Of a stretch of 64,000 bases of DNA, positions 1 through 64,000 are shown in pieces. Within the stretch, counting starts at the first letter, position 1. Each line of letters starts with the position of its first letter. Source of the DNA: Leptospiraceae bacterium. GTDB taxonomy: Bacteria; Spirochaetota; Leptospiria; Turneriellales; Turneriellaceae. The position numbers were made by a program, and so were the translations under genes. The notes under the pieces were generated by a model. It searched no databases and was not told where the DNA came from. It saw only the letters and a list, made by a program, of their open reading frames with translations. The stretch lies in the NCBI GenBank assembly GCA_025055765.1, contig JANWWS010000012.1, forward strand, positions 62,001-126,000, given 5' to 3'.

Positions 1-994
1 AGAGGTGATACTCATAGCCAACGGAAACATATATATAGCTTATAACATAAATATCAATTCCGGTATCAAAGACGTGTTCTTCTTCGTTAAAGGTATGGTT
101 TCTCAAAGAACGAGCAAGGTGGGAAACGAATGGATAGTAGTAATGGCTGCGCAACCTTACTCTCGGATGAAATTGAAAGTACTGGCGCAATACTAAGGCA
201 AAAGTAGCGTTTGTATTATCATCTCGATTCTCCAGCATACGCTCGGGGTCGGAGTAATCAGAGTAATAGAAAGCCCGCATGGAAACCCCAAGCGATCCAT
301 CGTACCACCGAAAGGAAGATCCGAAATTCAACAAGAAGTTTAAGGGTGTGAGATGGTAGTAATTGTTAAAATAAAACATACTTACTCTTGCCGCTCTGCC
401 ACCATAGCGAATACGCATGCTCGTGGTAATCCCATCTTTGAGCCCAGCCCCATTATTTGCATTCGGGTCGTAGCTTATTATTTGAAAACCGTTTACTTCT
501 TGGGTCGCCCCCAAATCCACAATATACGTTTGCGACCCCAAATTCGTCGATTGGTACTTATAGACAGTTGGTTGGCTTGAATCTTCTTCTTGCGCGAAGG
601 TGCGAAAGCCAAATTCCATGTCCGTAAATAATCCCCGATTGGAACGATAGTAAATAAATCCTGTCTCTTTGTTGTTGTCATGAAAGCCTGTTTCATCACG
701 CCCAATACGTACTGCCACCTCCCCTCCAATCATAAACCAGGGATAGGCGAGACTGTAGCGGCGCTCGTCCTGTGTGGCAGGGTTTCGTATTACGGTTTCA
801 AAATTATAGAGACCATAGCTAAGCCGAATGGTAATGCTCCCTAAAGTGCGATCACCCGTGATCGCCATTTCCTCCTTTTTTGCTTCTTCTTCTTGCGCTA
901 TAAGCGGGTGGCTGAAGAGCATCAGGAAGGCTGAGATATAAAATCTCCATTTGGCAAAGACAACTCCTGGTGGTGATCCGATATCTACTCTCAT
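1..994 (-). CDS. Outer-membrane beta-barrel protein, C-terminus cut off by window edge
   Basis: An open frame runs from an ATG at 994 to the first base of the window without a stop, giving 331 visible residues; the C-terminus lies outside. The N-terminus has a hydrophobic signal segment (about residues 16-34, ending in PLIAQ) followed by a charged stretch EEEAKKEE. The rest alternates aromatic and polar residues (for example FIYYRSNRG, VSMFYFNNYYHLTPL, SHYYYPF), the usual look of transmembrane beta-strands. The start overlaps the stop of the upstream lipoprotein gene by 4 nt (ATGA), so it is probably the distal member of the envelope operon. I do not recognise a named family; a porin-like role is inferred. 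Confidence 0.75.
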   Translation of the reverse strand, partial: MRVDIGSPPGVVFAKWRFYISAFLMLFSHPLIAQEEEAKKEEMAITGDRTLGSITIRLSYGLYNFETVIRNPATQDERRYSLAYPWFMIGGEVAVRIGRDETGFHDNNKETGFIYYRSNRGLFTDMEFGFRTFAQEEDSSQPTVYKYQSTNLGSQTYIVDLGATQEVNGFQIISYDPNANNGAGLKDGITTSMRIRYGGRAARVSMFYFNNYYHLTPLNFLLNFGSSFRWYDGSLGVSMRAFYYSDYSDPERMLENRDDNTNATFALVLRQYFQFHPRVRLRSHYYYPFVSHLARSLRNHTFNEEEHVFDTGIDIYVISYIYVSVGYEYHL

Positions 995-1470
995 GGTTCA
1001 AACACCACCACATTTGAGTGCAGGATTCCACTCTTTTTCTCTGCAGGGTAATTATAATTTAGCGACAAAATATAACTCCTCGTACCAGGGCTAAGCACAC
1101 CTAAATCCCACTCGCCTGCATAAGAATTATTCTTTGCTGTTATAAAGGTCAAAATTTGCGTAAACCCAGGGGGTACTTGGTTTTGTCGAATCGCCTCAAT
1201 ATCTTGTATTGTCGGTTTTCCTAAGCGGCTACGTAAAGCGGAGGTGGGAGAAATGGCGAAGTCCGCCGATTTTAACTCCCCCTTCTTTTCATGAAAGACA
1301 TTACTCCAGCCTATTACATAGCGTCCATCGGATGTTGGCCTTGGCGGGGCCAACACAATGCGAAAATCCCCATCGTCGTAAAGGGTGTCGAGAGGATTCA
1401 CATGAGGCTCCTCAATATAGGCTGCACAGCCAACCAAGAATAACCCAATAAAAAACACATGGCCTTTCAT
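991..1470 (-). CDS. Putative lipoprotein, 159 aa
   Basis: A short N-terminal hydrophobic segment ends in FLVGC, a lipobox with the lipidated cysteine at residue 15, so the mature protein should be anchored in a membrane by lipid. The remaining about 145 residues have no motif I recognise; segments such as GRYVIGWSNVF and AGEWDLGVLSPGTRSYILSLNY suggest a beta-rich, perhaps immunoglobulin-like, fold. It lies 3 nt after the preceding gene and overlaps the following OM barrel by 4 nt, so it is almost certainly co-transcribed with both. Function unknown; the context implies a cell-envelope role. Confidence 0.7.
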   Translation of the reverse strand: MKGHVFFIGLFLVGCAAYIEEPHVNPLDTLYDDGDFRIVLAPPRPTSDGRYVIGWSNVFHEKKGELKSADFAISPTSALRSRLGKPTIQDIEAIRQNQVPPGFTQILTFITAKNNSYAGEWDLGVLSPGTRSYILSLNYNYPAEKKSGILHSNVVVFEP

Positions 1471-1473
1471 AAT

Positions 1474-2346
1474 TCACCATTCTGGGCGAGTATACTCCAT
1501 CATAAATTTCTGAAAAAAGCTATACTGCCTCTCAAAGGGGAAATTCTGGAAATAGCGTTTGTGCACAGCATCGAGCAATTTATCAGCTCGCTCTCGGTCT
1601 TCAAAGGCCTCCCATACAGAATATGCCCATGTGCTAAAGCCCAAAATATACATGGTATTTGCCACGTTGCGGTGCTCCCGCAGCATTTTATATCTTCTCT
1701 CTGCCTCCTCGGTGGTCATAGCATTTTCATAGGCTCGCCTCTCATCCGCAATTTTGGTTTGGCGTAAGTAACCATACCCCAGAGAGCCGTAAGTAGTTAA
1801 AAACATAGCAGATCCAGCAAAATAGCTGCGGTTAAAGAACTGACCCCAGCCTGAAAGGACTAGACTTCGAATACAGGCTGCCTCCGCTGTCTTCATTATT
1901 TCTTGGGCAAAAAAATCAAGGTCTAAAAAGCTCACAGTTATCTCGCAATCCACAATGGCTACATAATAGGGGCTAAAATCTATGCCGTGATCGTAGGTTA
2001 CCTTAATGATCTTCTCTTTATCAATGATCTTAGCATAAACTTCACTCGCAACAGAATCTTTCACAAAAACACCGTCCTTGCTTTCCGATAAAAAATGTTT
2101 AAAACTCGTTGTGGAGCGCTCAAGTGCTTTTTTTCGCGCATCAATGATGGCATTTTGCAATGCTGTTTCTTTTGTTCTGCCCTTTCCTATACCATCACTT
2201 ACCCTCACTTTCTTTTTCGTGGAGTAAAATTCTTCTTCAATCCCTAAATCTTGGTAGCCAAGAAGGCAAAGAGGAAAAAGTACATAAAATAGGATTGCCA
2301 CTAGCCTCAGAATTTTCTTTCTCTGGCATGACATTCTCACCCCCAT
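1474..2346 (-). CDS. Membrane protein, DUF5683-like, paralogue of the upstream gene
   Basis: A 290-aa protein with an N-terminal signal/anchor segment, a region of the FlgT-N/LPP20 type (GIGKGRTKETALQNAI followed by an Ala/Lys-rich helix), then a membrane-associated part beginning RSLVLSGWGQFFNRSYFAG, a motif typical of DUF5683 proteins (PGxGQxYN). A second hydrophobic segment lies near residues 225-245. The adjacent upstream gene has the same domain order, so the two are tandem paralogues. The first ATG overlaps that gene by 10 nt; a second in-frame ATG four codons later (at 2334) is preceded by GGGGTGAG and may be the real start. Function unknown. Confidence 0.7.
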   Translation of the reverse strand: MGVRMSCQRKKILRLVAILFYVLFPLCLLGYQDLGIEEEFYSTKKKVRVSDGIGKGRTKETALQNAIIDARKKALERSTTSFKHFLSESKDGVFVKDSVASEVYAKIIDKEKIIKVTYDHGIDFSPYYVAIVDCEITVSFLDLDFFAQEIMKTAEAACIRSLVLSGWGQFFNRSYFAGSAMFLTTYGSLGYGYLRQTKIADERRAYENAMTTEEAERRYKMLREHRNVANTMYILGFSTWAYSVWEAFEDRERADKLLDAVHKRYFQNFPFERQYSFFQKFMMEYTRPEW

Positions 2347-3110
2347 ATTTTGGAAAGAGCTATCTGGAAGAAAATAAAGTCAATTTTAACCCCCCTTTCT
2401 GTCATGGGCTGGTATTCAAAAACCGGCTCAAAACGGTAGGCGCGGCGCAAATTTTCTAGACCTTGTTTACCTAAAAAGCGGGAGCTCGCTGCCTCAGATA
2501 CATTGAAACTCCAGAAGATAATGGCTGGTAGTTGAAAGTTCCAGAAAGCGTTTTCTCGGTCTTGTGCGGTCCGTGCAGAGCGCATAGCATCAATAAATAA
2601 TACATAGAAGGTCCAAAAAGCCGTTCCATAAAGGATGCTCGTCGTATACTGGTTGTTATAAAGCTGACCCCAACCAGGTATCGCCATAGAGCGAAAAGCG
2701 GCACCCTGCACCGTTTTTTCATAGTCATAGACAAAGCGGGGTACATCGAGGTATTCCATAGTCACATCCATTTTTACTTCTGTAAGCAAAGTTCCCTGTT
2801 TACTCCTATAAAAGCGGTGGCTATTCACCTGTAGGTCAATAACCTGTAAATGGGCACTCTTGCGAATCCACACCTCGGAGAGTACGTTATCTTGGGCCAT
2901 GGAATATCCTTTTAGAGTTACCTCACCTTGAGCAATAGCCTTTTTCATACCATTTTTTATGGCATCATTAAAAGACTCCACGGGATCGTTGCTTTCACTT
3001 TCCCCCACGGCATCGGCTATGGTAAGCTTAAAGACATTTGTATACTCACCTGCGAATAGAAAATTCTGCCACAAGAAAAGCGTTACGAACCTTACTGCCC
3101 GAAGCCTCAT
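2337..3110 (-). CDS. Membrane protein, DUF5683-like, paralogue of the downstream gene
   Basis: A 257-aa protein with a cleavable-looking N-terminal signal (ending FLFAG), an N-terminal FlgT-N/LPP20-like region (AVGESESNDPVESFNDAIKN, then Lys/Ala-rich), and a C-terminal half opening with FRSMAIPGWGQLYNNQYTTS, the DUF5683-type signature, followed by a strongly hydrophobic stretch. It matches its downstream neighbour in domain order and in the spacing between the N-terminal domain and the GWGQ motif. It starts 1 nt after the preceding lipoprotein gene and overlaps the next start by 10 nt. The biochemical role is unknown. Confidence 0.7.
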   Translation of the reverse strand: MRLRAVRFVTLFLWQNFLFAGEYTNVFKLTIADAVGESESNDPVESFNDAIKNGMKKAIAQGEVTLKGYSMAQDNVLSEVWIRKSAHLQVIDLQVNSHRFYRSKQGTLLTEVKMDVTMEYLDVPRFVYDYEKTVQGAAFRSMAIPGWGQLYNNQYTTSILYGTAFWTFYVLFIDAMRSARTAQDRENAFWNFQLPAIIFWSFNVSEAASSRFLGKQGLENLRRAYRFEPVFEYQPMTERGVKIDFIFFQIALSKIWG

Positions 3111-3111
3111 A

Positions 3112-3708
3112 TCACCACCTTATCGGAGCATACATATATCCTATGCGGTACTCTCTTTCCCAATTACTCTGACCAGGATGGGCTAGGAAGAGGGTTGACC
3201 AGGTGAACCCAAAAAACTCAAGCCCCACTTGCCCATACAGACCCCAGCGATCATAACTCGTCTGGGTAAGTCTTAAAAGCATCCCCCCACCATAATGGAT
3301 TTTAAATAGCCAGGGAAGGTAGGTGCGGATGTAAAGACCTGGGTAAGTAGAAAGCACTCCGCGCGAACGGTAGGGATAGACACCACCTGACATTTCCCGA
3401 GAATAGTCGATGTCAATATAGTAGTATAGGAATTTATGCCCGGTCCACATCCAGCTCATTTCTTGGTGGATGAAAAGCCCGAGACCAAAGCCCATCGATC
3501 GGTACCAAGGAACATGGTCGCGATCATCCACTCCCCGGCTGTTAAAGTTGAGATAGGCTATGGGTATATATTTAACGGGCTGGCGGTGGAATTCCGTTGG
3601 ACCACCATGTTTTGGCTGTTCAACCACAGGTTGAGGAGAGCGACATGCCAAAACCAAAATACCCCATAACCACAGTGCATTTTTATATTTAAAGCAAGCA
3701 CCCTTCAT
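3112..3708 (-). CDS. Putative lipoprotein with beta-rich body
   Basis: I chose the ATG at 3708, which follows the stop of the upstream gene by one base, over the GTG four codons upstream. The N-terminus has a basic segment, a hydrophobic run (LWLWGILVLAC) and a cysteine in a spirochaete-like lipobox. The mature part is rich in aromatic residues and alternating strands (FNSRGVDDRDHVPWYRSMGFG, LYIRTYLPWLFKIHYGGG, YGQVGLEFFGFTW), so it may be a lipid-anchored small barrel or an OM-associated protein. Family not recognised. It is part of the seven-gene envelope operon. Confidence 0.65.
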   Translation of the reverse strand: MKGACFKYKNALWLWGILVLACRSPQPVVEQPKHGGPTEFHRQPVKYIPIAYLNFNSRGVDDRDHVPWYRSMGFGLGLFIHQEMSWMWTGHKFLYYYIDIDYSREMSGGVYPYRSRGVLSTYPGLYIRTYLPWLFKIHYGGGMLLRLTQTSYDRWGLYGQVGLEFFGFTWSTLFLAHPGQSNWEREYRIGYMYAPIRW

Positions 3709-3709
3709 T

Positions 3710-4252
3710 TCAGCGCCCACTCATAAAGTCAAAAGAATATTTTAGACCAAAGGCCATCGAGGGACCAGCAGGAAAACGATAGCGGCCTTGGGCATTATTT
3801 ATAAGGTGGCGAAAGCTATAGAATACCCGAAAGTGATCTGACCAAAACAGGCTCATCCCCACTGTCCAATGGTAAGAATAGGCCTGGGGGAGAAGAGGCA
3901 TAATACCACTACCAAGATAGACTGTGGCTTTGTCCGTACGCAAAAAATGAAAGTATGCAGAAAAGGACATAAACCAAAAGCGATAATCCGAGGTGACAAG
4001 AGGTGCTTTTACAGGATCTGGGCCCTGCTCTTCGGCATCATCTTCTGATTCTCCCTTGAAGAGTTTACTTGCAAAAAAAAATTCCATTTCTGCATCAAAT
4101 CTTCGGTCTGAGCTAAAAAGACCAAAGCCATAAAAATTGGTATTCTCGGCATTCATATACTCTAATTTAAAACCATTAAACTCTCGACCGTAAAGCTTTT
4201 GGCCGAGGCCTATCCCCATGATGGCTAGCAATACAAAGACTCTTTTAGCCAA
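3710..4252 (-). CDS. Small outer-membrane barrel-like protein, 180 aa
   Basis: There is a clear signal peptide (hydrophobic from residue 5 to about 18, then LYGREF). The remainder has alternating aromatic strands (MNAENTNFYGFGLFSSDRRF, VYLGSGIMPLLPQAYSYHW, FGLKYSFDF) and one acidic loop (KGESEDDAEEQGPDPV), consistent with an 8-strand OM barrel. It lies 8 nt after the PorV-like gene and 1 nt before the next lipoprotein gene. No named family is recognised; the prediction rests on composition and context. Confidence 0.65.
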   Translation of the reverse strand: MAKRVFVLLAIMGIGLGQKLYGREFNGFKLEYMNAENTNFYGFGLFSSDRRFDAEMEFFFASKLFKGESEDDAEEQGPDPVKAPLVTSDYRFWFMSFSAYFHFLRTDKATVYLGSGIMPLLPQAYSYHWTVGMSLFWSDHFRVFYSFRHLINNAQGRYRFPAGPSMAFGLKYSFDFMSGR

Positions 4253-4260
4253 GTTACCCC

Positions 4261-6006
4261 CTATCGATCTCCCAAATTGGTATCTAATAGAGAAGATGTC
4301 TGTAGAGCAAAGTCTTTTACAACATTTTCTCTAAGAACCTCAAATCGCTCATAGGTATTCCAATACTCGCTTAAAGCAGAAATCTCCTTGTCATTGGCGC
4401 GAAAATATACCAGCCGAGCCTTTAGGTGAGTTTCTCTGTGGTCAATTTCAAGGGCCGGTAAGAGCAGAAGGTCGGCACTGTGAAACTTGCAGAGCCGATT
4501 GAGATACTGGATATCATTCTCGCCCGCCTCGCGGCGCGGTGAGTTCTTAACCCGCCACTCAGACACCAATAGCAGTGCTTCTTGTTTTAAAGCAAACTCA
4601 AGTATAGAGGCTCGCAGGTTGGTACTAAAGGTATTGGGGAAGGGTTCGCTTGTCGTATAATATTCAGCAAAGGGGAAAACAGCGATGCGGAACCTTTTTG
4701 CTACTGCTTTCTTCCCCTCTTCCTTTTCCGGAACTTCGGGAAGAGGGCGATCATCTTTAGGTCTTATTGCATTGGGATCATAGTCATCACTTTGGGGTAT
4801 ATTCGTTGCCTCCCATATATCATCGATAATTTCCTCTGGCTGTATTTCTCGGGCAAAACGATAGGCACTCACATAACGGTCTGTAATGGCTACGGGCACT
4901 ACCCGAGTTTTTCCGTAATAATCGGTATATCTCTTTATATTTTCAAAGCTCTGGTGGATCGCAAAACTATGGTAGGTCTCTCTTAGACCCGAAATAGCGG
5001 CCAGATTTTCCATATTGGCCGTGGCGCGGTAAGCAGCATTTTCAAAGTAAACCTGGCCTGCATATTCAAGAGATACCTTGGAGCTACCCACAGATTCCCC
5101 AAGCCCTAATCCCCAATAGGCTCCCTTAATAGCTCCCTGACGACTCATGCCCAGCCGTAGGGCCAAAAAGTAAAAAGGCCAATATTCCATCCCCCACCGA
5201 AACATGGCGGGTAGATGGGGAGAGAGAGAAATATCCCCATTTAGCATAAAGCGATAGCGGTAGTAGAGGCTTATACCGCTCACATATTCAGGATGGTAGT
5301 CACGTTGCACTTCATTTCTCATACCAAAACGCGGGTGTAGGTTGCGCACCGCAAAGCCTGCCGAGACACGGGGTAGATAGAAAAAAAACCCTTTTAAATC
5401 AGAGAGGTCATAGGTAGCTAAAATCCCAAGGTCTAAAAAAATCCCCCGACGGCTTCGTGGATAAAAGATCTGTGAATCATCGCGCTCTGCAGAAGGTGGG
5501 AAATCTGCCCCAAAAAATTTTAGACCACCCCCAACGTGGATATAGCGGCCCTTTAGCGGCGCGGCATAAGCAAGACCTGTGTGGTAGCTGTATTTGTTGC
5601 GGTCAGGATGGCTGTGTTCGCCGTGGCGAACCTGAGCATTGTCTCTTACCGTAAGCCATTGCCCATAAAAACCTAAATTTCCATAAGGTAGAGGTGCACT
5701 TAAAGCTAGGGAATTGGCCTGTACATGCTTGGGTAATTCATGGGAACTTAAAGCCCATTCCCAATAACCCATAAGCGAAAGCCCAGCTGGATTATAACGT
5801 AAAGCCGAGAGATCGTCGGGGCGAGCGGTAATGGCGCCTCCCATGCCTAGGGCGCGCACCCCCATGGGTGCCATAAGAGCACTACTTGCAGAGAGCACCC
5901 CCACCGACGAGCCATCGGCACTTTGGGCTAAACCCTGCGAGGTATAGACCAAGAAAAATATTGAGACAATGAGGGCCGCAAGAGTTCGAAATGCATAACT
6001 AGGCAT
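4261..6006 (-). CDS. PorV/UPF0164-like outer-membrane barrel with C-terminal CsgG-like domain
   Basis: A 581-aa secreted protein heading the envelope operon. After a signal peptide it carries the segment RALGMGGAITARPDD ... RYNPAGL, the N-terminal hallmark of FadL-fold PorV/PorQ/UPF0164 proteins, followed by about 300 residues of barrel-like sequence. A low-complexity linker (about residues 395-440, rich in D, P, E and K) leads to a C-terminal domain beginning FRIAVFPFAEYYTTSEPFP, which looks like the TolB-N/CsgG/FlgT type of periplasmic nucleotide-free alpha/beta domain. FadL-fold proteins move hydrophobic substrates or act as OM shuttles; the substrate here is unknown. The barrel-plus-CsgG fusion is unusual. 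Confidence 0.75.
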   Translation of the reverse strand: MPSYAFRTLAALIVSIFFLVYTSQGLAQSADGSSVGVLSASSALMAPMGVRALGMGGAITARPDDLSALRYNPAGLSLMGYWEWALSSHELPKHVQANSLALSAPLPYGNLGFYGQWLTVRDNAQVRHGEHSHPDRNKYSYHTGLAYAAPLKGRYIHVGGGLKFFGADFPPSAERDDSQIFYPRSRRGIFLDLGILATYDLSDLKGFFFYLPRVSAGFAVRNLHPRFGMRNEVQRDYHPEYVSGISLYYRYRFMLNGDISLSPHLPAMFRWGMEYWPFYFLALRLGMSRQGAIKGAYWGLGLGESVGSSKVSLEYAGQVYFENAAYRATANMENLAAISGLRETYHSFAIHQSFENIKRYTDYYGKTRVVPVAITDRYVSAYRFAREIQPEEIIDDIWEATNIPQSDDYDPNAIRPKDDRPLPEVPEKEEGKKAVAKRFRIAVFPFAEYYTTSEPFPNTFSTNLRASILEFALKQEALLLVSEWRVKNSPRREAGENDIQYLNRLCKFHSADLLLLPALEIDHRETHLKARLVYFRANDKEISALSEYWNTYERFEVLRENVVKDFALQTSSLLDTNLGDR

Positions 6007-6118
6007 ATAATTTTCTGCGGCTCTTTGGGAGGCGCAGCCTCTTGCATACAGTTTTTCATAAATAGGAGAGCAACCACTTTTTCATTGACCGGCCTGTTCC
6101 CAAGAGGGGAATTCCCCT

Positions 6119-7057
6119 GTGATCCGATTTTCCCATCTCAGCAAAGTATTTCCCGTAAAAAAACACAAGGTTCATGCTCTTTATGAAGTAAGCTTTGATG
6201 TCCCTTTAGGTAAGGTAACGGCGCTTGTGGGAGAAAGTGGCAGCGGCAAAAGCACTCTGGCTCGTATTTTCTTAGGCCTATACAGACCAACAGCAGGATA
6301 CTTTGCTTATAACGAACTCATGAGTCCCTACATGACAGCCAAGGATTGGCGAAGACTAAGACGTAGGGTAGCCATGGTTTTTCAGGACCCCTATAATTCT
6401 CTAAATCCACGGCTCAACGTAGAAGAAATTGTGCGCGAGGGACTTGAGATCCACCGTCAAGAATTTCAGTTAAAGAAAAAGGAAATGCGGGAAAGAGTTG
6501 TTGCTGTACTGGAAAAAGTAGGGCTTAGCAGCGAAGCTCTTGGAAAATACCCCCATGAATTTAGTGGTGGACAACGACAGCGAATTGGTCTTGCCCGAGC
6601 CCTTATTTTAAAACCGGAAGTATTAGTTCTCGATGAGCCTTTGAGTGCTCTTGACGTGTCTATTCAAGCTCAAATTTTAAATCTCTTGCAAGTACTCAAA
6701 GACGAAGAGCAGTTAACCTATCTATTTATTACTCATGATCTATCTGTTGTCGAATATCTAGCCGACTATGTAGCCGTGCTTTATGCAGGCAGGCTACTGG
6801 AATACCGCAAGGCCCGTGACTTTTTTCTCTCACCCCGCCATCCCTATAGTCTTAGTTTGCTTGAGGCAATTCCTTCGGTAGAAAAATTGGGTCAGCCTTT
6901 CCCAGCAGTAAGGGGGGAAGCCCCATCTCCCTTGGAGATAGCGGCAGGATGTCCCTTTGCTAGCCGCTGCAGCCGCAAGCTCAATATCTGTGAGAAAGAA
7001 TTCCCACAAAAGGAAACGACAAAAGATGGCTTTTATTTTTGTCACAACCCGCTTTAA
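6119..7057 (+). CDS. Oligopeptide/dipeptide ABC transporter ATPase (OppF/DppF type)
   Basis: A complete 312-aa ABC ATPase: Walker A GESGSGKST (residues 38-46), Q-loop VFQDPYNSLNPR, signature SGGQRQR, Walker B VLVLDEP and the switch histidine in ITHDLS. The C-terminal extension with CPFASRCSRKLNICEKEFP is the Cys-containing oligopeptide_HPY tail of OppD/OppF proteins, so the family is secure. It would power peptide (or nickel/other solute) import at the inner membrane. The GTG start is supported by AGAGGGGA nine bases upstream. No permease, binding protein or second ATPase is adjacent, so its partners must be elsewhere. Confidence 0.9.
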   Translation: MIRFSHLSKVFPVKKHKVHALYEVSFDVPLGKVTALVGESGSGKSTLARIFLGLYRPTAGYFAYNELMSPYMTAKDWRRLRRRVAMVFQDPYNSLNPRLNVEEIVREGLEIHRQEFQLKKKEMRERVVAVLEKVGLSSEALGKYPHEFSGGQRQRIGLARALILKPEVLVLDEPLSALDVSIQAQILNLLQVLKDEEQLTYLFITHDLSVVEYLADYVAVLYAGRLLEYRKARDFFLSPRHPYSLSLLEAIPSVEKLGQPFPAVRGEAPSPLEIAAGCPFASRCSRKLNICEKEFPQKETTKDGFYFCHNPL

Positions 7058-7058
7058 T

Positions 7059-8621
7059 TTATTTTGCTAGCGCCTTGCGCTTGTTTTTCTCATAGCTAAG
7101 CACATGCTCCACTAACCGCTGGCCCGAGAAAAATTCTATATCACGGTTTTTCTTTAGGGATTCCTCTGCCGCAAGAGTGAGTTGAGCATTAGACAAAATA
7201 AAGCCTTTCTGACAAGAGAGAGTACCCATGCGGTTGCGGTAATTTGCAAGAAAAATATCGCTTAGCTGGGTTTGGTCTCGAAAACGTCGCAAGGAAAAAA
7301 GTGCTTTTTGTGATGGCTGTCCCTTATGCGCTGCCGTAAAATCAAGGGCTTCACTTTCCGAAAGAGCCTCTTGTTGTAAGATGCGGTAGCCAAGACTTTC
7401 TGCCACTTGTCTTATAAAAAGGGGCAATTCATCACGGGAATAAGACATAAAGCGGCTCATGGCCCATTCAGGTGTAGGGATAGCGTAATCTCCCTTTAAA
7501 GAGACCCCACCGTCACGGATCTCAAAATATTTTGAAAAATCTATCCTAACTTCTTGAAAAATTCCGGACTCAGAATAAAATAGGTTGGCAGGCAAAAGAT
7601 TTTGAAATGTCTCTTCAAAAAGCTTCTCAAAAGGGATAGCATTTTCCAAGGGGGGATGTAGGTCGATGTAATCAATATAATAGCGGATTTTATCAAGTTG
7701 CGCATAACTAGTACGCAAGGAAGATAGTTCCTCATATAAATGGGCTGCTTTTTGAAAATTCTGCTCTTGTAGGTAAAATAACAGGGCAAAGTATTTAAAT
7801 TCTACTAGATAGTCTTCAGGTAGATGATGCTCTGCCACTAGTCTTTCTAAGAACTGACATGCTTCTGTGTAGGCTTTTTGTTTTATGCAGGCATTGACAT
7901 AAATGCGACCAAGCCATACTTTTTTCATTTCATCTATAGTTTTTGGCAAAAGATCTAGAATCTTTTTTTTTGCTTCACTGAAGTGGCTTTTACCTGACAT
8001 AAGCACAAAAAGATAAGCGTACGCATCTTCGTCAGGATATCGGCTCATAAGCTCAGAAATAACTTCAAAGGCCTTTGCCTCCCTACCTGCTTCATAAAGA
8101 ACTGCCGCGTATACTTTGAGAAATTCTCCATCAAAAACTTTCTGGGCATATGCCCTATCCATAAAATGCAGGGCAATCTCAAGCTCGTGAGCACGACCCG
8201 CCCAGAGACCAAGTTCCCGCAAGGCTTCACTATCTTCCGGTACCACTTGCAGCAGATTTAGGTAGGCCTCAAAGGCACTTTCTTCATCTTCACACAGCTT
8301 TGTGTAAAAGGCAATCTTACGGTAAAGTTCAGGAATACCTAAAGCAGAGGGGTACTTTCCAAGTCTGCGGATTTCATGCAAGGTTTCAAGTGCTTCCTTT
8401 GGTTGTTGCAATTCTTCAAAACAGCGCAATCTTTGGTAGTACAGCTGGGGGTCACCTATGCTTCTTATTTTTTCAAGATCCAAAAGCTGCAAGGCCTCTT
8501 GGTAGCGTCCCTGGGCCAAAAGCTCTTGTACTTTTTCTGAAAGTCCGGGATCTGATTGTAAAAAAAAATAAACCAGAAGAAAAAATAAAACCAAACCCAC
8601 ACCAGCTATGAGATAAAGCAT
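7059..8621 (-). CDS. Membrane-anchored TPR protein with degenerate Mrr-like C-terminal domain
   Basis: A 520-aa protein. Residues 1-22 form a single transmembrane helix; about residues 30-330 are tetratricopeptide-like helical repeats (for example GRYQEALQLLDLEKI, SAFEAYLNLLQVVPEDSEAL, KAYTEACQFLERLV). The last about 110 residues (from ESLGYRILQQEAL to GFILSNAQLTLAAEESLKK and GQRLVEHV) follow the strand order of Mrr/restriction-endonuclease-like domains, but the usual DxnQxK catalytic residues appear lost (ALFSLRRF stands where VQCKRW-type sequence is expected). It is therefore probably a non-catalytic binding or scaffold module. The Mrr relationship is my inference. It converges on the OppF-type gene. 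Confidence 0.65.
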   Translation of the reverse strand: MLYLIAGVGLVLFFLLVYFFLQSDPGLSEKVQELLAQGRYQEALQLLDLEKIRSIGDPQLYYQRLRCFEELQQPKEALETLHEIRRLGKYPSALGIPELYRKIAFYTKLCEDEESAFEAYLNLLQVVPEDSEALRELGLWAGRAHELEIALHFMDRAYAQKVFDGEFLKVYAAVLYEAGREAKAFEVISELMSRYPDEDAYAYLFVLMSGKSHFSEAKKKILDLLPKTIDEMKKVWLGRIYVNACIKQKAYTEACQFLERLVAEHHLPEDYLVEFKYFALLFYLQEQNFQKAAHLYEELSSLRTSYAQLDKIRYYIDYIDLHPPLENAIPFEKLFEETFQNLLPANLFYSESGIFQEVRIDFSKYFEIRDGGVSLKGDYAIPTPEWAMSRFMSYSRDELPLFIRQVAESLGYRILQQEALSESEALDFTAAHKGQPSQKALFSLRRFRDQTQLSDIFLANYRNRMGTLSCQKGFILSNAQLTLAAEESLKKNRDIEFFSGQRLVEHVLSYEKNKRKALAK

Positions 8622-8679
8622 GAGTGTAATAAGCCTAATTTGTGACTAGGCGACTCGTCAAAATCAAACAGAAAAGCAT

Positions 8680-9099
8680 TTATTTTTTAGCTACTTTGTA
8701 GCTATAGCTTATCTTTGAAGTTTTTTCCAAAATTTTTGCTACCGAGCAGTACTTCTCGATGGAAAGGGAAATGGCCCGCATGAGCTTTTCCTCCTCGATA
8801 TCCCCCTTAAGTTCAAAATGAATGTGGATGTTGCGAAATAAATTCGCTTCCTTGCCCGTTTCTCTCTCCGCATCAACAATAACCCGATAACTTTCAATGC
8901 GCTGCCGTTGCTTTTGCAAGATATGTACCACATCCACGCTGCTGCAACCTGCAAGGGCCGCCAAAATCATTTCCATGGGGCGCATTCCCCGATTTCGGCC
9001 TCCCATTTCTGGTGAGGCATCCATGTGCACTTCTTGCCCGCTTTCATTATAAGCAACAAAGTGGAATGGTTCCTCAATACGAGTCAATTCCACGCGCAT
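8680..9099 (-). CDS. OsmC/Ohr-family (YhfA-type) protein
   Basis: A 139-aa protein of standard OsmC-fold length. The two family cysteines are present: C52 in ALAGCSSVDVVHIL and C118 in EKYCSVAKIL. Proteins with this arrangement reduce organic or lipid hydroperoxides, or belong to the less well characterised YhfA group; the spacing and the KGxxEEEKLxRAIxLSIEKYCSVAK segment favour YhfA-like. It is cytoplasmic, with no signal peptide. Its stop and the rhodanese start region are directly adjacent, so a redox/sulfur-stress mini-operon (rhodanese-OsmC) is plausible. Confidence 0.88.
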   Translation of the reverse strand: MRVELTRIEEPFHFVAYNESGQEVHMDASPEMGGRNRGMRPMEMILAALAGCSSVDVVHILQKQRQRIESYRVIVDAERETGKEANLFRNIHIHFELKGDIEEEKLMRAISLSIEKYCSVAKILEKTSKISYSYKVAKK

Positions 9100-9456
9100 C
9101 TAGTATCTTGGAATCTGGGGATCTATTTCCTTTGACCAGGCGAGCAGACCACCTGCCATGTTATAAAGATTGTCAAAGCCATATTCTTGTTGCAACTTTT
9201 CTACTACCCAGGCACTGCGCTGCCCACTTCGGCAGTAAAAGACTACCATTTTGTTACGGGGGATTTTGTCTACCTTATGGAAAACTTCCCTCATGGGTAT
9301 AAGCTCCCCTCCAATATGGGTTATTTCTCGTTCATTTGGTTCGCGCACATCTATTAATAAAAAGTCTTCCCCCCTATCGAGCAATTTCTTGACCTCCCGT
9401 ACATGGATTTCCCTCACCATATGGTAATTATAATTGAAGTGCAGGCAGAAAGCCAT
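9100..9456 (-). CDS. Rhodanese-like sulfurtransferase
   Basis: A single rhodanese domain with the catalytic cysteine loop VFYCRSGQRS, the N-terminal LLIDVREPNE (CH2A-type) segment and the NLYNMAGGLLAW C-terminal motif. It would transfer sulfane sulfur via a persulfide on the loop cysteine. I chose the ATG at 9456 because it overlaps the stop of the preceding gene as TAATG, the sign of translational coupling. The domain itself begins at a later ATG (9420, MVREIHVREV), which is the alternative start. A further upstream initiation would overlap the neighbouring coding region and is less likely. Cytoplasmic. Confidence 0.85.
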   Translation of the reverse strand: MAFCLHFNYNYHMVREIHVREVKKLLDRGEDFLLIDVREPNEREITHIGGELIPMREVFHKVDKIPRNKMVVFYCRSGQRSAWVVEKLQQEYGFDNLYNMAGGLLAWSKEIDPQIPRY

Positions 9457-10514
9457 TAAAAAAGGGCCACCACGGCAGCTCCTAAGCCAGCCTGCCATAA
9501 GCTCTTGGGCCTACTTTGGAGAAAAAGCAGCGAAAACTGTGTGTCAAGGGACAAGAAATGGTTAAGCTTATAGCGCAAACCCAAAGAAGGTCCCCCATAT
9601 TCATCAAAAAAATACCTCGACCCATGGGACATCTGTACACCATACCACCCAAGGGCCAACCGCCCTACTAGGGAAAAGTCTTTTCTGAGTGGGTAAAGAT
9701 AACCTCCCGTAAGAGCTAGGTATTCCATAAACAAACCCTGCCTGGCACCCTCAAATTCCTGCCGTATATGTGACCCAAAAAGACGGTATTCTACACCTAA
9801 AAGAATGTTTTTTAGAAAAAGCTTTTCCACAAAAAGTTTTAGCCAAAGGCTATTTGGGATAAGCTTTTGTAGCTCTCCTAGTATAGCTGCATAGCTTACC
9901 TCAAGCCCCGCGAAAAGACCCCAAGGGATACGTGGGCTTTTTTGCTCCTTTGCCAATGAATCTGTTGTAATTTTGTGCTTGTGTGGACCATCCTTTCTTT
10001 CAGCCTGCGCCTCCTGTGCCAGTTTTGCCATAGCTCTTACCACTTCACTTGCCACACGATCAACGGCCTCAAAAAGGCTGTCATCGACGGGACTTGAAGT
10101 ACTATTTAAAGCCAGGAAGCGATCTTCCGCCGCTACATAGATGAAGGGATGTATGTTGAGCACATTTTTTTCTTGCGCATAGGTAAAGTACCCATAAACT
10201 ACGACATCACTGCGCGTTGCTTGAGCTAGCGACCTAATTTCTTGTTCTGAGAGATTTCTTGTGATAGGTAATCGCCCCTGAAACCTATCGATGAGCTCGG
10301 GGTTAACTCTTGTATATTCAAATTTCTTTTGCAGGGAGCTATCGATGGCATCCCGCAACGTCTTGGGCATATAGCCAAAGAGTCTAGTACCCGTGGTATC
10401 GCTAAATTTTAGGATGCCCACTCGTGCTAACTCTTCCTGGGCATGCACATGGGATCTCCAAGTCTGGAAAAAAAGGAATATTAGGAAAAATTTTCTGGGC
10501 CTCTTGATATTCAT
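9456..10514 (-). CDS. Secreted protein: CsgG/TolB-N-like domain followed by outer-membrane barrel
   Basis: A 352-aa protein with an N-terminal hydrophobic signal (FFLIFLFFQTW ... VHAQ). Residues about 28-150 (VGILKFSDTTGTRLFGYMPK ... SDVVVYGYFTYA) look like the CsgG/TolB-N/FlgT type of periplasmic domain. A charged linker follows (about 165-195, QAERKDGPHKHK). The C-terminal about 155 residues alternate aromatic and hydrophobic residues and end in a hydrophobic AAVVALF, as in OM barrels. It mirrors the PorV-like protein of this window with the two modules in the opposite order. Function unknown. Confidence 0.65.
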   Translation of the reverse strand: MNIKRPRKFFLIFLFFQTWRSHVHAQEELARVGILKFSDTTGTRLFGYMPKTLRDAIDSSLQKKFEYTRVNPELIDRFQGRLPITRNLSEQEIRSLAQATRSDVVVYGYFTYAQEKNVLNIHPFIYVAAEDRFLALNSTSSPVDDSLFEAVDRVASEVVRAMAKLAQEAQAERKDGPHKHKITTDSLAKEQKSPRIPWGLFAGLEVSYAAILGELQKLIPNSLWLKLFVEKLFLKNILLGVEYRLFGSHIRQEFEGARQGLFMEYLALTGGYLYPLRKDFSLVGRLALGWYGVQMSHGSRYFFDEYGGPSLGLRYKLNHFLSLDTQFSLLFLQSRPKSLWQAGLGAAVVALF

Positions 10515-10535
10515 TTATGAAAAATTTCCTAATGC

Positions 10536-10548
10536 TTGACCCTGTCAA
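10536..10548. promoter_or_regulatory. Short perfect dyad upstream of the CsgG-like/barrel gene
   Basis: TTGACCCTGTCAA is a perfect inverted repeat (TTGAC, 3-nt centre, GTCAA) in the 56-nt gap upstream of the gene starting at 10514. Read on the minus strand it contains TTGACA, but I see no convincing -10 element at the right distance. It may be a regulator site or a chance dyad. Confidence 0.25.
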
Positions 10549-10570
10549 ACCTTTTCTAAGCATAATGATA

Positions 10571-12502
10571 TTACCGATAAATTTTTAGTGAAAAAAGGAT
10601 TTCTTCTTGAAAAAGCATGGGAGATTTTAGACGGGCCACAGCGCGATGATAGCTAGCCTCCAGAGCAAGATTTCTCTGAAGAGCCAAGTTAACCTGAGAC
10701 AAAAATTCTAAAAAAATTTTCTCCTTTGCGCGGAAGTAGTATCGGCTGCTTAGCTGCCATAGAAAGCTAAGACGAGTAGCGATGCGAGCCAAGATGCCAG
10801 CTAACACTCCCACAGAAGGGTCCCAAAAGTGAGCAATTGCGGCGCTTAACTCGCTGCGAATAACAGGTAAGAGGAAAAGGGTAAAAGGTTTTTCTCCGTA
10901 ACTGGCACCTGCGCCTAGTTGACCCACAAAAGCAACTTTATCATGGAACTTGTCTTCTTGATAGCGCCTTTGTAGAGACTCTAGAGAAAAAAGAAGTCCC
11001 CAAGAGGGTTTCAGGTAATAGGCTCTCATGGGAGAAAGAGAAAACACCTCCGCTAAGATAAGTTTTTCAAAATAGGGGTAGATCCGCTCTGTGGGGAAAA
11101 AACGCAAATTTAGAGCAAACATACTAATAGCAGCGTAGGGAGAATAACCAAAGGGTGGATCTACAAGTTCCCGTAAGGCAGGGCGAAACAGGACATCAAA
11201 TCCCTGAACCTGGCTATGGTATAGGTAAGAAAGCCTCCATGTCGTTGAGTCATGGCCCAGGCTAGGATCCTCTCCTTCCTCAGGTTCCTGATTCTCTCTT
11301 TTAATCTTAAGGCGAGATCTTTCCTTTAACAAAATTTCGTAATTTTTCTTCTTCGCTGGATCAATTTCCTTTTCGCCGTAATAGCGAAAGAAATAGTCAT
11401 CCATAAGTGTATCTATGAGAGCAATTCGGGACTCAAGTGGGATATCCTCTGGAGGCAGACTGTAAGTGGGATAGAGCTTGAAGTAAAGTTTTCTTTCTTT
11501 TTCGCTGAGTTTTTCAATTCTCGAACGCAGTCGCCCAAACGCAGAAAGACGCAGCCGAGGTTTTTCACGCAAAAGTTTGTTTTGGCGCACCGCTACCTTA
11601 ACGGTATCTAGAGGCTGGACCGACAGGATATAGTAGTCGGAGAGGTTCAAGCTTGGACGCGCCACCTCCAGTAAGGTTAAAATCTGGTAGGAACAATTTT
11701 CGTCAAAGTAATAATAATTAAAATGTGTCGAGCCTAGCTCCCAACTATGGCGCACCATCCGTTCAATTTCTTCCTGATTTAGATTTAGTGGGTATTCCCA
11801 AATATCCCGGTTTTCCCAATCATTGTACTCATTTACTTTAAAGTAATACGGGAACAAAGTATAAACACCCGGAAATCCCCCAAAGACCCCATAGATCCCG
11901 TAGAGAATAGCATTGTCGGTGGTGGCATTGGCGGCAAAGTTTAGGCCAAAATCCAAGAGTTCATCATCTCCACGAGAACCTTGACGGTTCCATTTGAGAA
12001 ATGTATGACCAAAAAGAGAGGCCGGATTATTTATGTAAAATGACGCAAAGATGAGGGAAACACTTTCGATGCGCACTTTTTCTCGCCATTCATCATAAAG
12101 AGGGCACCTCACAGGAGGAAGGCTTTCTTCTACGATACCCAATTCTTTTTTGAGAAAATAAAACCTCTCTGGGAAGCGGCAGCGGGGGTGTTGGGCCCCT
12201 TCATGGCGAATATTTCCAAAGATAACCCCAAACAAGGTAGCCTCAAGTTCTTTCTGGGGGTCGTATTTCCCACCTGGTGCTAGAAAAAAGAGATCGCCAT
12301 CCGCCTCACTCTTGTAAGTACCCCATATGGTTTTTTTGTAATGGCCTAGCCTAAGCCAATAGGGATGAGCCCCTAAGTTTTTCTCCCGGCTTTTGGTTAA
12401 AAGAACTCGATAAAGTTCATAATAACTAGCCTGTGCAAAAAACCCTTTATTTAACTGATAGAGTAGTATTAAGGAAAAAAGCTTAAGTAAGCTACGTGTC
12501 AG
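10571..12502 (-). CDS. DUF4105 (Lnb N-terminal periplasmic domain) protein; start codon unresolved
   Basis: The DUF4105 signatures are clear: SEADGDLFFLAPGGKYDP, ELEATLFG, SLFGHTFLKW and FDENCSYQILTLLEVARP (the conserved NC pair). A TTG at 12235 would cut off the first two signatures, so the frame must begin upstream. It is open back to the stop of the preceding gene, but contains no in-frame ATG, GTG or TTG. The CTG at 12502 would give a signal peptide (TRSLLKLFSLILLYQLNKGF, then FAQA), so I placed the start there tentatively; a frameshift near the start is the alternative. The C-terminal half looks barrel-like. The protein is probably periplasmic or OM-associated and is paired with a DUF3015 gene. 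Confidence 0.75.
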   Translation of the reverse strand: MTRSLLKLFSLILLYQLNKGFFAQASYYELYRVLLTKSREKNLGAHPYWLRLGHYKKTIWGTYKSEADGDLFFLAPGGKYDPQKELEATLFGVIFGNIRHEGAQHPRCRFPERFYFLKKELGIVEESLPPVRCPLYDEWREKVRIESVSLIFASFYINNPASLFGHTFLKWNRQGSRGDDELLDFGLNFAANATTDNAILYGIYGVFGGFPGVYTLFPYYFKVNEYNDWENRDIWEYPLNLNQEEIERMVRHSWELGSTHFNYYYFDENCSYQILTLLEVARPSLNLSDYYILSVQPLDTVKVAVRQNKLLREKPRLRLSAFGRLRSRIEKLSEKERKLYFKLYPTYSLPPEDIPLESRIALIDTLMDDYFFRYYGEKEIDPAKKKNYEILLKERSRLKIKRENQEPEEGEDPSLGHDSTTWRLSYLYHSQVQGFDVLFRPALRELVDPPFGYSPYAAISMFALNLRFFPTERIYPYFEKLILAEVFSLSPMRAYYLKPSWGLLFSLESLQRRYQEDKFHDKVAFVGQLGAGASYGEKPFTLFLLPVIRSELSAAIAHFWDPSVGVLAGILARIATRLSFLWQLSSRYYFRAKEKIFLEFLSQVNLALQRNLALEASYHRAVARLKSPMLFQEEILFSLKIYR

Positions 12503-12516
12503 TGGGAATACGAGAG

Positions 12517-12536
12517 AGGGAGGGCATCCCCTCCCT
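12517..12536 (-). other. Intercistronic hairpin between the DUF3015 and DUF4105 genes
   Basis: On the minus strand AGGGAGGG and CCCTCCCT form an 8-bp GC-rich stem with a 4-nt loop, beginning a few bases after the DUF3015 stop. No run of T follows, so it is not a canonical intrinsic terminator. It contains the only strong Shine-Dalgarno-like sequence (GGGAGGGG) in the gap, so it could attenuate transcription, stabilise the upstream message, or sequester the ribosome site of the downstream gene. Confidence 0.5.
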
Positions 12537-12541
12537 TTAGC

Positions 12542-13027
12542 TTAGTTCAGGTATGTGCAGCTTTGGGATAGAACCCCATCACGGCGGGCAAGGTTACTTA
12601 GTCGCTCAACGACTTGAACCCCGTTTGCACTGCCTTCAAAGAGAAGCTCATAATGCCCCTGCGCAAAGTCGGCAAAATATTGAGAGCTCTCACCATAGCA
12701 GCCAAAAAGTGAGGCAAAATTTCTAAGTTTTTCACCCTCACCCCGAGCGATATCTTGCTTTAGACTTTCATAGTTGGCCTCGGCATAACGGTTTTGTTCT
12801 GCCTTGGCAGAAGCAAAGATACCACGGCAATTTGAGGTGCCTGAGGTAATGCCGAATAGCTGGCTATAAAAGGTTGCATTTGTGGTTACAGCAAGTATCT
12901 GCACAGCCCCTGGTTTATTCCCAAAAATCACAGATCCCAGACCACAGCCCGCATCGCCATAGCCTTGGGCAGAAAGTCCTACCACAGGTAGGGCTATACT
13001 TATCATGGTCAAAATTAATTTTCTCAT
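12542..13027 (-). CDS. DUF3015-family secreted protein
   Basis: I chose the ATG at 13027: AGGAGG lies eight bases upstream and the resulting N-terminus is a good signal peptide (RKLILTMISIALPVVGLSAQ). Upstream ATGs are less well placed. The mature protein shows the DUF3015 pattern: GCGLGSVIFGNKPGAVQILA, then TSNCRGIFAS, ESLKQDIARGEGE and a final SQSC, with cysteines probably forming disulfides in the periplasm. DUF3015 genes are, as far as I recall, often found beside DUF4105 genes, as here. Molecular function is unknown. Confidence 0.85.
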   Translation of the reverse strand: MRKLILTMISIALPVVGLSAQGYGDAGCGLGSVIFGNKPGAVQILAVTTNATFYSQLFGITSGTSNCRGIFASAKAEQNRYAEANYESLKQDIARGEGEKLRNFASLFGCYGESSQYFADFAQGHYELLFEGSANGVQVVERLSNLARRDGVLSQSCTYLN

Positions 13028-13054
13028 GCGCATTTCCTCCTGGGAAAAGTTTTT

Positions 13055-13073
13055 GCCACAACCAAATTGTGGC
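13055..13073. promoter_or_regulatory. Inverted repeat in the DUF3015 leader
   Basis: GCCACAACCAAATTGTGGC has perfect 7-bp arms around a 5-nt centre. It sits about 20 bases upstream of the AGGAGG ribosome site of the DUF3015 gene, within the 149-nt divergent gap shared with panC. It could be an operator or a 5'-leader hairpin. Confidence 0.4.
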
Positions 13074-13176
13074 GTGTACATTTTGGGAATGTTAAATTTG
13101 CCGTCAAGAGGGAATACCTCGTTTTCCGGCGAAATATTTCCTTGGCAAAATACCGCTTAGGCTAAATTACCCCCCT

Positions 13177-14040
13177 ATGCAAATTTTACACACGGTACGG
13201 CAACTTCAGAGCTATTGCCACGGCAAAGATATTGCCTTTATACCCACCATGGGTTATCTTCACGAGGGTCATCTTTCGCTTGTACGTCAAGCGGCGCACC
13301 TAAACAGTGAGATTTTGGTCTCTATTTTTGTGAATCCACTACAGTTTCACGACCCAACGGATTACGAAAAATACCCTCGCAATAGCGAGCACGACCTGGC
13401 CTTACTCTCTCGAGAGAGAGTAGGAGCCGTATTTCTACCCACGGTTCAAGAAATCTACCCTAGGGGTTACCCTAAAATAAGACTATGGCATCCCCTCATG
13501 GCTGAGCTGTGTGGAAAATATCGCCCCGGACATTTTGAAGGGGTCTTGTATATTGTACATAATCTCTTCATGTGGGTTAGACCTCGCTACGCCCTCTTTG
13601 GTAAAAAGGACTACCAGCAGCTTAGGCTCATTCAAGCTATGAATGAGGAACTCTCCCTTGGGGTACAAATCATACCCTGTGCCACGGTACGCGACAAGGA
13701 TGGTCTTGCCATGAGTAGCCGCAATGCCCGCCTAACACAGGAGGGCCGAAAATTGGCACGAATCATCCCACTTGCTCTCCACGGAGCAGCAAAGCTTGCT
13801 CAAGAAGGTGCTTCGGCAGATGCGATCGCTCATTTCTTTTCTGAAAAATTGTCATCCTTTCGTTGGGATTACGCAGGTGCTTTTGACCCCCACACTCTCT
13901 CCCCCCTACGAGACAAAAACAGCTGCCAGAATGCCCTCTTAGCTTTAGCCGTATATATCGAAGGAGTTCGTTTAATCGACAATGTACTTACCAATGATAA
14001 GGAGGCTTTAAATTTATTGGAAAAGCTTGTTGGTGAGTAG
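13177..14040 (+). CDS. panC: Pantothenate synthetase
   Basis: It joins pantoate and beta-alanine with ATP cleavage, the last step of vitamin B5 synthesis. The family motifs are present in order: FIPTMGYLHEGHLSLV (ATP-binding HIGH-like motif), VSIFVNPLQF, FGKKDYQQLRLI, and the MSSRNARL (KMSKS-like) segment. Length (287 aa) is normal. The start ATG has no recognisable Shine-Dalgarno sequence (it is preceded by a run of C). Its 3' end overlaps the start of the next gene by 14 nt. No panB, panD or panE is in the window. Confidence 0.95.
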   Translation: MQILHTVRQLQSYCHGKDIAFIPTMGYLHEGHLSLVRQAAHLNSEILVSIFVNPLQFHDPTDYEKYPRNSEHDLALLSRERVGAVFLPTVQEIYPRGYPKIRLWHPLMAELCGKYRPGHFEGVLYIVHNLFMWVRPRYALFGKKDYQQLRLIQAMNEELSLGVQIIPCATVRDKDGLAMSSRNARLTQEGRKLARIIPLALHGAAKLAQEGASADAIAHFFSEKLSSFRWDYAGAFDPHTLSPLRDKNSCQNALLALAVYIEGVRLIDNVLTNDKEALNLLEKLVGE

Positions 14041-15994
14041 CAAAAAGATTTCCCTCCATACCGTCATTGAGATGGTTCTAACTTGCCTAACAATTGCGCT
14101 TAAGGCTTTCTATTTCCTTTATGGTGTGTGGCCAACCAATGGTTTAGCAGCGCCCTTGACTCTTTTTGATGATTTTCAGGAGGCTCATCTAGGTCCCTAC
14201 ATAGAGTATTTAGAAGATAAAGAACACCGCCTCTCCTTTCAGGATTTGGATTCCCCTGGTTTGCGCCATCAATTTGAAAAAACAGAGCTTAAAGATCTTT
14301 ATCTTGGCTATAGCTCCTCTGCGTTTTGGATAAAGTTACCTATACACTCTTTTTTAAGCAGGCGAGAAACATTCTTGCTCGAGATTGCCTGGCCAGGTTT
14401 GGAATACTTGGAGCTCTATGATAGTTCCCGCAAGTACGCACCACCCCTTCTACAGGGGATGAACCGTGCTCCTGGCGAGAAATCCTTCCTTCACCGAAAT
14501 CATGTATTTGAACTTGAATTCGCACCGGGGGAGAAAAAAACCATCTATTTGCGCCTTGCCTCGCGCGGCCTGCTTTTGGCTCCTCTTTGGCTTTATTCCC
14601 GTAATGCTTTTCAAGAGAAAGATAGGTGGCAGCAATTTCTTTTTGGCATGTTCGTCTGCCTGTTTCTGGTCGCTGCCTTTTTCCACATACTGATGTATCT
14701 TGCAGTTAAAGAAAGACTCTATGCATATCTCACCTTTTTTATCTTATCTTTAGGTTTCTTCTTGGCTATGCAATATGGAATTATCCCTGAAATTTTGGCA
14801 AAAAAAGGGATGAGTACATCCTCGGCTATTTATGCTGCCTCCTTTTCTCTTGTGTTAGCTTCCATAGCTCTTTTCTTAAGTAAATATTTTGCCAGCCATG
14901 AGGAGCAAAAAGCTAGCTGGCTTTCTATTTTTGCCTTTGCTTCTCTTCTCATAGCCATAGTACAAATGCTATTTCCTCGCCTTTTACCTAGAGCTACCAA
15001 TGTGGCTTTATTAGGTGCTCTTCTGTTCTTGTCCATTTTCTATCTCTTGCAAAGAGGAATTTCTCGCTTTTACGAACTTTCACCCCTTATTCTGGGAGCA
15101 TTTCTTGCCTTTCTGGCTATATTAGGTTTTTTACCACATCAGGCCCTTGCTTTAAAAATATCCCAAATCCTGGGCTTTGCTGGCATAGTCGCTGTAAACT
15201 TTAAACTCTCCTGGCAGGTACGCCAAAGAAGGCTTGAGCATCAGCGGGAATCTCTTACTTTGGCGCGAATCTATACTGACTTTGCCATTGCCCGACATAT
15301 TCAAGAAAATATATTGCCCAAGACTCTTCCTGAGAGTCCTTATTTTGCACTAGAGGCTCTTTATTTGCCAAAATACGACCTCGGGGGAGATTTTTATGAT
15401 TACCAAATACTTGGGCAGGGTGAACTCAGTGTTCTTATAGCCGATGCCACAGGCCATGGGGTAGGAGCTGCTCTACTTACAGCCATGCTCAAAGTTGCCT
15501 ATGCTACAGAAACAGCTAAATTAAGAAGGCCCAGTGAACTTCTCGTGGCCTTAGATACAAAACTTCAAGTACGCTTAGGCGATCATTTTATTACGGCACT
15601 TGCGCTCTATCTTGATGTAACAGCAGGAGAGCTGCATTACGCTCATGCAGGCCATCCCCCTCTTTTGCATTACCAGAGGGAAAACCATGTGGTGATAGAA
15701 CTCAAAAGTCCAGGCACAGCTATTGGCTTTATGGATTACGGAAAACCATTGGCTTACATTCAAAAAATCCAAAAGGGGGATCGTCTACTGCTGTTCACAG
15801 ATGGCCTAACCGATCTCATAAACCCTCAGCAAGAACTGTTCTCTCTAGAGCGCGTCAAGGATTTATTTCTACGTCACGGTGACAAATCTCTCTCAGAATT
15901 AAAAGGCATATTTTTGCGAGAAATTGCGCACTATAAGGGCAGTTTTGAAGTAAGCGATGATCTTACTTTGATATTAATAGAGGTGCGCGCATAA
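14027..15994 (+). CDS. SpoIIE/RsbU-type PP2C phosphatase with 7TM-DISM sensor
   Basis: A 655-aa membrane sensor. Residues about 45-195 are an extracytoplasmic domain of the DISMED2 beta-sandwich type (LKDLYLGYSSSAFWIKLPI, LLEIAWPGLEYLELYD); about 205-395 are seven hydrophobic helices; the C-terminal part from about residue 430 is a PP2C/SpoIIE domain with GGDFYD (about 453-458), IADATGHG, FTDGLTDL and SDDLTLI, which supply the metal-binding aspartates. Such proteins dephosphorylate STAS antagonists in partner-switching control of sigma factors. The start is a TTG overlapping panC; an ATG at 14069 with its own signal-like segment is an alternative. An orphan STAS gene occurs at 48456. Confidence 0.9.
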   Translation: MLVSSKKISLHTVIEMVLTCLTIALKAFYFLYGVWPTNGLAAPLTLFDDFQEAHLGPYIEYLEDKEHRLSFQDLDSPGLRHQFEKTELKDLYLGYSSSAFWIKLPIHSFLSRRETFLLEIAWPGLEYLELYDSSRKYAPPLLQGMNRAPGEKSFLHRNHVFELEFAPGEKKTIYLRLASRGLLLAPLWLYSRNAFQEKDRWQQFLFGMFVCLFLVAAFFHILMYLAVKERLYAYLTFFILSLGFFLAMQYGIIPEILAKKGMSTSSAIYAASFSLVLASIALFLSKYFASHEEQKASWLSIFAFASLLIAIVQMLFPRLLPRATNVALLGALLFLSIFYLLQRGISRFYELSPLILGAFLAFLAILGFLPHQALALKISQILGFAGIVAVNFKLSWQVRQRRLEHQRESLTLARIYTDFAIARHIQENILPKTLPESPYFALEALYLPKYDLGGDFYDYQILGQGELSVLIADATGHGVGAALLTAMLKVAYATETAKLRRPSELLVALDTKLQVRLGDHFITALALYLDVTAGELHYAHAGHPPLLHYQRENHVVIELKSPGTAIGFMDYGKPLAYIQKIQKGDRLLLFTDGLTDLINPQQELFSLERVKDLFLRHGDKSLSELKGIFLREIAHYKGSFEVSDDLTLILIEVRA

Positions 15995-16057
15995 TCTTTT
16001 GCGGAAAAAAGAGTTGTCTCTCTATTTCTCGTAGGAACCCTGGTAGGGGAAGGTAGC

Positions 16058-16411
16058 ATGATTGTTGTTGAAACCTTAGCTCATATCAATATCCCCGCTG
16101 TCGACATTAAAAAATCCCTTGATTTTTACACCTTATTCCTCGACTTTGAAGAAGTAGAGCAGAGCCAAGACGAAGCTGTGGTAAGCTTTAATTCCGTCAA
16201 TTTACGGCTTTATCGAAATGATAAATGGAAACCCGCTGCCTACCCCGTGCTCTCCTTCATTTTAGACGTGGATGACTTCACAGAAGCCTTGCAGGAAATA
16301 GAGTCCCGCGAAATCCCCATTGTCACAGGACCCTTTGAAATAGAGGGGGGGGAGTCCGTATATATCCAGGACCCGGCAGGCAACCTCATTGAGCTTTTTT
16401 ACCAAGAGTGA
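16058..16411 (+). CDS. VOC-fold (glyoxalase/dioxygenase superfamily) protein
   Basis: A 117-aa single VOC module: AHINIPAVDIKKSLDFYTLF at the N-terminus and IQDPAGNLIELFYQE at the C-terminus are typical first and last strands of this fold, with the metal-ligand histidine and glutamate positions conserved (H in AHINI, E in IELFY). The reaction cannot be told from sequence. The stop overlaps the GTG of the next gene (GTGA), so the two are translationally coupled. Confidence 0.85.
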   Translation: MIVVETLAHINIPAVDIKKSLDFYTLFLDFEEVEQSQDEAVVSFNSVNLRLYRNDKWKPAAYPVLSFILDVDDFTEALQEIESREIPIVTGPFEIEGGESVYIQDPAGNLIELFYQE

Positions 16412-16848
16412 GCGTCATCCGTCTGTTCTTAGTTGCCGTACATATTTTTTCGGCAACAAGCTGGCTTCTTCTCCTGCTTCTTTGGGTGCTTGTAATTCTG
16501 CCACGCTGGCAAAAATACCGGGACTACATGTATTTTGAGAACTTTTTAAATGAACTTTTCTCTGCATTTTGGCGCTACCTCAATATATGCCTTACCCTGA
16601 CTTTCTTTTCTGGTGCGACACTCATGGGTTTCTCCGGCAAAAACGCGTGGGAAGGTTACTTTGGTATCTTTTTTTCCGCTAAAATGCTTTTGCTCGCAGC
16701 TCTCTTCTTTCTCATTTGGCCCTACCTAAGACCCGTCGGGGATTTCTCAGACATAGGTCGTTTTTACCGCAGCCGCCTCTACCGCTATTTTTTATTTCTC
16801 ACAGCCGCTCTCTTAATAACCTTATCTGTGAGTTTACGAATCTACTAA
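16408..16848 (+). CDS. Four-helix integral membrane protein (CopD-like)
   Basis: A 146-aa protein with four predicted transmembrane helices (about residues 5-28, 55-72, 86-106 and 125-143). The N-terminal helix contains VHIFSATSW, and conserved aromatic/His positions in such helices recall CopD/YihA-like small membrane proteins. The similarity is weak and no function is assigned. It starts at a GTG overlapping the VOC gene by 4 nt and is followed 13 nt later by the DUF115 gene. Confidence 0.6.
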   Translation: MSVIRLFLVAVHIFSATSWLLLLLLWVLVILPRWQKYRDYMYFENFLNELFSAFWRYLNICLTLTFFSGATLMGFSGKNAWEGYFGIFFSAKMLLLAALFFLIWPYLRPVGDFSDIGRFYRSRLYRYFLFLTAALLITLSVSLRIY

Positions 16849-16861
16849 ATTCCATTCTTAT

Positions 16862-17935
16862 ATGGACCTGCGGCTATTTCATCATAGCCTGGAAGTAGAA
16901 GAGAGCAAAGAGGCGCTTTATGTTATATCCCCAAACGGACCAGTAAAACTCTTTAGTCAAAAGGGTAGGGAGAGGGATATAAAGTTTGTTCGCTCCCTGC
17001 AAAAGCCATCCTCTTGGCTTCTTTTTGTCTCCCCAAAACCAAGCTGGTTTCCTTTTATGGAGGAGGTCATTTGGCTTGAGCCTTCAGGTAGACCTGCCTT
17101 CGGAGAGAATCATATCACAACCAAGGAGGCCTGGCGTTTTTTTTTACAAAATCTGACGGGTACGGAAAGCTTTATCCTAAAGGTCCATCCCCGGCTACCC
17201 GGTGGGGAAGAATGGTTCAAGCTTTTGCGACAAGATCTCGAAGAGGCAGGGCGAAGGCTTAAGACAATTCGCTATTTTGAAAAATTATGGAGCTGGAATT
17301 TTCGCCAAAACCTCAGTGTATGGCTTAAAACCCCTGACTTTCATACAGCTAACCTTAGCCCCCCCTCGGTAATTGTACTCGGCGGTCCTCAGGTGGACTT
17401 CTTTTGGGACTTTCTGCGAGGCGCTAAAGTCATATGGGCCGCTGACACAGCTCTTATGCCGCTTTTGTACCATGAGTTAATCCCCCATCTTATAGGAAGC
17501 ATAGATGCGAAACCCGCAAGCGCGGAACATTTTTCCTTGCTTTTCCGCAAAAGAGAAGTAAACCACTGGCTTAGACAAAGTTACCTTTTACTTGATCCCT
17601 TAAGCTTTCCTCTTCTTTTTCGTCTTAAAACATTTTATAAAATTACCTATCGCAACTCCCACCCTCTTGTGCAAGAAGTAAGCTCTGCCCATCAAGAACT
17701 CTTTAATCCCAAGGGCGACATTGGGGGACTCCTCACTGCTCTCTACAAAGCTCTCTTCCCAGGCCAAGAGTTACCACCTATTTTGGGGGGAGAGCTCGCC
17801 GCCTTTCACGGGATCTCCCACATAAGGGGATCCGGCTATATGACTTATCAGCTAAGCCGCCAAAACCGTTACCAAACATACGAGGGCTATAGCTATTTCT
17901 TGAGCCGGCGTTACTCCCGCAAAAATGAAAACTGA
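16862..17935 (+). CDS. DUF115-like (MptE/MAF-type) protein
   Basis: A 357-aa protein. The central segment VIVLGGPQVDFFWDFLRGAK ... IWAADTALMPLLYHELIPHL followed by GSIDAKP fits the glycine-rich loop and Asp motifs of the DUF115 / 6-hydroxymethylpterin-pyrophosphokinase-like fold shared with flagellin-modifying MAF proteins. The N-terminal about 150 residues are unfamiliar. In bacteria such proteins are often glycosyl- or nonulosonate-transferases; the substrate here is not evident. Its 3' end overlaps the convergent TetR gene by 25 nt. Confidence 0.6.
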   Translation: MDLRLFHHSLEVEESKEALYVISPNGPVKLFSQKGRERDIKFVRSLQKPSSWLLFVSPKPSWFPFMEEVIWLEPSGRPAFGENHITTKEAWRFFLQNLTGTESFILKVHPRLPGGEEWFKLLRQDLEEAGRRLKTIRYFEKLWSWNFRQNLSVWLKTPDFHTANLSPPSVIVLGGPQVDFFWDFLRGAKVIWAADTALMPLLYHELIPHLIGSIDAKPASAEHFSLLFRKREVNHWLRQSYLLLDPLSFPLLFRLKTFYKITYRNSHPLVQEVSSAHQELFNPKGDIGGLLTALYKALFPGQELPPILGGELAAFHGISHIRGSGYMTYQLSRQNRYQTYEGYSYFLSRRYSRKNEN

Positions 17936-18663
17936 GAGCGACGCAACATTTGAATTCTTTCTTTTACTAGATTGGCAATGGCATCTGGCAGAGTCGGCAC
18001 AGCTAAGGGCTTGTCAGGAGGGCTCACTTCGCGAAAGACACTTTCGGTAAAATACTCCAAGAAAGTTTCTTGGCTAACCGAGCCATAAATTTTATTATAA
18101 AGATAAGTGCCACGGTAAAGCTCCCTTTGCATGGCGTAAAAAAGCACACGGGAGATGAGGCCATAAACAAAAAGCCAGGTGTGCTTTACAGCAAAAATAC
18201 CCTGTTCGTTTCCCTTTCTTATGATCTCTTCAAGCAAGGCAAGGCGCGGAGCAATAAATTTCTCTGTAAAATAACGTAGTTTTGAGTGATCCTCTGCATT
18301 TTCCCAAGCCATGAGGCGGTAAAAGTCTTTTTCCTCAGGTATATCTCTTTCTAGGTGAAGCCCTGTGAGTACCTCAAGTACCACATAGAGCTGCTGGGGA
18401 ATGGTGAGCTTCCATTTAAGAAATTCCTCGGCAAATTCATCGAGATCTCGAAAAGCAAAGGCATGTTCTAAAACGGTTTGATAAAGCTCGCTCTTACTGC
18501 CAAAATAGTAATGCAACATTGCCTTGTTAGTTCGAGCTTTGCGCGCAATGGCTTCCATCCGTGCACCAGAATAGCCATAGCGTGCAAATTCATGAAAGGC
18601 AGAGCGCAAAAGTCTTGTCCGAGTAAGTTCAGCATGGCGCTGACGAGGCAGCTTTTTTTCCAT
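17911..18663 (-). CDS. TetR-family transcriptional regulator
   Basis: The N-terminal helix-turn-helix is classic TetR: RLLRSAFHEFARYGYSGARM, then IARKARTNKAMLHYYFGSKS and YQTVL. The C-terminal about 180 residues form the ligand-binding/dimer region. I place the start at the ATG at 18663; a TTG two codons upstream is possible. The gene is divergent from a long-chain acyl-CoA dehydrogenase, with an inverted repeat between them, so control of fatty-acid oxidation (PsrA/FadR-like logic) is a reasonable inference. Confidence 0.9.
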   Translation of the reverse strand: MEKKLPRQRHAELTRTRLLRSAFHEFARYGYSGARMEAIARKARTNKAMLHYYFGSKSELYQTVLEHAFAFRDLDEFAEEFLKWKLTIPQQLYVVLEVLTGLHLERDIPEEKDFYRLMAWENAEDHSKLRYFTEKFIAPRLALLEEIIRKGNEQGIFAVKHTWLFVYGLISRVLFYAMQRELYRGTYLYNKIYGSVSQETFLEYFTESVFREVSPPDKPLAVPTLPDAIANLVKERIQMLRRSQFSFLRE

Positions 18664-18712
18664 AGCCAATGCGGGAATTTCATTATATGATTAGTCAAGA
18701 TTTTTACCTAAC

Positions 18713-18728
18713 CTATAACACTTTATAG
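18713..18728. promoter_or_regulatory. Candidate TetR operator
   Basis: CTATAA-CACT-TTATAG is a perfect inverted repeat with 6-bp arms, lying between the divergent TetR and acyl-CoA dehydrogenase genes, about 40 nt before the latter's ATG. Its AT-rich arms also resemble -10 elements, so binding could block initiation. Assignment to this TetR protein is by position only. Confidence 0.4.
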
Positions 18729-18766
18729 ATTGCTTGCCACGAAGTAGCTTGGGCAAAAAAGAGCCT

Positions 18767-19915
18767 ATGGTCAAACGAATGGTACGCCAGTTACCCTTTA
18801 GTGAGGAACATGAGATGTTCCGCTCGATGGTCCAAGATTTTTTAAAGAAAGAAGTTATTCCCTACCATACCCAGTGGGAAGAAGAAGGTATTGTACCAAG
18901 AGAGGTATGGGAGAAGGCGGGGGAGCTTGGCATGATTTGCCCAAATTTTCCCGAAGAGTACGGAGGGCTTGGTACAGATTTTCTCTATAATATTATTGTC
19001 ATTGAAGAACTCGCCAAAGCCATGGCATCTGGCTTTTTCATTTCCTTACATGCGGATGTCGTAGCTCCTTATATTTTACATTATGGCAATGAAGAGCAAA
19101 AGCGGCGTTGGCTGCCAGACATTATTAAAGGCAAAAAAATCCTAGCTATTGCCATGACAGAACCAGGGGCGGGAAGTGACCTTGCCTCACTTTCTACAAA
19201 AGCAGAAGACAAAGGTGACTATTTTTTGCTCAACGGTCAAAAGACTTTTATTTCCAATGGCTATCTCGCTGATCTGGTAGTAGTGGCGGCACGCACAGGT
19301 GAGGGCCAGGGGGGCATTTCTCTTCTTGTAGTTGAGAGGGGAATGGAAGGTTTTGAGCGGGGTCGCAAGTTAAAGAAAGTAGGGCTACATGCCCAGGATA
19401 CAGCTGAGCTTATCTTTAGCGATGTAAAGGTGCCCAAGGAAAATCTTCTTGGAAAATTAAATCAAGGATTTCGTTATTTAATGCAATCCTTGGCCCAAGA
19501 AAGACTCGTGTTGGCTGTGTCGAATATGACCTCTGCAGAAAAGGTGCTTGACATTACCGTCGAATATGTCACCCAGAGAAAGGCCTTTGGGCGAAAAATA
19601 AGTGATTTTCAAAACACCCGACATAAACTTGTTGACATGTATGTAGAGCAAGAGTGCACACGTGCTTTTTTAGATCGGGTAATTTTAGCTCACATGCGAG
19701 GAGAGAAAACAACGGTTGAGGCAAGTATGGTCAAGCTTCAATGCTCTGAAATGCTGAAACGCCATGTAGATACTTGCCTGCAGTTTTTTGGCGGCTATGG
19801 TTACATGTTAGAATATCCCATAGCAAAGGCTTATCTCGACGCCCGAGTACAGACCATCTATGCAGGGACATCTGAAATTATGAAAGAAATTATCACCCGC
19901 AACTTAGGCATATAG
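18767..19915 (+). CDS. Acyl-CoA dehydrogenase, long-chain/isovaleryl type
   Basis: A 382-aa flavoprotein with the family signatures AMTEPGAGSDLASL (FAD/substrate binding), YVTQRKAFGRKISDFQ, and the C-terminal GGYGYMLEYPIAKAYLDARV. At the usual medium-chain catalytic position the motif is IYAGTSE (Ala instead of Glu), while QERL carries a glutamate; this arrangement is that of long-chain and isovaleryl-CoA dehydrogenases, where the base lies on helix G. It oxidises acyl-CoA to enoyl-CoA and passes electrons to ETF. I chose the ATG at 18767 rather than an upstream TTG. It is probably controlled by the divergent TetR protein. Confidence 0.92.
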   Translation: MVKRMVRQLPFSEEHEMFRSMVQDFLKKEVIPYHTQWEEEGIVPREVWEKAGELGMICPNFPEEYGGLGTDFLYNIIVIEELAKAMASGFFISLHADVVAPYILHYGNEEQKRRWLPDIIKGKKILAIAMTEPGAGSDLASLSTKAEDKGDYFLLNGQKTFISNGYLADLVVVAARTGEGQGGISLLVVERGMEGFERGRKLKKVGLHAQDTAELIFSDVKVPKENLLGKLNQGFRYLMQSLAQERLVLAVSNMTSAEKVLDITVEYVTQRKAFGRKISDFQNTRHKLVDMYVEQECTRAFLDRVILAHMRGEKTTVEASMVKLQCSEMLKRHVDTCLQFFGGYGYMLEYPIAKAYLDARVQTIYAGTSEIMKEIITRNLGI

Positions 19916-19924
19916 GTAAAAGCC

Positions 19925-20215
19925 ATGGCTCTTCTCTCACAAGAACAATTACAAGAAGCTTTGCTAAATTTAAGGGGATGGAACGTCAAAGAAGGAGCTC
20001 TATTTAAAAGTTTTACATTTGCTGATTTTCAAGAGGCATTTTCTTTTATGACCCAAGTTGCCTTAGCAGCTGAAAAAATGAATCATCATCCTGATTGGCA
20101 AAATAGTTACAATCGAGTAGAAATTTATCTCAAAAGCCATGATGTAAATGGAATTACAGAAAGAGACATAAAACTAGCCCAAATGATCGAAAAGGCGGCC
20201 ACTTCGAGAAAATAA
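19925..20215 (+). CDS. Pterin-4a-carbinolamine dehydratase (PCD)
   Basis: A 96-aa protein with the diagnostic [20 protein letters not shown] motif (two catalytic histidines) and a C-terminal [11 protein letters not shown] segment, both typical of PhhB/DCoH. It recycles pterin-4a-carbinolamine formed by aromatic amino acid hydroxylases, or acts in related pterin or molybdopterin chemistry. It begins 9 nt after the acyl-CoA dehydrogenase stop and is likely co-transcribed; no hydroxylase gene is present in the window. Confidence 0.9.
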
Positions 20216-20260
20216 AACAAGACTTGACAACGCCAAGATGCGACATAATGTGCAGATGGC

Positions 20261-21112
20261 ATGGAAGCCATTTGGGTCTTTATACTCTCCCTATTATTCT
20301 TTTTTGTGCTATACCTCTACCTCCAAAGCCGGCTTTCCCATCTTATTGAAAAGAAATTACACGAACTTTATCGACGTGATTTACATAAGGATGTATCCGA
20401 ATTTTACCGTGAAATGGAAAGCTATGGCGCTCTCATGGAAAACCGCATAAACCGCTACAAAAACCTCATTGAGCGCCATGAATCCCTTCTACAAAGGTGG
20501 GAAAAAATAGCACAAGAGCTTAAGAAAAACAAGAAAACCAAAGATATCAGTGAGGTCATTGAAAAATCCCTTGAGCAAGAGCAAAAAATTCTCGAGATTT
20601 TAGAAAAGAATCTCCCACCCACTCTCACGCCCCCTCAGCCAGAGAGGGAAATTGATAAAGAGGTACAAATGAAAACCCCAAGAGAAAAACCTTCCCCCTC
20701 CCCAGAAGAACCCAATTTTGCCCTAGAGCTAATCACCCAGGAAAGTGAAAAAAAACCTCTAAAAAGCCCGCCGGTTAAAGAGAGGCAAAATAAAGAGCCA
20801 GAAAATACAAACTCTTGGCAAAACTTTTTTCGCCATATTGGCAGACTAGTACTACCCAAAGAAGAAAAACCAGTAGACTTTGCCAGAGAAGTGGGGCTGC
20901 CAAAAGCTCAAGAGCCAAGTTCGACGGTTTCAAAAAAAATGGATCCCGCCGAGCTTGCGCGTCTTGCCGAAAAAATGAAAAACGACCCATCTTCCCGTCC
21001 TGTGGTGCTAAAGGTTCTCATAGAACACAAGATCCCCCTACCGATGGTAGCCCACTTAACTGGTATCGAACTAAGCCAACTCGAAGCCATTCGTCGTCTC
21101 TACCGCCTCTAA
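20261..21112 (+). CDS. Membrane-anchored coiled-coil protein with HTH-like C-terminus
   Basis: A 283-aa protein: one N-terminal transmembrane helix (residues about 4-23), a long charged coiled coil (about 28-115), a Pro/Glu/Lys-rich disordered centre (about 120-190), and a C-terminal segment of about 55 residues (SRPVVLKVLIEHKIPLPMVA, then LTGIELSQLEAIRR) resembling a small helix-turn-helix. No family is recognised. The layout suggests a cytoplasmic scaffold or a membrane-tethered binding protein. The next gene starts 1 nt after its stop. Confidence 0.6.
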   Translation: MEAIWVFILSLLFFFVLYLYLQSRLSHLIEKKLHELYRRDLHKDVSEFYREMESYGALMENRINRYKNLIERHESLLQRWEKIAQELKKNKKTKDISEVIEKSLEQEQKILEILEKNLPPTLTPPQPEREIDKEVQMKTPREKPSPSPEEPNFALELITQESEKKPLKSPPVKERQNKEPENTNSWQNFFRHIGRLVLPKEEKPVDFAREVGLPKAQEPSSTVSKKMDPAELARLAEKMKNDPSSRPVVLKVLIEHKIPLPMVAHLTGIELSQLEAIRRLYRL

Positions 21113-21113
21113 T

Positions 21114-22082
21114 ATGGCTCACCATAAGCTTATTTCCACAAACGAGGACCTCGTCTTTTCGCAGAGCATTGGTCCCTACTATAACTTTCAACTCGATATT
21201 TGGGACAAAGAAGGTTTTCTTTTCCCTCGGCGAAGGTGGGAGAGAAAAACTTGGATTTACTGTGCCTTGTTAAGTGAGCAATTCATAGGGGCCCTTGCCA
21301 TTGTGGATGCTGGGTACATAGCCACTGCTTTTTCCTATTTTTACCACTTTGAAACAGGTATTTTTTACGAGACCAAGGCCACAAAGCCCTTTGGTTTTGC
21401 TGATCATTTCCACCCTTCTCTGGAAGGTAAATGGTTCTTAAAAGAAAAAGAAAGACAGTGGTTGATTTCTAGAGAGGGGATCTTCCTCAAAGCTCAATGC
21501 GAAGACCGCCGCATGCAACTTGAGCTCAGCTTAGACATAAGCGCAGATGGTATTAACTGTCTTGCCCCTTCCCCCGCTCGACCCTTTAATTACACCTTTA
21601 AGAGTTTGCTCTTGCCCTGCAAGGCACGCATAAAATTGGATCAACGAACCTACACCTATCAAGGAAGACAGGGCGTGCTCGATTTTTCGCTTGGCTATCC
21701 CCCCCGAGAAACCCGATGGAACTGGGCCTGCTTGGTGGGTAGCACTGCGGGAATTCCCTTTGGAGCCAATATCGTACAATACCACAATTCCGGTCTTGAA
21801 AATGGCCTTTGGCTTGGTGACGAAATTCTGCTACTCTCAGAGGCAAACTTTAGCTACCAACCACCGATAGAGAAAAACCCTGTTTTTATTGAGGCCCCTC
21901 AATCTCAACTGCGCCTTACTTTCATCCCACGTGCTGCCCGTAAGGAAAAGATCCATCTCTTAGCCCTTGTTTCCGATTTTATCCAACCCTTTGGCTTTTT
22001 TGAGGGCTCGTTTTCATGGAAAGGGAAGGATTACTCCGTTTCAGGCGTGGGGGTGGTAGAAGAACACCGGGCCGTGTGGTAA
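21114..22082 (+). CDS. DUF2804-family protein
   Basis: A 322-aa protein matching DUF2804 in length and in recognisable stretches: YAPC-like start replaced by ISTNEDLV, central YPPRETRWNWACLVGST and FGANIVQY, and the C-terminal VGVVEEHRAVW ending. Members are widespread, of unknown function, and possibly related to lipocalin-like or AttH-type lipid proteins. Its last 104 nt overlap the convergent alpha/beta hydrolase gene, which is unusual for two apparently real genes. Confidence 0.8.
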   Translation: MAHHKLISTNEDLVFSQSIGPYYNFQLDIWDKEGFLFPRRRWERKTWIYCALLSEQFIGALAIVDAGYIATAFSYFYHFETGIFYETKATKPFGFADHFHPSLEGKWFLKEKERQWLISREGIFLKAQCEDRRMQLELSLDISADGINCLAPSPARPFNYTFKSLLLPCKARIKLDQRTYTYQGRQGVLDFSLGYPPRETRWNWACLVGSTAGIPFGANIVQYHNSGLENGLWLGDEILLLSEANFSYQPPIEKNPVFIEAPQSQLRLTFIPRAARKEKIHLLALVSDFIQPFGFFEGSFSWKGKDYSVSGVGVVEEHRAVW

Positions 22083-22920
22083 TGAGTTCCCAGCATTCTT
22101 TAGGATGGGTGAAGGGAAATAAGTGCTCGAAATCCTGGTGCGACACGACAGTGGAACCGGGAATTTTTTGGGCAATCTTTTGGGCCCTGCGAAGGGGACA
22201 AACCTCCGATTTTTGCGGCAAGATAAAGTGCACGGGTGTCTCCAATCTCTTGTATTGACACAGGGAGAATGTACCTACTGTCATATAGTTTTTGGCTTCA
22301 AGCTCGCTCGAGCAAGACAGCCGGTAACCCGTCCCCACAGCTTGAAAACCAAATTGCAAGTAGCCACGAAGAGCCTCTGGTGAAAAATTACGGTAGGGCA
22401 TGGTGCGACGCAAAAAGCGCTCCAAAACCTCGCGAGAGGGAAAATAGGAGCGCCGTGCCCCTGCTGCTTTGGCAAGTGGGGCCCGGAAAAAAACCATAAA
22501 AATAAGAGCCATCCAAAAAAGTAAGGTGGGATCAAGTGCGATTATAGCACGAAATTTTCGCGGATTTAACGCAGCTGCTCTCATTAGGGCTGCTCCCCCC
22601 ATGGAATGGCCAAGTCCAACTATGTTTTGCAAAGAAAGATGCTCCACAAGTGCCAAGACTTGGTCGCGGTAGAAGTTCCAGTTGCGGAATTTTAAAGTTC
22701 CCTCGGAGAGCCCATGGCCTGCAAAATCAAGGGCAACCACTCTTACCCCCCTCTCCGTCAGCTTTTGGATGTAAAACTGGTAGGCCATGGCGCAATAGCC
22801 ATTGGCATGGGTTAGAAGAAAGGGCTCTCCAGCCAAACCATTGTCATAATAGACAAGTTTTAAACCATGAAAAGAAAAAGAACCCTGTCTAAGATTTAGC
22901 GTTTGTCTACGAGATCTCAC
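21979..22920 (-). CDS. Alpha/beta hydrolase
   Basis: A 313-aa hydrolase with oxyanion region LLTHANGY, nucleophile elbow GLGHSMGGAA, a DFAGHGLSEG strand-loop and a late VVSHQDFEHLFPF segment supplying the histidine. The reaction (esterase, lipase or other) cannot be assigned. The C-terminal about 35 residues (after KECWELITTRPG), Lys/Pro/Ser rich, extend beyond the fold and are encoded opposite the end of the DUF2804 gene. That tail may be non-essential. Confidence 0.85.
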   Translation of the reverse strand: MRSRRQTLNLRQGSFSFHGLKLVYYDNGLAGEPFLLTHANGYCAMAYQFYIQKLTERGVRVVALDFAGHGLSEGTLKFRNWNFYRDQVLALVEHLSLQNIVGLGHSMGGAALMRAAALNPRKFRAIIALDPTLLFWMALIFMVFFRAPLAKAAGARRSYFPSREVLERFLRRTMPYRNFSPEALRGYLQFGFQAVGTGYRLSCSSELEAKNYMTVGTFSLCQYKRLETPVHFILPQKSEVCPLRRAQKIAQKIPGSTVVSHQDFEHLFPFTHPKECWELITTRPGVLLPPPRLKRSNPSLSMKTSPQKSQRVG

Positions 22921-22939
22921 CTTATGAAAAATCCCCCCA

Positions 22940-24091
22940 TTATTCTTTCAAGAAACCCTTAACTAAAAGACTCAGGTAGTATTCATGATCAGCTCCTTGG
23001 GAAAGGGGCAGAGCAAAAAGCCAGCCTGGGCTTTTTAGTGCCGGTATGTAAACCAAAAGCACTTCCTCGGTAGACATCCGACCAGGATGAAAGAAAAGGA
23101 AGGATTGCCAAATGATATCATTTTCGCTTTGGCGGCGCCCACTACGGAGGTATAAAGCCCAGTAAAAGTGCTGGTTGTCTTTGAGATACTCTTCGGCAAA
23201 ATTAAATAAATTATGTCCCGTATAGTATTGGGGAGCAGAAGATAGCCAGCCATAACGACCCTCTGGTGGGATTTTCAGTAAATATTTCTTTTTTATAAAA
23301 CCAAAAAAGAAGGGAAGATCGTCAACAAGCAATGCTTTGTAAAAACGGTTTTCTTCAAGAGACCACCCTAGAGGCACTCTCCAAATTTGCTCATCCAGTA
23401 AGCAGCTCTGGGCACTACAGACCAATGTCTGTGCACCATGAAGACTTTGCCAGCGAAAATCGGCGTAGGACTTTACCAGTACTAATAGATAATGGTGATT
23501 TAAAAGACTCACCATGAGCCAAAAGAAGGCGGGTACAAAGGGATGGGCTCTACGAGAAAAATCTTTTTTATACCAAACGAAAAAGAAAAGCGCAAAGATG
23601 ACAACAGCAGCAAAAAAAAACACCACGAGAGGTGGAATAAGAATGGCAAGGGGGAGTCCAAAGACAAGAAAATAAGCCGAGGCAAAAAGGGCAAAGCCTT
23701 TTTTTCCTTTTGTGAGAGATAAATGAAAAAAATAGCTCATGGCGGCAGAAAAGAGAGCATAGAGGAGCACCACAGGCCATAGGTGGACACCCGGCCGCCA
23801 CAGGCCCAACAACAAGGCCAAAAGAAAAAATGCAGAGGAAAGCTCAAAGCGTAGCCAATAAAGTTCGTCAAACCATTTGGCTATAAACGGTGCTCCCCTT
23901 AGCTCATAGACTTCATGGGCATGTGTCACAAATCGATAGCGAAATCTAGGGTAAAAAACCACCTTCCAGCTCTTGATATCTTCTCGGCGAATTTTTTTAT
24001 TTTCCACGAGTATGTAGTCCCCATAAAGCCGCGCCAGTTGCCACGGCCCTTTTTCACGACAGATTTCAATATCGTAATAGGTGAGCTTCAA
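22940..24091 (-). CDS. Integral membrane protein of unknown function
   Basis: A 383-aa protein. An N-terminal soluble part of about 80 residues (YDIEICREKGPWQLARLYGD) precedes a run of hydrophobic helices (about residues 83-215), then a soluble C-terminal half containing CSAQSCLLD and several Tyr/Trp-rich stretches. I do not recognise the family. The start overlaps the stop of serA by 4 nt (ATGA), so it is translated from the same message. Confidence 0.6.
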   Translation of the reverse strand: MKLTYYDIEICREKGPWQLARLYGDYILVENKKIRREDIKSWKVVFYPRFRYRFVTHAHEVYELRGAPFIAKWFDELYWLRFELSSAFFLLALLLGLWRPGVHLWPVVLLYALFSAAMSYFFHLSLTKGKKGFALFASAYFLVFGLPLAILIPPLVVFFFAAVVIFALFFFVWYKKDFSRRAHPFVPAFFWLMVSLLNHHYLLVLVKSYADFRWQSLHGAQTLVCSAQSCLLDEQIWRVPLGWSLEENRFYKALLVDDLPFFFGFIKKKYLLKIPPEGRYGWLSSAPQYYTGHNLFNFAEEYLKDNQHFYWALYLRSGRRQSENDIIWQSFLFFHPGRMSTEEVLLVYIPALKSPGWLFALPLSQGADHEYYLSLLVKGFLKE

Positions 24092-25680
24092 ATCGTTATG
24101 TAATGCAATTCCACAATATAATCTTTGGCCTTAATCTTCTCTAAAACATGGGGCGGCACGGCGTCGTCGAGAGATATAATGGTCATTGCTGTACCACCTT
24201 TAACATCACGACCCAAGTGCAGTGACGCAATATTGACATTTGCCTCACCCAAGAGAAGCCCGAGCTCCCCCACAACTTTGGGGACATCCTTATTTCTAAT
24301 AAAAAGCATATGGCCCTCTGGGCGAAATTCAAGGGGGATGTCATTAATCGACATCACCAGGCCACCCAAAGAATCAACTGTTGCCACAAGCACTTTTTCT
24401 CTGCGGCCATCTCCTAAAACAAGCCGCAAACGTGATGGCTCCTCCTTGGTTTCTTCAGCAACAAAACTAGAAATACTAAGTCCCCTCTGCTTTGCCAATA
24501 GTGGGGCATTAACTAAATTTACCTCCTCTCCTAAAGCCGGAGTCAGTACCCCCTTGGTAAGGGCAATTTCCAAAGCCTTGAGATTTTTTGTCACGATAGC
24601 CCCTCGCAATTCCATATGTACAGAGGAAAGTGCCTCCGGCATCACCTGGGCTGCAAATACCCCTAATTTCTCGCACAGATGGAACCAGGGCTTAAGCATG
24701 CCCATCTCCTCTGCATCAAGTGTGGGGAAGTTGAGGGAATTGCGAGCCACCCCTGAACGCACAAACTCGACCATACTCTGGGCAGTTTCTTTTGCCACCT
24801 CGAGCTGAGCTTCGTCCGTAGATGCTCCAAGATGGGGGGTAAGGACCGCCTCCTCAAGCCCATAAAGAGGCATATCAGGGGAGGGGGGCTCTTCTACAAA
24901 GACATCAATGCCGACTCCTGAAATAATTCCCTGTTTAATTCCCTCTGCTAAGGCTTTCTCCTCAAAAATCCCCCCACGGGCACAATTGATAATCTTTACT
25001 CCTTTTTTTAGTTTGTGCAGGTTGTTGAGGTTAATCATGTGGGAGGTAGACTCCGTAAGAGGGGTATGCACGGTGATAAAGTCTGCACGACGAAAAATAT
25101 CATCTAGCGTGGTAAGCTCAATTTGTAAATATTCCAAATTTTCTCGGGGGATATATGGATCATATCCCAAGACATTCATCTTTAGTCCTAAAGCTCTGAT
25201 AGCCACTTCTTTGCCAATGCGACCAAGACCTATTACCCCCAGAGTTTTACCAGTAAGTTGAGTTCCCGTGAATTTGGCTTTTTCCCATTTTTTGGCATGC
25301 ATCGACATATGAGCTTGAGGTATTTTGCGCGCCACCGCAAACATAAGAGCCAATGCGTGTTCTGCGGTAGAAACAGAATTGCCGGCTGGGGCATTCATGA
25401 CCACAATGCCTTTCCGGGAACAGGCAGCTATGTCAATGTTATCTACCCCCACCCCCGCACGAATAACCACTTTTAAGCGAGAGGCCCTCTCGACCACTTC
25501 GCTATCTACCTTGCTAGCCGAGCGGACTATAAGTCCATCATATTGGGGAATTATGTCAAGTAGTTCCTCGCGAGATGTCTTTTTGCGAAAATCGACTTCA
25601 ATTAAGCCCGATTTTTCTAGGATTTCTACACCTTCGCTGTCTAAGTTGTCCGCAATAAGTACCTTAAATTTCGAAGACAT
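24088..25680 (-). CDS. serA: D-3-phosphoglycerate dehydrogenase
   Basis: It oxidises 3-phosphoglycerate with NAD+, the first step of serine synthesis. At 530 aa it is the long form: N-terminal 2-hydroxyacid dehydrogenase domain with GLGRIGKEVA (NAD loop), NCARGGIFEE (catalytic Arg), VFVEEPP (Glu) and LTPHLGAST (His), then an intervening (ASB) domain and a C-terminal ACT domain (about 455-530, NVNIASLHLGRDVKGGTAMT), which usually senses serine. Clean ATG start; the next gene overlaps its stop. Confidence 0.95.
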   Translation of the reverse strand: MSSKFKVLIADNLDSEGVEILEKSGLIEVDFRKKTSREELLDIIPQYDGLIVRSASKVDSEVVERASRLKVVIRAGVGVDNIDIAACSRKGIVVMNAPAGNSVSTAEHALALMFAVARKIPQAHMSMHAKKWEKAKFTGTQLTGKTLGVIGLGRIGKEVAIRALGLKMNVLGYDPYIPRENLEYLQIELTTLDDIFRRADFITVHTPLTESTSHMINLNNLHKLKKGVKIINCARGGIFEEKALAEGIKQGIISGVGIDVFVEEPPSPDMPLYGLEEAVLTPHLGASTDEAQLEVAKETAQSMVEFVRSGVARNSLNFPTLDAEEMGMLKPWFHLCEKLGVFAAQVMPEALSSVHMELRGAIVTKNLKALEIALTKGVLTPALGEEVNLVNAPLLAKQRGLSISSFVAEETKEEPSRLRLVLGDGRREKVLVATVDSLGGLVMSINDIPLEFRPEGHMLFIRNKDVPKVVGELGLLLGEANVNIASLHLGRDVKGGTAMTIISLDDAVPPHVLEKIKAKDYIVELHYITI

Positions 25681-25723
25681 GGGTTAGTTTAGCTCAAGGC
25701 GCTAAGCTGTAAACTTTTATGAG

Positions 25724-27580
25724 CTAAACATCAGCTAGCCATTCGTGAGCCGCTTGCGCTATTTGGCGCACGGTAGGTAGGTGGGTAATAATCCCTAAAT
25801 GCCCCTGTTCAAATTCAAGAACCTTATTTTTAGGCGAGCGGGCTAGGTTTTGCGTATGCATTACCGTGTGCGGCGGGGCTAGGGTATCTAAAGTGCCTAT
25901 TACGGAAAGCAGAGGTATTCTAAGTCTTTCCTGTGCCAGAGTGTAGTTTAGCTTTCGATCCAAGCTGTAGAAGGCACCTTGCTCATTCATAGAACTGAGA
26001 AACTGCATAATAACCCGAATGGATTCTTCACAAAAGACATCCTCCATAAAGAAATACCATTCGGGAGGCGTAATTTGGGGATATCCAATGAAATCCTTAA
26101 TGGTAGGGAGCTTTCCCACATCAAAGGATAAGTTGCGGATAGTCTGGGATATTTTATGTAAAAAATTAAAAAAGCTATTTAAATCAATGGTCCCAACTGC
26201 CGACTCCAGGCCTAACGAGAAAAGCTTGAAAGCAGGATCTAACAAGCTGTTGTGGCTAAGATCCCTCAAGGCCCCGGCAAACCATTCTAGCCAAGAATTG
26301 TTAAACTTTAGGTGGATATAACTTGGCGAGGTAATGGCTACAATAGCTGCGATGAGTCCTTCTGGTTCTGGCAGATCCTCCCTCTGACAAAGCCGCCGAC
26401 AATCTTCGTACGAACTGGCATAAAATTGGGGGATCATCCCTCCCATACTATGACCAATTACCACTACTCGCTCATGAGGGTAGTTTTCTTTAATCCACCG
26501 AAGGGCGGTAGGGAAATCCTCCCAAATATAGTCATCTACCGACCAAAGATTACGAGAAAGCCCTGCTTTGGGCAAGGTAAACTTACTTCGCCCCCTCATA
26601 TCTAGGGTATAGACCCGATAACCAAAACGCAGGGCCATTTCCCGAGCCAAGCGATCCATGAGAGAGCGGTTACAAAAAAAACCAGGGATCATAAGAATGG
26701 TCATTTCGCGGCCATTTAATTTTTCAGGTAAAAAGCGCTTAAGACTAATGGAAAAGCCATGGGAGGTTGGCACTATGTAGCTTGTATCTTGTCGAAAACG
26801 AGTATTGTAGCGATAAGAAAAACTTAACTGGGATTTCACAGGGATGGTCTGTCCTGGATACCGAGTATAAATGAGGGTTTCTAGACGTGCAAAGGTGTCT
26901 ATTTTGTCAATTTTGCGGCGGGCGAAATGAGCATCCCGTTCGCTATCCATCTCTTCTGATAAAATAATCTCAATCCCCTCTTGTAGAGAGTATAGCTGTT
27001 GCCATACCTCTCTTTTTTGGGCTTCATTTAGAGCTTTTCGTCGGATACCCCATAGCATGCCAATAGGCTGGCGTCGCATAAAAAGGGGAATCCCCACAGC
27101 ATAGCGCATGGTCTTGGTTATAAGCCGCCGCAGTTTCGGATGCAGACGGGGATCCGTGCGCATGTCGATATATTCGATAATGGGCTTGCGTCCCTGGCTT
27201 ACTTCAAGAATGCTCTTACGTATAATTTGAGCAGAGAGATTGCGCTCGTGGTCTAGGGCTATAGGCCTTGTCTTTGCTAAAAAACGGCGAAAACCCTCAG
27301 GAACCTGATTATTAGTTAAAGTCTTTATGTAATACTGGGATGAGCTTGCCGTGATACGTAAATTTCTACCTTGGATCATTTCAAAAATGGCAAAATCAAA
27401 TATAAGTTCATCATTTACAAAGGCAAGAGAAACCATCTTATTGACAAAAGCCGTCTGTACCTTTTTTATAAATTCCTCCCTTTCCGGAGGAATGGGGGCA
27501 ATGTAGACATCCTGTATATCAGGATGGTATTTTTCGCTCCACACCCTTACTTCTTCTTCTATCTTTACTGTTGCACTCAT
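25724..27580 (-). CDS. GAF-like/alpha-beta hydrolase fusion protein
   Basis: A 618-aa cytoplasmic protein. Residues about 30-215 resemble a GAF-type sensory domain (VQTAFVNKMVSLAFVND, AVGIPLFMRRQPIGMLWGI). From about residue 270 it is an alpha/beta hydrolase: ILMIPGFFCNRSLM, VVVIGHSMGGMI (nucleophile), VIGTLDTLAPP (Asp) and EFEQGHLGIITH (His). The fold resembles polyhydroxyalkanoate synthase/lipase-like hydrolases. The GAF-plus-hydrolase architecture is uncommon and suggests ligand-gated hydrolysis; the substrate is unknown. Divergent from the glycosylase gene. Confidence 0.75.
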   Translation of the reverse strand: MSATVKIEEEVRVWSEKYHPDIQDVYIAPIPPEREEFIKKVQTAFVNKMVSLAFVNDELIFDFAIFEMIQGRNLRITASSSQYYIKTLTNNQVPEGFRRFLAKTRPIALDHERNLSAQIIRKSILEVSQGRKPIIEYIDMRTDPRLHPKLRRLITKTMRYAVGIPLFMRRQPIGMLWGIRRKALNEAQKREVWQQLYSLQEGIEIILSEEMDSERDAHFARRKIDKIDTFARLETLIYTRYPGQTIPVKSQLSFSYRYNTRFRQDTSYIVPTSHGFSISLKRFLPEKLNGREMTILMIPGFFCNRSLMDRLAREMALRFGYRVYTLDMRGRSKFTLPKAGLSRNLWSVDDYIWEDFPTALRWIKENYPHERVVVIGHSMGGMIPQFYASSYEDCRRLCQREDLPEPEGLIAAIVAITSPSYIHLKFNNSWLEWFAGALRDLSHNSLLDPAFKLFSLGLESAVGTIDLNSFFNFLHKISQTIRNLSFDVGKLPTIKDFIGYPQITPPEWYFFMEDVFCEESIRVIMQFLSSMNEQGAFYSLDRKLNYTLAQERLRIPLLSVIGTLDTLAPPHTVMHTQNLARSPKNKVLEFEQGHLGIITHLPTVRQIAQAAHEWLADV

Positions 27581-27711
27581 ATACCACCTTTCAATCTACA
27601 AACCCTATATTCTATTAGACGAATTTTTTCGGCTTTGCGCCCTAACTCTCCATTGCCAAGTTCCCATGGCTATTTGGGGCGAAAACAAAATCCTACATCT
27701 AAATTTTTCGG

Positions 27712-28332
27712 ATGGATCGTGCCAAAGGAAAACGCTTAAGTGTGGCTTTTTTTCGCCGCCCGGTGCTTCAGGTGGCACGCCAACTAATCGGCTGCTATTT
27801 TTTCCATTATAGCCCAGAGGGTTTGGTAGGCGGTCGTATCCTTGAAACGGAGGCCTATCATGAGCACGGAGATCCTGCATGTCATGCCCATCGTGGTAAG
27901 ACCCCTCGCAATGCTGTCATGTTTGGTCCTCCCGGCAGCCTCTATGTATACTTTACATATGGCATGCATTATTGTCTCAATATTGTTTGCGAGAAAGAAG
28001 GTATCGCGGCAGCCGTACTTATAAGAGCTATGGAACCAACCCATGGTCTTGAAATCATGAAGGCAAGGCGTGGCGAAACAAGAGCTCTTAAAGACTACAT
28101 GCGAGGGCCCGCAAGAGTTTGCGAAGCCTTGGGTATAAACCTAAACCACAATGGCCTCTCTGTTGTCGATCCGCACTCCACTTTCTTTTTGACCCGCGAT
28201 GGTTATGTTCCACCGAATAAAATTGGTACAAGCCCCCGCATTGGTATCAGCCGTGGCCAACACCTAAACTGGCGATTTTTCTTAAAGGATCACCCTATGG
28301 TTTCGGGACCCAAAAAATGCAAGCTTAGCTAA
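27712..28332 (+). CDS. DNA-3-methyladenine glycosylase (AAG/MPG family)
   Basis: A base-excision repair glycosylase that removes alkylated purines. The 206-aa protein has the family motifs ARQLIGCYFF, GRILETEAYHEHGDPACHAH (catalytic Glu in ETEAY), VMFGPPGSLYVYFTYGMHYC and GPARVCEALGI. The ribosome site before the ATG is weak. The stop is followed directly by the ATG of a Fur-family gene (TAAATG), so the two are one transcript, suggesting shared control by oxidative or metal stress. Confidence 0.92.
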   Translation: MDRAKGKRLSVAFFRRPVLQVARQLIGCYFFHYSPEGLVGGRILETEAYHEHGDPACHAHRGKTPRNAVMFGPPGSLYVYFTYGMHYCLNIVCEKEGIAAAVLIRAMEPTHGLEIMKARRGETRALKDYMRGPARVCEALGINLNHNGLSVVDPHSTFFLTRDGYVPPNKIGTSPRIGISRGQHLNWRFFLKDHPMVSGPKKCKLS

Positions 28333-28857
28333 ATGGATTTTTTGCCACTAAGCCATTACTCAAATAAATTTTGGTTAATGCACAAGGGGGATGTCAACGA
28401 AGAAATGGCGCTTATGCACCGCCGCATGGCTGAGAGGGGCTACAAGTCCACACCCCAGCGCGATGAAATCGCCCGCTGGGTATTCCAGACCCACGACCAT
28501 TTCACCGTAGAGGATATACTTGAAGACTTCCGTAAAGACGGAAAGAAGATTTCTCAAGCTACCTGCTATCGGGTCATCCAAATGCTCTTACAACTAAATT
28601 TACTCATTGAGCACGATTTTGGGCGAGGGGTGCGCTTTTATGAACACACACCCGGCCACCCCCACCATGACCACATCATATGCAACGAATGCGGCCAGAT
28701 ATTTGAATTTCAAAGCGAGGAGTTAGAAAACCTCAAAGAAAGCATCTGCCAGAAAAATGGTTTTTCTATGACACGGCATAACCTCAGTATCTATGCCAAT
28801 TGTAACCGCTGTACGCCGGAAGAAAAAGCCGAGAAGGCAAAAAAACGCCGCTATTGA
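28333..28857 (+). CDS. Fur-family metalloregulator
   Basis: The N-terminal winged helix (YKSTPQRDEIARWVF, ISQATCYRVIQMLLQLNL) and metal domain HHDHIICNECGQIFEF with CxxC, followed by a second CxxC (NCNRC), are those of Fur/Zur/PerR. The class (iron, zinc or peroxide) cannot be fixed from sequence. The first ATG gives an extra about 25-residue N-terminus; the ATG at 28408 (MALMHRRMAERG), preceded by GAAGAA, would give a normal-length protein. It is a candidate regulator for the Fur/Zur-like palindrome at 50533-50554. Confidence 0.9.
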   Translation: MDFLPLSHYSNKFWLMHKGDVNEEMALMHRRMAERGYKSTPQRDEIARWVFQTHDHFTVEDILEDFRKDGKKISQATCYRVIQMLLQLNLLIEHDFGRGVRFYEHTPGHPHHDHIICNECGQIFEFQSEELENLKESICQKNGFSMTRHNLSIYANCNRCTPEEKAEKAKKRRY

Positions 28858-29543
28858 TTTCCTCTTGCTTCCTCAAAGCGCTCACGAGAGGTCTTATAAT
28901 CTGGGGATAAGGGTATCTCTAATTTGGCAACGGTTTTTGTTTTGTAATCCGAGCGGATAGTAAACATGTGGGGATCTATACCCTCCGCCTTGAGAAGCAT
29001 CATGATAAGGGTTATGCCCATCCCCGCCCCTTCTGTGTTATCCGCCATTTCCATGTAAAAATCCGCAATACTCTCATATTTTAAGCTATACTTGAATTTC
29101 TCGCGAATACGGGCATCTTCTTCAACGGTCAAGGGGCTGTTGTTGGTAACCTCAACAATGAGACGATCTGCATTATAGTCAAAGCGCACATCTACATAGA
29201 GATTTCTTTCACAGGCCTTTTGCGCATAAGTATTGATGAACTCTTCGGTTAGAATCTGCCTAAAAGATTTCATCCCTTGCTCGTAAGCTTTTTGGTCATT
29301 AATATCGATACCCTTTTCCTGAAAGAGAATCCGTTTAATATTAGCTTTCGCACCATTCATGGCTAGCTCTTTGACAGCCGTGTACACAGTTCCTAAAAGA
29401 TCCGTGCGGTTGTATTTCAAAAGAATACCAGTAATTACTGTGTTTAGCTCTTCCTCTGTTTTTCCTAGAAGGGCGTAGAGACGGATGATAACAGGCTTGC
29501 CTTGCTCAACTGCTTGTTTTATTTTAGCTATAGGATCTTCCAT
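28851..29543 (-). CDS. HATPase-domain regulatory protein (anti-sigma/kinase-like)
   Basis: I chose the ATG at 29543 (MEDPIAKIKQ); an earlier start adds 14 residues without support. The protein has an N-box helix KELAMNGAKANIKR and a G-box NTEGAGMGITLIMMLL, the ATP-binding elements of the GHKL fold, but no phospho-accepting histidine domain. It is therefore more like a free-standing ATP-binding regulator than a histidine kinase. It is divergent from the PilZ protein gene, with 94 nt between the two starts. The target is unknown. Confidence 0.75.
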   Translation of the reverse strand: MEDPIAKIKQAVEQGKPVIIRLYALLGKTEEELNTVITGILLKYNRTDLLGTVYTAVKELAMNGAKANIKRILFQEKGIDINDQKAYEQGMKSFRQILTEEFINTYAQKACERNLYVDVRFDYNADRLIVEVTNNSPLTVEEDARIREKFKYSLKYESIADFYMEMADNTEGAGMGITLIMMLLKAEGIDPHMFTIRSDYKTKTVAKLEIPLSPDYKTSRERFEEARGNQ

Positions 29544-29637
29544 TAGCTGCACTGGTCTTGTAAGTGAAAATGGTTGTCGGGTCAAGACATTTTTTCTGAG
29601 AATCCGAAATCACAAAGCCCAGTTTGAGGAGTATGTT

Positions 29638-30471
29638 ATGCCGAACCAAGAGGCTAATGGTGAGGGTGACCAACCCAAACCCCAAATTCTGGTACATCCC
29701 AAGACAATTTACTGGGTGGATATGCCAGATGTACTCTTGCCCCACGATCGTATTGAGCTCTTAAAGCATGATGTGATGATTAAGTCAGTGATATCAGAAA
29801 AGCTCAGCACACTTCCCCGCGACCCAGAAGCAGGTTATGTTTTTAACCTTGATCGCTATATTCAAAAAAATCGTACCGGCAAGCTCCCGAGTGAAATTGC
29901 CTTAGCCCAAAGGCTATTGGGTATCATCCAAAGCAATTTGGTACCTGCACGAAGCTTGGTGCATACCACCTACATTGATCCATCTTTACAGCAAATGTAC
30001 CGCCAGGCCGGGGTGTTGCTACTTGAGAAGAATATTGACTCTAAGAAAAACATTGTACCATTAGTTGGCAAATTTGTCGAATATCTCTTCCGCAATGATG
30101 CCCGCCTCAAGAGAGATTTCGTACGGATTAAAATACCAGCTGAATGGAAAAGCCCCATTCGCATCACAAATCTGCGCACTTCGGTTCCCGGGATTCGAGG
30201 AGTAGTTATGGATATCTCACTTAATGGTGTGGGGGTAAGATTTGATAAGGCAGAGAGCATAGGTCTATTTCAATTAAAAGATCCTGCGAGGCTTGATTTT
30301 TATATCGAAGAGCGCCATTTTGTTATTACCCTGGCCTTTGTAGCCAGACTCCACACCGCTACACAGGAAGGCGGCTTTATTTTTAATATCCGCAACCCCA
30401 ATATGATTAGTGATGAACATGCCACAAACTATAGTAGCATGATTTACGAATTCTTAAAGAGTGTAGCTTAA
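29638..30471 (+). CDS. PilZ-domain protein (c-di-GMP effector candidate)
   Basis: The ATG at 29638 is preceded by GAGGAG at good spacing; earlier in-frame starts would overlap the divergent gene. The 277-aa protein has an N-terminal domain of about 190 residues (ILVHPKTIYWVDMPDVLLPH ...) and a C-terminal PilZ-like part with VMDISLNGVGVRF (DxSxxG motif) and an RxxxR-like basic region before it. PilZ domains bind c-di-GMP; an EAL protein at 48733 could set its level. The combination resembles Leptospira-type PilZ proteins. Confidence 0.75.
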   Translation: MPNQEANGEGDQPKPQILVHPKTIYWVDMPDVLLPHDRIELLKHDVMIKSVISEKLSTLPRDPEAGYVFNLDRYIQKNRTGKLPSEIALAQRLLGIIQSNLVPARSLVHTTYIDPSLQQMYRQAGVLLLEKNIDSKKNIVPLVGKFVEYLFRNDARLKRDFVRIKIPAEWKSPIRITNLRTSVPGIRGVVMDISLNGVGVRFDKAESIGLFQLKDPARLDFYIEERHFVITLAFVARLHTATQEGGFIFNIRNPNMISDEHATNYSSMIYEFLKSVA

Positions 30472-30792
30472 TTAGCTCTTGCGAAAAAGATCAGACAGAG
30501 CGTCCCGAGCCAAAGCTTTATCTAAATCTTCTTTTTCCACTAACTTAAGGGAAAGCCCTTCTTTTCTTATTCGCCCCAGAATCTTAATAATAAGTTCACG
30601 ATTGCGCGCATTCGTGGCCACATAGCGAAACTCATTTTGGCATGAAGGGCACACCTTGTTTTTTAAGTAGTTTATGCCAAGAGTCTTACAATTCAAACAT
30701 TGGCCCTCCAACTCATCAATGACAATCGTATGGGCCTTTAACTCCTCAGGATCAAAGCTCTCATAAACCCGAACAAATTTTTCATTTGCCAT
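30472..30792 (-). CDS. Zinc-ribbon protein, 106 aa
   Basis: A small acidic-then-basic protein with two CxxC pairs (CLNCKTLG ... VCPSCQ) about 15 residues apart, the spacing of a zinc ribbon. The N-terminal part (KFVRVYESFDPEELKAHTIV) and C-terminal helix lack a known family. It overlaps the end of the sigma-like gene by 11 nt and is translated after it, so a regulatory partner role is plausible but unproven. Confidence 0.65.
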   Translation of the reverse strand: MANEKFVRVYESFDPEELKAHTIVIDELEGQCLNCKTLGINYLKNKVCPSCQNEFRYVATNARNRELIIKILGRIRKEGLSLKLVEKEDLDKALARDALSDLFRKS

Positions 30793-31591
30793 AATTTGTT
30801 GCCACTTTTTCTCGCACTAAAGCTTTTAGTTTTTCCATCACCAATTGAAGTCGTCTACCCGTCGTACTTTGGTGTTCCCGCATGAGTTGTGCCACTGTTT
30901 TAAGTCGAATTTTACCCACCTTGGTCAAGACTTCAATCATTTTTTGTCGTGCTTGATTCCGCAAGTAGTCCTTATTTCTAGAGGCTACCATACTTTTCTC
31001 AAAAAAAGACTCCCATTTTCGCAGCCTTGCGGCCTGCTGCTCTCTCAGCTCTTCTACCTCGGCTAGGTAACTACGGTACAGGGAAAAGGCCTTACCCACA
31101 CTTTTGTGGGCAAGACAGAGCCAGCGTAGCTCTTTTAGATCAAGAGCTATTCCATAGGCCAATTTTACGGTAATTCTCTCTTCATCGGGAAGTTCTGCCA
31201 AGACTTCTTGCAATATCTTCCGTGGGCTAAAAAAATCCATCTTCTCATCCAAGAGAAATACTCTTTGGTCATCCCAGTCTAGCTGGTCAAACTTATGGCG
31301 CCTAGGATTTTTACGTCGTCCCAGAAATTTGCGAAAATAATAGTGCAAGCGAACACTCAAGTATACGTCAAAGGGATAGTGTGCCTTTTTTTCTGCATAA
31401 TCTTTTATGAGAGAAGGAAGTTTGGGATAAAAGAAGAGATAGAAATCCCCGCCCACGTCATAGGTCATCCCGTAGCGCCGCACAGGGTAGAGATAGATTT
31501 GCTCTTGTAAAATCGCCCAGGCTTTTTGGTAGCGAACACTTCCGGCTTCCTGAAGATCTTCAAAAAGTGCTTGATAGTCTATCTCCTTCAT
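30782..31591 (-). CDS. Divergent sigma-factor-like protein
   Basis: A 269-aa protein whose N-terminal part (YPVRRYGMTYDVGGDFYLFF ... PFDVYLSVRLHYYFRKFLGR) reads like region 2 of sigma-70/ECF factors (dimerisation and -10 recognition). LAELPDEERITVKLAYGIAL follows the pattern of region 4. A further C-terminal HTH-like helix pair (TVAQLMREHQSTTGRRLQLV) extends it. The match is remote and I infer rather than prove a sigma role. The start is supported by GAGGA eight bases upstream. It is divergent from dapF. Confidence 0.55.
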   Translation of the reverse strand: MKEIDYQALFEDLQEAGSVRYQKAWAILQEQIYLYPVRRYGMTYDVGGDFYLFFYPKLPSLIKDYAEKKAHYPFDVYLSVRLHYYFRKFLGRRKNPRRHKFDQLDWDDQRVFLLDEKMDFFSPRKILQEVLAELPDEERITVKLAYGIALDLKELRWLCLAHKSVGKAFSLYRSYLAEVEELREQQAARLRKWESFFEKSMVASRNKDYLRNQARQKMIEVLTKVGKIRLKTVAQLMREHQSTTGRRLQLVMEKLKALVREKVATNYGK

Positions 31592-31666
31592 AAAAACTAT
31601 CCTCAGGAAAAATAGAGAATAGTTTTGTCACCCGAAATTATGGCAACAACATTTTAGGTGAAAGTC

Positions 31667-32515
31667 ATGAAATTTGCAAAGCTGGAAGGTCTGGGAAACG
31701 ACTACTTATTTACCGAGGACATCCCCAAGAACCCTTCGAGGGCAGCTCGTTTGCTCTGTGACCGCCATTATGGAGTTGGTGCGGATGGTCTCGTACTGAT
31801 TTTACCTCCGGATCACCCTGAGGCAGATGTTGCCATACGTATCTTTAACCCTGATGGGAGCGAAGCCGAGGTATGTGGCAACGCAATAAGATGCTTGGGG
31901 AAATACTTATATGACCGGGGTAAAACAAGCAAACAAAAACTAGTCGTCGAAACCCTCAAGGGGCTCATCCCCACCATACTGATGGTAAGAGACGGACGGG
32001 TTTATCGAGTGAAGGCTGATATGGGTGAACCCATCTTTGCACGAGCCAAAATCCCTATGCAATATGCACCAGGGGAAGAAGAATCTCAGGTTATCAATGA
32101 GAGGATATATCTTGATGGACACAATGCTTTTGAAATTACCGCTGTCTCCATGGGAAATCCGCATGTCATGATTTGGGTAGATGATGTCGATAACTTTCCC
32201 GTCGAAAAATATGGTCCTATGATTGAGAACTACTCGCTTTTTCCGAATCGCACAAATGTACATTTTTGCCAAATGATTGATGAAGACCATATCAAGCAGC
32301 GTGTGTGGGAACGCGGTGTAGGGGAAACTCTTTCTTGTGGTACCGGTGCCTGTGCCACTGTGGTAGGTGGTGTCATTCAAGGTAAAATAAAGCGCAAGGC
32401 CAAGGTAGAGCTAAGAGGTGGTATACTGGAAATTTATTGGTCTGAAAAAGATAACCATGTATACATGACTGGCCCGTGCAAAGATGTCTTTGAGGGGGAA
32501 ACCAATATCATTTAG
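31667..32515 (+). CDS. dapF: Diaminopimelate epimerase
   Basis: It converts LL- to meso-diaminopimelate for lysine and peptidoglycan. Both catalytic cysteines are present (EVCGNAIRC and SCGTGAC), along with the ADGLVLI and GNPHVMIWVDD segments. I use the ATG at 31667, preceded by AGGTGA, instead of the GTG three codons upstream. An intrinsic terminator follows the stop. Confidence 0.95.
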   Translation: MKFAKLEGLGNDYLFTEDIPKNPSRAARLLCDRHYGVGADGLVLILPPDHPEADVAIRIFNPDGSEAEVCGNAIRCLGKYLYDRGKTSKQKLVVETLKGLIPTILMVRDGRVYRVKADMGEPIFARAKIPMQYAPGEEESQVINERIYLDGHNAFEITAVSMGNPHVMIWVDDVDNFPVEKYGPMIENYSLFPNRTNVHFCQMIDEDHIKQRVWERGVGETLSCGTGACATVVGGVIQGKIKRKAKVELRGGILEIYWSEKDNHVYMTGPCKDVFEGETNII

Positions 32516-32539
32516 CAGCAATTCATAATAAACCTCCTG

Positions 32540-32570
32540 AAAGGCCGGCAGATGCCGGCCTTTATTTTTT
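32540..32570 (+). terminator. Intrinsic terminator after dapF (possibly bidirectional)
   Basis: AAAGGCCGGC-AGAT-GCCGGCCTTT forms a perfect 10-bp stem with a 4-nt loop, followed by A and six T. It sits between the convergent ends of dapF and the M18 aminopeptidase; the last bases overlap the aminopeptidase stop. On the minus strand the T-run is missing, so it may be less efficient in that direction. Confidence 0.85.
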
Positions 32571-33806
32571 GCTAAATTCAAAAAAAGCCTTAAAGAGCTG
32601 CACCACTAGCTCGTGGTCCTTCGTGCCCGCTGTTTCTCGAATACTGTGCATAGCCAACATGGGGTTTCCAATTTCCGCAGTTAAAATCCCAAGTCGGCTC
32701 GCCTGTAAAGGCCCAATAGTAGTCCCACACAGCATATCACTTCGGTGATGATAAACCTGTAAGGGAATTTTATTTCGCTGAGCTAGGTTTACGACAAATG
32801 CCTGAGCCTTGCCACTTGTTGCGTATCGGCGCATGTGGTTTATCTTAAGCACAGGACCCTCGTTTAAGCGTGGCCTATGGGTATAGTCATGTTTTTCTGG
32901 AAAATTAGGATGTACACCGTGAGCCATATCAGCCGAGATGAAAAAACCGTTGTCCAAAAGTCTCAAAAAATCTAGCCGTGAGGCCCCTGCGCTAAGCATA
33001 AGCTCTTCTAAAGATCGCAAGAAGAAATCAGATAAAGCACCCGATTCAGTTTCGCTACCTATTTCTTCATGGTCGTAGAACACCACGGCTCGCACACGAT
33101 GAGGAGGTGAGTTCGATAAAAGAAAGGCCTCTAGAGCAGCATGACACATCGCCAAGTTGTCTAGCCTTGCCGAACTTAGATATTCTCTCTCTCTACCCCA
33201 CCTCTCGCTTTTTTGAGTATCCACGAGATAAAGCTCATAACCATGTATTTGCGAAGGTTCTCGCTTAAGCTCTTGTGCTAGTAACCCCAGTAAATCATGA
33301 CCTTCAGAGCCAAAAATAGGAACCAGATCATTTTGGCGATTTATAATAAGACCTTTTTCATTTACATCCCTTTGTAAATGAATGGCCAACGAAATGACCT
33401 TTGCCATTGCTTTGTCACTGCTGTATAGTAATTCCTGGCCATCTTCTAAATAAATTTTTCCCGCCAAGCGTAAATCTCGGTCAAGCCAGGTGTAGAGCAA
33501 TGGTGAGCCATAGACCTCTGTTTCTGCAAGAAGGTAACCCTCCCTCCGTATTTGACCTAGGCTTTTTAGTTTTAGTCCCGGCGAATCCGTATGGGCACCA
33601 ATGATGTGCAGCGAAGCCTGTGACCAATCTATTGGTGGCATGTAAGCAATAGCTAAAAGAGATCCCTGTCGCACAAAATAAGATTTCTCACTTCTGCCAC
33701 AGAAAAAACCATGGCTTTCGAGTCTCTGCCTCATCCAGTCCACAGCATGAAAGGGAGTGAGTGAATCATCCAAGAATTGTTGCAAACTCTCAACAAGAGA
33801 GATCAT
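32562..33806 (-). CDS. M18-family aminopeptidase
   Basis: A metallopeptidase removing N-terminal (often acidic) residues in the cytoplasm. Its family motifs are IIGAHTDSPGLKLK, DHEEIGSETESGA and SADMAHGVHPNFPEKHD, which bear the metal-binding His, Asp and Glu. I set the start at the ATG at 33806 (GGAGAAG upstream), which overlaps the stop of the preceding gene by 4 nt (ATGA). Confidence 0.93.
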   Translation of the reverse strand: MISLVESLQQFLDDSLTPFHAVDWMRQRLESHGFFCGRSEKSYFVRQGSLLAIAYMPPIDWSQASLHIIGAHTDSPGLKLKSLGQIRREGYLLAETEVYGSPLLYTWLDRDLRLAGKIYLEDGQELLYSSDKAMAKVISLAIHLQRDVNEKGLIINRQNDLVPIFGSEGHDLLGLLAQELKREPSQIHGYELYLVDTQKSERWGREREYLSSARLDNLAMCHAALEAFLLSNSPPHRVRAVVFYDHEEIGSETESGALSDFFLRSLEELMLSAGASRLDFLRLLDNGFFISADMAHGVHPNFPEKHDYTHRPRLNEGPVLKINHMRRYATSGKAQAFVVNLAQRNKIPLQVYHHRSDMLCGTTIGPLQASRLGILTAEIGNPMLAMHSIRETAGTKDHELVVQLFKAFFEFSKK

Positions 33807-34207
33807 TTTTGCTTCTCCTTTTCCCAAAGAATCACGGCTTGCGCTAACTCCGTGGCGCAGCAGGCAGCAACAAAGGGACCTCTTTCTTTTTCCAGGGCGT
33901 AATAAAGAGCCAATAGCTGACGCATGTCTTGCTCTTTTCTGCCAGTTAAGAATTGATAAGTGCGTTGGATTTCCGGCAATAAAGTTATCTTTCTTGCTTG
34001 AAAAAGGCCATGGTATATTAAAAACAAGAGACTTCTTTTCATGCGGTACTTCTCAAGGATGTGCAAAATCAATTGCCAGCGAAAACGATACTTGGGATAG
34101 GTTGGCTCCCTCAGAGTTCCTACCAAAATACCCCCTATTTGCCCCATCGCCCTCATGATTTTCCTGTGTCCCTTATGTTTAAGGAGTTTACCCCTCGCTT
34201 TAGCCAT
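33803..34207 (-). CDS. Hypothetical basic helical protein, 134 aa
   Basis: A lysine/arginine-rich, probably all-alpha protein; the C-terminal half (RQLLALYYALEKERGPFVAA, then CCATELAQAV) is amphipathic. No signal, membrane span or known motif is visible. It is joined to the aminopeptidase by an ATGA overlap and lies 11 nt after the upstream gene, so it is part of that operon. Function unknown. Confidence 0.6.
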   Translation of the reverse strand: MAKARGKLLKHKGHRKIMRAMGQIGGILVGTLREPTYPKYRFRWQLILHILEKYRMKRSLLFLIYHGLFQARKITLLPEIQRTYQFLTGRKEQDMRQLLALYYALEKERGPFVAACCATELAQAVILWEKEKQK

Positions 34208-34218
34208 GGCAAATTTTT

Positions 34219-34755
34219 CTATTTGCTTGGATCATGCCCTTGTTGTGAGGATGGCTCTAGAGAGTAGCTGTACTCACAATAGGAGCTGCCTCGAGCCATT
34301 GTCTGATGCACTTTGTGCTGGCTTTGTGGAACAATCTTAGCAAAAAGTTCTTGGCCAATCGCCTCTCCTAAATGGCACAAAATCCTAGCTCTTGGTTTAT
34401 CTTTAAACGGACATTGATATACTCTGCGGATAACTAGGTTTTCACTTAAATATAGGTCTTCTCCCTTAATATTAGTTGCATTTTCCACAAAGCGGGTCAC
34501 AAAGAGAGCAGGCTCAAGAGCATGCTGTGTATTTTTCCTAAAAAATGGCCTTAGCCATTCACCTATGAAATTACCTGCCCACCGAGCAAGCGGCTCTAGC
34601 TCTACTTCGGCCCTTTCTCCTCTTTTTTCAGCTATCCATAAAAAAGGCAGAGCCCAGATTTTCTCCCAAAAAGTGGCAAATGTCGTCAGAAGATCATGAA
34701 GGAAAAATTCCTCATCTTTTTTTCGAAGGATTGGATCACCTTGGTCTACTTGCAT
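34219..34755 (-). CDS. Hypothetical cysteine-containing cytosolic protein, 178 aa
   Basis: A protein whose C-terminal part has CPFKDKPRARILCHLGEAIG and later SSYCEYSYSLE, a Cys arrangement that loosely recalls V4R or ATC-hydrolase-like (DUF6125) small-molecule domains. I cannot assign it. It starts 103 nt from the divergent HATPase gene and runs with the two genes downstream. No signal peptide. Confidence 0.55.
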   Translation of the reverse strand: MQVDQGDPILRKKDEEFFLHDLLTTFATFWEKIWALPFLWIAEKRGERAEVELEPLARWAGNFIGEWLRPFFRKNTQHALEPALFVTRFVENATNIKGEDLYLSENLVIRRVYQCPFKDKPRARILCHLGEAIGQELFAKIVPQSQHKVHQTMARGSSYCEYSYSLEPSSQQGHDPSK

Positions 34756-34858
34756 ATTTTCAATTTATCCCAAATCACGGAAGCCAACCATATTTTGCAT
34801 TGCAGAAAAATTCTCAAAAGGTTCTTTACCAAATGAGCATAGCCATGCAAAACGAATC

Positions 34859-35584
34859 ATGGATATTGGCACTTTCCTGCGCAAGCTTCTAAATCAAGGT
34901 GTTGCGGGTGATGAGCGATGTTTTTACGAATGGGGAAAGATGCTCTTTGAAATTTTCCGAAAACCTTTGCCGGAAAATTTTTCAGACTTTCTTGATCATT
35001 ATGAAACAGAAAAACAATACATGAAACCTTACTTAAGCTTAGAATTTGATAAACTCTGGACGATAAATGCCGTGAACAACTTGCTACAAAAGGCTTTTCA
35101 AGAAGGTGAAATAGAAAAAATAGAACCCTATGGGGAGTATCGGCAGAAAAAAGAGTTACGGGAAATTACATATGAGGATGTCTTTTTTGTTTCTCGAGAT
35201 TTTTCCTTTTGCCCCCTGCAATACATCCGCTCAAGGGTAGGCTCCTTTTGTGAAATGCACCGCTTTCATCAGGAATCACAAGAGGAACTTCTTATTGTCG
35301 TTACAGAGGCTGCGGAAAACGCCATAAAATATTCTAGTATATCCCCCATATATATCTCTCAAAAAATAAAGGGGGATTTTTACGAGCTATTCATTTGCAA
35401 TGCTGTAGGCGAGAGCGACCTCATCGAGGAAATAGAACAAGGTAAGTTCCCAAGAGAATCTTCTCTCATGAGGGGGGTGCTCGTGATGTCCCGTCTCATG
35501 GATGCGCTTGACATTAGGCGCAACCCAGAAAAAAGCCGGGTGGAACTCTTTGCTCGAAAAAAAGTGATGTCTTTTACTTTATAA
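34859..35584 (+). CDS. RsbW-like HATPase (serine-kinase/anti-sigma-type) protein
   Basis: A 241-aa protein with a unique N-terminal about 130 residues and a C-terminal GHKL domain: N-box EELLIVVTEAAENAIKYS and the ending SLMRGVLVMSRLMDALDIRR, typical of RsbW/SpoIIAB-type switch kinases. Such proteins bind and silence a sigma factor or phosphorylate a STAS antagonist; a STAS protein and a SpoIIE phosphatase occur elsewhere in the window. It overlaps the convergent membrane-protein gene by 11 nt. Confidence 0.78.
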   Translation: MDIGTFLRKLLNQGVAGDERCFYEWGKMLFEIFRKPLPENFSDFLDHYETEKQYMKPYLSLEFDKLWTINAVNNLLQKAFQEGEIEKIEPYGEYRQKKELREITYEDVFFVSRDFSFCPLQYIRSRVGSFCEMHRFHQESQEELLIVVTEAAENAIKYSSISPIYISQKIKGDFYELFICNAVGESDLIEEIEQGKFPRESSLMRGVLVMSRLMDALDIRRNPEKSRVELFARKKVMSFTL

Positions 35585-36869
35585 GAGCAATATACTTAGC
35601 CTGGGGGAACCTGTCCCAAAGATTCCTCAAGCGAGAAAAAGGAGGTTGTTCTTGTGAGGGATGCTCCCCAGAATACACGACGGAAAAAACCGAGTTTTTA
35701 GAAAGCCTTGAAATTAGCCTCCTTGCGTAGTTTTCCTCCGCCATCAAATAATCTCTAAGCGCCGGAGAAAAAAGGTTTATGCCTTCATAGAGCTTCGTGT
35801 TGAGAGCTAAAGCCACATTTTGAGGGACAAGATATAAATCAAGCAGGAGAATTTTTGTCTTATGTTTTCGTAACGCCAACACCTCATGTTCCAAGCGACG
35901 ATTTTCCAAAGAAATAATGGTTTCCCGCTCCACCGACCCCTTTAAAGGGGGGATTTCTTTCTTCAGGTAAGCGGGAAAAAGGAGAAAAAGAGCCAAAATC
36001 CAAAGATATGTCTTCTGCCTGCCATCTCTTAAGAGGTTGTCTCCTATAAGAGCCAAAAAAAGAGGCCAGAGGGGATTCTCGCTTTTGCCAAAGTAAATTA
36101 GGGTAAGACCAAAAGATAGAAGAAAAGCAAATCTTATAAAAGACAATTCCTTTTTTAGAAAAGCAAGCCCAAGGAGAGCCATAGGAAGACACCACAGCCA
36201 AACGAAAGGCCTTTCCCAAAAAACTATATTCTCCGCTAACATGACCTTTTGACGGTGCTGTTCAGCTAGAAAAAAAATTTCCAGAAACTTAAAATCATAG
36301 CTTAGGCCAAGTACTAGCATAAAAAGACATACGAGCATCAAGAGAACTAATATCAGTTTCGGTCTATTGTAGCGAAAAAAGCCTACAAAGAAAAGGAGAG
36401 GGGCTCCTTGCGGCAAGGCCAAGGATAAACCAAATGCCAAGAGCAAAAATAAGCTAGCTCGTATGGCTTTCTTTAGAAGAAAAAAGCTCAGCAAAAGCAA
36501 AAAAAGCACAGCCCCTTGCTCTAGGGGAGCAAGAAAGCCAAAAAAAATCAGCTGAGCCAGCGGCAGAGGAAAAGCAAAGGCCAAAAACGCCAGCAAACCA
36601 AAATTTAAAATATATAGCGCCCTTGCACTAAACTCACAAGATAAAAAGTTTGCTAAAAATTTTAGCGGCACAACGGCGGTGAAGAACCAATCTGGGGTTT
36701 GCAAAAAAAACTCATGGCGAAAGTAATAAAAAAATATGTAAGTGGGGGGAAGCTCATGGCAAATAGTTAGAGAATACAAATAGTCTTGCCAGCGAAAGAT
36801 AGGATAAAGCCATAATGCCAGCAAGTAGCTACTTAATAGGAAAACAAAATGTAAGGCTCTTTTTTTCAA
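35574..36869 (-). CDS. Polytopic membrane protein, possibly GT-C-like
   Basis: A 431-aa very hydrophobic protein with about 8-10 transmembrane helices in the first 310 residues and a soluble C-terminal about 120 residues (RREHEVLALRKHKTKILLLD-like). The layout (polytopic, with a terminal soluble domain) resembles GT-C glycosyltransferases, but I see no catalytic signature. It overlaps the trpC stop by 4 nt (ATGA). Function unknown. Confidence 0.6.
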   Translation of the reverse strand: MKKRALHFVFLLSSYLLALWLYPIFRWQDYLYSLTICHELPPTYIFFYYFRHEFFLQTPDWFFTAVVPLKFLANFLSCEFSARALYILNFGLLAFLAFAFPLPLAQLIFFGFLAPLEQGAVLFLLLLSFFLLKKAIRASLFLLLAFGLSLALPQGAPLLFFVGFFRYNRPKLILVLLMLVCLFMLVLGLSYDFKFLEIFFLAEQHRQKVMLAENIVFWERPFVWLWCLPMALLGLAFLKKELSFIRFAFLLSFGLTLIYFGKSENPLWPLFLALIGDNLLRDGRQKTYLWILALFLLFPAYLKKEIPPLKGSVERETIISLENRRLEHEVLALRKHKTKILLLDLYLVPQNVALALNTKLYEGINLFSPALRDYLMAEENYARRLISRLSKNSVFSVVYSGEHPSQEQPPFSRLRNLWDRFPQAKYIALIK

Positions 36870-37630
36870 CCAAACATTTCCTGCAAAAGTTGACGGGGAT
36901 TTTTTGCCTGCATGAGAGAGCTCCCTATAAGCACGGCATCTGTTTCCGGAGGAAGGGTTTTTAAATCCTCTCGGTTGGAATACCCTGACTCTGCCACTAA
37001 AATTAATCCTTTTTTTCTTTCTTCGGGGATGCGGCCAAACAAGGCAGGTGCCCGACCTAAATCAAGAGAGAGATCATGCAAATTGCGGTTATTCACCCCT
37101 AAAATTTTTATATTAAGCTCAAGCACCCACTCAAGTTCCGTTTCATTTTGCACTTCGACAAGAGCTTCCATGCCCAGTTCTTTGCCCGCCTCTAGAAGTT
37201 CCTTAAGCTGGCTTTGGGAAAGGGCCGCGGCAATAAGCAAATAGGCATCGGCACCGTAGTAACGAGCTTCCTTTACTTGAACCGGATCTATGATAAAATC
37301 CTTTCTCAAAAGGGGGAGTTCTGTAAGCTGTCGCATTTCCCTTAAATCTTCAAGACTGCCTGAAAAAAAGTTCGGCTCTGTAAGTACTGAGATAGCCTGC
37401 GCATAGGGCCTATAAATTTCGTACACTTCCCTGACATTGGCATTTTCTTTGAGATTACCTTGGGAAGGGCTTTTTCTTTTTAGCTCGGCAATGAGAGATA
37501 TTCGGTCGCCTTTTTTACGGATAGCCTCTGCAAAAGAGCGCTGAGTTTTTGCCACGGCTAATCCTCTATAAAAAACAGGCGAAGGTAAGCTTTTTTTGCG
37601 ATTTTCCAGTATCTTAGCCAACACACTCAT
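36866..37630 (-). CDS. trpC: Indole-3-glycerol-phosphate synthase
   Basis: It closes the indole ring in tryptophan synthesis. The 254-aa TIM barrel has the motifs LIAELKRKSPSQGNL, LRKDFIID, EALVEVQNETELEWVL, GVNNRNL and VAESGYSNRED, all family-specific, with the catalytic Lys and Glu positions conserved. It is an isolated trp gene between murB and a membrane-protein gene, overlapping both by 4 nt. Confidence 0.95.
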   Translation of the reverse strand: MSVLAKILENRKKSLPSPVFYRGLAVAKTQRSFAEAIRKKGDRISLIAELKRKSPSQGNLKENANVREVYEIYRPYAQAISVLTEPNFFSGSLEDLREMRQLTELPLLRKDFIIDPVQVKEARYYGADAYLLIAAALSQSQLKELLEAGKELGMEALVEVQNETELEWVLELNIKILGVNNRNLHDLSLDLGRAPALFGRIPEERKKGLILVAESGYSNREDLKTLPPETDAVLIGSSLMQAKNPRQLLQEMFG

Positions 37631-38562
37631 AGAGAAAAAACGAGCTGGGGGAAATGGCCCACCAGCACAATTTCTCTCTCAAGCCTAATACCGTGGTGGC
37701 GCCAAACCCTCTCTTCAGCATAGCACATGAGATAATAAATATCAAAAGCCGTCGCCTGACCGTGATTAATAATAAAATTACAGTGCTCTCGTGAAATTTC
37801 AGCACCTCCCTGGGTAAACCCACGCAGCCCTGCCTCATCCAAAAGTTGCCAGGCCTTTTTACCTGGGGGATTTTTAAAGACCGAGCCTGCAGATCGGCGG
37901 TTTTTGGGTTGAGATTTTAACCGATGGCTGCGATAACTTTCTATGCGCTTGTTTATTTCACGTAGATCCCCCTTTGGGAAGACAAATGTGGCTCCCAAGG
38001 CTAAAACATTTTTTTCCTTAAAGATGCTATGGCGGTATGAAAAGCTGGCCTCTTCTTTACTTAACTCTTTAATTTCACCTTGGTCAAGGAGACGAATTGT
38101 CTCAACAACATCTTTTATTTCTTTTCCGTAACAACCAGCGTTTTGGGCCAAGGCTCCGCCAACGGTACCCGGGATAGTTGTCATAAACTCCGCGTGGGTA
38201 TAACCAAGCTCACTGATCTTTTTCCCACTCCAGGCGGTACGAGCCGAGGCCGGCAAATAAACCTTGAGGTAATCATTGTTTTGCTCCAGGATTTCTATTT
38301 TTTCCGGCAAGTGCAACTGCACAACGAGCCCCCAAAATCCCTCATCTGAGATAAGCACATTCGAGCCACCCCCCAAATAAAACAGAGGTACATCCCCCCC
38401 AAGCTCAGCAAAGAGTTCTCTGAGACTAGCTTCATTTTCTGGCTTGGCCAGAAAACGAGCCCTACCTCCTACACGAAAGCTTGTATAAGTAGCCAAGGAA
38501 GTCTCTTCTTCATATGGGATCTTGAGGCTTTCAAGAAGCAGTCGCAGCTTTTTCTCAGTCAC
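37627..38562 (-). CDS. murB: UDP-N-acetylenolpyruvoylglucosamine reductase
   Basis: It makes UDP-MurNAc with NADPH and FAD. The motifs are TSFRVGGRARFLAKP (FAD loop), LGGGSNVLISDEG, NAGCYGKEI and SAGSVFKNPPG. I use the GTG at 38562, which overlaps the glpD stop by 8 nt and gives a normal 311-aa enzyme; longer starts would lie inside glpD. The trpC start overlaps its stop. Confidence 0.93.
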   Translation of the reverse strand: MTEKKLRLLLESLKIPYEEETSLATYTSFRVGGRARFLAKPENEASLRELFAELGGDVPLFYLGGGSNVLISDEGFWGLVVQLHLPEKIEILEQNNDYLKVYLPASARTAWSGKKISELGYTHAEFMTTIPGTVGGALAQNAGCYGKEIKDVVETIRLLDQGEIKELSKEEASFSYRHSIFKEKNVLALGATFVFPKGDLREINKRIESYRSHRLKSQPKNRRSAGSVFKNPPGKKAWQLLDEAGLRGFTQGGAEISREHCNFIINHGQATAFDIYYLMCYAEERVWRHHGIRLEREIVLVGHFPQLVFSL

Positions 38563-40207
38563 TTTTTGGAAAATAGAGGGTTTTTTCGTAACGCGCAATT
38601 TCTTCTTTTTTTCGAGAGGACTTCCAATGCAAAAGCTTGGCCATTTCGGCTGCAACAAATTCTACTGTCTTGCGAGGAACAGGACCCATGTTGGCAATCC
38701 CCGAGCGACGAAAAAGAAAATCATTTAGGGTCTGTGCCAGCTCATGTTTTACCGCATGATGTATCTCGGCACGTATTAGGCCACTTTCAGGATCAATAAT
38801 CTCGCTTAGATTTTTTTGCTCCTCTGCGAGCTGTAAAACTTTTTCACCATGAGCCCCATAAATTTCAACCATCCTGGCCACGGTTTTTTCACCATAAGCC
38901 CGGTCATATTTAAGGTGCATTTTTTGTACAAATTCAGAATAATAAGGACCAATCCTGCCTGCTGACACAGGGATTTTATGCGAAGCAGATTTTTTCACAG
39001 CCCATTTTTGCCGAGCCACAATTTTATTAACTGTCTCTTCTGCAAGGGCCCGAGATGTAGTCCATTTCCCACCAAAGACAGAAAAGAGACCACCCACTCC
39101 TTCTACTTTTTCGTGATCAACAATTTCATGTTTGCGTGAGGCTTTATAAGTATCTGAAGTTCCCTCAAAGAGAAGAGGTCGTAGCCCCACATAGGCATAG
39201 AGCAAATCTTTTCGTTTTAAATTTAGTGGGATATGGGCATTCACTACGTCCATAAACTCGGCTATATCTTTTTCGCTCACACGCACATTATCAGGATCCC
39301 CACGGTATGGGGTGTCGGTCGTGCCAAGGAGAGTAAAATTAAGCCACGGGATAACAAAAAAATGCCGGCGATCTCTTGTCTCAAAGGTAATGGCATAATC
39401 CCCATGAACTCTCGGAAAAAGCAAATGAATACCCTTTGAGCGGATGAGTTGGCGCACGGGATTTTTATGAAGCTTACTTAGTACAATATCCCCCCAAGGT
39501 CCAGCTGCGTTCACTGTTACCTTGGCTTCAATAGGAAAGAGCTTATTTTCGAAAACATCCCTTGCCACTACCCCCCTTACCCGCTTTTTGGCATGGTATT
39601 CCTCGGTTATAAAATCTTCAAAGGCGACATAGTTGGCCACCACGGCACCATTTTCTGCCGCTGTTAAGACAAAATCAAGGTTAGAGCGCTCGGGATGACG
39701 GTTTAGCACGTCGTAATAGAGAAAGGCACCTTGCAGACCCGTAGGATCCAATTTGGGTTCGAGTTTTAAGGCATCGTGCTTACTAAGCCAGCGCTTGTTG
39801 GGCAAGTGTTTCGATGGATCAACTAACCTGTTCTTATCAAAGGAAAGCAGGTCATATAGTGTGAGACCAAGGGAAAGCAAAAAACGGGGAGTGTTGAAGT
39901 AATCATAGACAGGCAAAAGAAAGGGTAGAGGAAATGCCTGATGTGGTAGGATTTGCTCTAAATATCGCCTTTCTCGCAGCGACTCTCGTACCACACTAAA
40001 GTCAAGCCTAGCCAGATAGCGCAGGCCACCATGAATGAGCTTTGAGGTAGCGGCCGAGGTGGCATGGCCAAAATCTTCTTTTTCTATAAGAGCCACCTTG
40101 AGACCCCGCAGTGCTGCCTCATGAGCAATACATGCACCAGAAATACCCCCGCCAATAATTAGAATATCAAATACTTCTTTTTCTAAGAGGCGCAGATCAC
40201 GGTGCAT
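38555..40207 (-). CDS. glpD: FAD-dependent glycerol-3-phosphate dehydrogenase
   Basis: It oxidises glycerol-3-phosphate to dihydroxyacetone phosphate at the membrane, feeding electrons to quinone. The 550-aa protein has the dinucleotide-binding motif DILIIGGGISGACIAHEAAL, the signature SKLIHGGLRYL and VNAAGPWGD, FGGKWTTSR. The start ATG has only a weak ribosome site. murB is coupled behind it; no glpF/glpK is nearby. Confidence 0.93.
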   Translation of the reverse strand: MHRDLRLLEKEVFDILIIGGGISGACIAHEAALRGLKVALIEKEDFGHATSAATSKLIHGGLRYLARLDFSVVRESLRERRYLEQILPHQAFPLPFLLPVYDYFNTPRFLLSLGLTLYDLLSFDKNRLVDPSKHLPNKRWLSKHDALKLEPKLDPTGLQGAFLYYDVLNRHPERSNLDFVLTAAENGAVVANYVAFEDFITEEYHAKKRVRGVVARDVFENKLFPIEAKVTVNAAGPWGDIVLSKLHKNPVRQLIRSKGIHLLFPRVHGDYAITFETRDRRHFFVIPWLNFTLLGTTDTPYRGDPDNVRVSEKDIAEFMDVVNAHIPLNLKRKDLLYAYVGLRPLLFEGTSDTYKASRKHEIVDHEKVEGVGGLFSVFGGKWTTSRALAEETVNKIVARQKWAVKKSASHKIPVSAGRIGPYYSEFVQKMHLKYDRAYGEKTVARMVEIYGAHGEKVLQLAEEQKNLSEIIDPESGLIRAEIHHAVKHELAQTLNDFLFRRSGIANMGPVPRKTVEFVAAEMAKLLHWKSSRKKEEIARYEKTLYFPKSD

Positions 40208-40301
40208 TTAGGCTTTTGTCAGGAGTTAAAACACTCTGTCGACAAAATTAAACATAGTCGCCATGCCATCTCCTTCTTATAATATATCCTAAGGAATGCG
40301 T

Positions 40302-42896
40302 ATGGAGACTAGGTATCTCAAGAAATTACCGGGCTTGGATCTCTATTATTATGACTACCGGGAGGCTATTGAGGAAATTAAACCTGGTAGTTTTGAAAAG
40401 CTACCTTATACCTCAAGGCTCTTTGCGGAAAATCTGGTTCGCAAGTCCCAGGGAGAAAGACTAAAAGACTACCTTTTGCAGATAATCGAGTTTCGTCGGG
40501 ATATGGATTTCCCCTGGTATCCTGTCAGGGTGGTTTCCCATGATATTCTAGGTCAGACCGCCCTTGTGGATCTTGCTGGCTTAAGAGATGCTATTGCTCA
40601 AAAAGGGGGGGACCCCCGTAAAGTAAACCCTGTGGTCCCTGTACAGCTTATTGTGGATCATTCTCTGTCTGTAGAGTATGCTGGCTACGATAAAGATGCG
40701 GTCCGGAAAAACCGTGAAATTGAAGATCGGCGCAATGATGACCGTTTTGACTTTATCCAGTGGACGAAGTATGCTTTTGCAAATGTAGACGTAATACCCC
40801 CTGGAAATGGGATCATGCACCAAATTAACCTAGAAAAAATGTCGCCCGTTATCTATGTACAGGATAACGTCGCCTTTCCCGATACGATGGTCGGAACAGA
40901 TAGCCATACCCCCCATGTGGATGCCCTAGGGGTTCTTGCAGTTGGTGTGGGTGGACTTGAGGCAGAAGCGGTAATGCTTGGCCACCCCTCTTATCTACGT
41001 TTACCGGAAATTGTGGGCATAGAACTAGTAGGAAGCCCCCGTGCTGGTATTACCGCAACCGACATTGTACTATACCTGACGGAATTCTTACGCAAGCAAA
41101 AGGTGGTATCTTCGTATCTAGAATTCTTTGGCCCAGGGGTACAAACCTTAAGCTTGGCCGACCGAGCGACCATCTCGAATATGACCCCAGAATATGGAGC
41201 TACAGCAGCTATTTTTTACATTGATGAAAAAACCCTCGATTATCTCAGATTTACAGGTCGTAGCGAAGCTCAAGTGAGATTAGTGGAGACCTATGCGAAA
41301 ACCGCTGGTTTTTGGTATAAAGACCTCAACCACTGCCATTATGATCGAAAGCTTCGCTTTGACCTATCGGTGGTAGAGCGAACCCTGGCTGGCCCTTCAA
41401 ACCCCCACCGTCGGCTTGGAACGGCCTCCTTAAAGGAAGCAGGTCTTCTGAGACCGTCAAAGCCATCCCAAGGCAAAATACCCGAGGGAGCTGTTATCAT
41501 TGCCGCCATTACCAGCTGTACCAACACAAGCAACCCACGCAACATGGTAGCTGCTGGGCTACTTGCTAGAAAAGCCAATGCCTTAGGCTTGCAACGCAAA
41601 CCCTGGGTGAAAACCTCGCTTGCCCCAGGTTCCCGCGTGGTAGAGACTTACCTGAAGGAAAGTGGGCTGTTACAAGAACTCGAAAAATTAGGCTTTGGCA
41701 TTGTGGGTTTTGCCTGCACTACCTGCAATGGCATGAGCGGTCCTCTTGATCCTGAGATTGAAAAGGAAATTGTGGAAAAAGACATCTACGCGGTGGCCGT
41801 GCTTTCGGGAAACCGCAATTTTGATGGTCGGATCCATCCGCGGGCAAAGCATGCCTTTCTCGCCTCACCCCCTCTCGTGGTGGCCTATGCTATTGCCGGT
41901 ACTATCCATTTTGACATCGAAAATGAAGCCTTGGGCTACGATACCACTTCTAAACCCATTTTCTTGCGAGATCTTTGGCCGAGTGATGACGAGATAAATC
42001 AGGTAATACAAAAGCACATTAAACCAGAGTTCTTCCGGGAAATCTATGAACCCATGTTCTCCCAACAAGAGAAAGCCGCCAAGAAGGTAAGCCCCCTTTA
42101 TGCCTGGAGGCCTCATAGCACTTACATCCGCCGTCCTCCCTATTGGGAGGGTGCGCTAGCCAAAAAACCTACTTTAAAGGGGATGCGCCCCCTAGCTATC
42201 TTTGGAGACAATATCACCACAGACCATATTTCCCCTTCAAATGCCATAACACGGGACAGTGCCGCTGGGGAATATCTATTAAGTATGGGTGTACCAGAAG
42301 AAGATTTCAACACCTACGCCACTCACCGGGGAGACCACCTCACTGCCCAGCGCGCCACCTTTGCCAATCCTAAACTTCTCAATGAAATGGTGCGCAACGA
42401 AAAAGGAGAAATCATCCAGGGCTCTCTAGCAAGGCTTGAGCCCGAGGGAAAAATCATGCGCATGTGGGAGGCCATCGAAACCTACCAAAAACGAGGCCAA
42501 AATCTTATCATTATTGCCGGTGCCGACTACGGACAGGGTTCTTCTCGGGATTGGGCAGCCAAAGGGCCTCGTCTTGCGGGGGTAGAGGCAATCGTAGCCG
42601 AGGGCTTTGAACGCATACACCGGCAAAACCTTATTGGCATGGGTATTTTGCCCGTACAATTTTTGCCGGGCACGAACCGCAAAACTCTAGACCTAGATGG
42701 TACCGAAATATATGACATAGAGGGGAAGCGCACCCCTGGGGGTGAGCTCTATCTTATTATCCACCGAAAAAATGGGCAGATTGACCGAGTTCCTGTGCTT
42801 TGCCGTCTCGATACCGACCGAGAGGTAGAAATCTATGAGGCAGGTGGTATTTTACCTCTATTTGCACAAGAGCTTCTTGGAAAGGAAAATACATGA
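40302..42896 (+). CDS. acnD: Fe/S-dependent 2-methylcitrate dehydratase (AcnD)
   Basis: An aconitase-superfamily enzyme with the three cluster cysteines in SCTNTSNP and FACTTCNGMSG, NRNFDGRIHPRAKH and the swivel-domain motif GSSRDWAAKGP. Its start (KKLPGLDLYYYDYREAIEEI) and end (VEIYEAGGILPLFAQELL) are AcnD-like, and prpF follows with a 4-nt overlap, which decides AcnD over general aconitase. It dehydrates 2-methylcitrate in propionyl-CoA catabolism. I use the ATG at 40302 with AAGGA upstream, not the ATG two codons earlier. Confidence 0.92.
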   Translation: METRYLKKLPGLDLYYYDYREAIEEIKPGSFEKLPYTSRLFAENLVRKSQGERLKDYLLQIIEFRRDMDFPWYPVRVVSHDILGQTALVDLAGLRDAIAQKGGDPRKVNPVVPVQLIVDHSLSVEYAGYDKDAVRKNREIEDRRNDDRFDFIQWTKYAFANVDVIPPGNGIMHQINLEKMSPVIYVQDNVAFPDTMVGTDSHTPHVDALGVLAVGVGGLEAEAVMLGHPSYLRLPEIVGIELVGSPRAGITATDIVLYLTEFLRKQKVVSSYLEFFGPGVQTLSLADRATISNMTPEYGATAAIFYIDEKTLDYLRFTGRSEAQVRLVETYAKTAGFWYKDLNHCHYDRKLRFDLSVVERTLAGPSNPHRRLGTASLKEAGLLRPSKPSQGKIPEGAVIIAAITSCTNTSNPRNMVAAGLLARKANALGLQRKPWVKTSLAPGSRVVETYLKESGLLQELEKLGFGIVGFACTTCNGMSGPLDPEIEKEIVEKDIYAVAVLSGNRNFDGRIHPRAKHAFLASPPLVVAYAIAGTIHFDIENEALGYDTTSKPIFLRDLWPSDDEINQVIQKHIKPEFFREIYEPMFSQQEKAAKKVSPLYAWRPHSTYIRRPPYWEGALAKKPTLKGMRPLAIFGDNITTDHISPSNAITRDSAAGEYLLSMGVPEEDFNTYATHRGDHLTAQRATFANPKLLNEMVRNEKGEIIQGSLARLEPEGKIMRMWEAIETYQKRGQNLIIIAGADYGQGSSRDWAAKGPRLAGVEAIVAEGFERIHRQNLIGMGILPVQFLPGTNRKTLDLDGTEIYDIEGKRTPGGELYLIIHRKNGQIDRVPVLCRLDTDREVEIYEAGGILPLFAQELLGKENT

Positions 42897-44062
42897 GTCA
42901 TAAGCCACAACTGCGCGTACCCGCTGTGTACATGAGGGGAGGTACAAGTAAAGGTGTTTTTTTTCTTTTGCAGGACCTACCCCCCGCTGCCCAGCAGGCA
43001 GGGCCCCAAAGAGACAAATTTCTGTTGCGCGTGATTGGCAGCCCCGACCCATATGGTAAGCACATTGACGGGATGGGAGGGGCCACCTCAAGTACCTCGA
43101 AAGTCGTGATCCTTTCGCCGAGCCAAAATAAAGAATTTGATGTCAACTATCTATTTGGTCAAGTTGCCATTGAAGAAGCCTTTATTGACTGGGGCGGCAA
43201 CTGCGGAAACCTAAGTGCTGCCGTTGGACCTTTTGCCATTTATAAGGGACTTATTGCTCGAGATAAAATCCCCCAAAATGGCATTTGTACGGTAAAGATT
43301 TGGCAAGAGAACATAAAAAAGCCCATAATAGCTCATGTACCCATAAGCAATGGTGAGGTACAAGAAACGGGGGATTTTTATCTTGACGGTGTTGCTTTTC
43401 CCGCCGCCGAAATTGCGCTGGAATTTGTAGATCCCTCAGAGGAGGGCGCTCTTTTCCCAACAGGAAAAGTAAAGGAAAAATTAGAGGTTCCTGGGGTTGG
43501 AAGTTTTGAGGTTACGCTCATCCAATCAGGAATACCAACGGTATTTTTAAAAGCCGAGGAATTAGGCTACCAGGGAACCGAGCTACAACCGGATATCAAC
43601 AATAACCCTAACGAGCTTGAAAGGCTGGAAAAGATCCGTAGCTATGCCGCGGTACAAATGGGGATTATCCAAAACCCTGAGGAAGCCAAAAAAAGCCAAC
43701 ACGTTCCCAAAATTGCCTGGGTAAGCCCACCAAAAAGTTATCTAGCTTCCAGTGGGAAAGAGGTTTCGCAAAGTCAGGTGGATCTCCTTGTTAGGGCCAT
43801 GTCGATGGGAAAACTCCATCACGCCATGATGGGCACAGCCGCCGTCGCTATTGGTACCGCGGCCGCCATAGAAGGCACGGTGGTATGTGAAGCCATGGGG
43901 GGTACCCCTAAAGAGGTGGTGGTCTTTGGCCATCCCTCAGGTACCTTGCGCGTGGGAGCCAAGGCTGAATTGGTAAATGGCGAATGGCGCGTGCGTAAGG
44001 CCCTCATGAGCCGTAGTGCCCGCATCCTCATGGAGGGATGGATTAGGGTTCCCCAAGACTGA
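42893..44062 (+). CDS. prpF: 2-Methylaconitate cis-trans isomerase (PrpF)
   Basis: It isomerises the AcnD product so that cis-aconitate-type hydratases can act. Typical PrpF segments are VPAVYMRGGTSKGVFF, GMGGATSSTSKVVILS, WGGNCGNLSAAVGPFAI and FGHPSGTLRVGA. 389 aa is the expected length. It is coupled by ATGA to acnD. No prpB or prpC is in the window, so the rest of the pathway must be elsewhere. Its stop directly abuts the stop of a convergent DUF3617 gene with no gap. Confidence 0.92.
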   Translation: MSHKPQLRVPAVYMRGGTSKGVFFLLQDLPPAAQQAGPQRDKFLLRVIGSPDPYGKHIDGMGGATSSTSKVVILSPSQNKEFDVNYLFGQVAIEEAFIDWGGNCGNLSAAVGPFAIYKGLIARDKIPQNGICTVKIWQENIKKPIIAHVPISNGEVQETGDFYLDGVAFPAAEIALEFVDPSEEGALFPTGKVKEKLEVPGVGSFEVTLIQSGIPTVFLKAEELGYQGTELQPDINNNPNELERLEKIRSYAAVQMGIIQNPEEAKKSQHVPKIAWVSPPKSYLASSGKEVSQSQVDLLVRAMSMGKLHHAMMGTAAVAIGTAAAIEGTVVCEAMGGTPKEVVVFGHPSGTLRVGAKAELVNGEWRVRKALMSRSARILMEGWIRVPQD

Positions 44063-44476
44063 TTAGCGACGTGGGCAAGGTCCTTTGCGTCGGCCCGTCA
44101 TCTTGTGTATTATTTTCCCCTCGGGTGAGGTACCTACCAGCTCCGCCTGCATAGTATTTCCCTGGTAAAGAGCCTTGCCTTCCATTAGGTATTTCCCTCC
44201 CTCTGTCGTACATTCCATCTGCCACGTAGCCACCCGGCCATCAAAACTACGCTTTAACTCACGACAGCTCTCAGCGCCCGAGGTTTGCGTCTTGGGCACA
44301 TAATCCTCTTTTTTGGTGCAATGCTCAAAGCTCACTTCGGGTACCTCTACCCCTGGGATTTCCATTTTGACCCGATATTCCCAAAGCCCTTCTTGGAATT
44401 GAGACTTTCTCTGTGCCACAAGAGAGGTTGGGAGAGAAATTACCAACGCCCATCTCCACAAAAAATCCTTTTTCAT
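44063..44476 (-). CDS. DUF3617-family secreted protein
   Basis: A 137-aa protein with a signal peptide (DFLWRWALVISLPTSLVAQ) and the DUF3617 pattern: EGLWEYRVKMEIPGVEVP, then cysteines in FEHCTKKEDYV, ESCRELKRSF and MECTTEGGKY. Members are periplasmic, of unknown function. It is divergent from the next gene, with 107 nt between their starts. Confidence 0.8.
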   Translation of the reverse strand: MKKDFLWRWALVISLPTSLVAQRKSQFQEGLWEYRVKMEIPGVEVPEVSFEHCTKKEDYVPKTQTSGAESCRELKRSFDGRVATWQMECTTEGGKYLMEGKALYQGNTMQAELVGTSPEGKIIHKMTGRRKGPCPRR

Positions 44477-44583
44477 AACCTACCCCTAACTTACAGAATA
44501 AGACAAGAACTGACCTTGGCAAGTACATTCGCTTTGGTACCCCATAAGGATTTACACCGACAATGCCCAGATAAACCAGGTCT

Positions 44584-45429
44584 ATGCATGCCCTCTTATT
44601 GCTTTTGTCATTAACTGTGCCTCTTTGGACGCAGTTACCCTCCTACTGGAATGAGGGTTTAGCAGAAATTGCTATCTACAAGTTAGAAAAAGAACGCTAT
44701 GGAGAAATACATCCTGGCGAGCTCATCCTTGTTAGTGTAAGTGAGCCATTTCGCCGTAAGGAACAAGTCAAAGCAGAAAAAGGGAGTCAAATAGATGACC
44801 TCGTTGTACTCAAGGTAATTCAAATCCGTCGTTTCACCACCGGAATTTATGACTACAGTCTAATGAGTTCAACTTTTTACGACGTAACAAACCATCAGTT
44901 AATTAAGGCTAGCTTTTCCGCACAAGATTGGTGTGGACAAGAATACTGGCAAATGAATCTTTGGGGCAAAAACTACCAGTTGGAATGGCACTCCTATTTT
45001 GAGCAATGGTCCGATGGCAAGACAAGATTACCTTTCTCTTTTTCGGAAGATGAGATTTTGGCTCGATTGCGAATTAACCCTGACTTTTTGCCAGTGGGTG
45101 AGCTTGAGCTTATCCCCTCGCTGCAGAGCTTTCGCCTGGAGCGACACGAGACAAAAACCCAAAAAGCTGTCGCTTTGCGTGAAGCCCTGGGAGACAAAAA
45201 AATGAAATATGAAATAAATTATCCTAGCGGCAGGATGATATCTATTATTTATGATGTGGATTTCCCTCACATTATTCGGGAAATTCGAGAAAGGCATAAA
45301 CCCCTAGAAAAAGAAAAGACACTTACTAGCCGTGCTATATTAACGAAAACCGAAAGAATTGCCTATTGGAAGCATAACAGACGCCACGATGAATCTTTAC
45401 GAAAAAGATTAGGCCTAAAACCTCCCTAG
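44584..45429 (+). CDS. Conserved secreted protein (often mis-named Maf-like)
   Basis: A 281-aa protein with a signal peptide (LLLLLSLTVPLWTQ). The stretch YWNEGLAEIAIYKLEKERYG ... FTTGIYDYSLMSSTFYD ... FSAQDWCGQEYWQMN closely recalls a family found mainly in Bacteroidota, whose members carry the label septum formation inhibitor Maf without sharing the Maf nucleotide pyrophosphatase motifs. Periplasmic role unknown. One base separates it from the TauE gene. Confidence 0.65.
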   Translation: MHALLLLLSLTVPLWTQLPSYWNEGLAEIAIYKLEKERYGEIHPGELILVSVSEPFRRKEQVKAEKGSQIDDLVVLKVIQIRRFTTGIYDYSLMSSTFYDVTNHQLIKASFSAQDWCGQEYWQMNLWGKNYQLEWHSYFEQWSDGKTRLPFSFSEDEILARLRINPDFLPVGELELIPSLQSFRLERHETKTQKAVALREALGDKKMKYEINYPSGRMISIIYDVDFPHIIREIRERHKPLEKEKTLTSRAILTKTERIAYWKHNRRHDESLRKRLGLKPP

Positions 45430-45430
45430 T

Positions 45431-46288
45431 ATGTGGCAGGATGTAAGTCCTCTTTACAGATTAGCCGAGTCGATCGAAGTGGGCTCGCTTATCTTAGTTT
45501 TTTTGGGTTTTCTTGTAGGGGCCATTTCGGCCCTTCTGGGAGTTGGTGGGGGGTTTTTCTTTACTCCTTTCTTTAACACCATTTTAGGTCTTCCCGCAGG
45601 CTATGCCGTGGCCACCTCTATGGCTCAAATACCATTTCAGGCAGCTTCTGCTGTTTTCCTTTATGCCAGAAAAAAAGTAATCTTATACAAAGAAGCCCTG
45701 CTTATTTTAGTCTTTTCCTTTATTAGCTCCCAGCTTACTGCCCTAGGGGTTTCAGCTGCCCAGCGTTCCTTTTTAGCCGAGCAACAAATCTATAAAAAAG
45801 TGAGCTACCTTGATTTTGGACTCGTAGTAATCTATTCCTCATTTATTGGGGGTTTAGGCAGCTACAGCATCTATCAGGGATTAAAAAGAGCTAAACCCAT
45901 AATTAAGCCAAGTGAGGGGGAACGTCCCTTCTTGCGAGCGGCCTTACTAGGATTGCTCTATGGCGCACTCTCTTCTTTGCTAGGTATTGGCGGAGGATTT
46001 CTTACGGTACCTTATTTTCTTTATGTCAGGCGTACCACACCCGTGGAGGCGGTGGCGACTTCTCTTTTTATGCTTTTTGTTACGACATCCCTGGCTTTTT
46101 TGAATTACCTCTGGAATGACCAGGTTTATCTATCCCTGGCCTTACTTGTTGCCTTGGGTGGCGTTTTTGGGGGCCAAATAGGCGCCAGACTCTCCTTTCG
46201 AGTAAAACCAAACCACATTAAGCTTGCCTTGGGCAGTCTGCAGCTCCTTGTCATGGCTAGCTACATTTATCTTAAACTTCTTCGCTAA
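45431..46288 (+). CDS. TauE/SafE-family sulfite/organosulfur exporter
   Basis: A 285-aa polytopic inner-membrane protein with the two repeated family motifs FLVGAISALLGVGGGFFFTP and LLYGALSSLLGIGGGFLTVP, which mark the inverted repeats of the transporter. It exports sulfite, sulfoacetate or related anions; the exact substrate is not clear. The stop shares 4 nt (CTAA) with the stop of the convergent murI gene. Confidence 0.9.
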   Translation: MWQDVSPLYRLAESIEVGSLILVFLGFLVGAISALLGVGGGFFFTPFFNTILGLPAGYAVATSMAQIPFQAASAVFLYARKKVILYKEALLILVFSFISSQLTALGVSAAQRSFLAEQQIYKKVSYLDFGLVVIYSSFIGGLGSYSIYQGLKRAKPIIKPSEGERPFLRAALLGLLYGALSSLLGIGGGFLTVPYFLYVRRTTPVEAVATSLFMLFVTTSLAFLNYLWNDQVYLSLALLVALGGVFGGQIGARLSFRVKPNHIKLALGSLQLLVMASYIYLKLLR

Positions 46289-47085
46289 AGCCCTAGAACC
46301 ACCTTCTCCAGCGAGCGGATGGTCTTACCAAAAAAGAGTTTTTCAAGCTCAGCAATGCTTTCTGTAATATCCGAAACATAGAGTCTTATAGTGCCCAGCT
46401 CGTTCTTGTTTGAAATTAGATTTGTTGCCTCTAAAAATTCTCTTAATTCTCGGGCCACTTCTTGAGCAGCATCAATGAGTTTTAATTTTGGGTATATTTC
46501 CCTAATAGCTTTTTTTAAAAGGGGATAATGAGTGCAACCTAGAATAACGTGCTCAAAGCCCTGTTCTACTAGTTCTTGTAAATATTCCTGCAATATTAGC
46601 CGTGTTACTGCATGATCGCTATACCCCTCCTCCACAAGCGGTACTAGTAAGGGACAGGCTTTCTCTATCACATCAAGGTCAGCTTTTTTTTGTTTTAGGC
46701 TTTGTTGGTAAGCCCTACTTTTTACGGTTGAGCGAGTAGCAATTACGGCTGCCTTTTTGATACTAGGGTAGTTCTTTAAAAGAGCCTTTACCCCTGGTTC
46801 GACCACTCCGAGAACCGGTACTGGGCTTTTCTCTTTTAAAGTTTCAAGAGCTTGAGCAGAGGCTGTGTTGCAAGCCACTACCACCGCTTTTACGTTCTTT
46901 TGCAAAAGGAAATCCAAAATTTCCAGAGAATAGCGAATTACCGTTTCCCGTGATTTATTGCCATAGGGCACACGAGCCGTATCTCCAAAATAGATAAGAT
47001 CCTCATGGGGTAGAAGTTCATGAATTGCCGAGAGGACTGTGAGGCCACCCAGTCCGCTATCAAAGACACCGATGGGTTGCTTCAC
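46285..47085 (-). CDS. murI: Glutamate racemase
   Basis: It makes D-glutamate for peptidoglycan. The motifs are [36 protein letters not shown] (first catalytic Cys) and [10 protein letters not shown] (second Cys). 266 aa is standard. It is coupled by 4 nt to the lysC stop. Confidence 0.95.
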
Positions 47086-48302
47086 AACTCGTGCAAACCA
47101 AAAACATCATGCACCACCTGAAGAGCCTCCCGACCTCTATCCTTGGCTATTACACAGGATATCTTAATCTCACTTGTTGATATCATTTCAATGTTAATCC
47201 CGCGATCGGCTAGAGCTCGAAACATACTAGCTGCCACACCGCTGTGGGATTTCATACCCACCCCCACGGCGGAAACAATGGCGATATTTTCATCAAAGCT
47301 CACCGAGCCCGTTCCCCATTGCTTAAGCAAAAGTTCCAGAATTTCTCTGGCCTGCCGCAGGTCTTTTGCGGGTATGGTAAACGAAATGGTATTTTTGTTG
47401 TCCTTGCCCGTCGACTGCACAATCATATCAACATTTATCTTTTGAGCAGCCAGGGCAGAGAAAATTTCCGCCGCAATTCCCGGCCGGTCAGGGATATCAG
47501 TTAAAGAAACCCTGGCCTCATCTGTCTTTAAGGTAACCCCAGAGACAAGTAATTTCTCCATCATCTGCTCCTCTGGAACCACGAGAGTTCCCTTGTTAAA
47601 ATTAAAACTTGAGCGAACATGCAAGATAACTCCATATTTCTTAGCAAATTCAACCGAACGAGAATGAAGGACGCCTGCCCCTAAGGAAGCAAGCTCAAGC
47701 ATTTCATCGTAGCTAATTACCTCATGCTTGCGTGCTCCTTTTACCTTGTTGGGATCTGCCGTATAGACACCATCTACGTCTGTGTATATTTCACACTCTT
47801 TTGCTTGAAGGGCTGCTGCTAAAGCCACGGCTGTGGTATCTGATCCCCCTCGCCCCAAAGTAGTAATGTTTTCCTCCGCATCCACACCCTGAAAACCTGC
47901 CACTATACATACTTTATTTTGCTCTAAATTTTGTAAAAGCCGCTCGGTTTCAATTTTTTCAATACGTGCATTCGTAAAGGTACTGTCGGTGCGGATTCGA
48001 ATCTGTAACGCGTTAAAACTCACTGCGTTTACCCCAATTTCGTGCAATGCCATAGCCAGAAGCGCCACCGATACCTGCTCTCCTGTGGCAAGCAACATGT
48101 CCATCTCCCTTTTCGGGGGATTTTCACTAATCTGGGAGGCCAGGGCAATAAGCTCATCGGTGGTATGCCCCATTGCCGAAACAACCACGACTAACTTGTA
48201 GCCATTTTCATAATAGCTCTTAATACGTTCAGCTACTCTCTTAATGCGCTCCGCATCCCCCACCGAGGTTCCTCCATATTTTTGCACAAGGAGGTTTTCC
48301 AT
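47082..48302 (-). CDS. lysC: Aspartate kinase
   Basis: The first enzyme of the aspartate pathway (Lys/Thr/Met, diaminopimelate). [43 protein letters not shown] and [12 protein letters not shown] are kinase-domain signatures, and two ACT-type domains fill residues about 265-406 ([37 protein letters not shown]), implying feedback control by lysine or threonine. A TTGACA -35-like element sits 32 nt upstream of the start on the minus strand, without a clear -10. Confidence 0.95.
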
Positions 48303-48387
48303 ATTTAGCTAAAAAAGAGACAAAAGACGTAGTGTCAAGTTTACCAAAATGTTAACCAAGCCGTGCTATGAAAACTCATGCTTTCTC

Positions 48388-48468
48388 ATGTTGAAAAAAG
48401 CTTTATACACCCTTTTTCTGCTTGTCCAGTGCAGCACACCTGAGCAAGTGGGTTTGTGCTTTCTGTAA
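48388..48468 (+). CDS. Possible 26-aa lipoprotein micro-ORF
   Basis: ATG at 48388 opens a 26-codon frame with a basic N-terminus, hydrophobic core and cysteine (LKKALYTLFLLVQCS), followed by a 12-residue polar tail and a stop at 48466-48468 inside the STAS gene. This looks like a tiny lipoprotein or a truncated remnant. There is no Shine-Dalgarno sequence, and its overlap with the STAS start makes it doubtful. Confidence 0.2.
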   Translation: MLKKALYTLFLLVQCSTPEQVGLCFL

Positions 48469-48761
48469 AATACGAAGATGGGAATGCTATAGCTCAAATA
48501 AAAGAAAGCCGCTTAGACATCTTCCTTTCGCAGGATCTATCCGACCAGTTGCTTTTTCATCTTGAAAAAAGTAAAGACCGTTTAATCTTAGACACATCCG
48601 AAGTACAGTTTATAGATTCAGCTATAGTGGGGGTTTTCATTCGCGTCCATGAAACAGCAAAGAAAAGTCAAAAGAAGCTTGTCTTTATTAACACAAGTAG
48701 TTTTTGTCAAAAGCTTTTTCAGGGCTCGGGGCTTAAGGAAATTTTTTTTGTAGAAAGTTAA
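48456..48761 (+). CDS. STAS-domain anti-anti-sigma-type protein
   Basis: A 101-aa single STAS domain: SDQLLFHLEKSKDRLILDTS, then EVQFIDSAIVGVFIRVHETA with the phospho-acceptor serine in FIDSA, and KLFQGSGLKEIFF at the end. Such proteins switch RsbW-type kinases off their sigma target after dephosphorylation by SpoIIE phosphatases; both partner types occur in this window. The start is a GTG with a poor ribosome site. Its 3' end overlaps the convergent EAL gene by 29 nt. Confidence 0.85.
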   Translation: MLSVKYEDGNAIAQIKESRLDIFLSQDLSDQLLFHLEKSKDRLILDTSEVQFIDSAIVGVFIRVHETAKKSQKKLVFINTSSFCQKLFQGSGLKEIFFVES

Positions 48762-50466
48762 TCTTGTCAATTTTAGGCTCAAGCAAGGGTTCGCTAATAA
48801 AATATCCTTGGGAGTACTCAATACCACATTTTCTTATAAATTCGAAATCAGCTTCATTGGAGACAAATTCGGCTATCACCTCGGCCCCTACACTTCGAGA
48901 AATTTGCTGAATCACCGTAACTATTTTTTGCAAATCGGGATCTCGGTGAACACCCGAAATAAAGCGCCCATCTATTTTAATATAATTGGGTTTTAGTTCC
49001 GTAATACGGCTGAAATTAGATGCGGAAACCCCAAAGTCATCAATGGCAATGCGAAATCCATATCGACGAAGTTCCACCAACTGTTCATTAATGAGCTGAT
49101 TTAAGGATGGTTCAATTTCTTCTAGAATTTCCAAAGTAATCCGAGAAGGGTGAATGTCAAGCTCCTCTATCTTGCGTTTGAGATAATCTACCAGAAAAAG
49201 CCCGCGAAAGTCTTGGCTTGTCACATTAATGGAAATATGGAATTCGTTTCCTTGCAAATATGGCAGCGATTTTTCCACAATAGCACCAGTTAGAAGCGGT
49301 AAGAGCCCCGCCAATCTCGCAGCTTCTAAAAACTGAGCAGGATATATGACTCCACTTGCTTCATCCCGCATACGGATGAGGCTTTCAAACTTGTGAATCT
49401 TGCCGGTACGGTTGTCAAGGATAGGCTGAAAAACAGGGAAAAATCCATCTTTTTCAAAGGCTGTTTTTATCTTGGTAATCCAAAATAAGTTCTCCTGTTG
49501 CCTACTTTCCACAGGCAAATTGTGTCGATATACTTCAATATTTCCTACACCACGACTACGTGCCTCAAGTAGAGCCAAATTTGCCTGCCGCAAAAGATCA
49601 TAACCTTTTCCCCTAGCAATACCAATGGAGCAACTTACCTTTACAGCAAGCCCACGTACCTCCACATTGAGACGGGGTAAGAGTTGGTGTATTTGCCGCG
49701 CAAGTTCCCATTCCTGATTTTTTTCAGGATTATCCAGAAGTATAGCAAATTCATCTGCCTGTAAGCGAAAACCTAAGGCATTGGCAGGCAATTTTGCCTC
49801 AAGAAACTCAGCTACGGCCCTCAATACGGCATCGCCAAAATCATAGCCATAACCGAGATTTAGTTGCGAAAAGTTATCTAAGTTTATGAGAATTAATGCC
49901 AGCTCATTTTGGCGACCTAGAATTTCAAAAAGCTTTGTACGATTAAAAAGCCCTGTTAGTTGATCAACAGAAAGCTGCAAATTAAGCCAATGCTGTCTAA
50001 AACTTGCCTCTTGTGCCTTGGATTTTTTTTGCTCCGTTTCTACAAACTTTTTCCAGGCTAATAAATTTTGCAAAGATTTTCGCAACACCATTTGAAAATG
50101 GTTCATACTTACGGGATATGGTACAAAGCCACGGATGCCTGAGTTTAGGCACTTTACTAAGAATTGGGGATCCATTTCTTTTGAGATTACTAAGATTTGA
50201 GAGGAGGGATGCATGCGTTGAATATTGTGAACCTCTTCGATAACCCAATAGCTATCCCCTTGCTCAATACCCAAAAGAATCAAGGAGTTTGGCTTTGTTA
50301 TCATGAGCTCATGTAAGACATCTATTCCTGGCAAAATTTCGACTCGCTCAAAGAGAGACCGCAAATAGTTCTCTAGCGTTGAGTCAAATAGGGACGGTGG
50401 ACCTAGGTAATAGAAAGGGACCTTCCCAGCCAATTCAGCCTGCTCTATGGTAAGTCCAGCCGGCAC
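48733..50466 (-). CDS. c-di-GMP phosphodiesterase: pseudo-receiver, degenerate GGDEF, EAL
   Basis: A 577-aa protein. Residues about 15-140 look like a response-regulator fold without a clear phospho-aspartate (NSLILLGIEQG). About 165-320 is a GGDEF domain whose catalytic motif is LQADEF instead of GGDEF, so it is unlikely to make c-di-GMP. About 335-565 is an EAL domain that keeps key residues: ESLIR (Glu), INVTSQDF, DDFGVS, YIKIDG and YSQGYF. The net activity is probably c-di-GMP hydrolysis. GTG start without a good ribosome site. A PilZ protein is encoded at 29638. Confidence 0.88.
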   Translation of the reverse strand: MPAGLTIEQAELAGKVPFYYLGPPSLFDSTLENYLRSLFERVEILPGIDVLHELMITKPNSLILLGIEQGDSYWVIEEVHNIQRMHPSSQILVISKEMDPQFLVKCLNSGIRGFVPYPVSMNHFQMVLRKSLQNLLAWKKFVETEQKKSKAQEASFRQHWLNLQLSVDQLTGLFNRTKLFEILGRQNELALILINLDNFSQLNLGYGYDFGDAVLRAVAEFLEAKLPANALGFRLQADEFAILLDNPEKNQEWELARQIHQLLPRLNVEVRGLAVKVSCSIGIARGKGYDLLRQANLALLEARSRGVGNIEVYRHNLPVESRQQENLFWITKIKTAFEKDGFFPVFQPILDNRTGKIHKFESLIRMRDEASGVIYPAQFLEAARLAGLLPLLTGAIVEKSLPYLQGNEFHISINVTSQDFRGLFLVDYLKRKIEELDIHPSRITLEILEEIEPSLNQLINEQLVELRRYGFRIAIDDFGVSASNFSRITELKPNYIKIDGRFISGVHRDPDLQKIVTVIQQISRSVGAEVIAEFVSNEADFEFIRKCGIEYSQGYFISEPLLEPKIDKINFLQKKFP

Positions 50467-50532
50467 AGTGAATTGTAAAAAACTTAAAGCCCCATGTCAA
50501 TTACAAGAATGTTTCTAATCACCTATTGTTGC

Positions 50533-50554
50533 TATTGATAATGCATTATCAATA
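50533..50554. promoter_or_regulatory. Perfect 22-bp palindrome, Fur/Zur-type operator candidate
   Basis: The core ATTGATAATGCATTATCAAT plus one matching base pair on each side is a perfect 22-bp palindrome. The half-site TGATAAT is that of Fur-family boxes (TGATAAT-n-ATTATCA), with a 2-nt instead of 1-nt centre. It overlaps a plausible promoter and precedes the metal-uptake operon by 68 nt. A further overlapping TCAAT-aatg-ATTGA dyad (50549-50562) could accept a second dimer. Confidence 0.7.
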
Positions 50555-50560
50555 ATGATT

Positions 50561-50574
50561 GACGCCACAGCGTC
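50561..50574. repeat. GACGC dyad in metal-operon leader
   Basis: GACGC-CACA-GCGTC is a perfect 5-bp inverted repeat directly behind the 22-bp palindrome. As RNA it could form a small hairpin at the start of the leader; it might also be part of the operator. Significance uncertain. Confidence 0.35.
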
Positions 50575-50621
50575 TGACAAAATAATTACCAAGAACTTAG
50601 AGGATAATGGGAGGATATATT

Positions 50622-51182
50622 ATGAAGAAGAGCTTATTCCCCCTTTTGTACTTCGTTGTTATTAGCTGCAAGCATGAACATGAGGAAGAAAAATACAGCT
50701 GCCAAATTGACGGTACTAGCCTGCACATAGCTGCGGACTTCCAGAAAGCTCCCTGCGATAATCTACCACCTGAAGGTATAAAAATCAAGATCACAGGTCT
50801 TACTGTGCCTCCGGGGCAAGATTTGCGGCTGCGCTTTTATACTAACCCCAATGTGCCCTCCACGAATCTCAACGACGCAGGTGGCCTTGAACTAAAGTTT
50901 ACCGACAGCCAGGTTGGGGCAGACTTTGCCCAAGGTGAGCCTGCCACATCCAATGCCCATACGGGTGCCAACTCTTTTTGCATAGAAATCCATGATATAA
51001 CAAAGGAAAAGCATACCCAAATTTTCTCGGGAGATGAATGCCAAGGCAATTTAACGCTTAACCATAGTGAGAGCACAGCTCCTACTCCAGCGACTCGTGC
51101 GGTGTCGTACCGGCGCCCAGATAGCGGAGTCATCGTAGGCCAAATTAAAATAGAAAAAGAAAAACATGGCCACGAGCACTAA
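50622..51182 (+). CDS. His-rich putative metal-binding lipoprotein
   Basis: I use the ATG at 50622, with GGGAGGA about 8 bases upstream; an earlier ATG adds five residues. The 186-aa protein has a signal ending LYFVVISC (lipidated Cys16), immediately followed by KHEHEEEKYSC, and it ends in KHGHEH. These His/Glu clusters at both ends suggest divalent-metal binding. The core (CQIDGTSLHIAADFQKAPC; ELKFTDSQVGADFAQGE) is beta-rich, with paired cysteines. Family not recognised. First gene of the operon with an OM barrel and ZnuA/C/B homologues; likely a metal trap or relay at the OM or periplasm. Confidence 0.75.
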   Translation: MKKSLFPLLYFVVISCKHEHEEEKYSCQIDGTSLHIAADFQKAPCDNLPPEGIKIKITGLTVPPGQDLRLRFYTNPNVPSTNLNDAGGLELKFTDSQVGADFAQGEPATSNAHTGANSFCIEIHDITKEKHTQIFSGDECQGNLTLNHSESTAPTPATRAVSYRRPDSGVIVGQIKIEKEKHGHEH

Positions 51183-51191
51183 TGTGGGGCC

Positions 51192-52412
51192 ATGAGAAAA
51201 ACCCTAATTTGGCTTTTTCTATTCAGTTCGGCATCCCTAATAGCTCAAACAGAGCTTGATGAAATAGAAAAAGAATTACGAGAAGCAGAAAAAAGAGGGG
51301 AGGAGCAAAAGAGTGCTATGGGCTCAACCCCCCGTCTTGTGCCGGTTCGCCAGAGAACCGGCTTTATTGTAGACCGTGCCTCAATCCCCGATATTTTCAC
51401 TGTGGCAGACATAGTACACGAACAAGATGCCTATGGCATTAGGCGGGAGACAAAAAATAACATTGATGTTCGAGAAGTCGAGTTTGGCTTTAGCGGCTTT
51501 GTTGACTGGCTTGCTCACGGCAATGCTCTTTTCGCCTTGCACAGAGATGATCACCAAGACCTCCAAGGGCGCTACATTTTTGACATTCACGAGCTTTTCT
51601 TGGATTTCTACAATTTACCATACAATTTGCGTGCTCGCGTGGGCAAAATGTTTCTCGACGCAGGTAGACTAAATTCCATCCATCGCCATGATTGGTTCTT
51701 CACGAATGCTCCCCTCATCCATAAAGCTGTGATGAATGACCTCTTTGTCGGAGAAGGAGCTGCGGATACGGGTATAGAAATAGCCTACCTCATGCCATGG
51801 GATTTTTTTCAAGAGTTAAAAATAGGCATTTTTCGTGGCCGTATCTTTGGCCATGGACACACCGACGGGATAGAAAAAGCAGCACCACTTTGGCTCGGTC
51901 GGCTCAAACAGTTTTTTCCCCTCGTGGGCAATTTAGGCACAGAATTTGGGTTTACTTACCTACGTTATCAGCCCACCATCTCTCCTCACGATGTCGATTA
52001 TACCTATGGCAGCGATATAACCTTTCGTTGGTTTCATTCTCGTATTTACCGCTTTATTTTCACAACGGAATTTTGGTATAAGGAACTCTATCGCGCGCCT
52101 ACCCCCATAATGGCTGGCTATCGAGATAGCTTATGGGGATTTTACACTTTCTTTGACTTTATCTTTATGCAAAACTATGGGGTGGGCTATCGTTTTGACT
52201 ACTACGAAGATTACTACCAAGTTTATGCACAAAGACGTCATTATTTGGGAAACACCTTTTGGTTTACCTACCGACCTTCTGAGTTTGCCTATTACAGACT
52301 TACTCTAGAAGCCAGGCATTATCACGGCTATGACGGCATTTATGGCATAAATTACCTTGTCTTTTTGCAAGGTACCTATATCTTGGGATTTCATTTGCCC
52401 CATCGTTACTAG
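51192..52412 (+). CDS. Outer-membrane barrel, metal-uptake-associated (candidate zinc porin)
   Basis: A 406-aa protein: signal peptide (LIWLFLFSSASLIAQ), a short coiled coil (ELDEIEKELREAEKRGEEQ) as in some trimeric or LbtU-like porins, then about 320 residues of aromatic beta-strands ending in a C-terminal tyrosine. Strands and loops are rich in His and Asp (LHRDDHQDLQGRYIFDIHEL; GRIFGHGHTDG). It lacks a plug domain, so it is not a TonB receptor. Located between the His-rich lipoprotein and the ZnuA-type gene, it is a candidate passage for the metal; this is inference from position. Confidence 0.75.
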   Translation: MRKTLIWLFLFSSASLIAQTELDEIEKELREAEKRGEEQKSAMGSTPRLVPVRQRTGFIVDRASIPDIFTVADIVHEQDAYGIRRETKNNIDVREVEFGFSGFVDWLAHGNALFALHRDDHQDLQGRYIFDIHELFLDFYNLPYNLRARVGKMFLDAGRLNSIHRHDWFFTNAPLIHKAVMNDLFVGEGAADTGIEIAYLMPWDFFQELKIGIFRGRIFGHGHTDGIEKAAPLWLGRLKQFFPLVGNLGTEFGFTYLRYQPTISPHDVDYTYGSDITFRWFHSRIYRFIFTTEFWYKELYRAPTPIMAGYRDSLWGFYTFFDFIFMQNYGVGYRFDYYEDYYQVYAQRRHYLGNTFWFTYRPSEFAYYRLTLEARHYHGYDGIYGINYLVFLQGTYILGFHLPHRY

Positions 52413-52420
52413 GAGGTGTA

Positions 52421-53338
52421 ATGAAAAAAGCAAGCGTTTGTTTCTGTTTTCTCTATTTTTTTCTATTATGCCCCCTTTTTAGTCGGCTTTATGTAGTAAC
52501 GACCACCACCGATCTTGCCTCCATTGCCAAGGAAGTGGGTCGAGATCTCGTAGAGGTAGAATCTCTCACTTTTGGCAACACGGATCTCCACTTTGTACCA
52601 GCCCAGCCTAACTTTATTGTAAAAGTAAACAAAGCTGATGTCTTTATCGAGGTTGGCCTTGAGCTCGAATCCTCTTGGACGTCTCTTGTACTAAACCAAG
52701 CACGAAACAACAAAGTTATGGTAGGACAAATAGGCTACTGCGTAGCCTGGCAAGGGGTTAATGTTCTCTTGCCCCCTCAACAAGAAATCAACCGTTCTAT
52801 GGGAGATCTCCATCCGCAGGGAAATCCCCACTATTGGCCTGACCCTGTAAATGGAATCATTATCTCCCGCAATATACGCGATACTTACATACGTGTAGAC
52901 CCCAAAAACGAGAAAAAATACCAACAATACCAAGAAGAATTTGAAAAAAAAGTAAAAGAAGTCCTCTTTGAAAATTTAAAACTCCTCAAACCTTTTGCCG
53001 GAACGAGGGTGGTAGGGTACCACCAGGAATTTGACTATCTCATTAATCGGTACAAGATGGTGGTTGTCGACAACATCGAAGAAAAACCTGGGGTTTTGCC
53101 AGGGCCGGCAAGACTTAAAGCCATGAAAGATATTATTCTACGCAATGGCGTCAAGCTAATTCTTGTCTCCCCTTGGACAAATATTGCCCTTGCCCGCAAA
53201 GTCTCACAAGACAGCGGAGTTCCTCTCCTAATTTTACCCATCCAAACCAAAAGCGCCGAAAATACCGAAACCTATCTCGATATGCTACGCACGACAGCAC
53301 AAATGCTCTATGAAGCCCTTAGCAAGAAAGAAAAATAA
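52421..53338 (+). CDS. Zinc/manganese ABC transporter binding protein (ZnuA/TroA-like)
   Basis: A 305-aa cluster A-I binding protein. After the signal segment it has TTTDLASIAKEVG, the ligand histidines H57 (DLHFVP), H137 (GNPHYWPDP) and H201 (GYHQEFDYL), and a C-terminal acidic region for the fourth ligand. It lacks the long His-rich loop of E. coli ZnuA; the His-rich lipoprotein upstream may take that role. A good ribosome site (AGGAGG) precedes the ATG. The ATPase start lies within its 3' end. Confidence 0.9.
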   Translation: MKKASVCFCFLYFFLLCPLFSRLYVVTTTTDLASIAKEVGRDLVEVESLTFGNTDLHFVPAQPNFIVKVNKADVFIEVGLELESSWTSLVLNQARNNKVMVGQIGYCVAWQGVNVLLPPQQEINRSMGDLHPQGNPHYWPDPVNGIIISRNIRDTYIRVDPKNEKKYQQYQEEFEKKVKEVLFENLKLLKPFAGTRVVGYHQEFDYLINRYKMVVVDNIEEKPGVLPGPARLKAMKDIILRNGVKLILVSPWTNIALARKVSQDSGVPLLILPIQTKSAENTETYLDMLRTTAQMLYEALSKKEK

Positions 53339-53969
53339 ATTCTTAAAATTAAATAATATAAGCTTTGGTTTCCCTGGCAAGATTTTAGCAAAAAATGTCT
53401 TTCTCGAAATTGGAGAGGGAGATTTTATTATCCTGAGTGGACCCAATGGCTCTGGCAAATCAACTCTGGCACGCCTCCTTTTAGGAGTACATAAGCCGCT
53501 TTTAGGAGAGAGAATAGATTTTTTTCAAAAAAAAGCTTATGTCCCGCAAAAGTCAGATATAGACTTAGGTTATCCACTTACTCTCGCAGAGCTTTGGGAA
53601 ACAGCGGCTTACGAGCACTTTTTTGAGTTGCCATTTCAAAGAAAATACAGGGAAATCCTAAATCATGAGATTATAAAAACCCTCGCATTAAAAGAAAAAC
53701 AGCACTTGCCGATCTTTCGCGCAAGCGGCGGGGAATTACAGAGAGCTTTAATTGCTCGCGCTTTAATACGCAAAGCAGATCTTGTAGTCATGGACGAACC
53801 TTTTTCGAATTTAGATAAAAAAGCAAGACGTGAGGTTAGCAAACTCTTATTTCACCTTTGCCAAAAAGAAAAAACCTCTTTTTTTATTATCGACCATCAG
53901 GGTGTGGTGAGGAGCTCGGGCATAAAGTTTTATTATCTCGAAAACGGAATACTTTACCATGATAGCTGA
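53310..53969 (+). CDS. Zinc/manganese ABC transporter ATPase (ZnuC-like)
   Basis: A 219-aa ABC ATPase: Walker A GPNGSGKST, signature ASGGELQRAL, Walker B LVVMDEPFSNLD and the histidine in IIDHQG. Short form typical of metal-type importers. It overlaps the binding-protein gene by 29 nt and the permease gene by 11 nt, a strong sign of co-translation. Powers import across the inner membrane. Confidence 0.92.
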   Translation: MKPLARKKNKFLKLNNISFGFPGKILAKNVFLEIGEGDFIILSGPNGSGKSTLARLLLGVHKPLLGERIDFFQKKAYVPQKSDIDLGYPLTLAELWETAAYEHFFELPFQRKYREILNHEIIKTLALKEKQHLPIFRASGGELQRALIARALIRKADLVVMDEPFSNLDKKARREVSKLLFHLCQKEKTSFFIIDHQGVVRSSGIKFYYLENGILYHDS

Positions 53970-54855
53970 TTTAAGAGAATTTTGGCTCTACCTCAGCACA
54001 CATGGCCAGAGCGTACTTTTGTCTCTACCGTACTTTCTTTTCTTGGCCTACCTTGGGATTTTCCTAGTGCTACGCCGTTCCACCCTTTTTGCTATGGTAC
54101 TAACCCAGGCAGCACAACTGAGTTTTATTTTAGGGGTTGGTTGGCATTTTGCAGGACATACAGATGCCTTTGAATTTATTAACAAACACCGCTATGACCT
54201 CAGTGAAGAATTACAACACCTAGACCTTTATGTCTTTCCTCTTACATTTCTCTTCTTGCTCCCCTTTCTTTATTTGGCAAGCAAAGTAAGTAAAATAAGG
54301 GAAAGCGCCTTGATGCTTACATTTCTTTTTTTTACGGGAATTTTACCAATAGCTAATCGTTTTGTAGGCGGCAGTGAAAAAACCCTGATGTCTTTGTATT
54401 TCAGTGACCTTCTTTACACATCACCCAACCTTTTCTGGCATTATCTCCCTCATATTTTTATAATTACTCTTTTGTTAATTCTCACCTACCCAAGCCACTT
54501 TTTGGCAGCTCTTGACCCTATCGAAGCCCAGCTTTTAGGATTAAAGCCCGAGCTAGCTAATATAGTTTTTTACCTTCTCGTAGGCTTAGGTATTTCCATT
54601 TCAGTTAGAGTTTTAGGCACCTACCTAACTATGGCCGCTCTTCTTTTTGCTCCTCTCTCGGCCTTGCATTTTGCTACCTCGATGCGCAACTTGGTAATCC
54701 TCACTTTACTTATTACTTTTTGCTTTCTTATTGCTGGCTTCTCTTTATCGTTTTTGCTTCCTGCTTATCCCACGGAAGCAGTTTTAATTGTAAGCTTCGC
54801 CCTCTTATCAGCCATGGCCCATCTCGTTGCTCGGCTAAAGCAAAGGATCTCATGA
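53959..54855 (+). CDS. Zinc/manganese ABC transporter permease (ZnuB-like)
   Basis: A 298-aa polytopic ABC-3-type permease with about eight hydrophobic helices. Family-typical segments are VLRRSTLFAMVLTQAAQLSF and ISVRVLGTYLTMAALLFAPL. It forms the membrane channel with the preceding ATPase; the gene overlaps both neighbours (11 nt upstream, 4 nt with pth). Confidence 0.9.
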   Translation: MIADLREFWLYLSTHGQSVLLSLPYFLFLAYLGIFLVLRRSTLFAMVLTQAAQLSFILGVGWHFAGHTDAFEFINKHRYDLSEELQHLDLYVFPLTFLFLLPFLYLASKVSKIRESALMLTFLFFTGILPIANRFVGGSEKTLMSLYFSDLLYTSPNLFWHYLPHIFIITLLLILTYPSHFLAALDPIEAQLLGLKPELANIVFYLLVGLGISISVRVLGTYLTMAALLFAPLSALHFATSMRNLVILTLLITFCFLIAGFSLSFLLPAYPTEAVLIVSFALLSAMAHLVARLKQRIS

Positions 54856-55364
54856 AGCTCATTGTGGGGCTTGGGAATCCCGGAAAAAAATTTAAAAACA
54901 CTCGCCATAACGCCGGCAGAGAAATCACCATGGCCTTATGCCCTTCAAAATTCCAGCCATCCTTGCTATACAAAGCCCTGCTAGCAGAGGCCTTCCTTAA
55001 CGAGGAAAAATACTCCTTTTTACTGCCAGAGACTTATATGAATCTTTCGGGAATTAGTGTGGCTTCTTTTGTGAGAGACCATCCTCTTGCCCCAGAAGAC
55101 ATCCTAGTTATCCACGATGAAATTGATCTCCCCCCTGGTGAGGTACGCTTTAAAAAAGGTGGAGGACATAACGGACACAATGGACTTAAGGACATTATTG
55201 AAAAACTGGGCCACTCTAACTTTTGTCGTTTGCGTATTGGGGTGGGCCGTCCAGCAAGCAAATGGGAAGTAGCCGACTATGTTCTCTCGCCTGTGAATTT
55301 TGCCTGGCCACTTTCTAAAGTAAAAGAAGTTTTACGGCAAAATCACTGGGCTGATTTTTCCTAA
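54852..55364 (+). CDS. pth: Peptidyl-tRNA hydrolase
   Basis: It releases tRNA from stalled peptidyl-tRNA. The true start is the ATG at 54852 (AAAGGATC upstream, ATGA overlap with the permease); longer frames extend into the permease. Motifs are GLGNPGKKFKNTRHNAG (catalytic His19 and Asn9), LPETYMNLSG, IHDEIDLPPGEVRFK and GGGHNGHNGLKDI. 170 aa is slightly short for the family. Placement behind a metal operon would make its expression partly metal-dependent unless it has its own promoter. Confidence 0.93.
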   Translation: MKLIVGLGNPGKKFKNTRHNAGREITMALCPSKFQPSLLYKALLAEAFLNEEKYSFLLPETYMNLSGISVASFVRDHPLAPEDILVIHDEIDLPPGEVRFKKGGGHNGHNGLKDIIEKLGHSNFCRLRIGVGRPASKWEVADYVLSPVNFAWPLSKVKEVLRQNHWADFS

Positions 55365-55429
55365 TAAGACAAGAGAAAACGAAAGAAAAATTTCTTTTCA
55401 CAGGAATTTCTCCACTTATTTTAGAAAGC

Positions 55430-58069
55430 ATGAGAGATTCCTTTGAAGCCTTGCGAGAAGATGAGCAACTCTTAAATGAATTACTGCAAGAAACCATCCG
55501 CCGTAAAGAAAACGAAAGTGTTCATGCCATTGTTGAAGAAATCCGTATGCTAGCTCGCGAAGCTCGTTCTGGGGACAAAAATGCCTATGATAAAATGGAA
55601 GAATATCTCTCACGCATGGAAGTAAAAGAAGCCATACCAGTTGCTCGTGCCCTAAGCTACTTCTTAACGATGGCCAACATTGCCGAAAACCATCACCGCC
55701 AAAGAAGGCGACGGCTTTTTTTAAGCCACCCCGACTCAACCCCCCAGCGCTGGAGTCTGGAAGAGACCTTTCAACAATTGCTCCAACGTGGAATAAGCCC
55801 ACAAAAACTTTATGAAGCTGTGGTATCGCAAAGAGTAGAACTTGTCTTAACCGCTCACCCCACCGAGGTGGTACGGCGCACCCTGCTGCAGAAGTATGTT
55901 CACATTGCGCAGGCTCTGGAACGCCGGGACAGGAAAGATTTAATCCCCCAAGAAAGGCTGGAAATTCTCGATTCCTTGCGCCGCGAACTTGCTATTATTT
56001 GGGAAACAGATGAGTTGCGCCAAGAAAAACCTACCCCTATTGATGAAGCACGCTCGGGACTTTTAATTATTGAGCAGACCTTATGGGATGTCGTACCTCA
56101 GTTCTTGCGCTCACTGAGTTCTACCTTGCAGAAATATACAGGGAAAGCGTTACCCTTAAATATCTCACCAGTCTCCTTTGGTTCTTGGATGGGGGGTGAC
56201 CGAGATGGAAATCCTAATGTTACCCCCGAGGTTACCCGGCGTGTAGCTTGGCTAACGCAATGGATGGCGGCGAAACTTTACGAAGAAGAGCTTACCAAAC
56301 TAAGAGAGGAGCTTTCCCTAGTCCACGCCTCACCAAAGCTCATAGAAAGAGTTGGTCAGGTACGTGAACCATACCGCGTTTTTCTTCGGCAGATTATAGA
56401 AAAACTGCGCGACACCCGTGTACGAGTAGAACATCTACTAGCCGGACTTCCCGACCCAGGAAAGCCTTATTATCGCAGTACGGAGGATCTCTTAAAGGAA
56501 ATCGAGCTCATCTATGATTCGCTGTGCGAAACGGGCAACGAACTTATCGCTGAAGGCCGATGTGTGGATATTTTGCGAAGGCTCACGGTCTTTGGACTTA
56601 CCCTTGTTAGACTTGATATTCGACAAGAAAGCCATAAACATACAAAGGCCCTTGATGCCATCACCAAAGCCCTGGGTCTTGGCAGCTACGCCGCTTGGAG
56701 CGAAGAAGAACGGCAAAAATTTCTTTTGCAGGAACTACAAAATCCGCGGCCATTAATCCCAATGAATTTTGAAGCAGATGAAGAAGTTATGGATGTCATT
56801 GAGACATTTCGTATGCTAAACCGTATACGCACGGAATCACTGGGTGCTTACATAATATCTATGGCGCGTGCACCCTCAGATGTTCTCGCTGTCTTATTGT
56901 TTCAAAAAGAATCAGGTCGCAAACGCTGGCTAAGGGTGGTACCTTTATTTGAAACAATTCAGGATTTAGAATCGGCGGGCAAAACCATGGATGCTCTTTT
57001 TTCCATAGATTGGTACCGAAACCATATTGCCGGCCATCAGGAAGTGATGATTGGATACTCCGATTCCTCAAAAGAGGCGGGGCGCTTTGCAGCTGCCTGG
57101 TATCTCTACAAATGCCAGGAAGATATCATTGCCATAGGCAAAAAATACGGGGTGCGCATCACCTTATTTCATGGGCGGGGAGGTACTGTTGGGCGCGGCG
57201 GAGGCCCAACCTACCTTGCCATATTATCCCAACCACCTGGCTCTATCCAGGGACATTTAAGAGTCACAGAACAAGGGGAGATGATCCAAGCAAAGTTTGG
57301 GCTACCTGGTGTCGCCTTCCGGACCCTAGAAATCTACACCACGGCAACACTGCAGGCTACTCTTACCCCACCTCGTGAACCCCTTCCCGAATGGCGAGAG
57401 ATTATGGAAATCCTGGCCCAAAAAGCCCAGCGGGCATACCGGCAGGTGGTGTGGGAAAATCCCCGCTTTGTGGAGTACTACCGAGCCGTGACCCCGGAAA
57501 GTGAAATACCAGAGCTAAAAATTGGCAGCAGACCAACGAAAAGGCGAAGCGAGGGGGGATTAGAGAGTCTGCGCGCCATACCATGGATTTTCGCTTGGAC
57601 GCAAACACGTATTTTGCTGCCGGCATGGCTTGGCTTTGAGCAAGCCATGGAAGAAAGCATTCGAGAAGGAAAACTAGAGGTCCTACAGAAAATGTACCAA
57701 GAATGGCATTTCTTTCATTCCACAGTGGATCTTATTGAAATGGTCTTAGCCAAAACAGATCTTTACATTGCCGAACAATACCACAAGAAACTTCTAGGGG
57801 AACACCTAAAAGACATTGCCAATAACGTCTTAGCCAAACTAAAGTGCGCCATAGAGGTTTTGTTAAAAGTTACCCAGCACAAGAAGCTTCTTGAAGAAAA
57901 CGAGGTTTTGGAAAGGTCAATCGAGGTGCGCAACCCTCATCTAGATGCGTTAAATATGCTGCAGGCTGAGCTACTGAGACGGCTGCGGCAAAACGAATCT
58001 CCCGAGCTGCGGCGAGCCCTCTTGCTTACTATTAATGGTATTGCAGCAGGTATGCGCAATACAGGCTAG
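55430..58069 (+). CDS. ppc: Phosphoenolpyruvate carboxylase
   Basis: It carboxylates PEP to oxaloacetate, replenishing the TCA cycle. The 879-aa enzyme has the catalytic LTAHPTEVVRRTLLQK, SFGSWMGGDRDGNPNVT, GYSDSSKEAGRFAAAW and FHGRGGTVGRGGGP, and ends in the conserved NGIAAGMRNTG. Complete and normal length. Its stop overlaps that of the convergent gene by 4 nt (CTAG). Confidence 0.96.
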   Translation: MRDSFEALREDEQLLNELLQETIRRKENESVHAIVEEIRMLAREARSGDKNAYDKMEEYLSRMEVKEAIPVARALSYFLTMANIAENHHRQRRRRLFLSHPDSTPQRWSLEETFQQLLQRGISPQKLYEAVVSQRVELVLTAHPTEVVRRTLLQKYVHIAQALERRDRKDLIPQERLEILDSLRRELAIIWETDELRQEKPTPIDEARSGLLIIEQTLWDVVPQFLRSLSSTLQKYTGKALPLNISPVSFGSWMGGDRDGNPNVTPEVTRRVAWLTQWMAAKLYEEELTKLREELSLVHASPKLIERVGQVREPYRVFLRQIIEKLRDTRVRVEHLLAGLPDPGKPYYRSTEDLLKEIELIYDSLCETGNELIAEGRCVDILRRLTVFGLTLVRLDIRQESHKHTKALDAITKALGLGSYAAWSEEERQKFLLQELQNPRPLIPMNFEADEEVMDVIETFRMLNRIRTESLGAYIISMARAPSDVLAVLLFQKESGRKRWLRVVPLFETIQDLESAGKTMDALFSIDWYRNHIAGHQEVMIGYSDSSKEAGRFAAAWYLYKCQEDIIAIGKKYGVRITLFHGRGGTVGRGGGPTYLAILSQPPGSIQGHLRVTEQGEMIQAKFGLPGVAFRTLEIYTTATLQATLTPPREPLPEWREIMEILAQKAQRAYRQVVWENPRFVEYYRAVTPESEIPELKIGSRPTKRRSEGGLESLRAIPWIFAWTQTRILLPAWLGFEQAMEESIREGKLEVLQKMYQEWHFFHSTVDLIEMVLAKTDLYIAEQYHKKLLGEHLKDIANNVLAKLKCAIEVLLKVTQHKKLLEENEVLERSIEVRNPHLDALNMLQAELLRRLRQNESPELRRALLLTINGIAAGMRNTG

Positions 58070-58815
58070 CGGATGCGAAAGGGTCTATTAAATTTTAAAA
58101 ATTGTCGATACGCAATCTTTTTATCTTCGTTATCATAGAGAATGATCCCCAGATGGTTAAAGAATTTGCGGTCATGGCGATAGCGGGCGTAAAGCTGAGC
58201 CCATACACTTGTTTTTAGGGCTGAGCTTACGATATTATAATTAGCTTCTTTTTTGGAAATGGTTGTACTGTTTTCCCACCCCTGAAGAGGCACATCAATA
58301 CCCATTTCAGGATGGGCTTCTATGTAGCTAATATAGTCCAGGAATTTTTGATAACTATATTTACGCTTTTTCTTATCACTTTCACTTTTGGTTTCTGTTA
58401 GCTCCTCCCCTCTATTTTTTGCAGCCCACTTGCTCACCTCTTCTTGATTTAAGCGAGGAAGACTGTCAAATTGCACGATTTCAAATTTTTCTTTTTCAAA
58501 GTCTCGCTCACGCCACTTTGGATATTCCACGCGCTGGCGGTATTGGGGATCAACTAAATCTTTTTCATAAAAACCAACGATAAATAGTTTTAGAGGTATG
58601 CTATATTCTACTTTATTTTCTATGTCAAAAGAAAGCTCAAGTACCTCACCCCTGCCACTAGGCGCATACTTCTTTCGGTAAAATAAATTATTAACCTCAA
58701 AACGCTCATCATAGACACTACCGCCAGCTAAGACTTTTTCTTCTTTTTTTGCATCTTGAGCATAAAGGAGAAATGAGAATAATAAAACCCATGTAAGAAA
58801 AGCATGTAACTTCAT
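58066..58815 (-). CDS. Secreted protein of unknown function, 249 aa
   Basis: A signal peptide (FLTWVLLFSFLLYAQ) precedes a hydrophilic, charged protein with repeated Lys/Glu runs (about residues 125-150, ELTETKSESDKKKRKYSYQK) and aromatic beta-like stretches (VEYSIPLKLFIVGFYEKDLV). No family recognised. It lies 52 nt downstream of the Crp-type regulator gene on the same strand. Probably periplasmic. Confidence 0.6.
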   Translation of the reverse strand: MKLHAFLTWVLLFSFLLYAQDAKKEEKVLAGGSVYDERFEVNNLFYRKKYAPSGRGEVLELSFDIENKVEYSIPLKLFIVGFYEKDLVDPQYRQRVEYPKWRERDFEKEKFEIVQFDSLPRLNQEEVSKWAAKNRGEELTETKSESDKKKRKYSYQKFLDYISYIEAHPEMGIDVPLQGWENSTTISKKEANYNIVSSALKTSVWAQLYARYRHDRKFFNHLGIILYDNEDKKIAYRQFLKFNRPFRIR

Positions 58816-58867
58816 ATTTATTCCCTCAGCGTATTATCGGCCATCTTAAACATGGGCTTTAGCACCT

Positions 58868-59506
58868 CTATCGGGTCTCCTTTCGTTTGGTAGCAACAAT
58901 ACGCCTCATATCGTTGAGGTTGGGGATAACCACACGATCCGCATAGAGTTCTATCTTTCCTGTTCTTGCCCATTGGTGCAGTACCTGCTGTACCCGGTCT
59001 GAGGGTTCCCCACACCAGTTTGCTATATCATCCACTGTGACATTTAAACTCAGATGTCTTAACTCCTTATAATTAGGCTCCTTTTCAGAGAGCATAAGAA
59101 AAACATCTGCTACTTTAGCCTGAAGGTCATCGAGTAGCAAAATCATAAGACGACGTTTCGCGTCGTATATACGGCGTGCAAAAATAACAAGAAGCTTATG
59201 GGCCAGTTGGGGCTGCGAAGTCATCAAGGTGACAAAATTTTCTCGATTAAAATGAAGGACCTGCACCGTATCAAGGGCAATGGCCGTAGCTGAGCGGGGT
59301 TGCTCCTCAAGAATCGCCATTTCCCCGAATATGTCGCCAGGTCCCAGGATATCCATGGTTTTTTCCTTGTCTCGCACAATTTTTGAAATTTTCACACGAC
59401 CAGATTGTATAAGATAAAAGTCGTTGCCTGGCTCAAATTCACAAAAAATAATGTCGTTTGCATTAAACTGCTTACCAAACTTTTGAAACAAGGCATTTGT
59501 GTTCAT
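58868..59506 (-). CDS. Crp/Fnr-family transcriptional regulator
   Basis: A 212-aa protein: an N-terminal cyclic-nucleotide-binding beta-roll ([40 protein letters not shown] with the PBC-type motif) and a C-terminal winged helix ([20 protein letters not shown]). The Gly-Glu and Arg-Ser residues of the phosphate-binding cassette are kept, so cAMP or a relative may bind. The start overlaps the stop of the preceding CNB/TPR gene as TAATG. Confidence 0.9.
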
Positions 59507-60618
59507 TACGCCTGTTGCAACTCCCTAATTCTATTACGGGCCATGCTTGTATCTTTGTCTTCTGGGAAAATTTTAGCAGCCCTTTCGTAACAATTTATAG
59601 CTCTGGCTTTGTCGTTTTTCTTTTCATAAATTTCCCCAATATGTATCCACGCTTTTTTTTGCATGCTGCTATTGGGGTATTTTTTTAAAAATATAGAAAA
59701 CTTCTGCATAGCCACATCAAGTTGTCCCATCTTTAAGTAACTTCGAGCCTGTTCATAAGCGGCCTTTTCAAGAAAATCTGCTTCCACCTGCCCTGAAAAA
59801 GTTTTTGTCTGCAAAACTCTCTCAAAACATTCTATAGCTTTCGCATAATCACCCTGGGAAAAGTAATTTAAACCCTCGTAATAGTTTTGGGCAGGGCCGG
59901 AGGGGATACTACCTGTACTTTCTAGAGGTGGAGCCGAAAAATCATCTAAAGGTGGTGCAGACAGAGAATCCCCTGGCAGAGAAGCCCAATCGGAAGTTGT
60001 GCTTTCCAGATAACTTGTAGGTGATGGTGCTGTTTTTTCGGCTTGGATCAACTCATCCTCAATTGTTGGAAGATTTAGGGGATAGGGTGCTCCGCTTTTC
60101 GCCAATTGGAGTAATTTCCTTGCTCTTGGCGCAAGCGCATGCTGGCCATAATGGCGCAAGAATGCCTCAAAAGCATAGATAGCGTAGTCCATTTTCGTTA
60201 AGCGGTAATAAGTCTCCGCTACATTTAAGAGCTCCACTTGGTTTTCGCGCAAACCCTGCTCTCCCAAAAGCTCTCTTACTTTTTTATGTACCTTGCGCAG
60301 CTGGCTCGAGAAGACCCTAAGCATCTGCAAGATAACTCTTGGGTTGCGCAGAGCAAATTGCTCAAAGTCAGGTAATTTAAAAACAAGTACTTGAGAGTCT
60401 GTTAATACTTGTGCCGTCTCCTCCCGCGGGTAATGGCCCAGTGCAGACTTTACTCCAAAAAACTCTCCTCGGCGCACATCTTCTTTAATATCCTCTTTTT
60501 GATCAAGAGAGGTAGACAGTAAGACAATCCGCCCTTTTTGTAAAACATATATCTCATCACCTAAATCACCTGCAAAATAGATAATCGAACCGGCACTATA
60601 GTTACGTAGGGCTGGCAT
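59506..60618 (-). CDS. Cyclic-nucleotide-binding domain protein with TPR repeats
   Basis: A 370-aa protein without HTH. Residues about 1-115 form a CNB domain ([40 protein letters not shown], in which the usual GE-RxAT of the phosphate-binding cassette is altered to GV-REETA). A Pro/Ser linker is followed by TPR repeats (about 245-370, [36 protein letters not shown]). It may be a ligand-responsive scaffold. It is translationally coupled to the Crp-type gene downstream. Confidence 0.8.
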
Positions 60619-61851
60619 TTACCATGGCTCCACTGGTAAGAAATCCAGGATTTTGTGGAATTTCACTGCTTTTCTTACCCTGGCCAAAAGACCTAATATG
60701 TCGCCGTCAACGATTTTTCTGTGCCCTGCCACCAAAATTTTCTGGTAGGGAATCTTCATGGCCTCAAAAACCTGAATAAACTCCTCACTAGCATACTTGG
60801 GGCGACCATTTAAGACTACAAGTCGAATGTGCTCATAATCCATGTTGGCAAAGGCCTGGTAGGGATCTTTGGGATCCCCATCAATTAGGACGATATCGGC
60901 CCATTTATTCTCTGCAATTTCACCCAGCTCATGAAGGCACATAGCTCGCGCTGCTTGCGTTGTTACCATTTGCAAGAGGGTCTTTTCACTTAATTTTTGA
61001 CCATAAGCCTGTGCAAAATAAGCCTGGGCTACCCGCAATTCTTCAAAGAGATTGATAGACCCCGACATGGGAGAGTCGGTGCCCAATACTACATTTACAT
61101 TTTTTTCCAATAGCTTTTTTACAGGTGCTGTGCGAGAAAACATATATAGGTTGGAGACCGGGCACCATACAACATGGCAACCATACTCAGCTAAAAGATC
61201 TATGTCGCTGTCAGAAAAGGCAATGCCGTGAATCAACACAGTCTGCTTACTCAGAGCTCCCCGCCGGTGCAAGGTTTCAACAGAGCGGATAGTTTCCTCA
61301 TCAAAGCCCTCACTGCAGTGGGTAATAAAAGGAATGTTATTTTCTTTAGCAAGATTATGTTCTTTCTCTATGCCTTCGCCCCAATTTAGGGCAAAGCTTG
61401 TCACCGAATGCGCCAAACCATACTTACTTATGATTCGAATAGGTACCTCCTTCCCAAAGAGCTCCCTAACAAAGTGCGGGATGTGATCCTGAACCGATGT
61501 TACGCCGCACAAGAGATGGCGATAGCCTCCCATTTGGTAAAGGTCCTGTGAGTCGATCTGCTGCCTCTCCGTATACAAAGGAGACGACTTTAGGTCATTG
61601 TCCCACTCGAGCCAATTTAAATAAGGCCTGCGGTCTCCCACACGAGGCCAATAGGTGCCTAAAAGATGATCATGGCAGTTAATAAAACCAGGGAAGGCAA
61701 GAAGACCATTGCAGTCGATACTTATGACCTCTTCATCAATCTTAATATGGCGACCTACGGCAGCTATTTTATGGCCTTTTATAAAAATACTTGCTTTTGA
61801 TTCTACCTGTTGCGGCGAGACCACAGTGACATTCTTGATTTCCCAATCCAT
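60619..61851 (-). CDS. Amidohydrolase-family metal-dependent deaminase/hydrolase
   Basis: A 410-aa TIM-barrel enzyme with metal ligands in FPGFINCHDHLLG (HxH), FITHCSEGFD, VLIHGIAF and VVLGTDSPMSG. This arrangement is that of the chlorohydrolase/cytosine-deaminase-like (SsnA) group. The substrate is not evident. The next gene starts directly after its stop (TAA then ATG). Confidence 0.85.
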   Translation of the reverse strand: MDWEIKNVTVVSPQQVESKASIFIKGHKIAAVGRHIKIDEEVISIDCNGLLAFPGFINCHDHLLGTYWPRVGDRRPYLNWLEWDNDLKSSPLYTERQQIDSQDLYQMGGYRHLLCGVTSVQDHIPHFVRELFGKEVPIRIISKYGLAHSVTSFALNWGEGIEKEHNLAKENNIPFITHCSEGFDEETIRSVETLHRRGALSKQTVLIHGIAFSDSDIDLLAEYGCHVVWCPVSNLYMFSRTAPVKKLLEKNVNVVLGTDSPMSGSINLFEELRVAQAYFAQAYGQKLSEKTLLQMVTTQAARAMCLHELGEIAENKWADIVLIDGDPKDPYQAFANMDYEHIRLVVLNGRPKYASEEFIQVFEAMKIPYQKILVAGHRKIVDGDILGLLARVRKAVKFHKILDFLPVEPW

Positions 61852-61868
61852 AGTATTTTTCCCTGGGG

Positions 61869-62465
61869 TTAAAGCTGCCTAAGCCATTTTGAAGGGTCTA
61901 TAGGCCTACCACCGTAAGAGACAGAGAAGAAGAAGGATCGGTTTTGGGTAGTTGCGATGAGCTGCCTCTTTTTTACCCTTTCCCCCGTCTTGACCTGAAT
62001 ATTGGCCAAATGGGCATACACGGTCAACCATCCTCCCCCGTGGTCAAGAAAAATACAGGTGCCATAGCCTCGTACGGGCGAAACACGCAAAACAACCCCT
62101 GATTCCGAGGCATAGACAGGAGAGCCGGGGAAAGTTGACCACAAAAGCCCGTAGTATGCATTCTCTAGGGAAGAGGAAAAACGGCGCTCAAGACGTCCTC
62201 CTTTTAAAGGCACTTGAAAATCCGGCTCATCATTATAGGGGGAAAGATACCGGTAGGGCTTCTCCTGTAGAATCCGTAGTTGTTGACCTGATCGAATATC
62301 ATCTGGATTTGTTATGGAATTCCATAACTGGATATCCCGTACAGACACCCGAAAACGCTGGGCTATCTTTTCCAGGTTATCTCCTGGCTTCGTCTGGTAA
62401 TACTGCCATCCCAAAGCAAATTGGGGCAGCGGAAAAAAAGATGCCCACCAAAGGAGCCACCTCAT
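61869..62465 (-). CDS. LysM plus degenerate M23 (LytM) protein, likely amidase activator
   Basis: A 198-aa secreted protein: signal peptide, LysM domain (KPGDNLEKIAQRFRVSVRDI, binds peptidoglycan), then an M23/LytM domain with the fold motifs RGYGTCIFLDHGGG and YAHLANIQVKTGERVKK. The zinc ligands appear lost: HxH reads YAH and the final LHFE motif reads FFFSVS. Such degenerate LytM proteins (EnvC/NlpD) do not cleave but activate cell-wall amidases during division. Divergent from secG. Confidence 0.82.
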   Translation of the reverse strand: MRWLLWWASFFPLPQFALGWQYYQTKPGDNLEKIAQRFRVSVRDIQLWNSITNPDDIRSGQQLRILQEKPYRYLSPYNDEPDFQVPLKGGRLERRFSSSLENAYYGLLWSTFPGSPVYASESGVVLRVSPVRGYGTCIFLDHGGGWLTVYAHLANIQVKTGERVKKRQLIATTQNRSFFFSVSYGGRPIDPSKWLRQL

Positions 62466-62561
62466 GGTTTTTTATCGGTAGTTGCACAAAGCGAACTTCA
62501 CTTAGAGACTTTCCCTACAAAAAGCAAATGACAATATATCGGCCCATATGAGGCTGCCCTT

Positions 62562-62897
62562 ATGGAAATTCTGGCTACCATCCTGACCATATTGTTTATT
62601 ATCGATTGCGTTTTGCTTATCTTAATAGTGCTGTTGCAATCTGGGAGGTCGGCAGGTCTGGGAACCTTTGGTGGTAGCAGCAATACTATCCTAGGAGCAA
62701 GCTCTGCCGATGTACTCACCAAAATCACGGTGGGGCTAGCTGCCGGTTTTATGTTGCTTGCGCTTTCCTTGGCTTTTATTAAGAGTCGCCAATACGCTCG
62801 GCCAGTTCTTGAAGAAAATAAGGCAACACAACAACTCACTCCCGTGGAAGAGGTACCTAGCCAAGAAAACAAGAAAGAAAACCCTTCATCTCCTTAA
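62562..62897 (+). CDS. secG: SecG subunit of the protein translocase
   Basis: A 111-aa protein with two transmembrane helices (about 4-24 and 55-75) and the family segment LLQSGRSAGLGTFGGSSNTI between them. It assists SecYE in export. The tail after residue 85 is Glu/Gln/Lys rich and somewhat long. GAGG precedes the ATG. Its stop shares 4 nt (TTAA) with the stop of hisA. Confidence 0.92.
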   Translation: MEILATILTILFIIDCVLLILIVLLQSGRSAGLGTFGGSSNTILGASSADVLTKITVGLAAGFMLLALSLAFIKSRQYARPVLEENKATQQLTPVEEVPSQENKKENPSSP

Positions 62898-63616
62898 AGA
62901 CACCCAAGCGCCTCAAGGGAAATTTTTCCTTCGTAAAAGGCACGACCAATAATAGCACCATAAAGCCCTAATTGTTTGAGACGTTTGAGGTCCTCTATAT
63001 CACGTATACCCCCCGAGGCATAGAGCTTTAGCTCGGTAAATTTCTCTAAAATGTCACCATAAAGCGAAAAATCAGGTCCAGATAACATGCCATCTTTTTT
63101 AATTTGTGTTACAAGAAAATGACGTATGCCTAATTCATACATATCCCTTAAGAAGGGGAAGAGCTCAGCGGAAGCTTTTTTCTCCCACCCCTCGGTTCGA
63201 ATTTCTCTTCCCCAAACATCTACCGCAAGTATGATATTGTTCGGATAGCGCTGCCAAATCTTGTAAAAGGTGTGAGAATCCTGAAAAGGCAGGGAACCTA
63301 AAACCACAAAATCTTCGTTGTTCTTAAGTCCTGCGTCAAAATATTGTTGCACATCAGCTAAGCTACGAATCCCACCTCCCACCTGAAGGGAGAGATTAGT
63401 TTCTTTTTTAATTTTCACAATAAGCTCTCGATGCTGAGGGCTGCCCACACGTGCTCCCGAGAGGTCTACAACATGCACACGCTTGAGTCCTTCCTGTGCA
63501 AGACGCCGTGCAAGTAGTAACGGGTTCTTGTCGTAGACTGTGACCTGATTAAAATTACCCTTGGCAAGCCTCACCACGGCATGGTCTAAAAGATCAATCG
63601 AAATTATGGCGAGCAT
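62894..63616 (-). CDS. hisA: HisA: phosphoribosyl-formimino-AICAR phosphate isomerase
   Basis: The fourth step of histidine synthesis. A 240-aa TIM barrel with Asp8 (IISIDLLDHAVVRLAKG), HVVDLSGARVGSPQ, QVGGGIRSLADVQ, VDVWGREIRTEGW, TQIKKDGMLSGPD and YASGGIRDIEDLK. HisA is favoured over HisF by the TQIKKDG and GGIR context. The truncated gene upstream ends two bases before its start (TAA A ATG). Confidence 0.9.
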   Translation of the reverse strand: MLAIISIDLLDHAVVRLAKGNFNQVTVYDKNPLLLARRLAQEGLKRVHVVDLSGARVGSPQHRELIVKIKKETNLSLQVGGGIRSLADVQQYFDAGLKNNEDFVVLGSLPFQDSHTFYKIWQRYPNNIILAVDVWGREIRTEGWEKKASAELFPFLRDMYELGIRHFLVTQIKKDGMLSGPDFSLYGDILEKFTELKLYASGGIRDIEDLKRLKQLGLYGAIIGRAFYEGKISLEALGCL

Positions 63617-63617
63617 T

Positions 63618-64000
63618 TTACTTCGTCGTTTTGTGAGTTTTTGTTTCTTCTTTTGGAGACTCGGTTCTCTTTGGCTGTTCTGTTAAGAGTTGGCAAAATT
63701 CATGGTAGCGATAGTTAGATTCTTGTGCCAGGTTAAGCATATTTTCTATTTCGTCGTAAAGCTTATCTTGTAGAGACTCCTCTTTTTGCAGGGATTCGTC
63801 TAATAGGAATACACCGTAGAGCCAGACCAAAAGAAGCTCAAAACTTTCTTTATGGAACCACAAAACCTGATCATATAGATGCAGTTGAATGAAGCGCTTT
63901 ACGCTTTCCTGCATGAGAACCTGTTGGACCCACGCATCCCTATTTTGCTGCAATAATATCTCAAAGCAGTCATCAAAAGATAAGAGATTTTCGATAAGCT
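63618..64000 (-). CDS. Helical protein of unknown function, N-terminus beyond window edge
   Basis: The frame is open to the end of the window, so the start lies outside; a TTG at 63953 is only an internal codon. The visible 127 residues are predicted all-helical, with FIQLHLYDQVLWFHKESFEL, ending in a Lys/Thr-rich tail (KETKTHKTTK). It may belong to a small helical family with conserved Trp/His, but I cannot name it. It is followed directly by hisA. Confidence 0.6.
   Translation of the reverse strand, partial: LIENLLSFDDCFEILLQQNRDAWVQQVLMQESVKRFIQLHLYDQVLWFHKESFELLLVWLYGVFLLDESLQKEESLQDKLYDEIENMLNLAQESNYRYHEFCQLLTEQPKRTESPKEETKTHKTTK

Follow-up and report, generated by a model that had tools for sequence, protein, structure and literature searches.

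The window, i.e., the whole stretch of 64,000 nucleotides of a Leptospiraceae genome that was analysed, contains an operon that is probably a zinc-uptake system serving every layer of the cell envelope, regulated by a Zur-type repressor and provided with its own TonB-independent outer-membrane channel. The system consists of zinc ABC import of a known kind together with an uncharacterised outer-membrane half, formed by a predicted beta-barrel and a lipoprotein. The original prediction, a self-contained metal-uptake operon under a candidate operator of the Fur-family type, is supported by the sequence, which points to zinc as the metal. The earlier observation stands; the case is stronger for the barrel and ZnuA and weaker for the argument from histidine clusters.

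Gene order and the ABC importer

The genes follow one another closely on the plus strand. A lipoprotein of 186 residues (50622 to 51182) and a predicted outer-membrane beta-barrel of 406 residues (51192 to 52412) are followed by a zinc-binding protein of the ZnuA/AztC type (52421 to 53338), an ABC ATPase of the ZnuC/AztA type (53310 to 53969), an ABC-3 permease of the ZnuB/AztB type (53959 to 54855) and peptidyl-tRNA hydrolase, pth, recognised in the Pfam search (54852 to 55364). The distances between consecutive genes are +9, +8, -29, -11 and -4 bp, a spacing that suggests a single transcript for the five genes and pth; the values of -29 and -11 bp confirm the overlapping binding protein, ATPase and permease genes noted before. 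For the lipoprotein, we prefer the ATG at 50622 over the first in-frame ATG, upstream at 50607, because a Shine-Dalgarno sequence, GGGAGG, precedes the former.

The housekeeping gene pth overlaps the permease gene, to which it is translationally coupled, and lies outside the metal-uptake system. Among the loci inspected, it is a neighbour in only one other genome (G004). The proposed operon interval, 50533 to 55364, is therefore right for the row of five genes, but its end coordinate takes in pth, which is no part of the metal system.

In the Pfam search, the window ZnuA matches PF01297 (E-value 2.8e-46, 158.6 bits, cut-off 29), the permease matches PF00950, i.e., ABC-3 (3.1e-12, 47 bits, cut-off 20.1), and the ATPase matches ABC_tran (4.6e-18, 66.6 bits, cut-off 25). 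A PF01297 substrate-binding protein (SBP), an ABC-3 permease and an ABC ATPase thus lie within one operon, the combination that identifies a cluster A-I importer, and the three families are the same as in ZnuABC and AztABCD. The best NCBIfam models for the importer are AztC, AztA and AztB, all zinc, with scores far below the equivalog cut-offs (AztA 123.1 against 220 bits, AztB 43.7 against 280, AztC 99.5 against 350). In contrast to these known importers, the window operon opens with a barrel and a lipoprotein, and its SBP has a GDxHxxG[NS]PH motif and no His-rich loop. The AztABCD zinc system (PMC7463823) also encodes the chaperone AztD in its operon, whereas no AztD was found in the window operon, whose two extra proteins match no family.

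The window ZnuA is the sole PF01297 protein of the host genome, which is 99.4% complete. It contains exactly four histidines, H57, H131, H137 and H201, each of them at a conserved position, and H57, H137 and H201 align with the ligands of Lmb-type SBPs. The third ligand is a histidine as in zinc-binding Lmb; a histidine at this position is typical of zinc-type SBPs, whereas manganese-type SBPs use His, His, Glu and Asp. At the fourth ligand position, the canonical acidic ligand is not obvious. As aligned, the ligands of the window SBP argue for zinc over manganese. ZnuA of the E. coli type has a His-rich loop before the second ligand, while the window protein, with only its four histidines, is without it, just as the original prediction had stated.

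Linkage of the barrel to one ZnuA subtype

The phylum survey covered 61 genomes, 48 of the host class and 13 from outside it. The barrel is present in 33 of the 48 class genomes and in none of the 13 others. ZnuA lies directly downstream of it, on the same strand, at 32 of the 34 places where a barrel occurs; in the remaining two cases, the barrel lies at a contig end (G012) or stands together with the lipoprotein away from znuA (G019). Within the class, both proteins are found in 32 genomes, only the barrel in one (the contig end), only ZnuA in three and neither in 12, with a Fisher p of 8e-8 that serves as a guide only, as the genomes are related. Outside the class, 12 of the 13 barrel-less genomes contain ZnuA.

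A plasmid search with the window barrel as query gave nothing. With a divergent barrel of the class as query, same-family barrels were found in Sulfurovum mangrovi (Campylobacterota) and in Vibrio campbellii, and in both species the barrel directly precedes genes for a ZnuA-family protein and an ABC-3 permease. At the level of gene order, this clearly shows that the linkage to znuA/C/B, which had been named as a point to check, is kept far beyond the order, across three phyla.

The ZnuA beside the barrel is of a dedicated subtype. The motif G[DH]xHxxG[NS]PH, whose last residue is the second metal ligand, is present in all 32 barrel-linked SBPs and in one of the 19 unlinked ZnuA-family proteins of the class and phylum; this single protein is the G019 copy, whose barrel is located elsewhere (Fisher 8e-10 for motif against linkage, computed with the stricter GNPH form). 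A His-rich loop was sought in the barrel-linked ZnuAs and is absent from all of them, the window protein included. Judging from the aligned proteins, the missing loop is a trait of this ZnuA subfamily. A replacement of the loop by the lipoprotein finds no support, since the loop is absent also where the lipoproteins have no terminal clusters and at the two loci, in Sulfurovum and Vibrio campbellii, at which a lipoprotein was not observed. In our view, nothing points more strongly to a cooperation of barrel and importer than the matched ZnuA subtype.

The barrel and lipoprotein families

Neither the barrel nor the lipoprotein has a match at E<=1 in Pfam or NCBIfam, in agreement with the earlier statement that no named family was known to match them. 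Profile searches of the PDB with the alignments of both families gave nothing significant. No account of either protein was found in the open literature; an earlier mention elsewhere is possible.

The window barrel has a signal peptide and no match to the Plug domain (PF07715) in the Pfam search. It had been described as plug-less and rich in His and Asp, of which the first is correct but the second only moderately so (4.2% His, 6.4% Asp). Invariant or near-invariant are D105, E134, H164, H166, D275, E293, R334, H401 and H404, and the C-terminus carries a GxHxxHY motif. A single alignment spans the barrels of the class, Sulfurovum and Vibrio, with D105, E134, H164, H166, D275, E293, R334 and the terminal GxHxxH[FY] retained. 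The profile-profile comparison of two barrel alignments (A1 and A5) gives a probability of 100%, for sets that have members in common.

A barrel topology is assigned tentatively, from the signal peptide, the aromatic residue at the C-terminus, a pattern of amphipathic strands and the weak BBP2 matches of relatives. The structure prediction (three sequences) reached a pLDDT of 31, and the model was discarded. Matches to BBP2 (PF07642), i.e., BBP2/OmpL-like putative porins, were found in 7 of 31 barrel relatives and are weak (best 3.5e-6); the window barrel itself has none. The conserved His, Asp and Glu residues, together with the GxHxxH[FY] at the C-terminus, set the barrels apart from BBP2 as a family of their own.

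TonB-dependent zinc receptors have been described in Neisseria (ZnuD, PMC2895646) and in Caulobacter (PMC4176598). Such receptors are Zur-regulated outer-membrane barrels devoted to zinc, features that the window barrel would share in our reading. However, the window barrel is plug-less and embedded in a znu operon. Six Plug-domain proteins are encoded elsewhere in the host genome, and zinc could therefore use a TonB route, too.

The lipoprotein carries the lipobox VISC16. Among its 24 aligned members, the lipid-bearing C16 as well as C120, H124, H131 and C140 are invariant, C27 and C45 are nearly so, and the conserved core reads C120-x-E122-x-H124...H131...C140. The original prediction emphasised His clusters at both mature ends. 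These are present in the window protein, as CKHEHEEE at the mature N-terminus and KHGHEH at the C-terminus, but they are specific to a subclade, mainly the window lipoprotein and its nearest relatives, and the conserved Cys/His core is internal. As the terminal clusters are restricted in this way, metal would more likely bind at the internal C-x-[ED]-x-H...H...C, which is probably framed by disulphides. The predicted structure (pLDDT 60.6) matches galectin/neurexin-like beta-sandwiches with a query TM of about 0.45, and a beta-sandwich fold can be proposed from this model with low confidence. Lipoproteins of one superfamily adjoin the barrel in 26 of the 33 barrel genomes, a few of them in divergent orientation. 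In the other seven, no relative was seen beside the barrel, and relatives without an adjoining barrel also exist.

Unusual extracytoplasmic zinc-binding proteins are connected with zinc starvation in the ZrgABCDE system of Vibrio cholerae (PMC9820375) and in Anabaena, where ZepA was described (PMC10957091). In the text searched, neither paper mentions a barrel of the window type. Both systems differ from the one in the window: ZrgA takes the place of the SBP, and ZepA is marked by PEP-CTERM together with an H-x2-9-H-[FY]-H motif. Membership of the lipoprotein in ZepA was dropped, as neither the H-x2-9-H-[FY]-H motif nor PEP-CTERM was seen. The identities ZrgA and AztD were also considered and dropped.

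Candidate regulation, alternative readings and the proposed route

The palindrome reported before the genes is present at 50533 to 50554 (no strand assigned). This candidate operator, TATTGATAATGCATTATCAATA, is a perfect 22-bp palindrome, with arms of 11+11 nt that are 100% complementary and TGATAAT half-sites around a 2-nt centre. It overlaps a first sigma-70-like promoter candidate (TTGCTA-16-AATAAT, 50529 to 50556, plus strand) and sits just upstream of a second (TTGACG at 50559 to AATAAT at 50586). Both promoters are consensus matches only, of which 14 were found in the region and 8.6 are expected.

In the 2.51-Mb genome, the palindrome's 18-bp core has no second copy even when three mismatches are allowed, and looser half-site matches (two mismatches) occur genome-wide at the control level, 10 against 8. 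Near-copies with one, two and three mismatches are found at the homologous loci of three genomes from the same family, G012, G008 and G004, with none expected by chance (0 in 200 shuffles). The candidate operator is thus seen in four related genomes; in G012, the near-copy stands before the second of two lipoprotein genes. At loci of the other families of the class, the palindrome was searched for and not found, and the loci of one of them (f5) have no common operator above shuffled controls. In another family (f6), candidate operators of 16-17 bp were rejected as scattered and mutually inconsistent sequences. Likewise rejected was a palindrome with two mismatches at C49:150604, on a different contig; it is situated just behind a TonB-receptor-like gene, where it may act as a terminator.

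The host genome encodes three Fur-family proteins, at C1:33329, C6:90432 and C15:54571, one Fur-like, one Zur-like and one PerR-like (PerRA-like); FUR paralogues of Leptospira have been described (PMC8638967). The Fur-like paralogue, at 28333 to 28857 of the window, is the one nearest to classical Fur, and the Zur-like paralogue (C1, locus L067) has FurB/Zur of M. tuberculosis as its best PDB match. In one genome (G003), a Fur-family gene is located within the locus itself. Directly upstream of the barrel gene in Vibrio campbellii, there are two 14/15 matches to TGTTATANTATAACA, which we take to be the gammaproteobacterial Zur box consensus, with 0.03 expected by chance in 12.7 kb. TGATAAT half-sites resemble Fur boxes too and do not discriminate between Zur and Fur. 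From these comparisons, a Zur-type repressor is our best guess for the regulator of the window operon; the model would have the Zur-like C1 protein bind the palindrome together with zinc.

Could the operon import a different metal of the first row, i.e., Mn, Fe or Ni, and the palindrome be bound by Fur or a Mur-like protein? We consider this quite unlikely. Cluster A-I SBPs do include binders of Mn and Fe, and many of the PDB matches are Mn/Fe proteins; the Fur-box-like half-sites, the window paralogue close to classical Fur and the unclear fourth SBP ligand would also agree with such a reading. However, a Fur operator is expected many times per genome, whereas the palindrome is unique, and the third ligand is not the Glu of manganese-type SBPs. 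It is this histidine, together with AztABC as the best NCBIfam matches and the Zur boxes at the Vibrio locus, that makes us favour zinc over metals in general.

The outer-membrane half can also be read differently. The barrel would then be a receptor or channel for a zincophore complex, or a general porin of metal stress, and the lipoprotein a structural partner or surface lid, as in SusC/SusD-like pairs, that does not bind metal. This is rather unlikely in our judgement, even though the lipoprotein has remained beside the barrel in G019, where the two have moved away from znuABC, and the low-confidence lipoprotein model is a beta-sandwich like lectin and LNS domains. With no Plug domain, the barrel would not be an active TonB receptor, and the invariant His/Asp/Glu of the barrel and the paired H124/H131 of the lipoprotein favour metal contact. 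Moreover, among the neighbours read, most of them unannotated, no genes for metallophore biosynthesis could be recognised. Finally, the two might be unrelated envelope proteins whose position before a zinc ABC operon is due to chance or shared ancestry. The seven barrel genomes with no lipoprotein relative beside the barrel, and the lipoprotein relatives that occur apart from it, would fit this idea; but the adjacency is kept at 32 of 34 places and in three phyla, and it goes with a single ZnuA subtype, which makes the idea very improbable.

For the zinc-uptake operon preferred here, we suggest the following mechanism. At zinc scarcity, the Zur-type Fur-family repressor would leave the palindrome, and the operon would be transcribed. 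Zinc, as Zn2+ or in a small complex, would cross the outer membrane through the plug-less barrel, lined or gated by its conserved His, Asp and Glu residues; the lipoprotein and the GDxHxxGNPH-type ZnuA would trap zinc in or at the periplasm, and the ATPase/permease pair would pump it inward. We infer that such a periplasmic trap would pull zinc down its gradient without TonB energy. It can further be speculated, more doubtfully, that the barrel is the founder of a widespread family of TonB-independent zinc-selective channels and that the lipoprotein captures zinc via C-x-[ED]-x-H...H...C and passes it to the GDxHxxG[NS]PH ZnuA, i.e., that one operon encodes a conduit across two membranes.

To our knowledge, the dedicated outer-membrane zinc routes are TonB-dependent receptors, and other entry is mostly ascribed to general porins. 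If our reading is true, the operon would give zinc a dedicated way across the outer membrane without TonB, and one that is directly testable: the barrel is genetically locked to one ZnuA subtype in three phyla, with Zur boxes in Vibrio, and candidate residues can be named, i.e., H164, H166, H401 and H404 of the barrel, H124 and H131 of the lipoprotein and H131 of ZnuA. Two families that are blank in Pfam and NCBIfam thereby gain a genomic context.

Small genes around the lipoprotein and barrel

Small, secreted-looking proteins of about 100-120 aa recur just 5' of the lipoprotein/barrel genes in the loci of other genomes (strand-oriented coordinates: L037 5888-6235, L039 6206-6562, L046 5367-5711, L048 6157-6507 and L061 6850-7155), as well as in the Sulfurovum locus (L071 3842-4198). 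They carry His clusters, a CxxC and a C-terminal motif of the APP/GPP/DPP type. The four tested gave no match in Pfam, and no such protein was seen in the window. In two distant genomes, related His-rich, repetitive lipoprotein-like genes of the HExxEExH type adjoin the operon (L035 5324-5794 and L062 6660-7208); the L035 protein had no match in a Pfam search.

The Sulfurovum barrel-znuA-znuB locus also adjoins an exosortase/archaeosortase-family gene (L071 7134-7400). The ZepA zinc system of Anabaena likewise features PEP-CTERM sorting (PMC10957091).

A Fur-family gene in the window

Window positions 28333-28857 encode a Fur-family protein that is nearest to classical Fur/Mur. The gene lies directly 3' of one reading like a 3-methyladenine DNA glycosylase.

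Arrangement of the lipoprotein and barrel genes

Two lipoprotein paralogues in tandem precede the barrel in L038 (genome G012) and L045 (G020). In G006 (L042 7533-8066), the lipoprotein and barrel genes are set apart by repeat-rich, partly N-masked DNA, and GC-rich palindromes lie between them in G002 too.

In genome G019 the lipoprotein and barrel are relocated and no longer stand beside znuA (L050 5609-8148 and L086), while its ZnuA retains the GDxHxxGNPH signature of the barrel-linked subtype. We read this arrangement as a natural pointer to the lipoprotein and barrel forming one unit.
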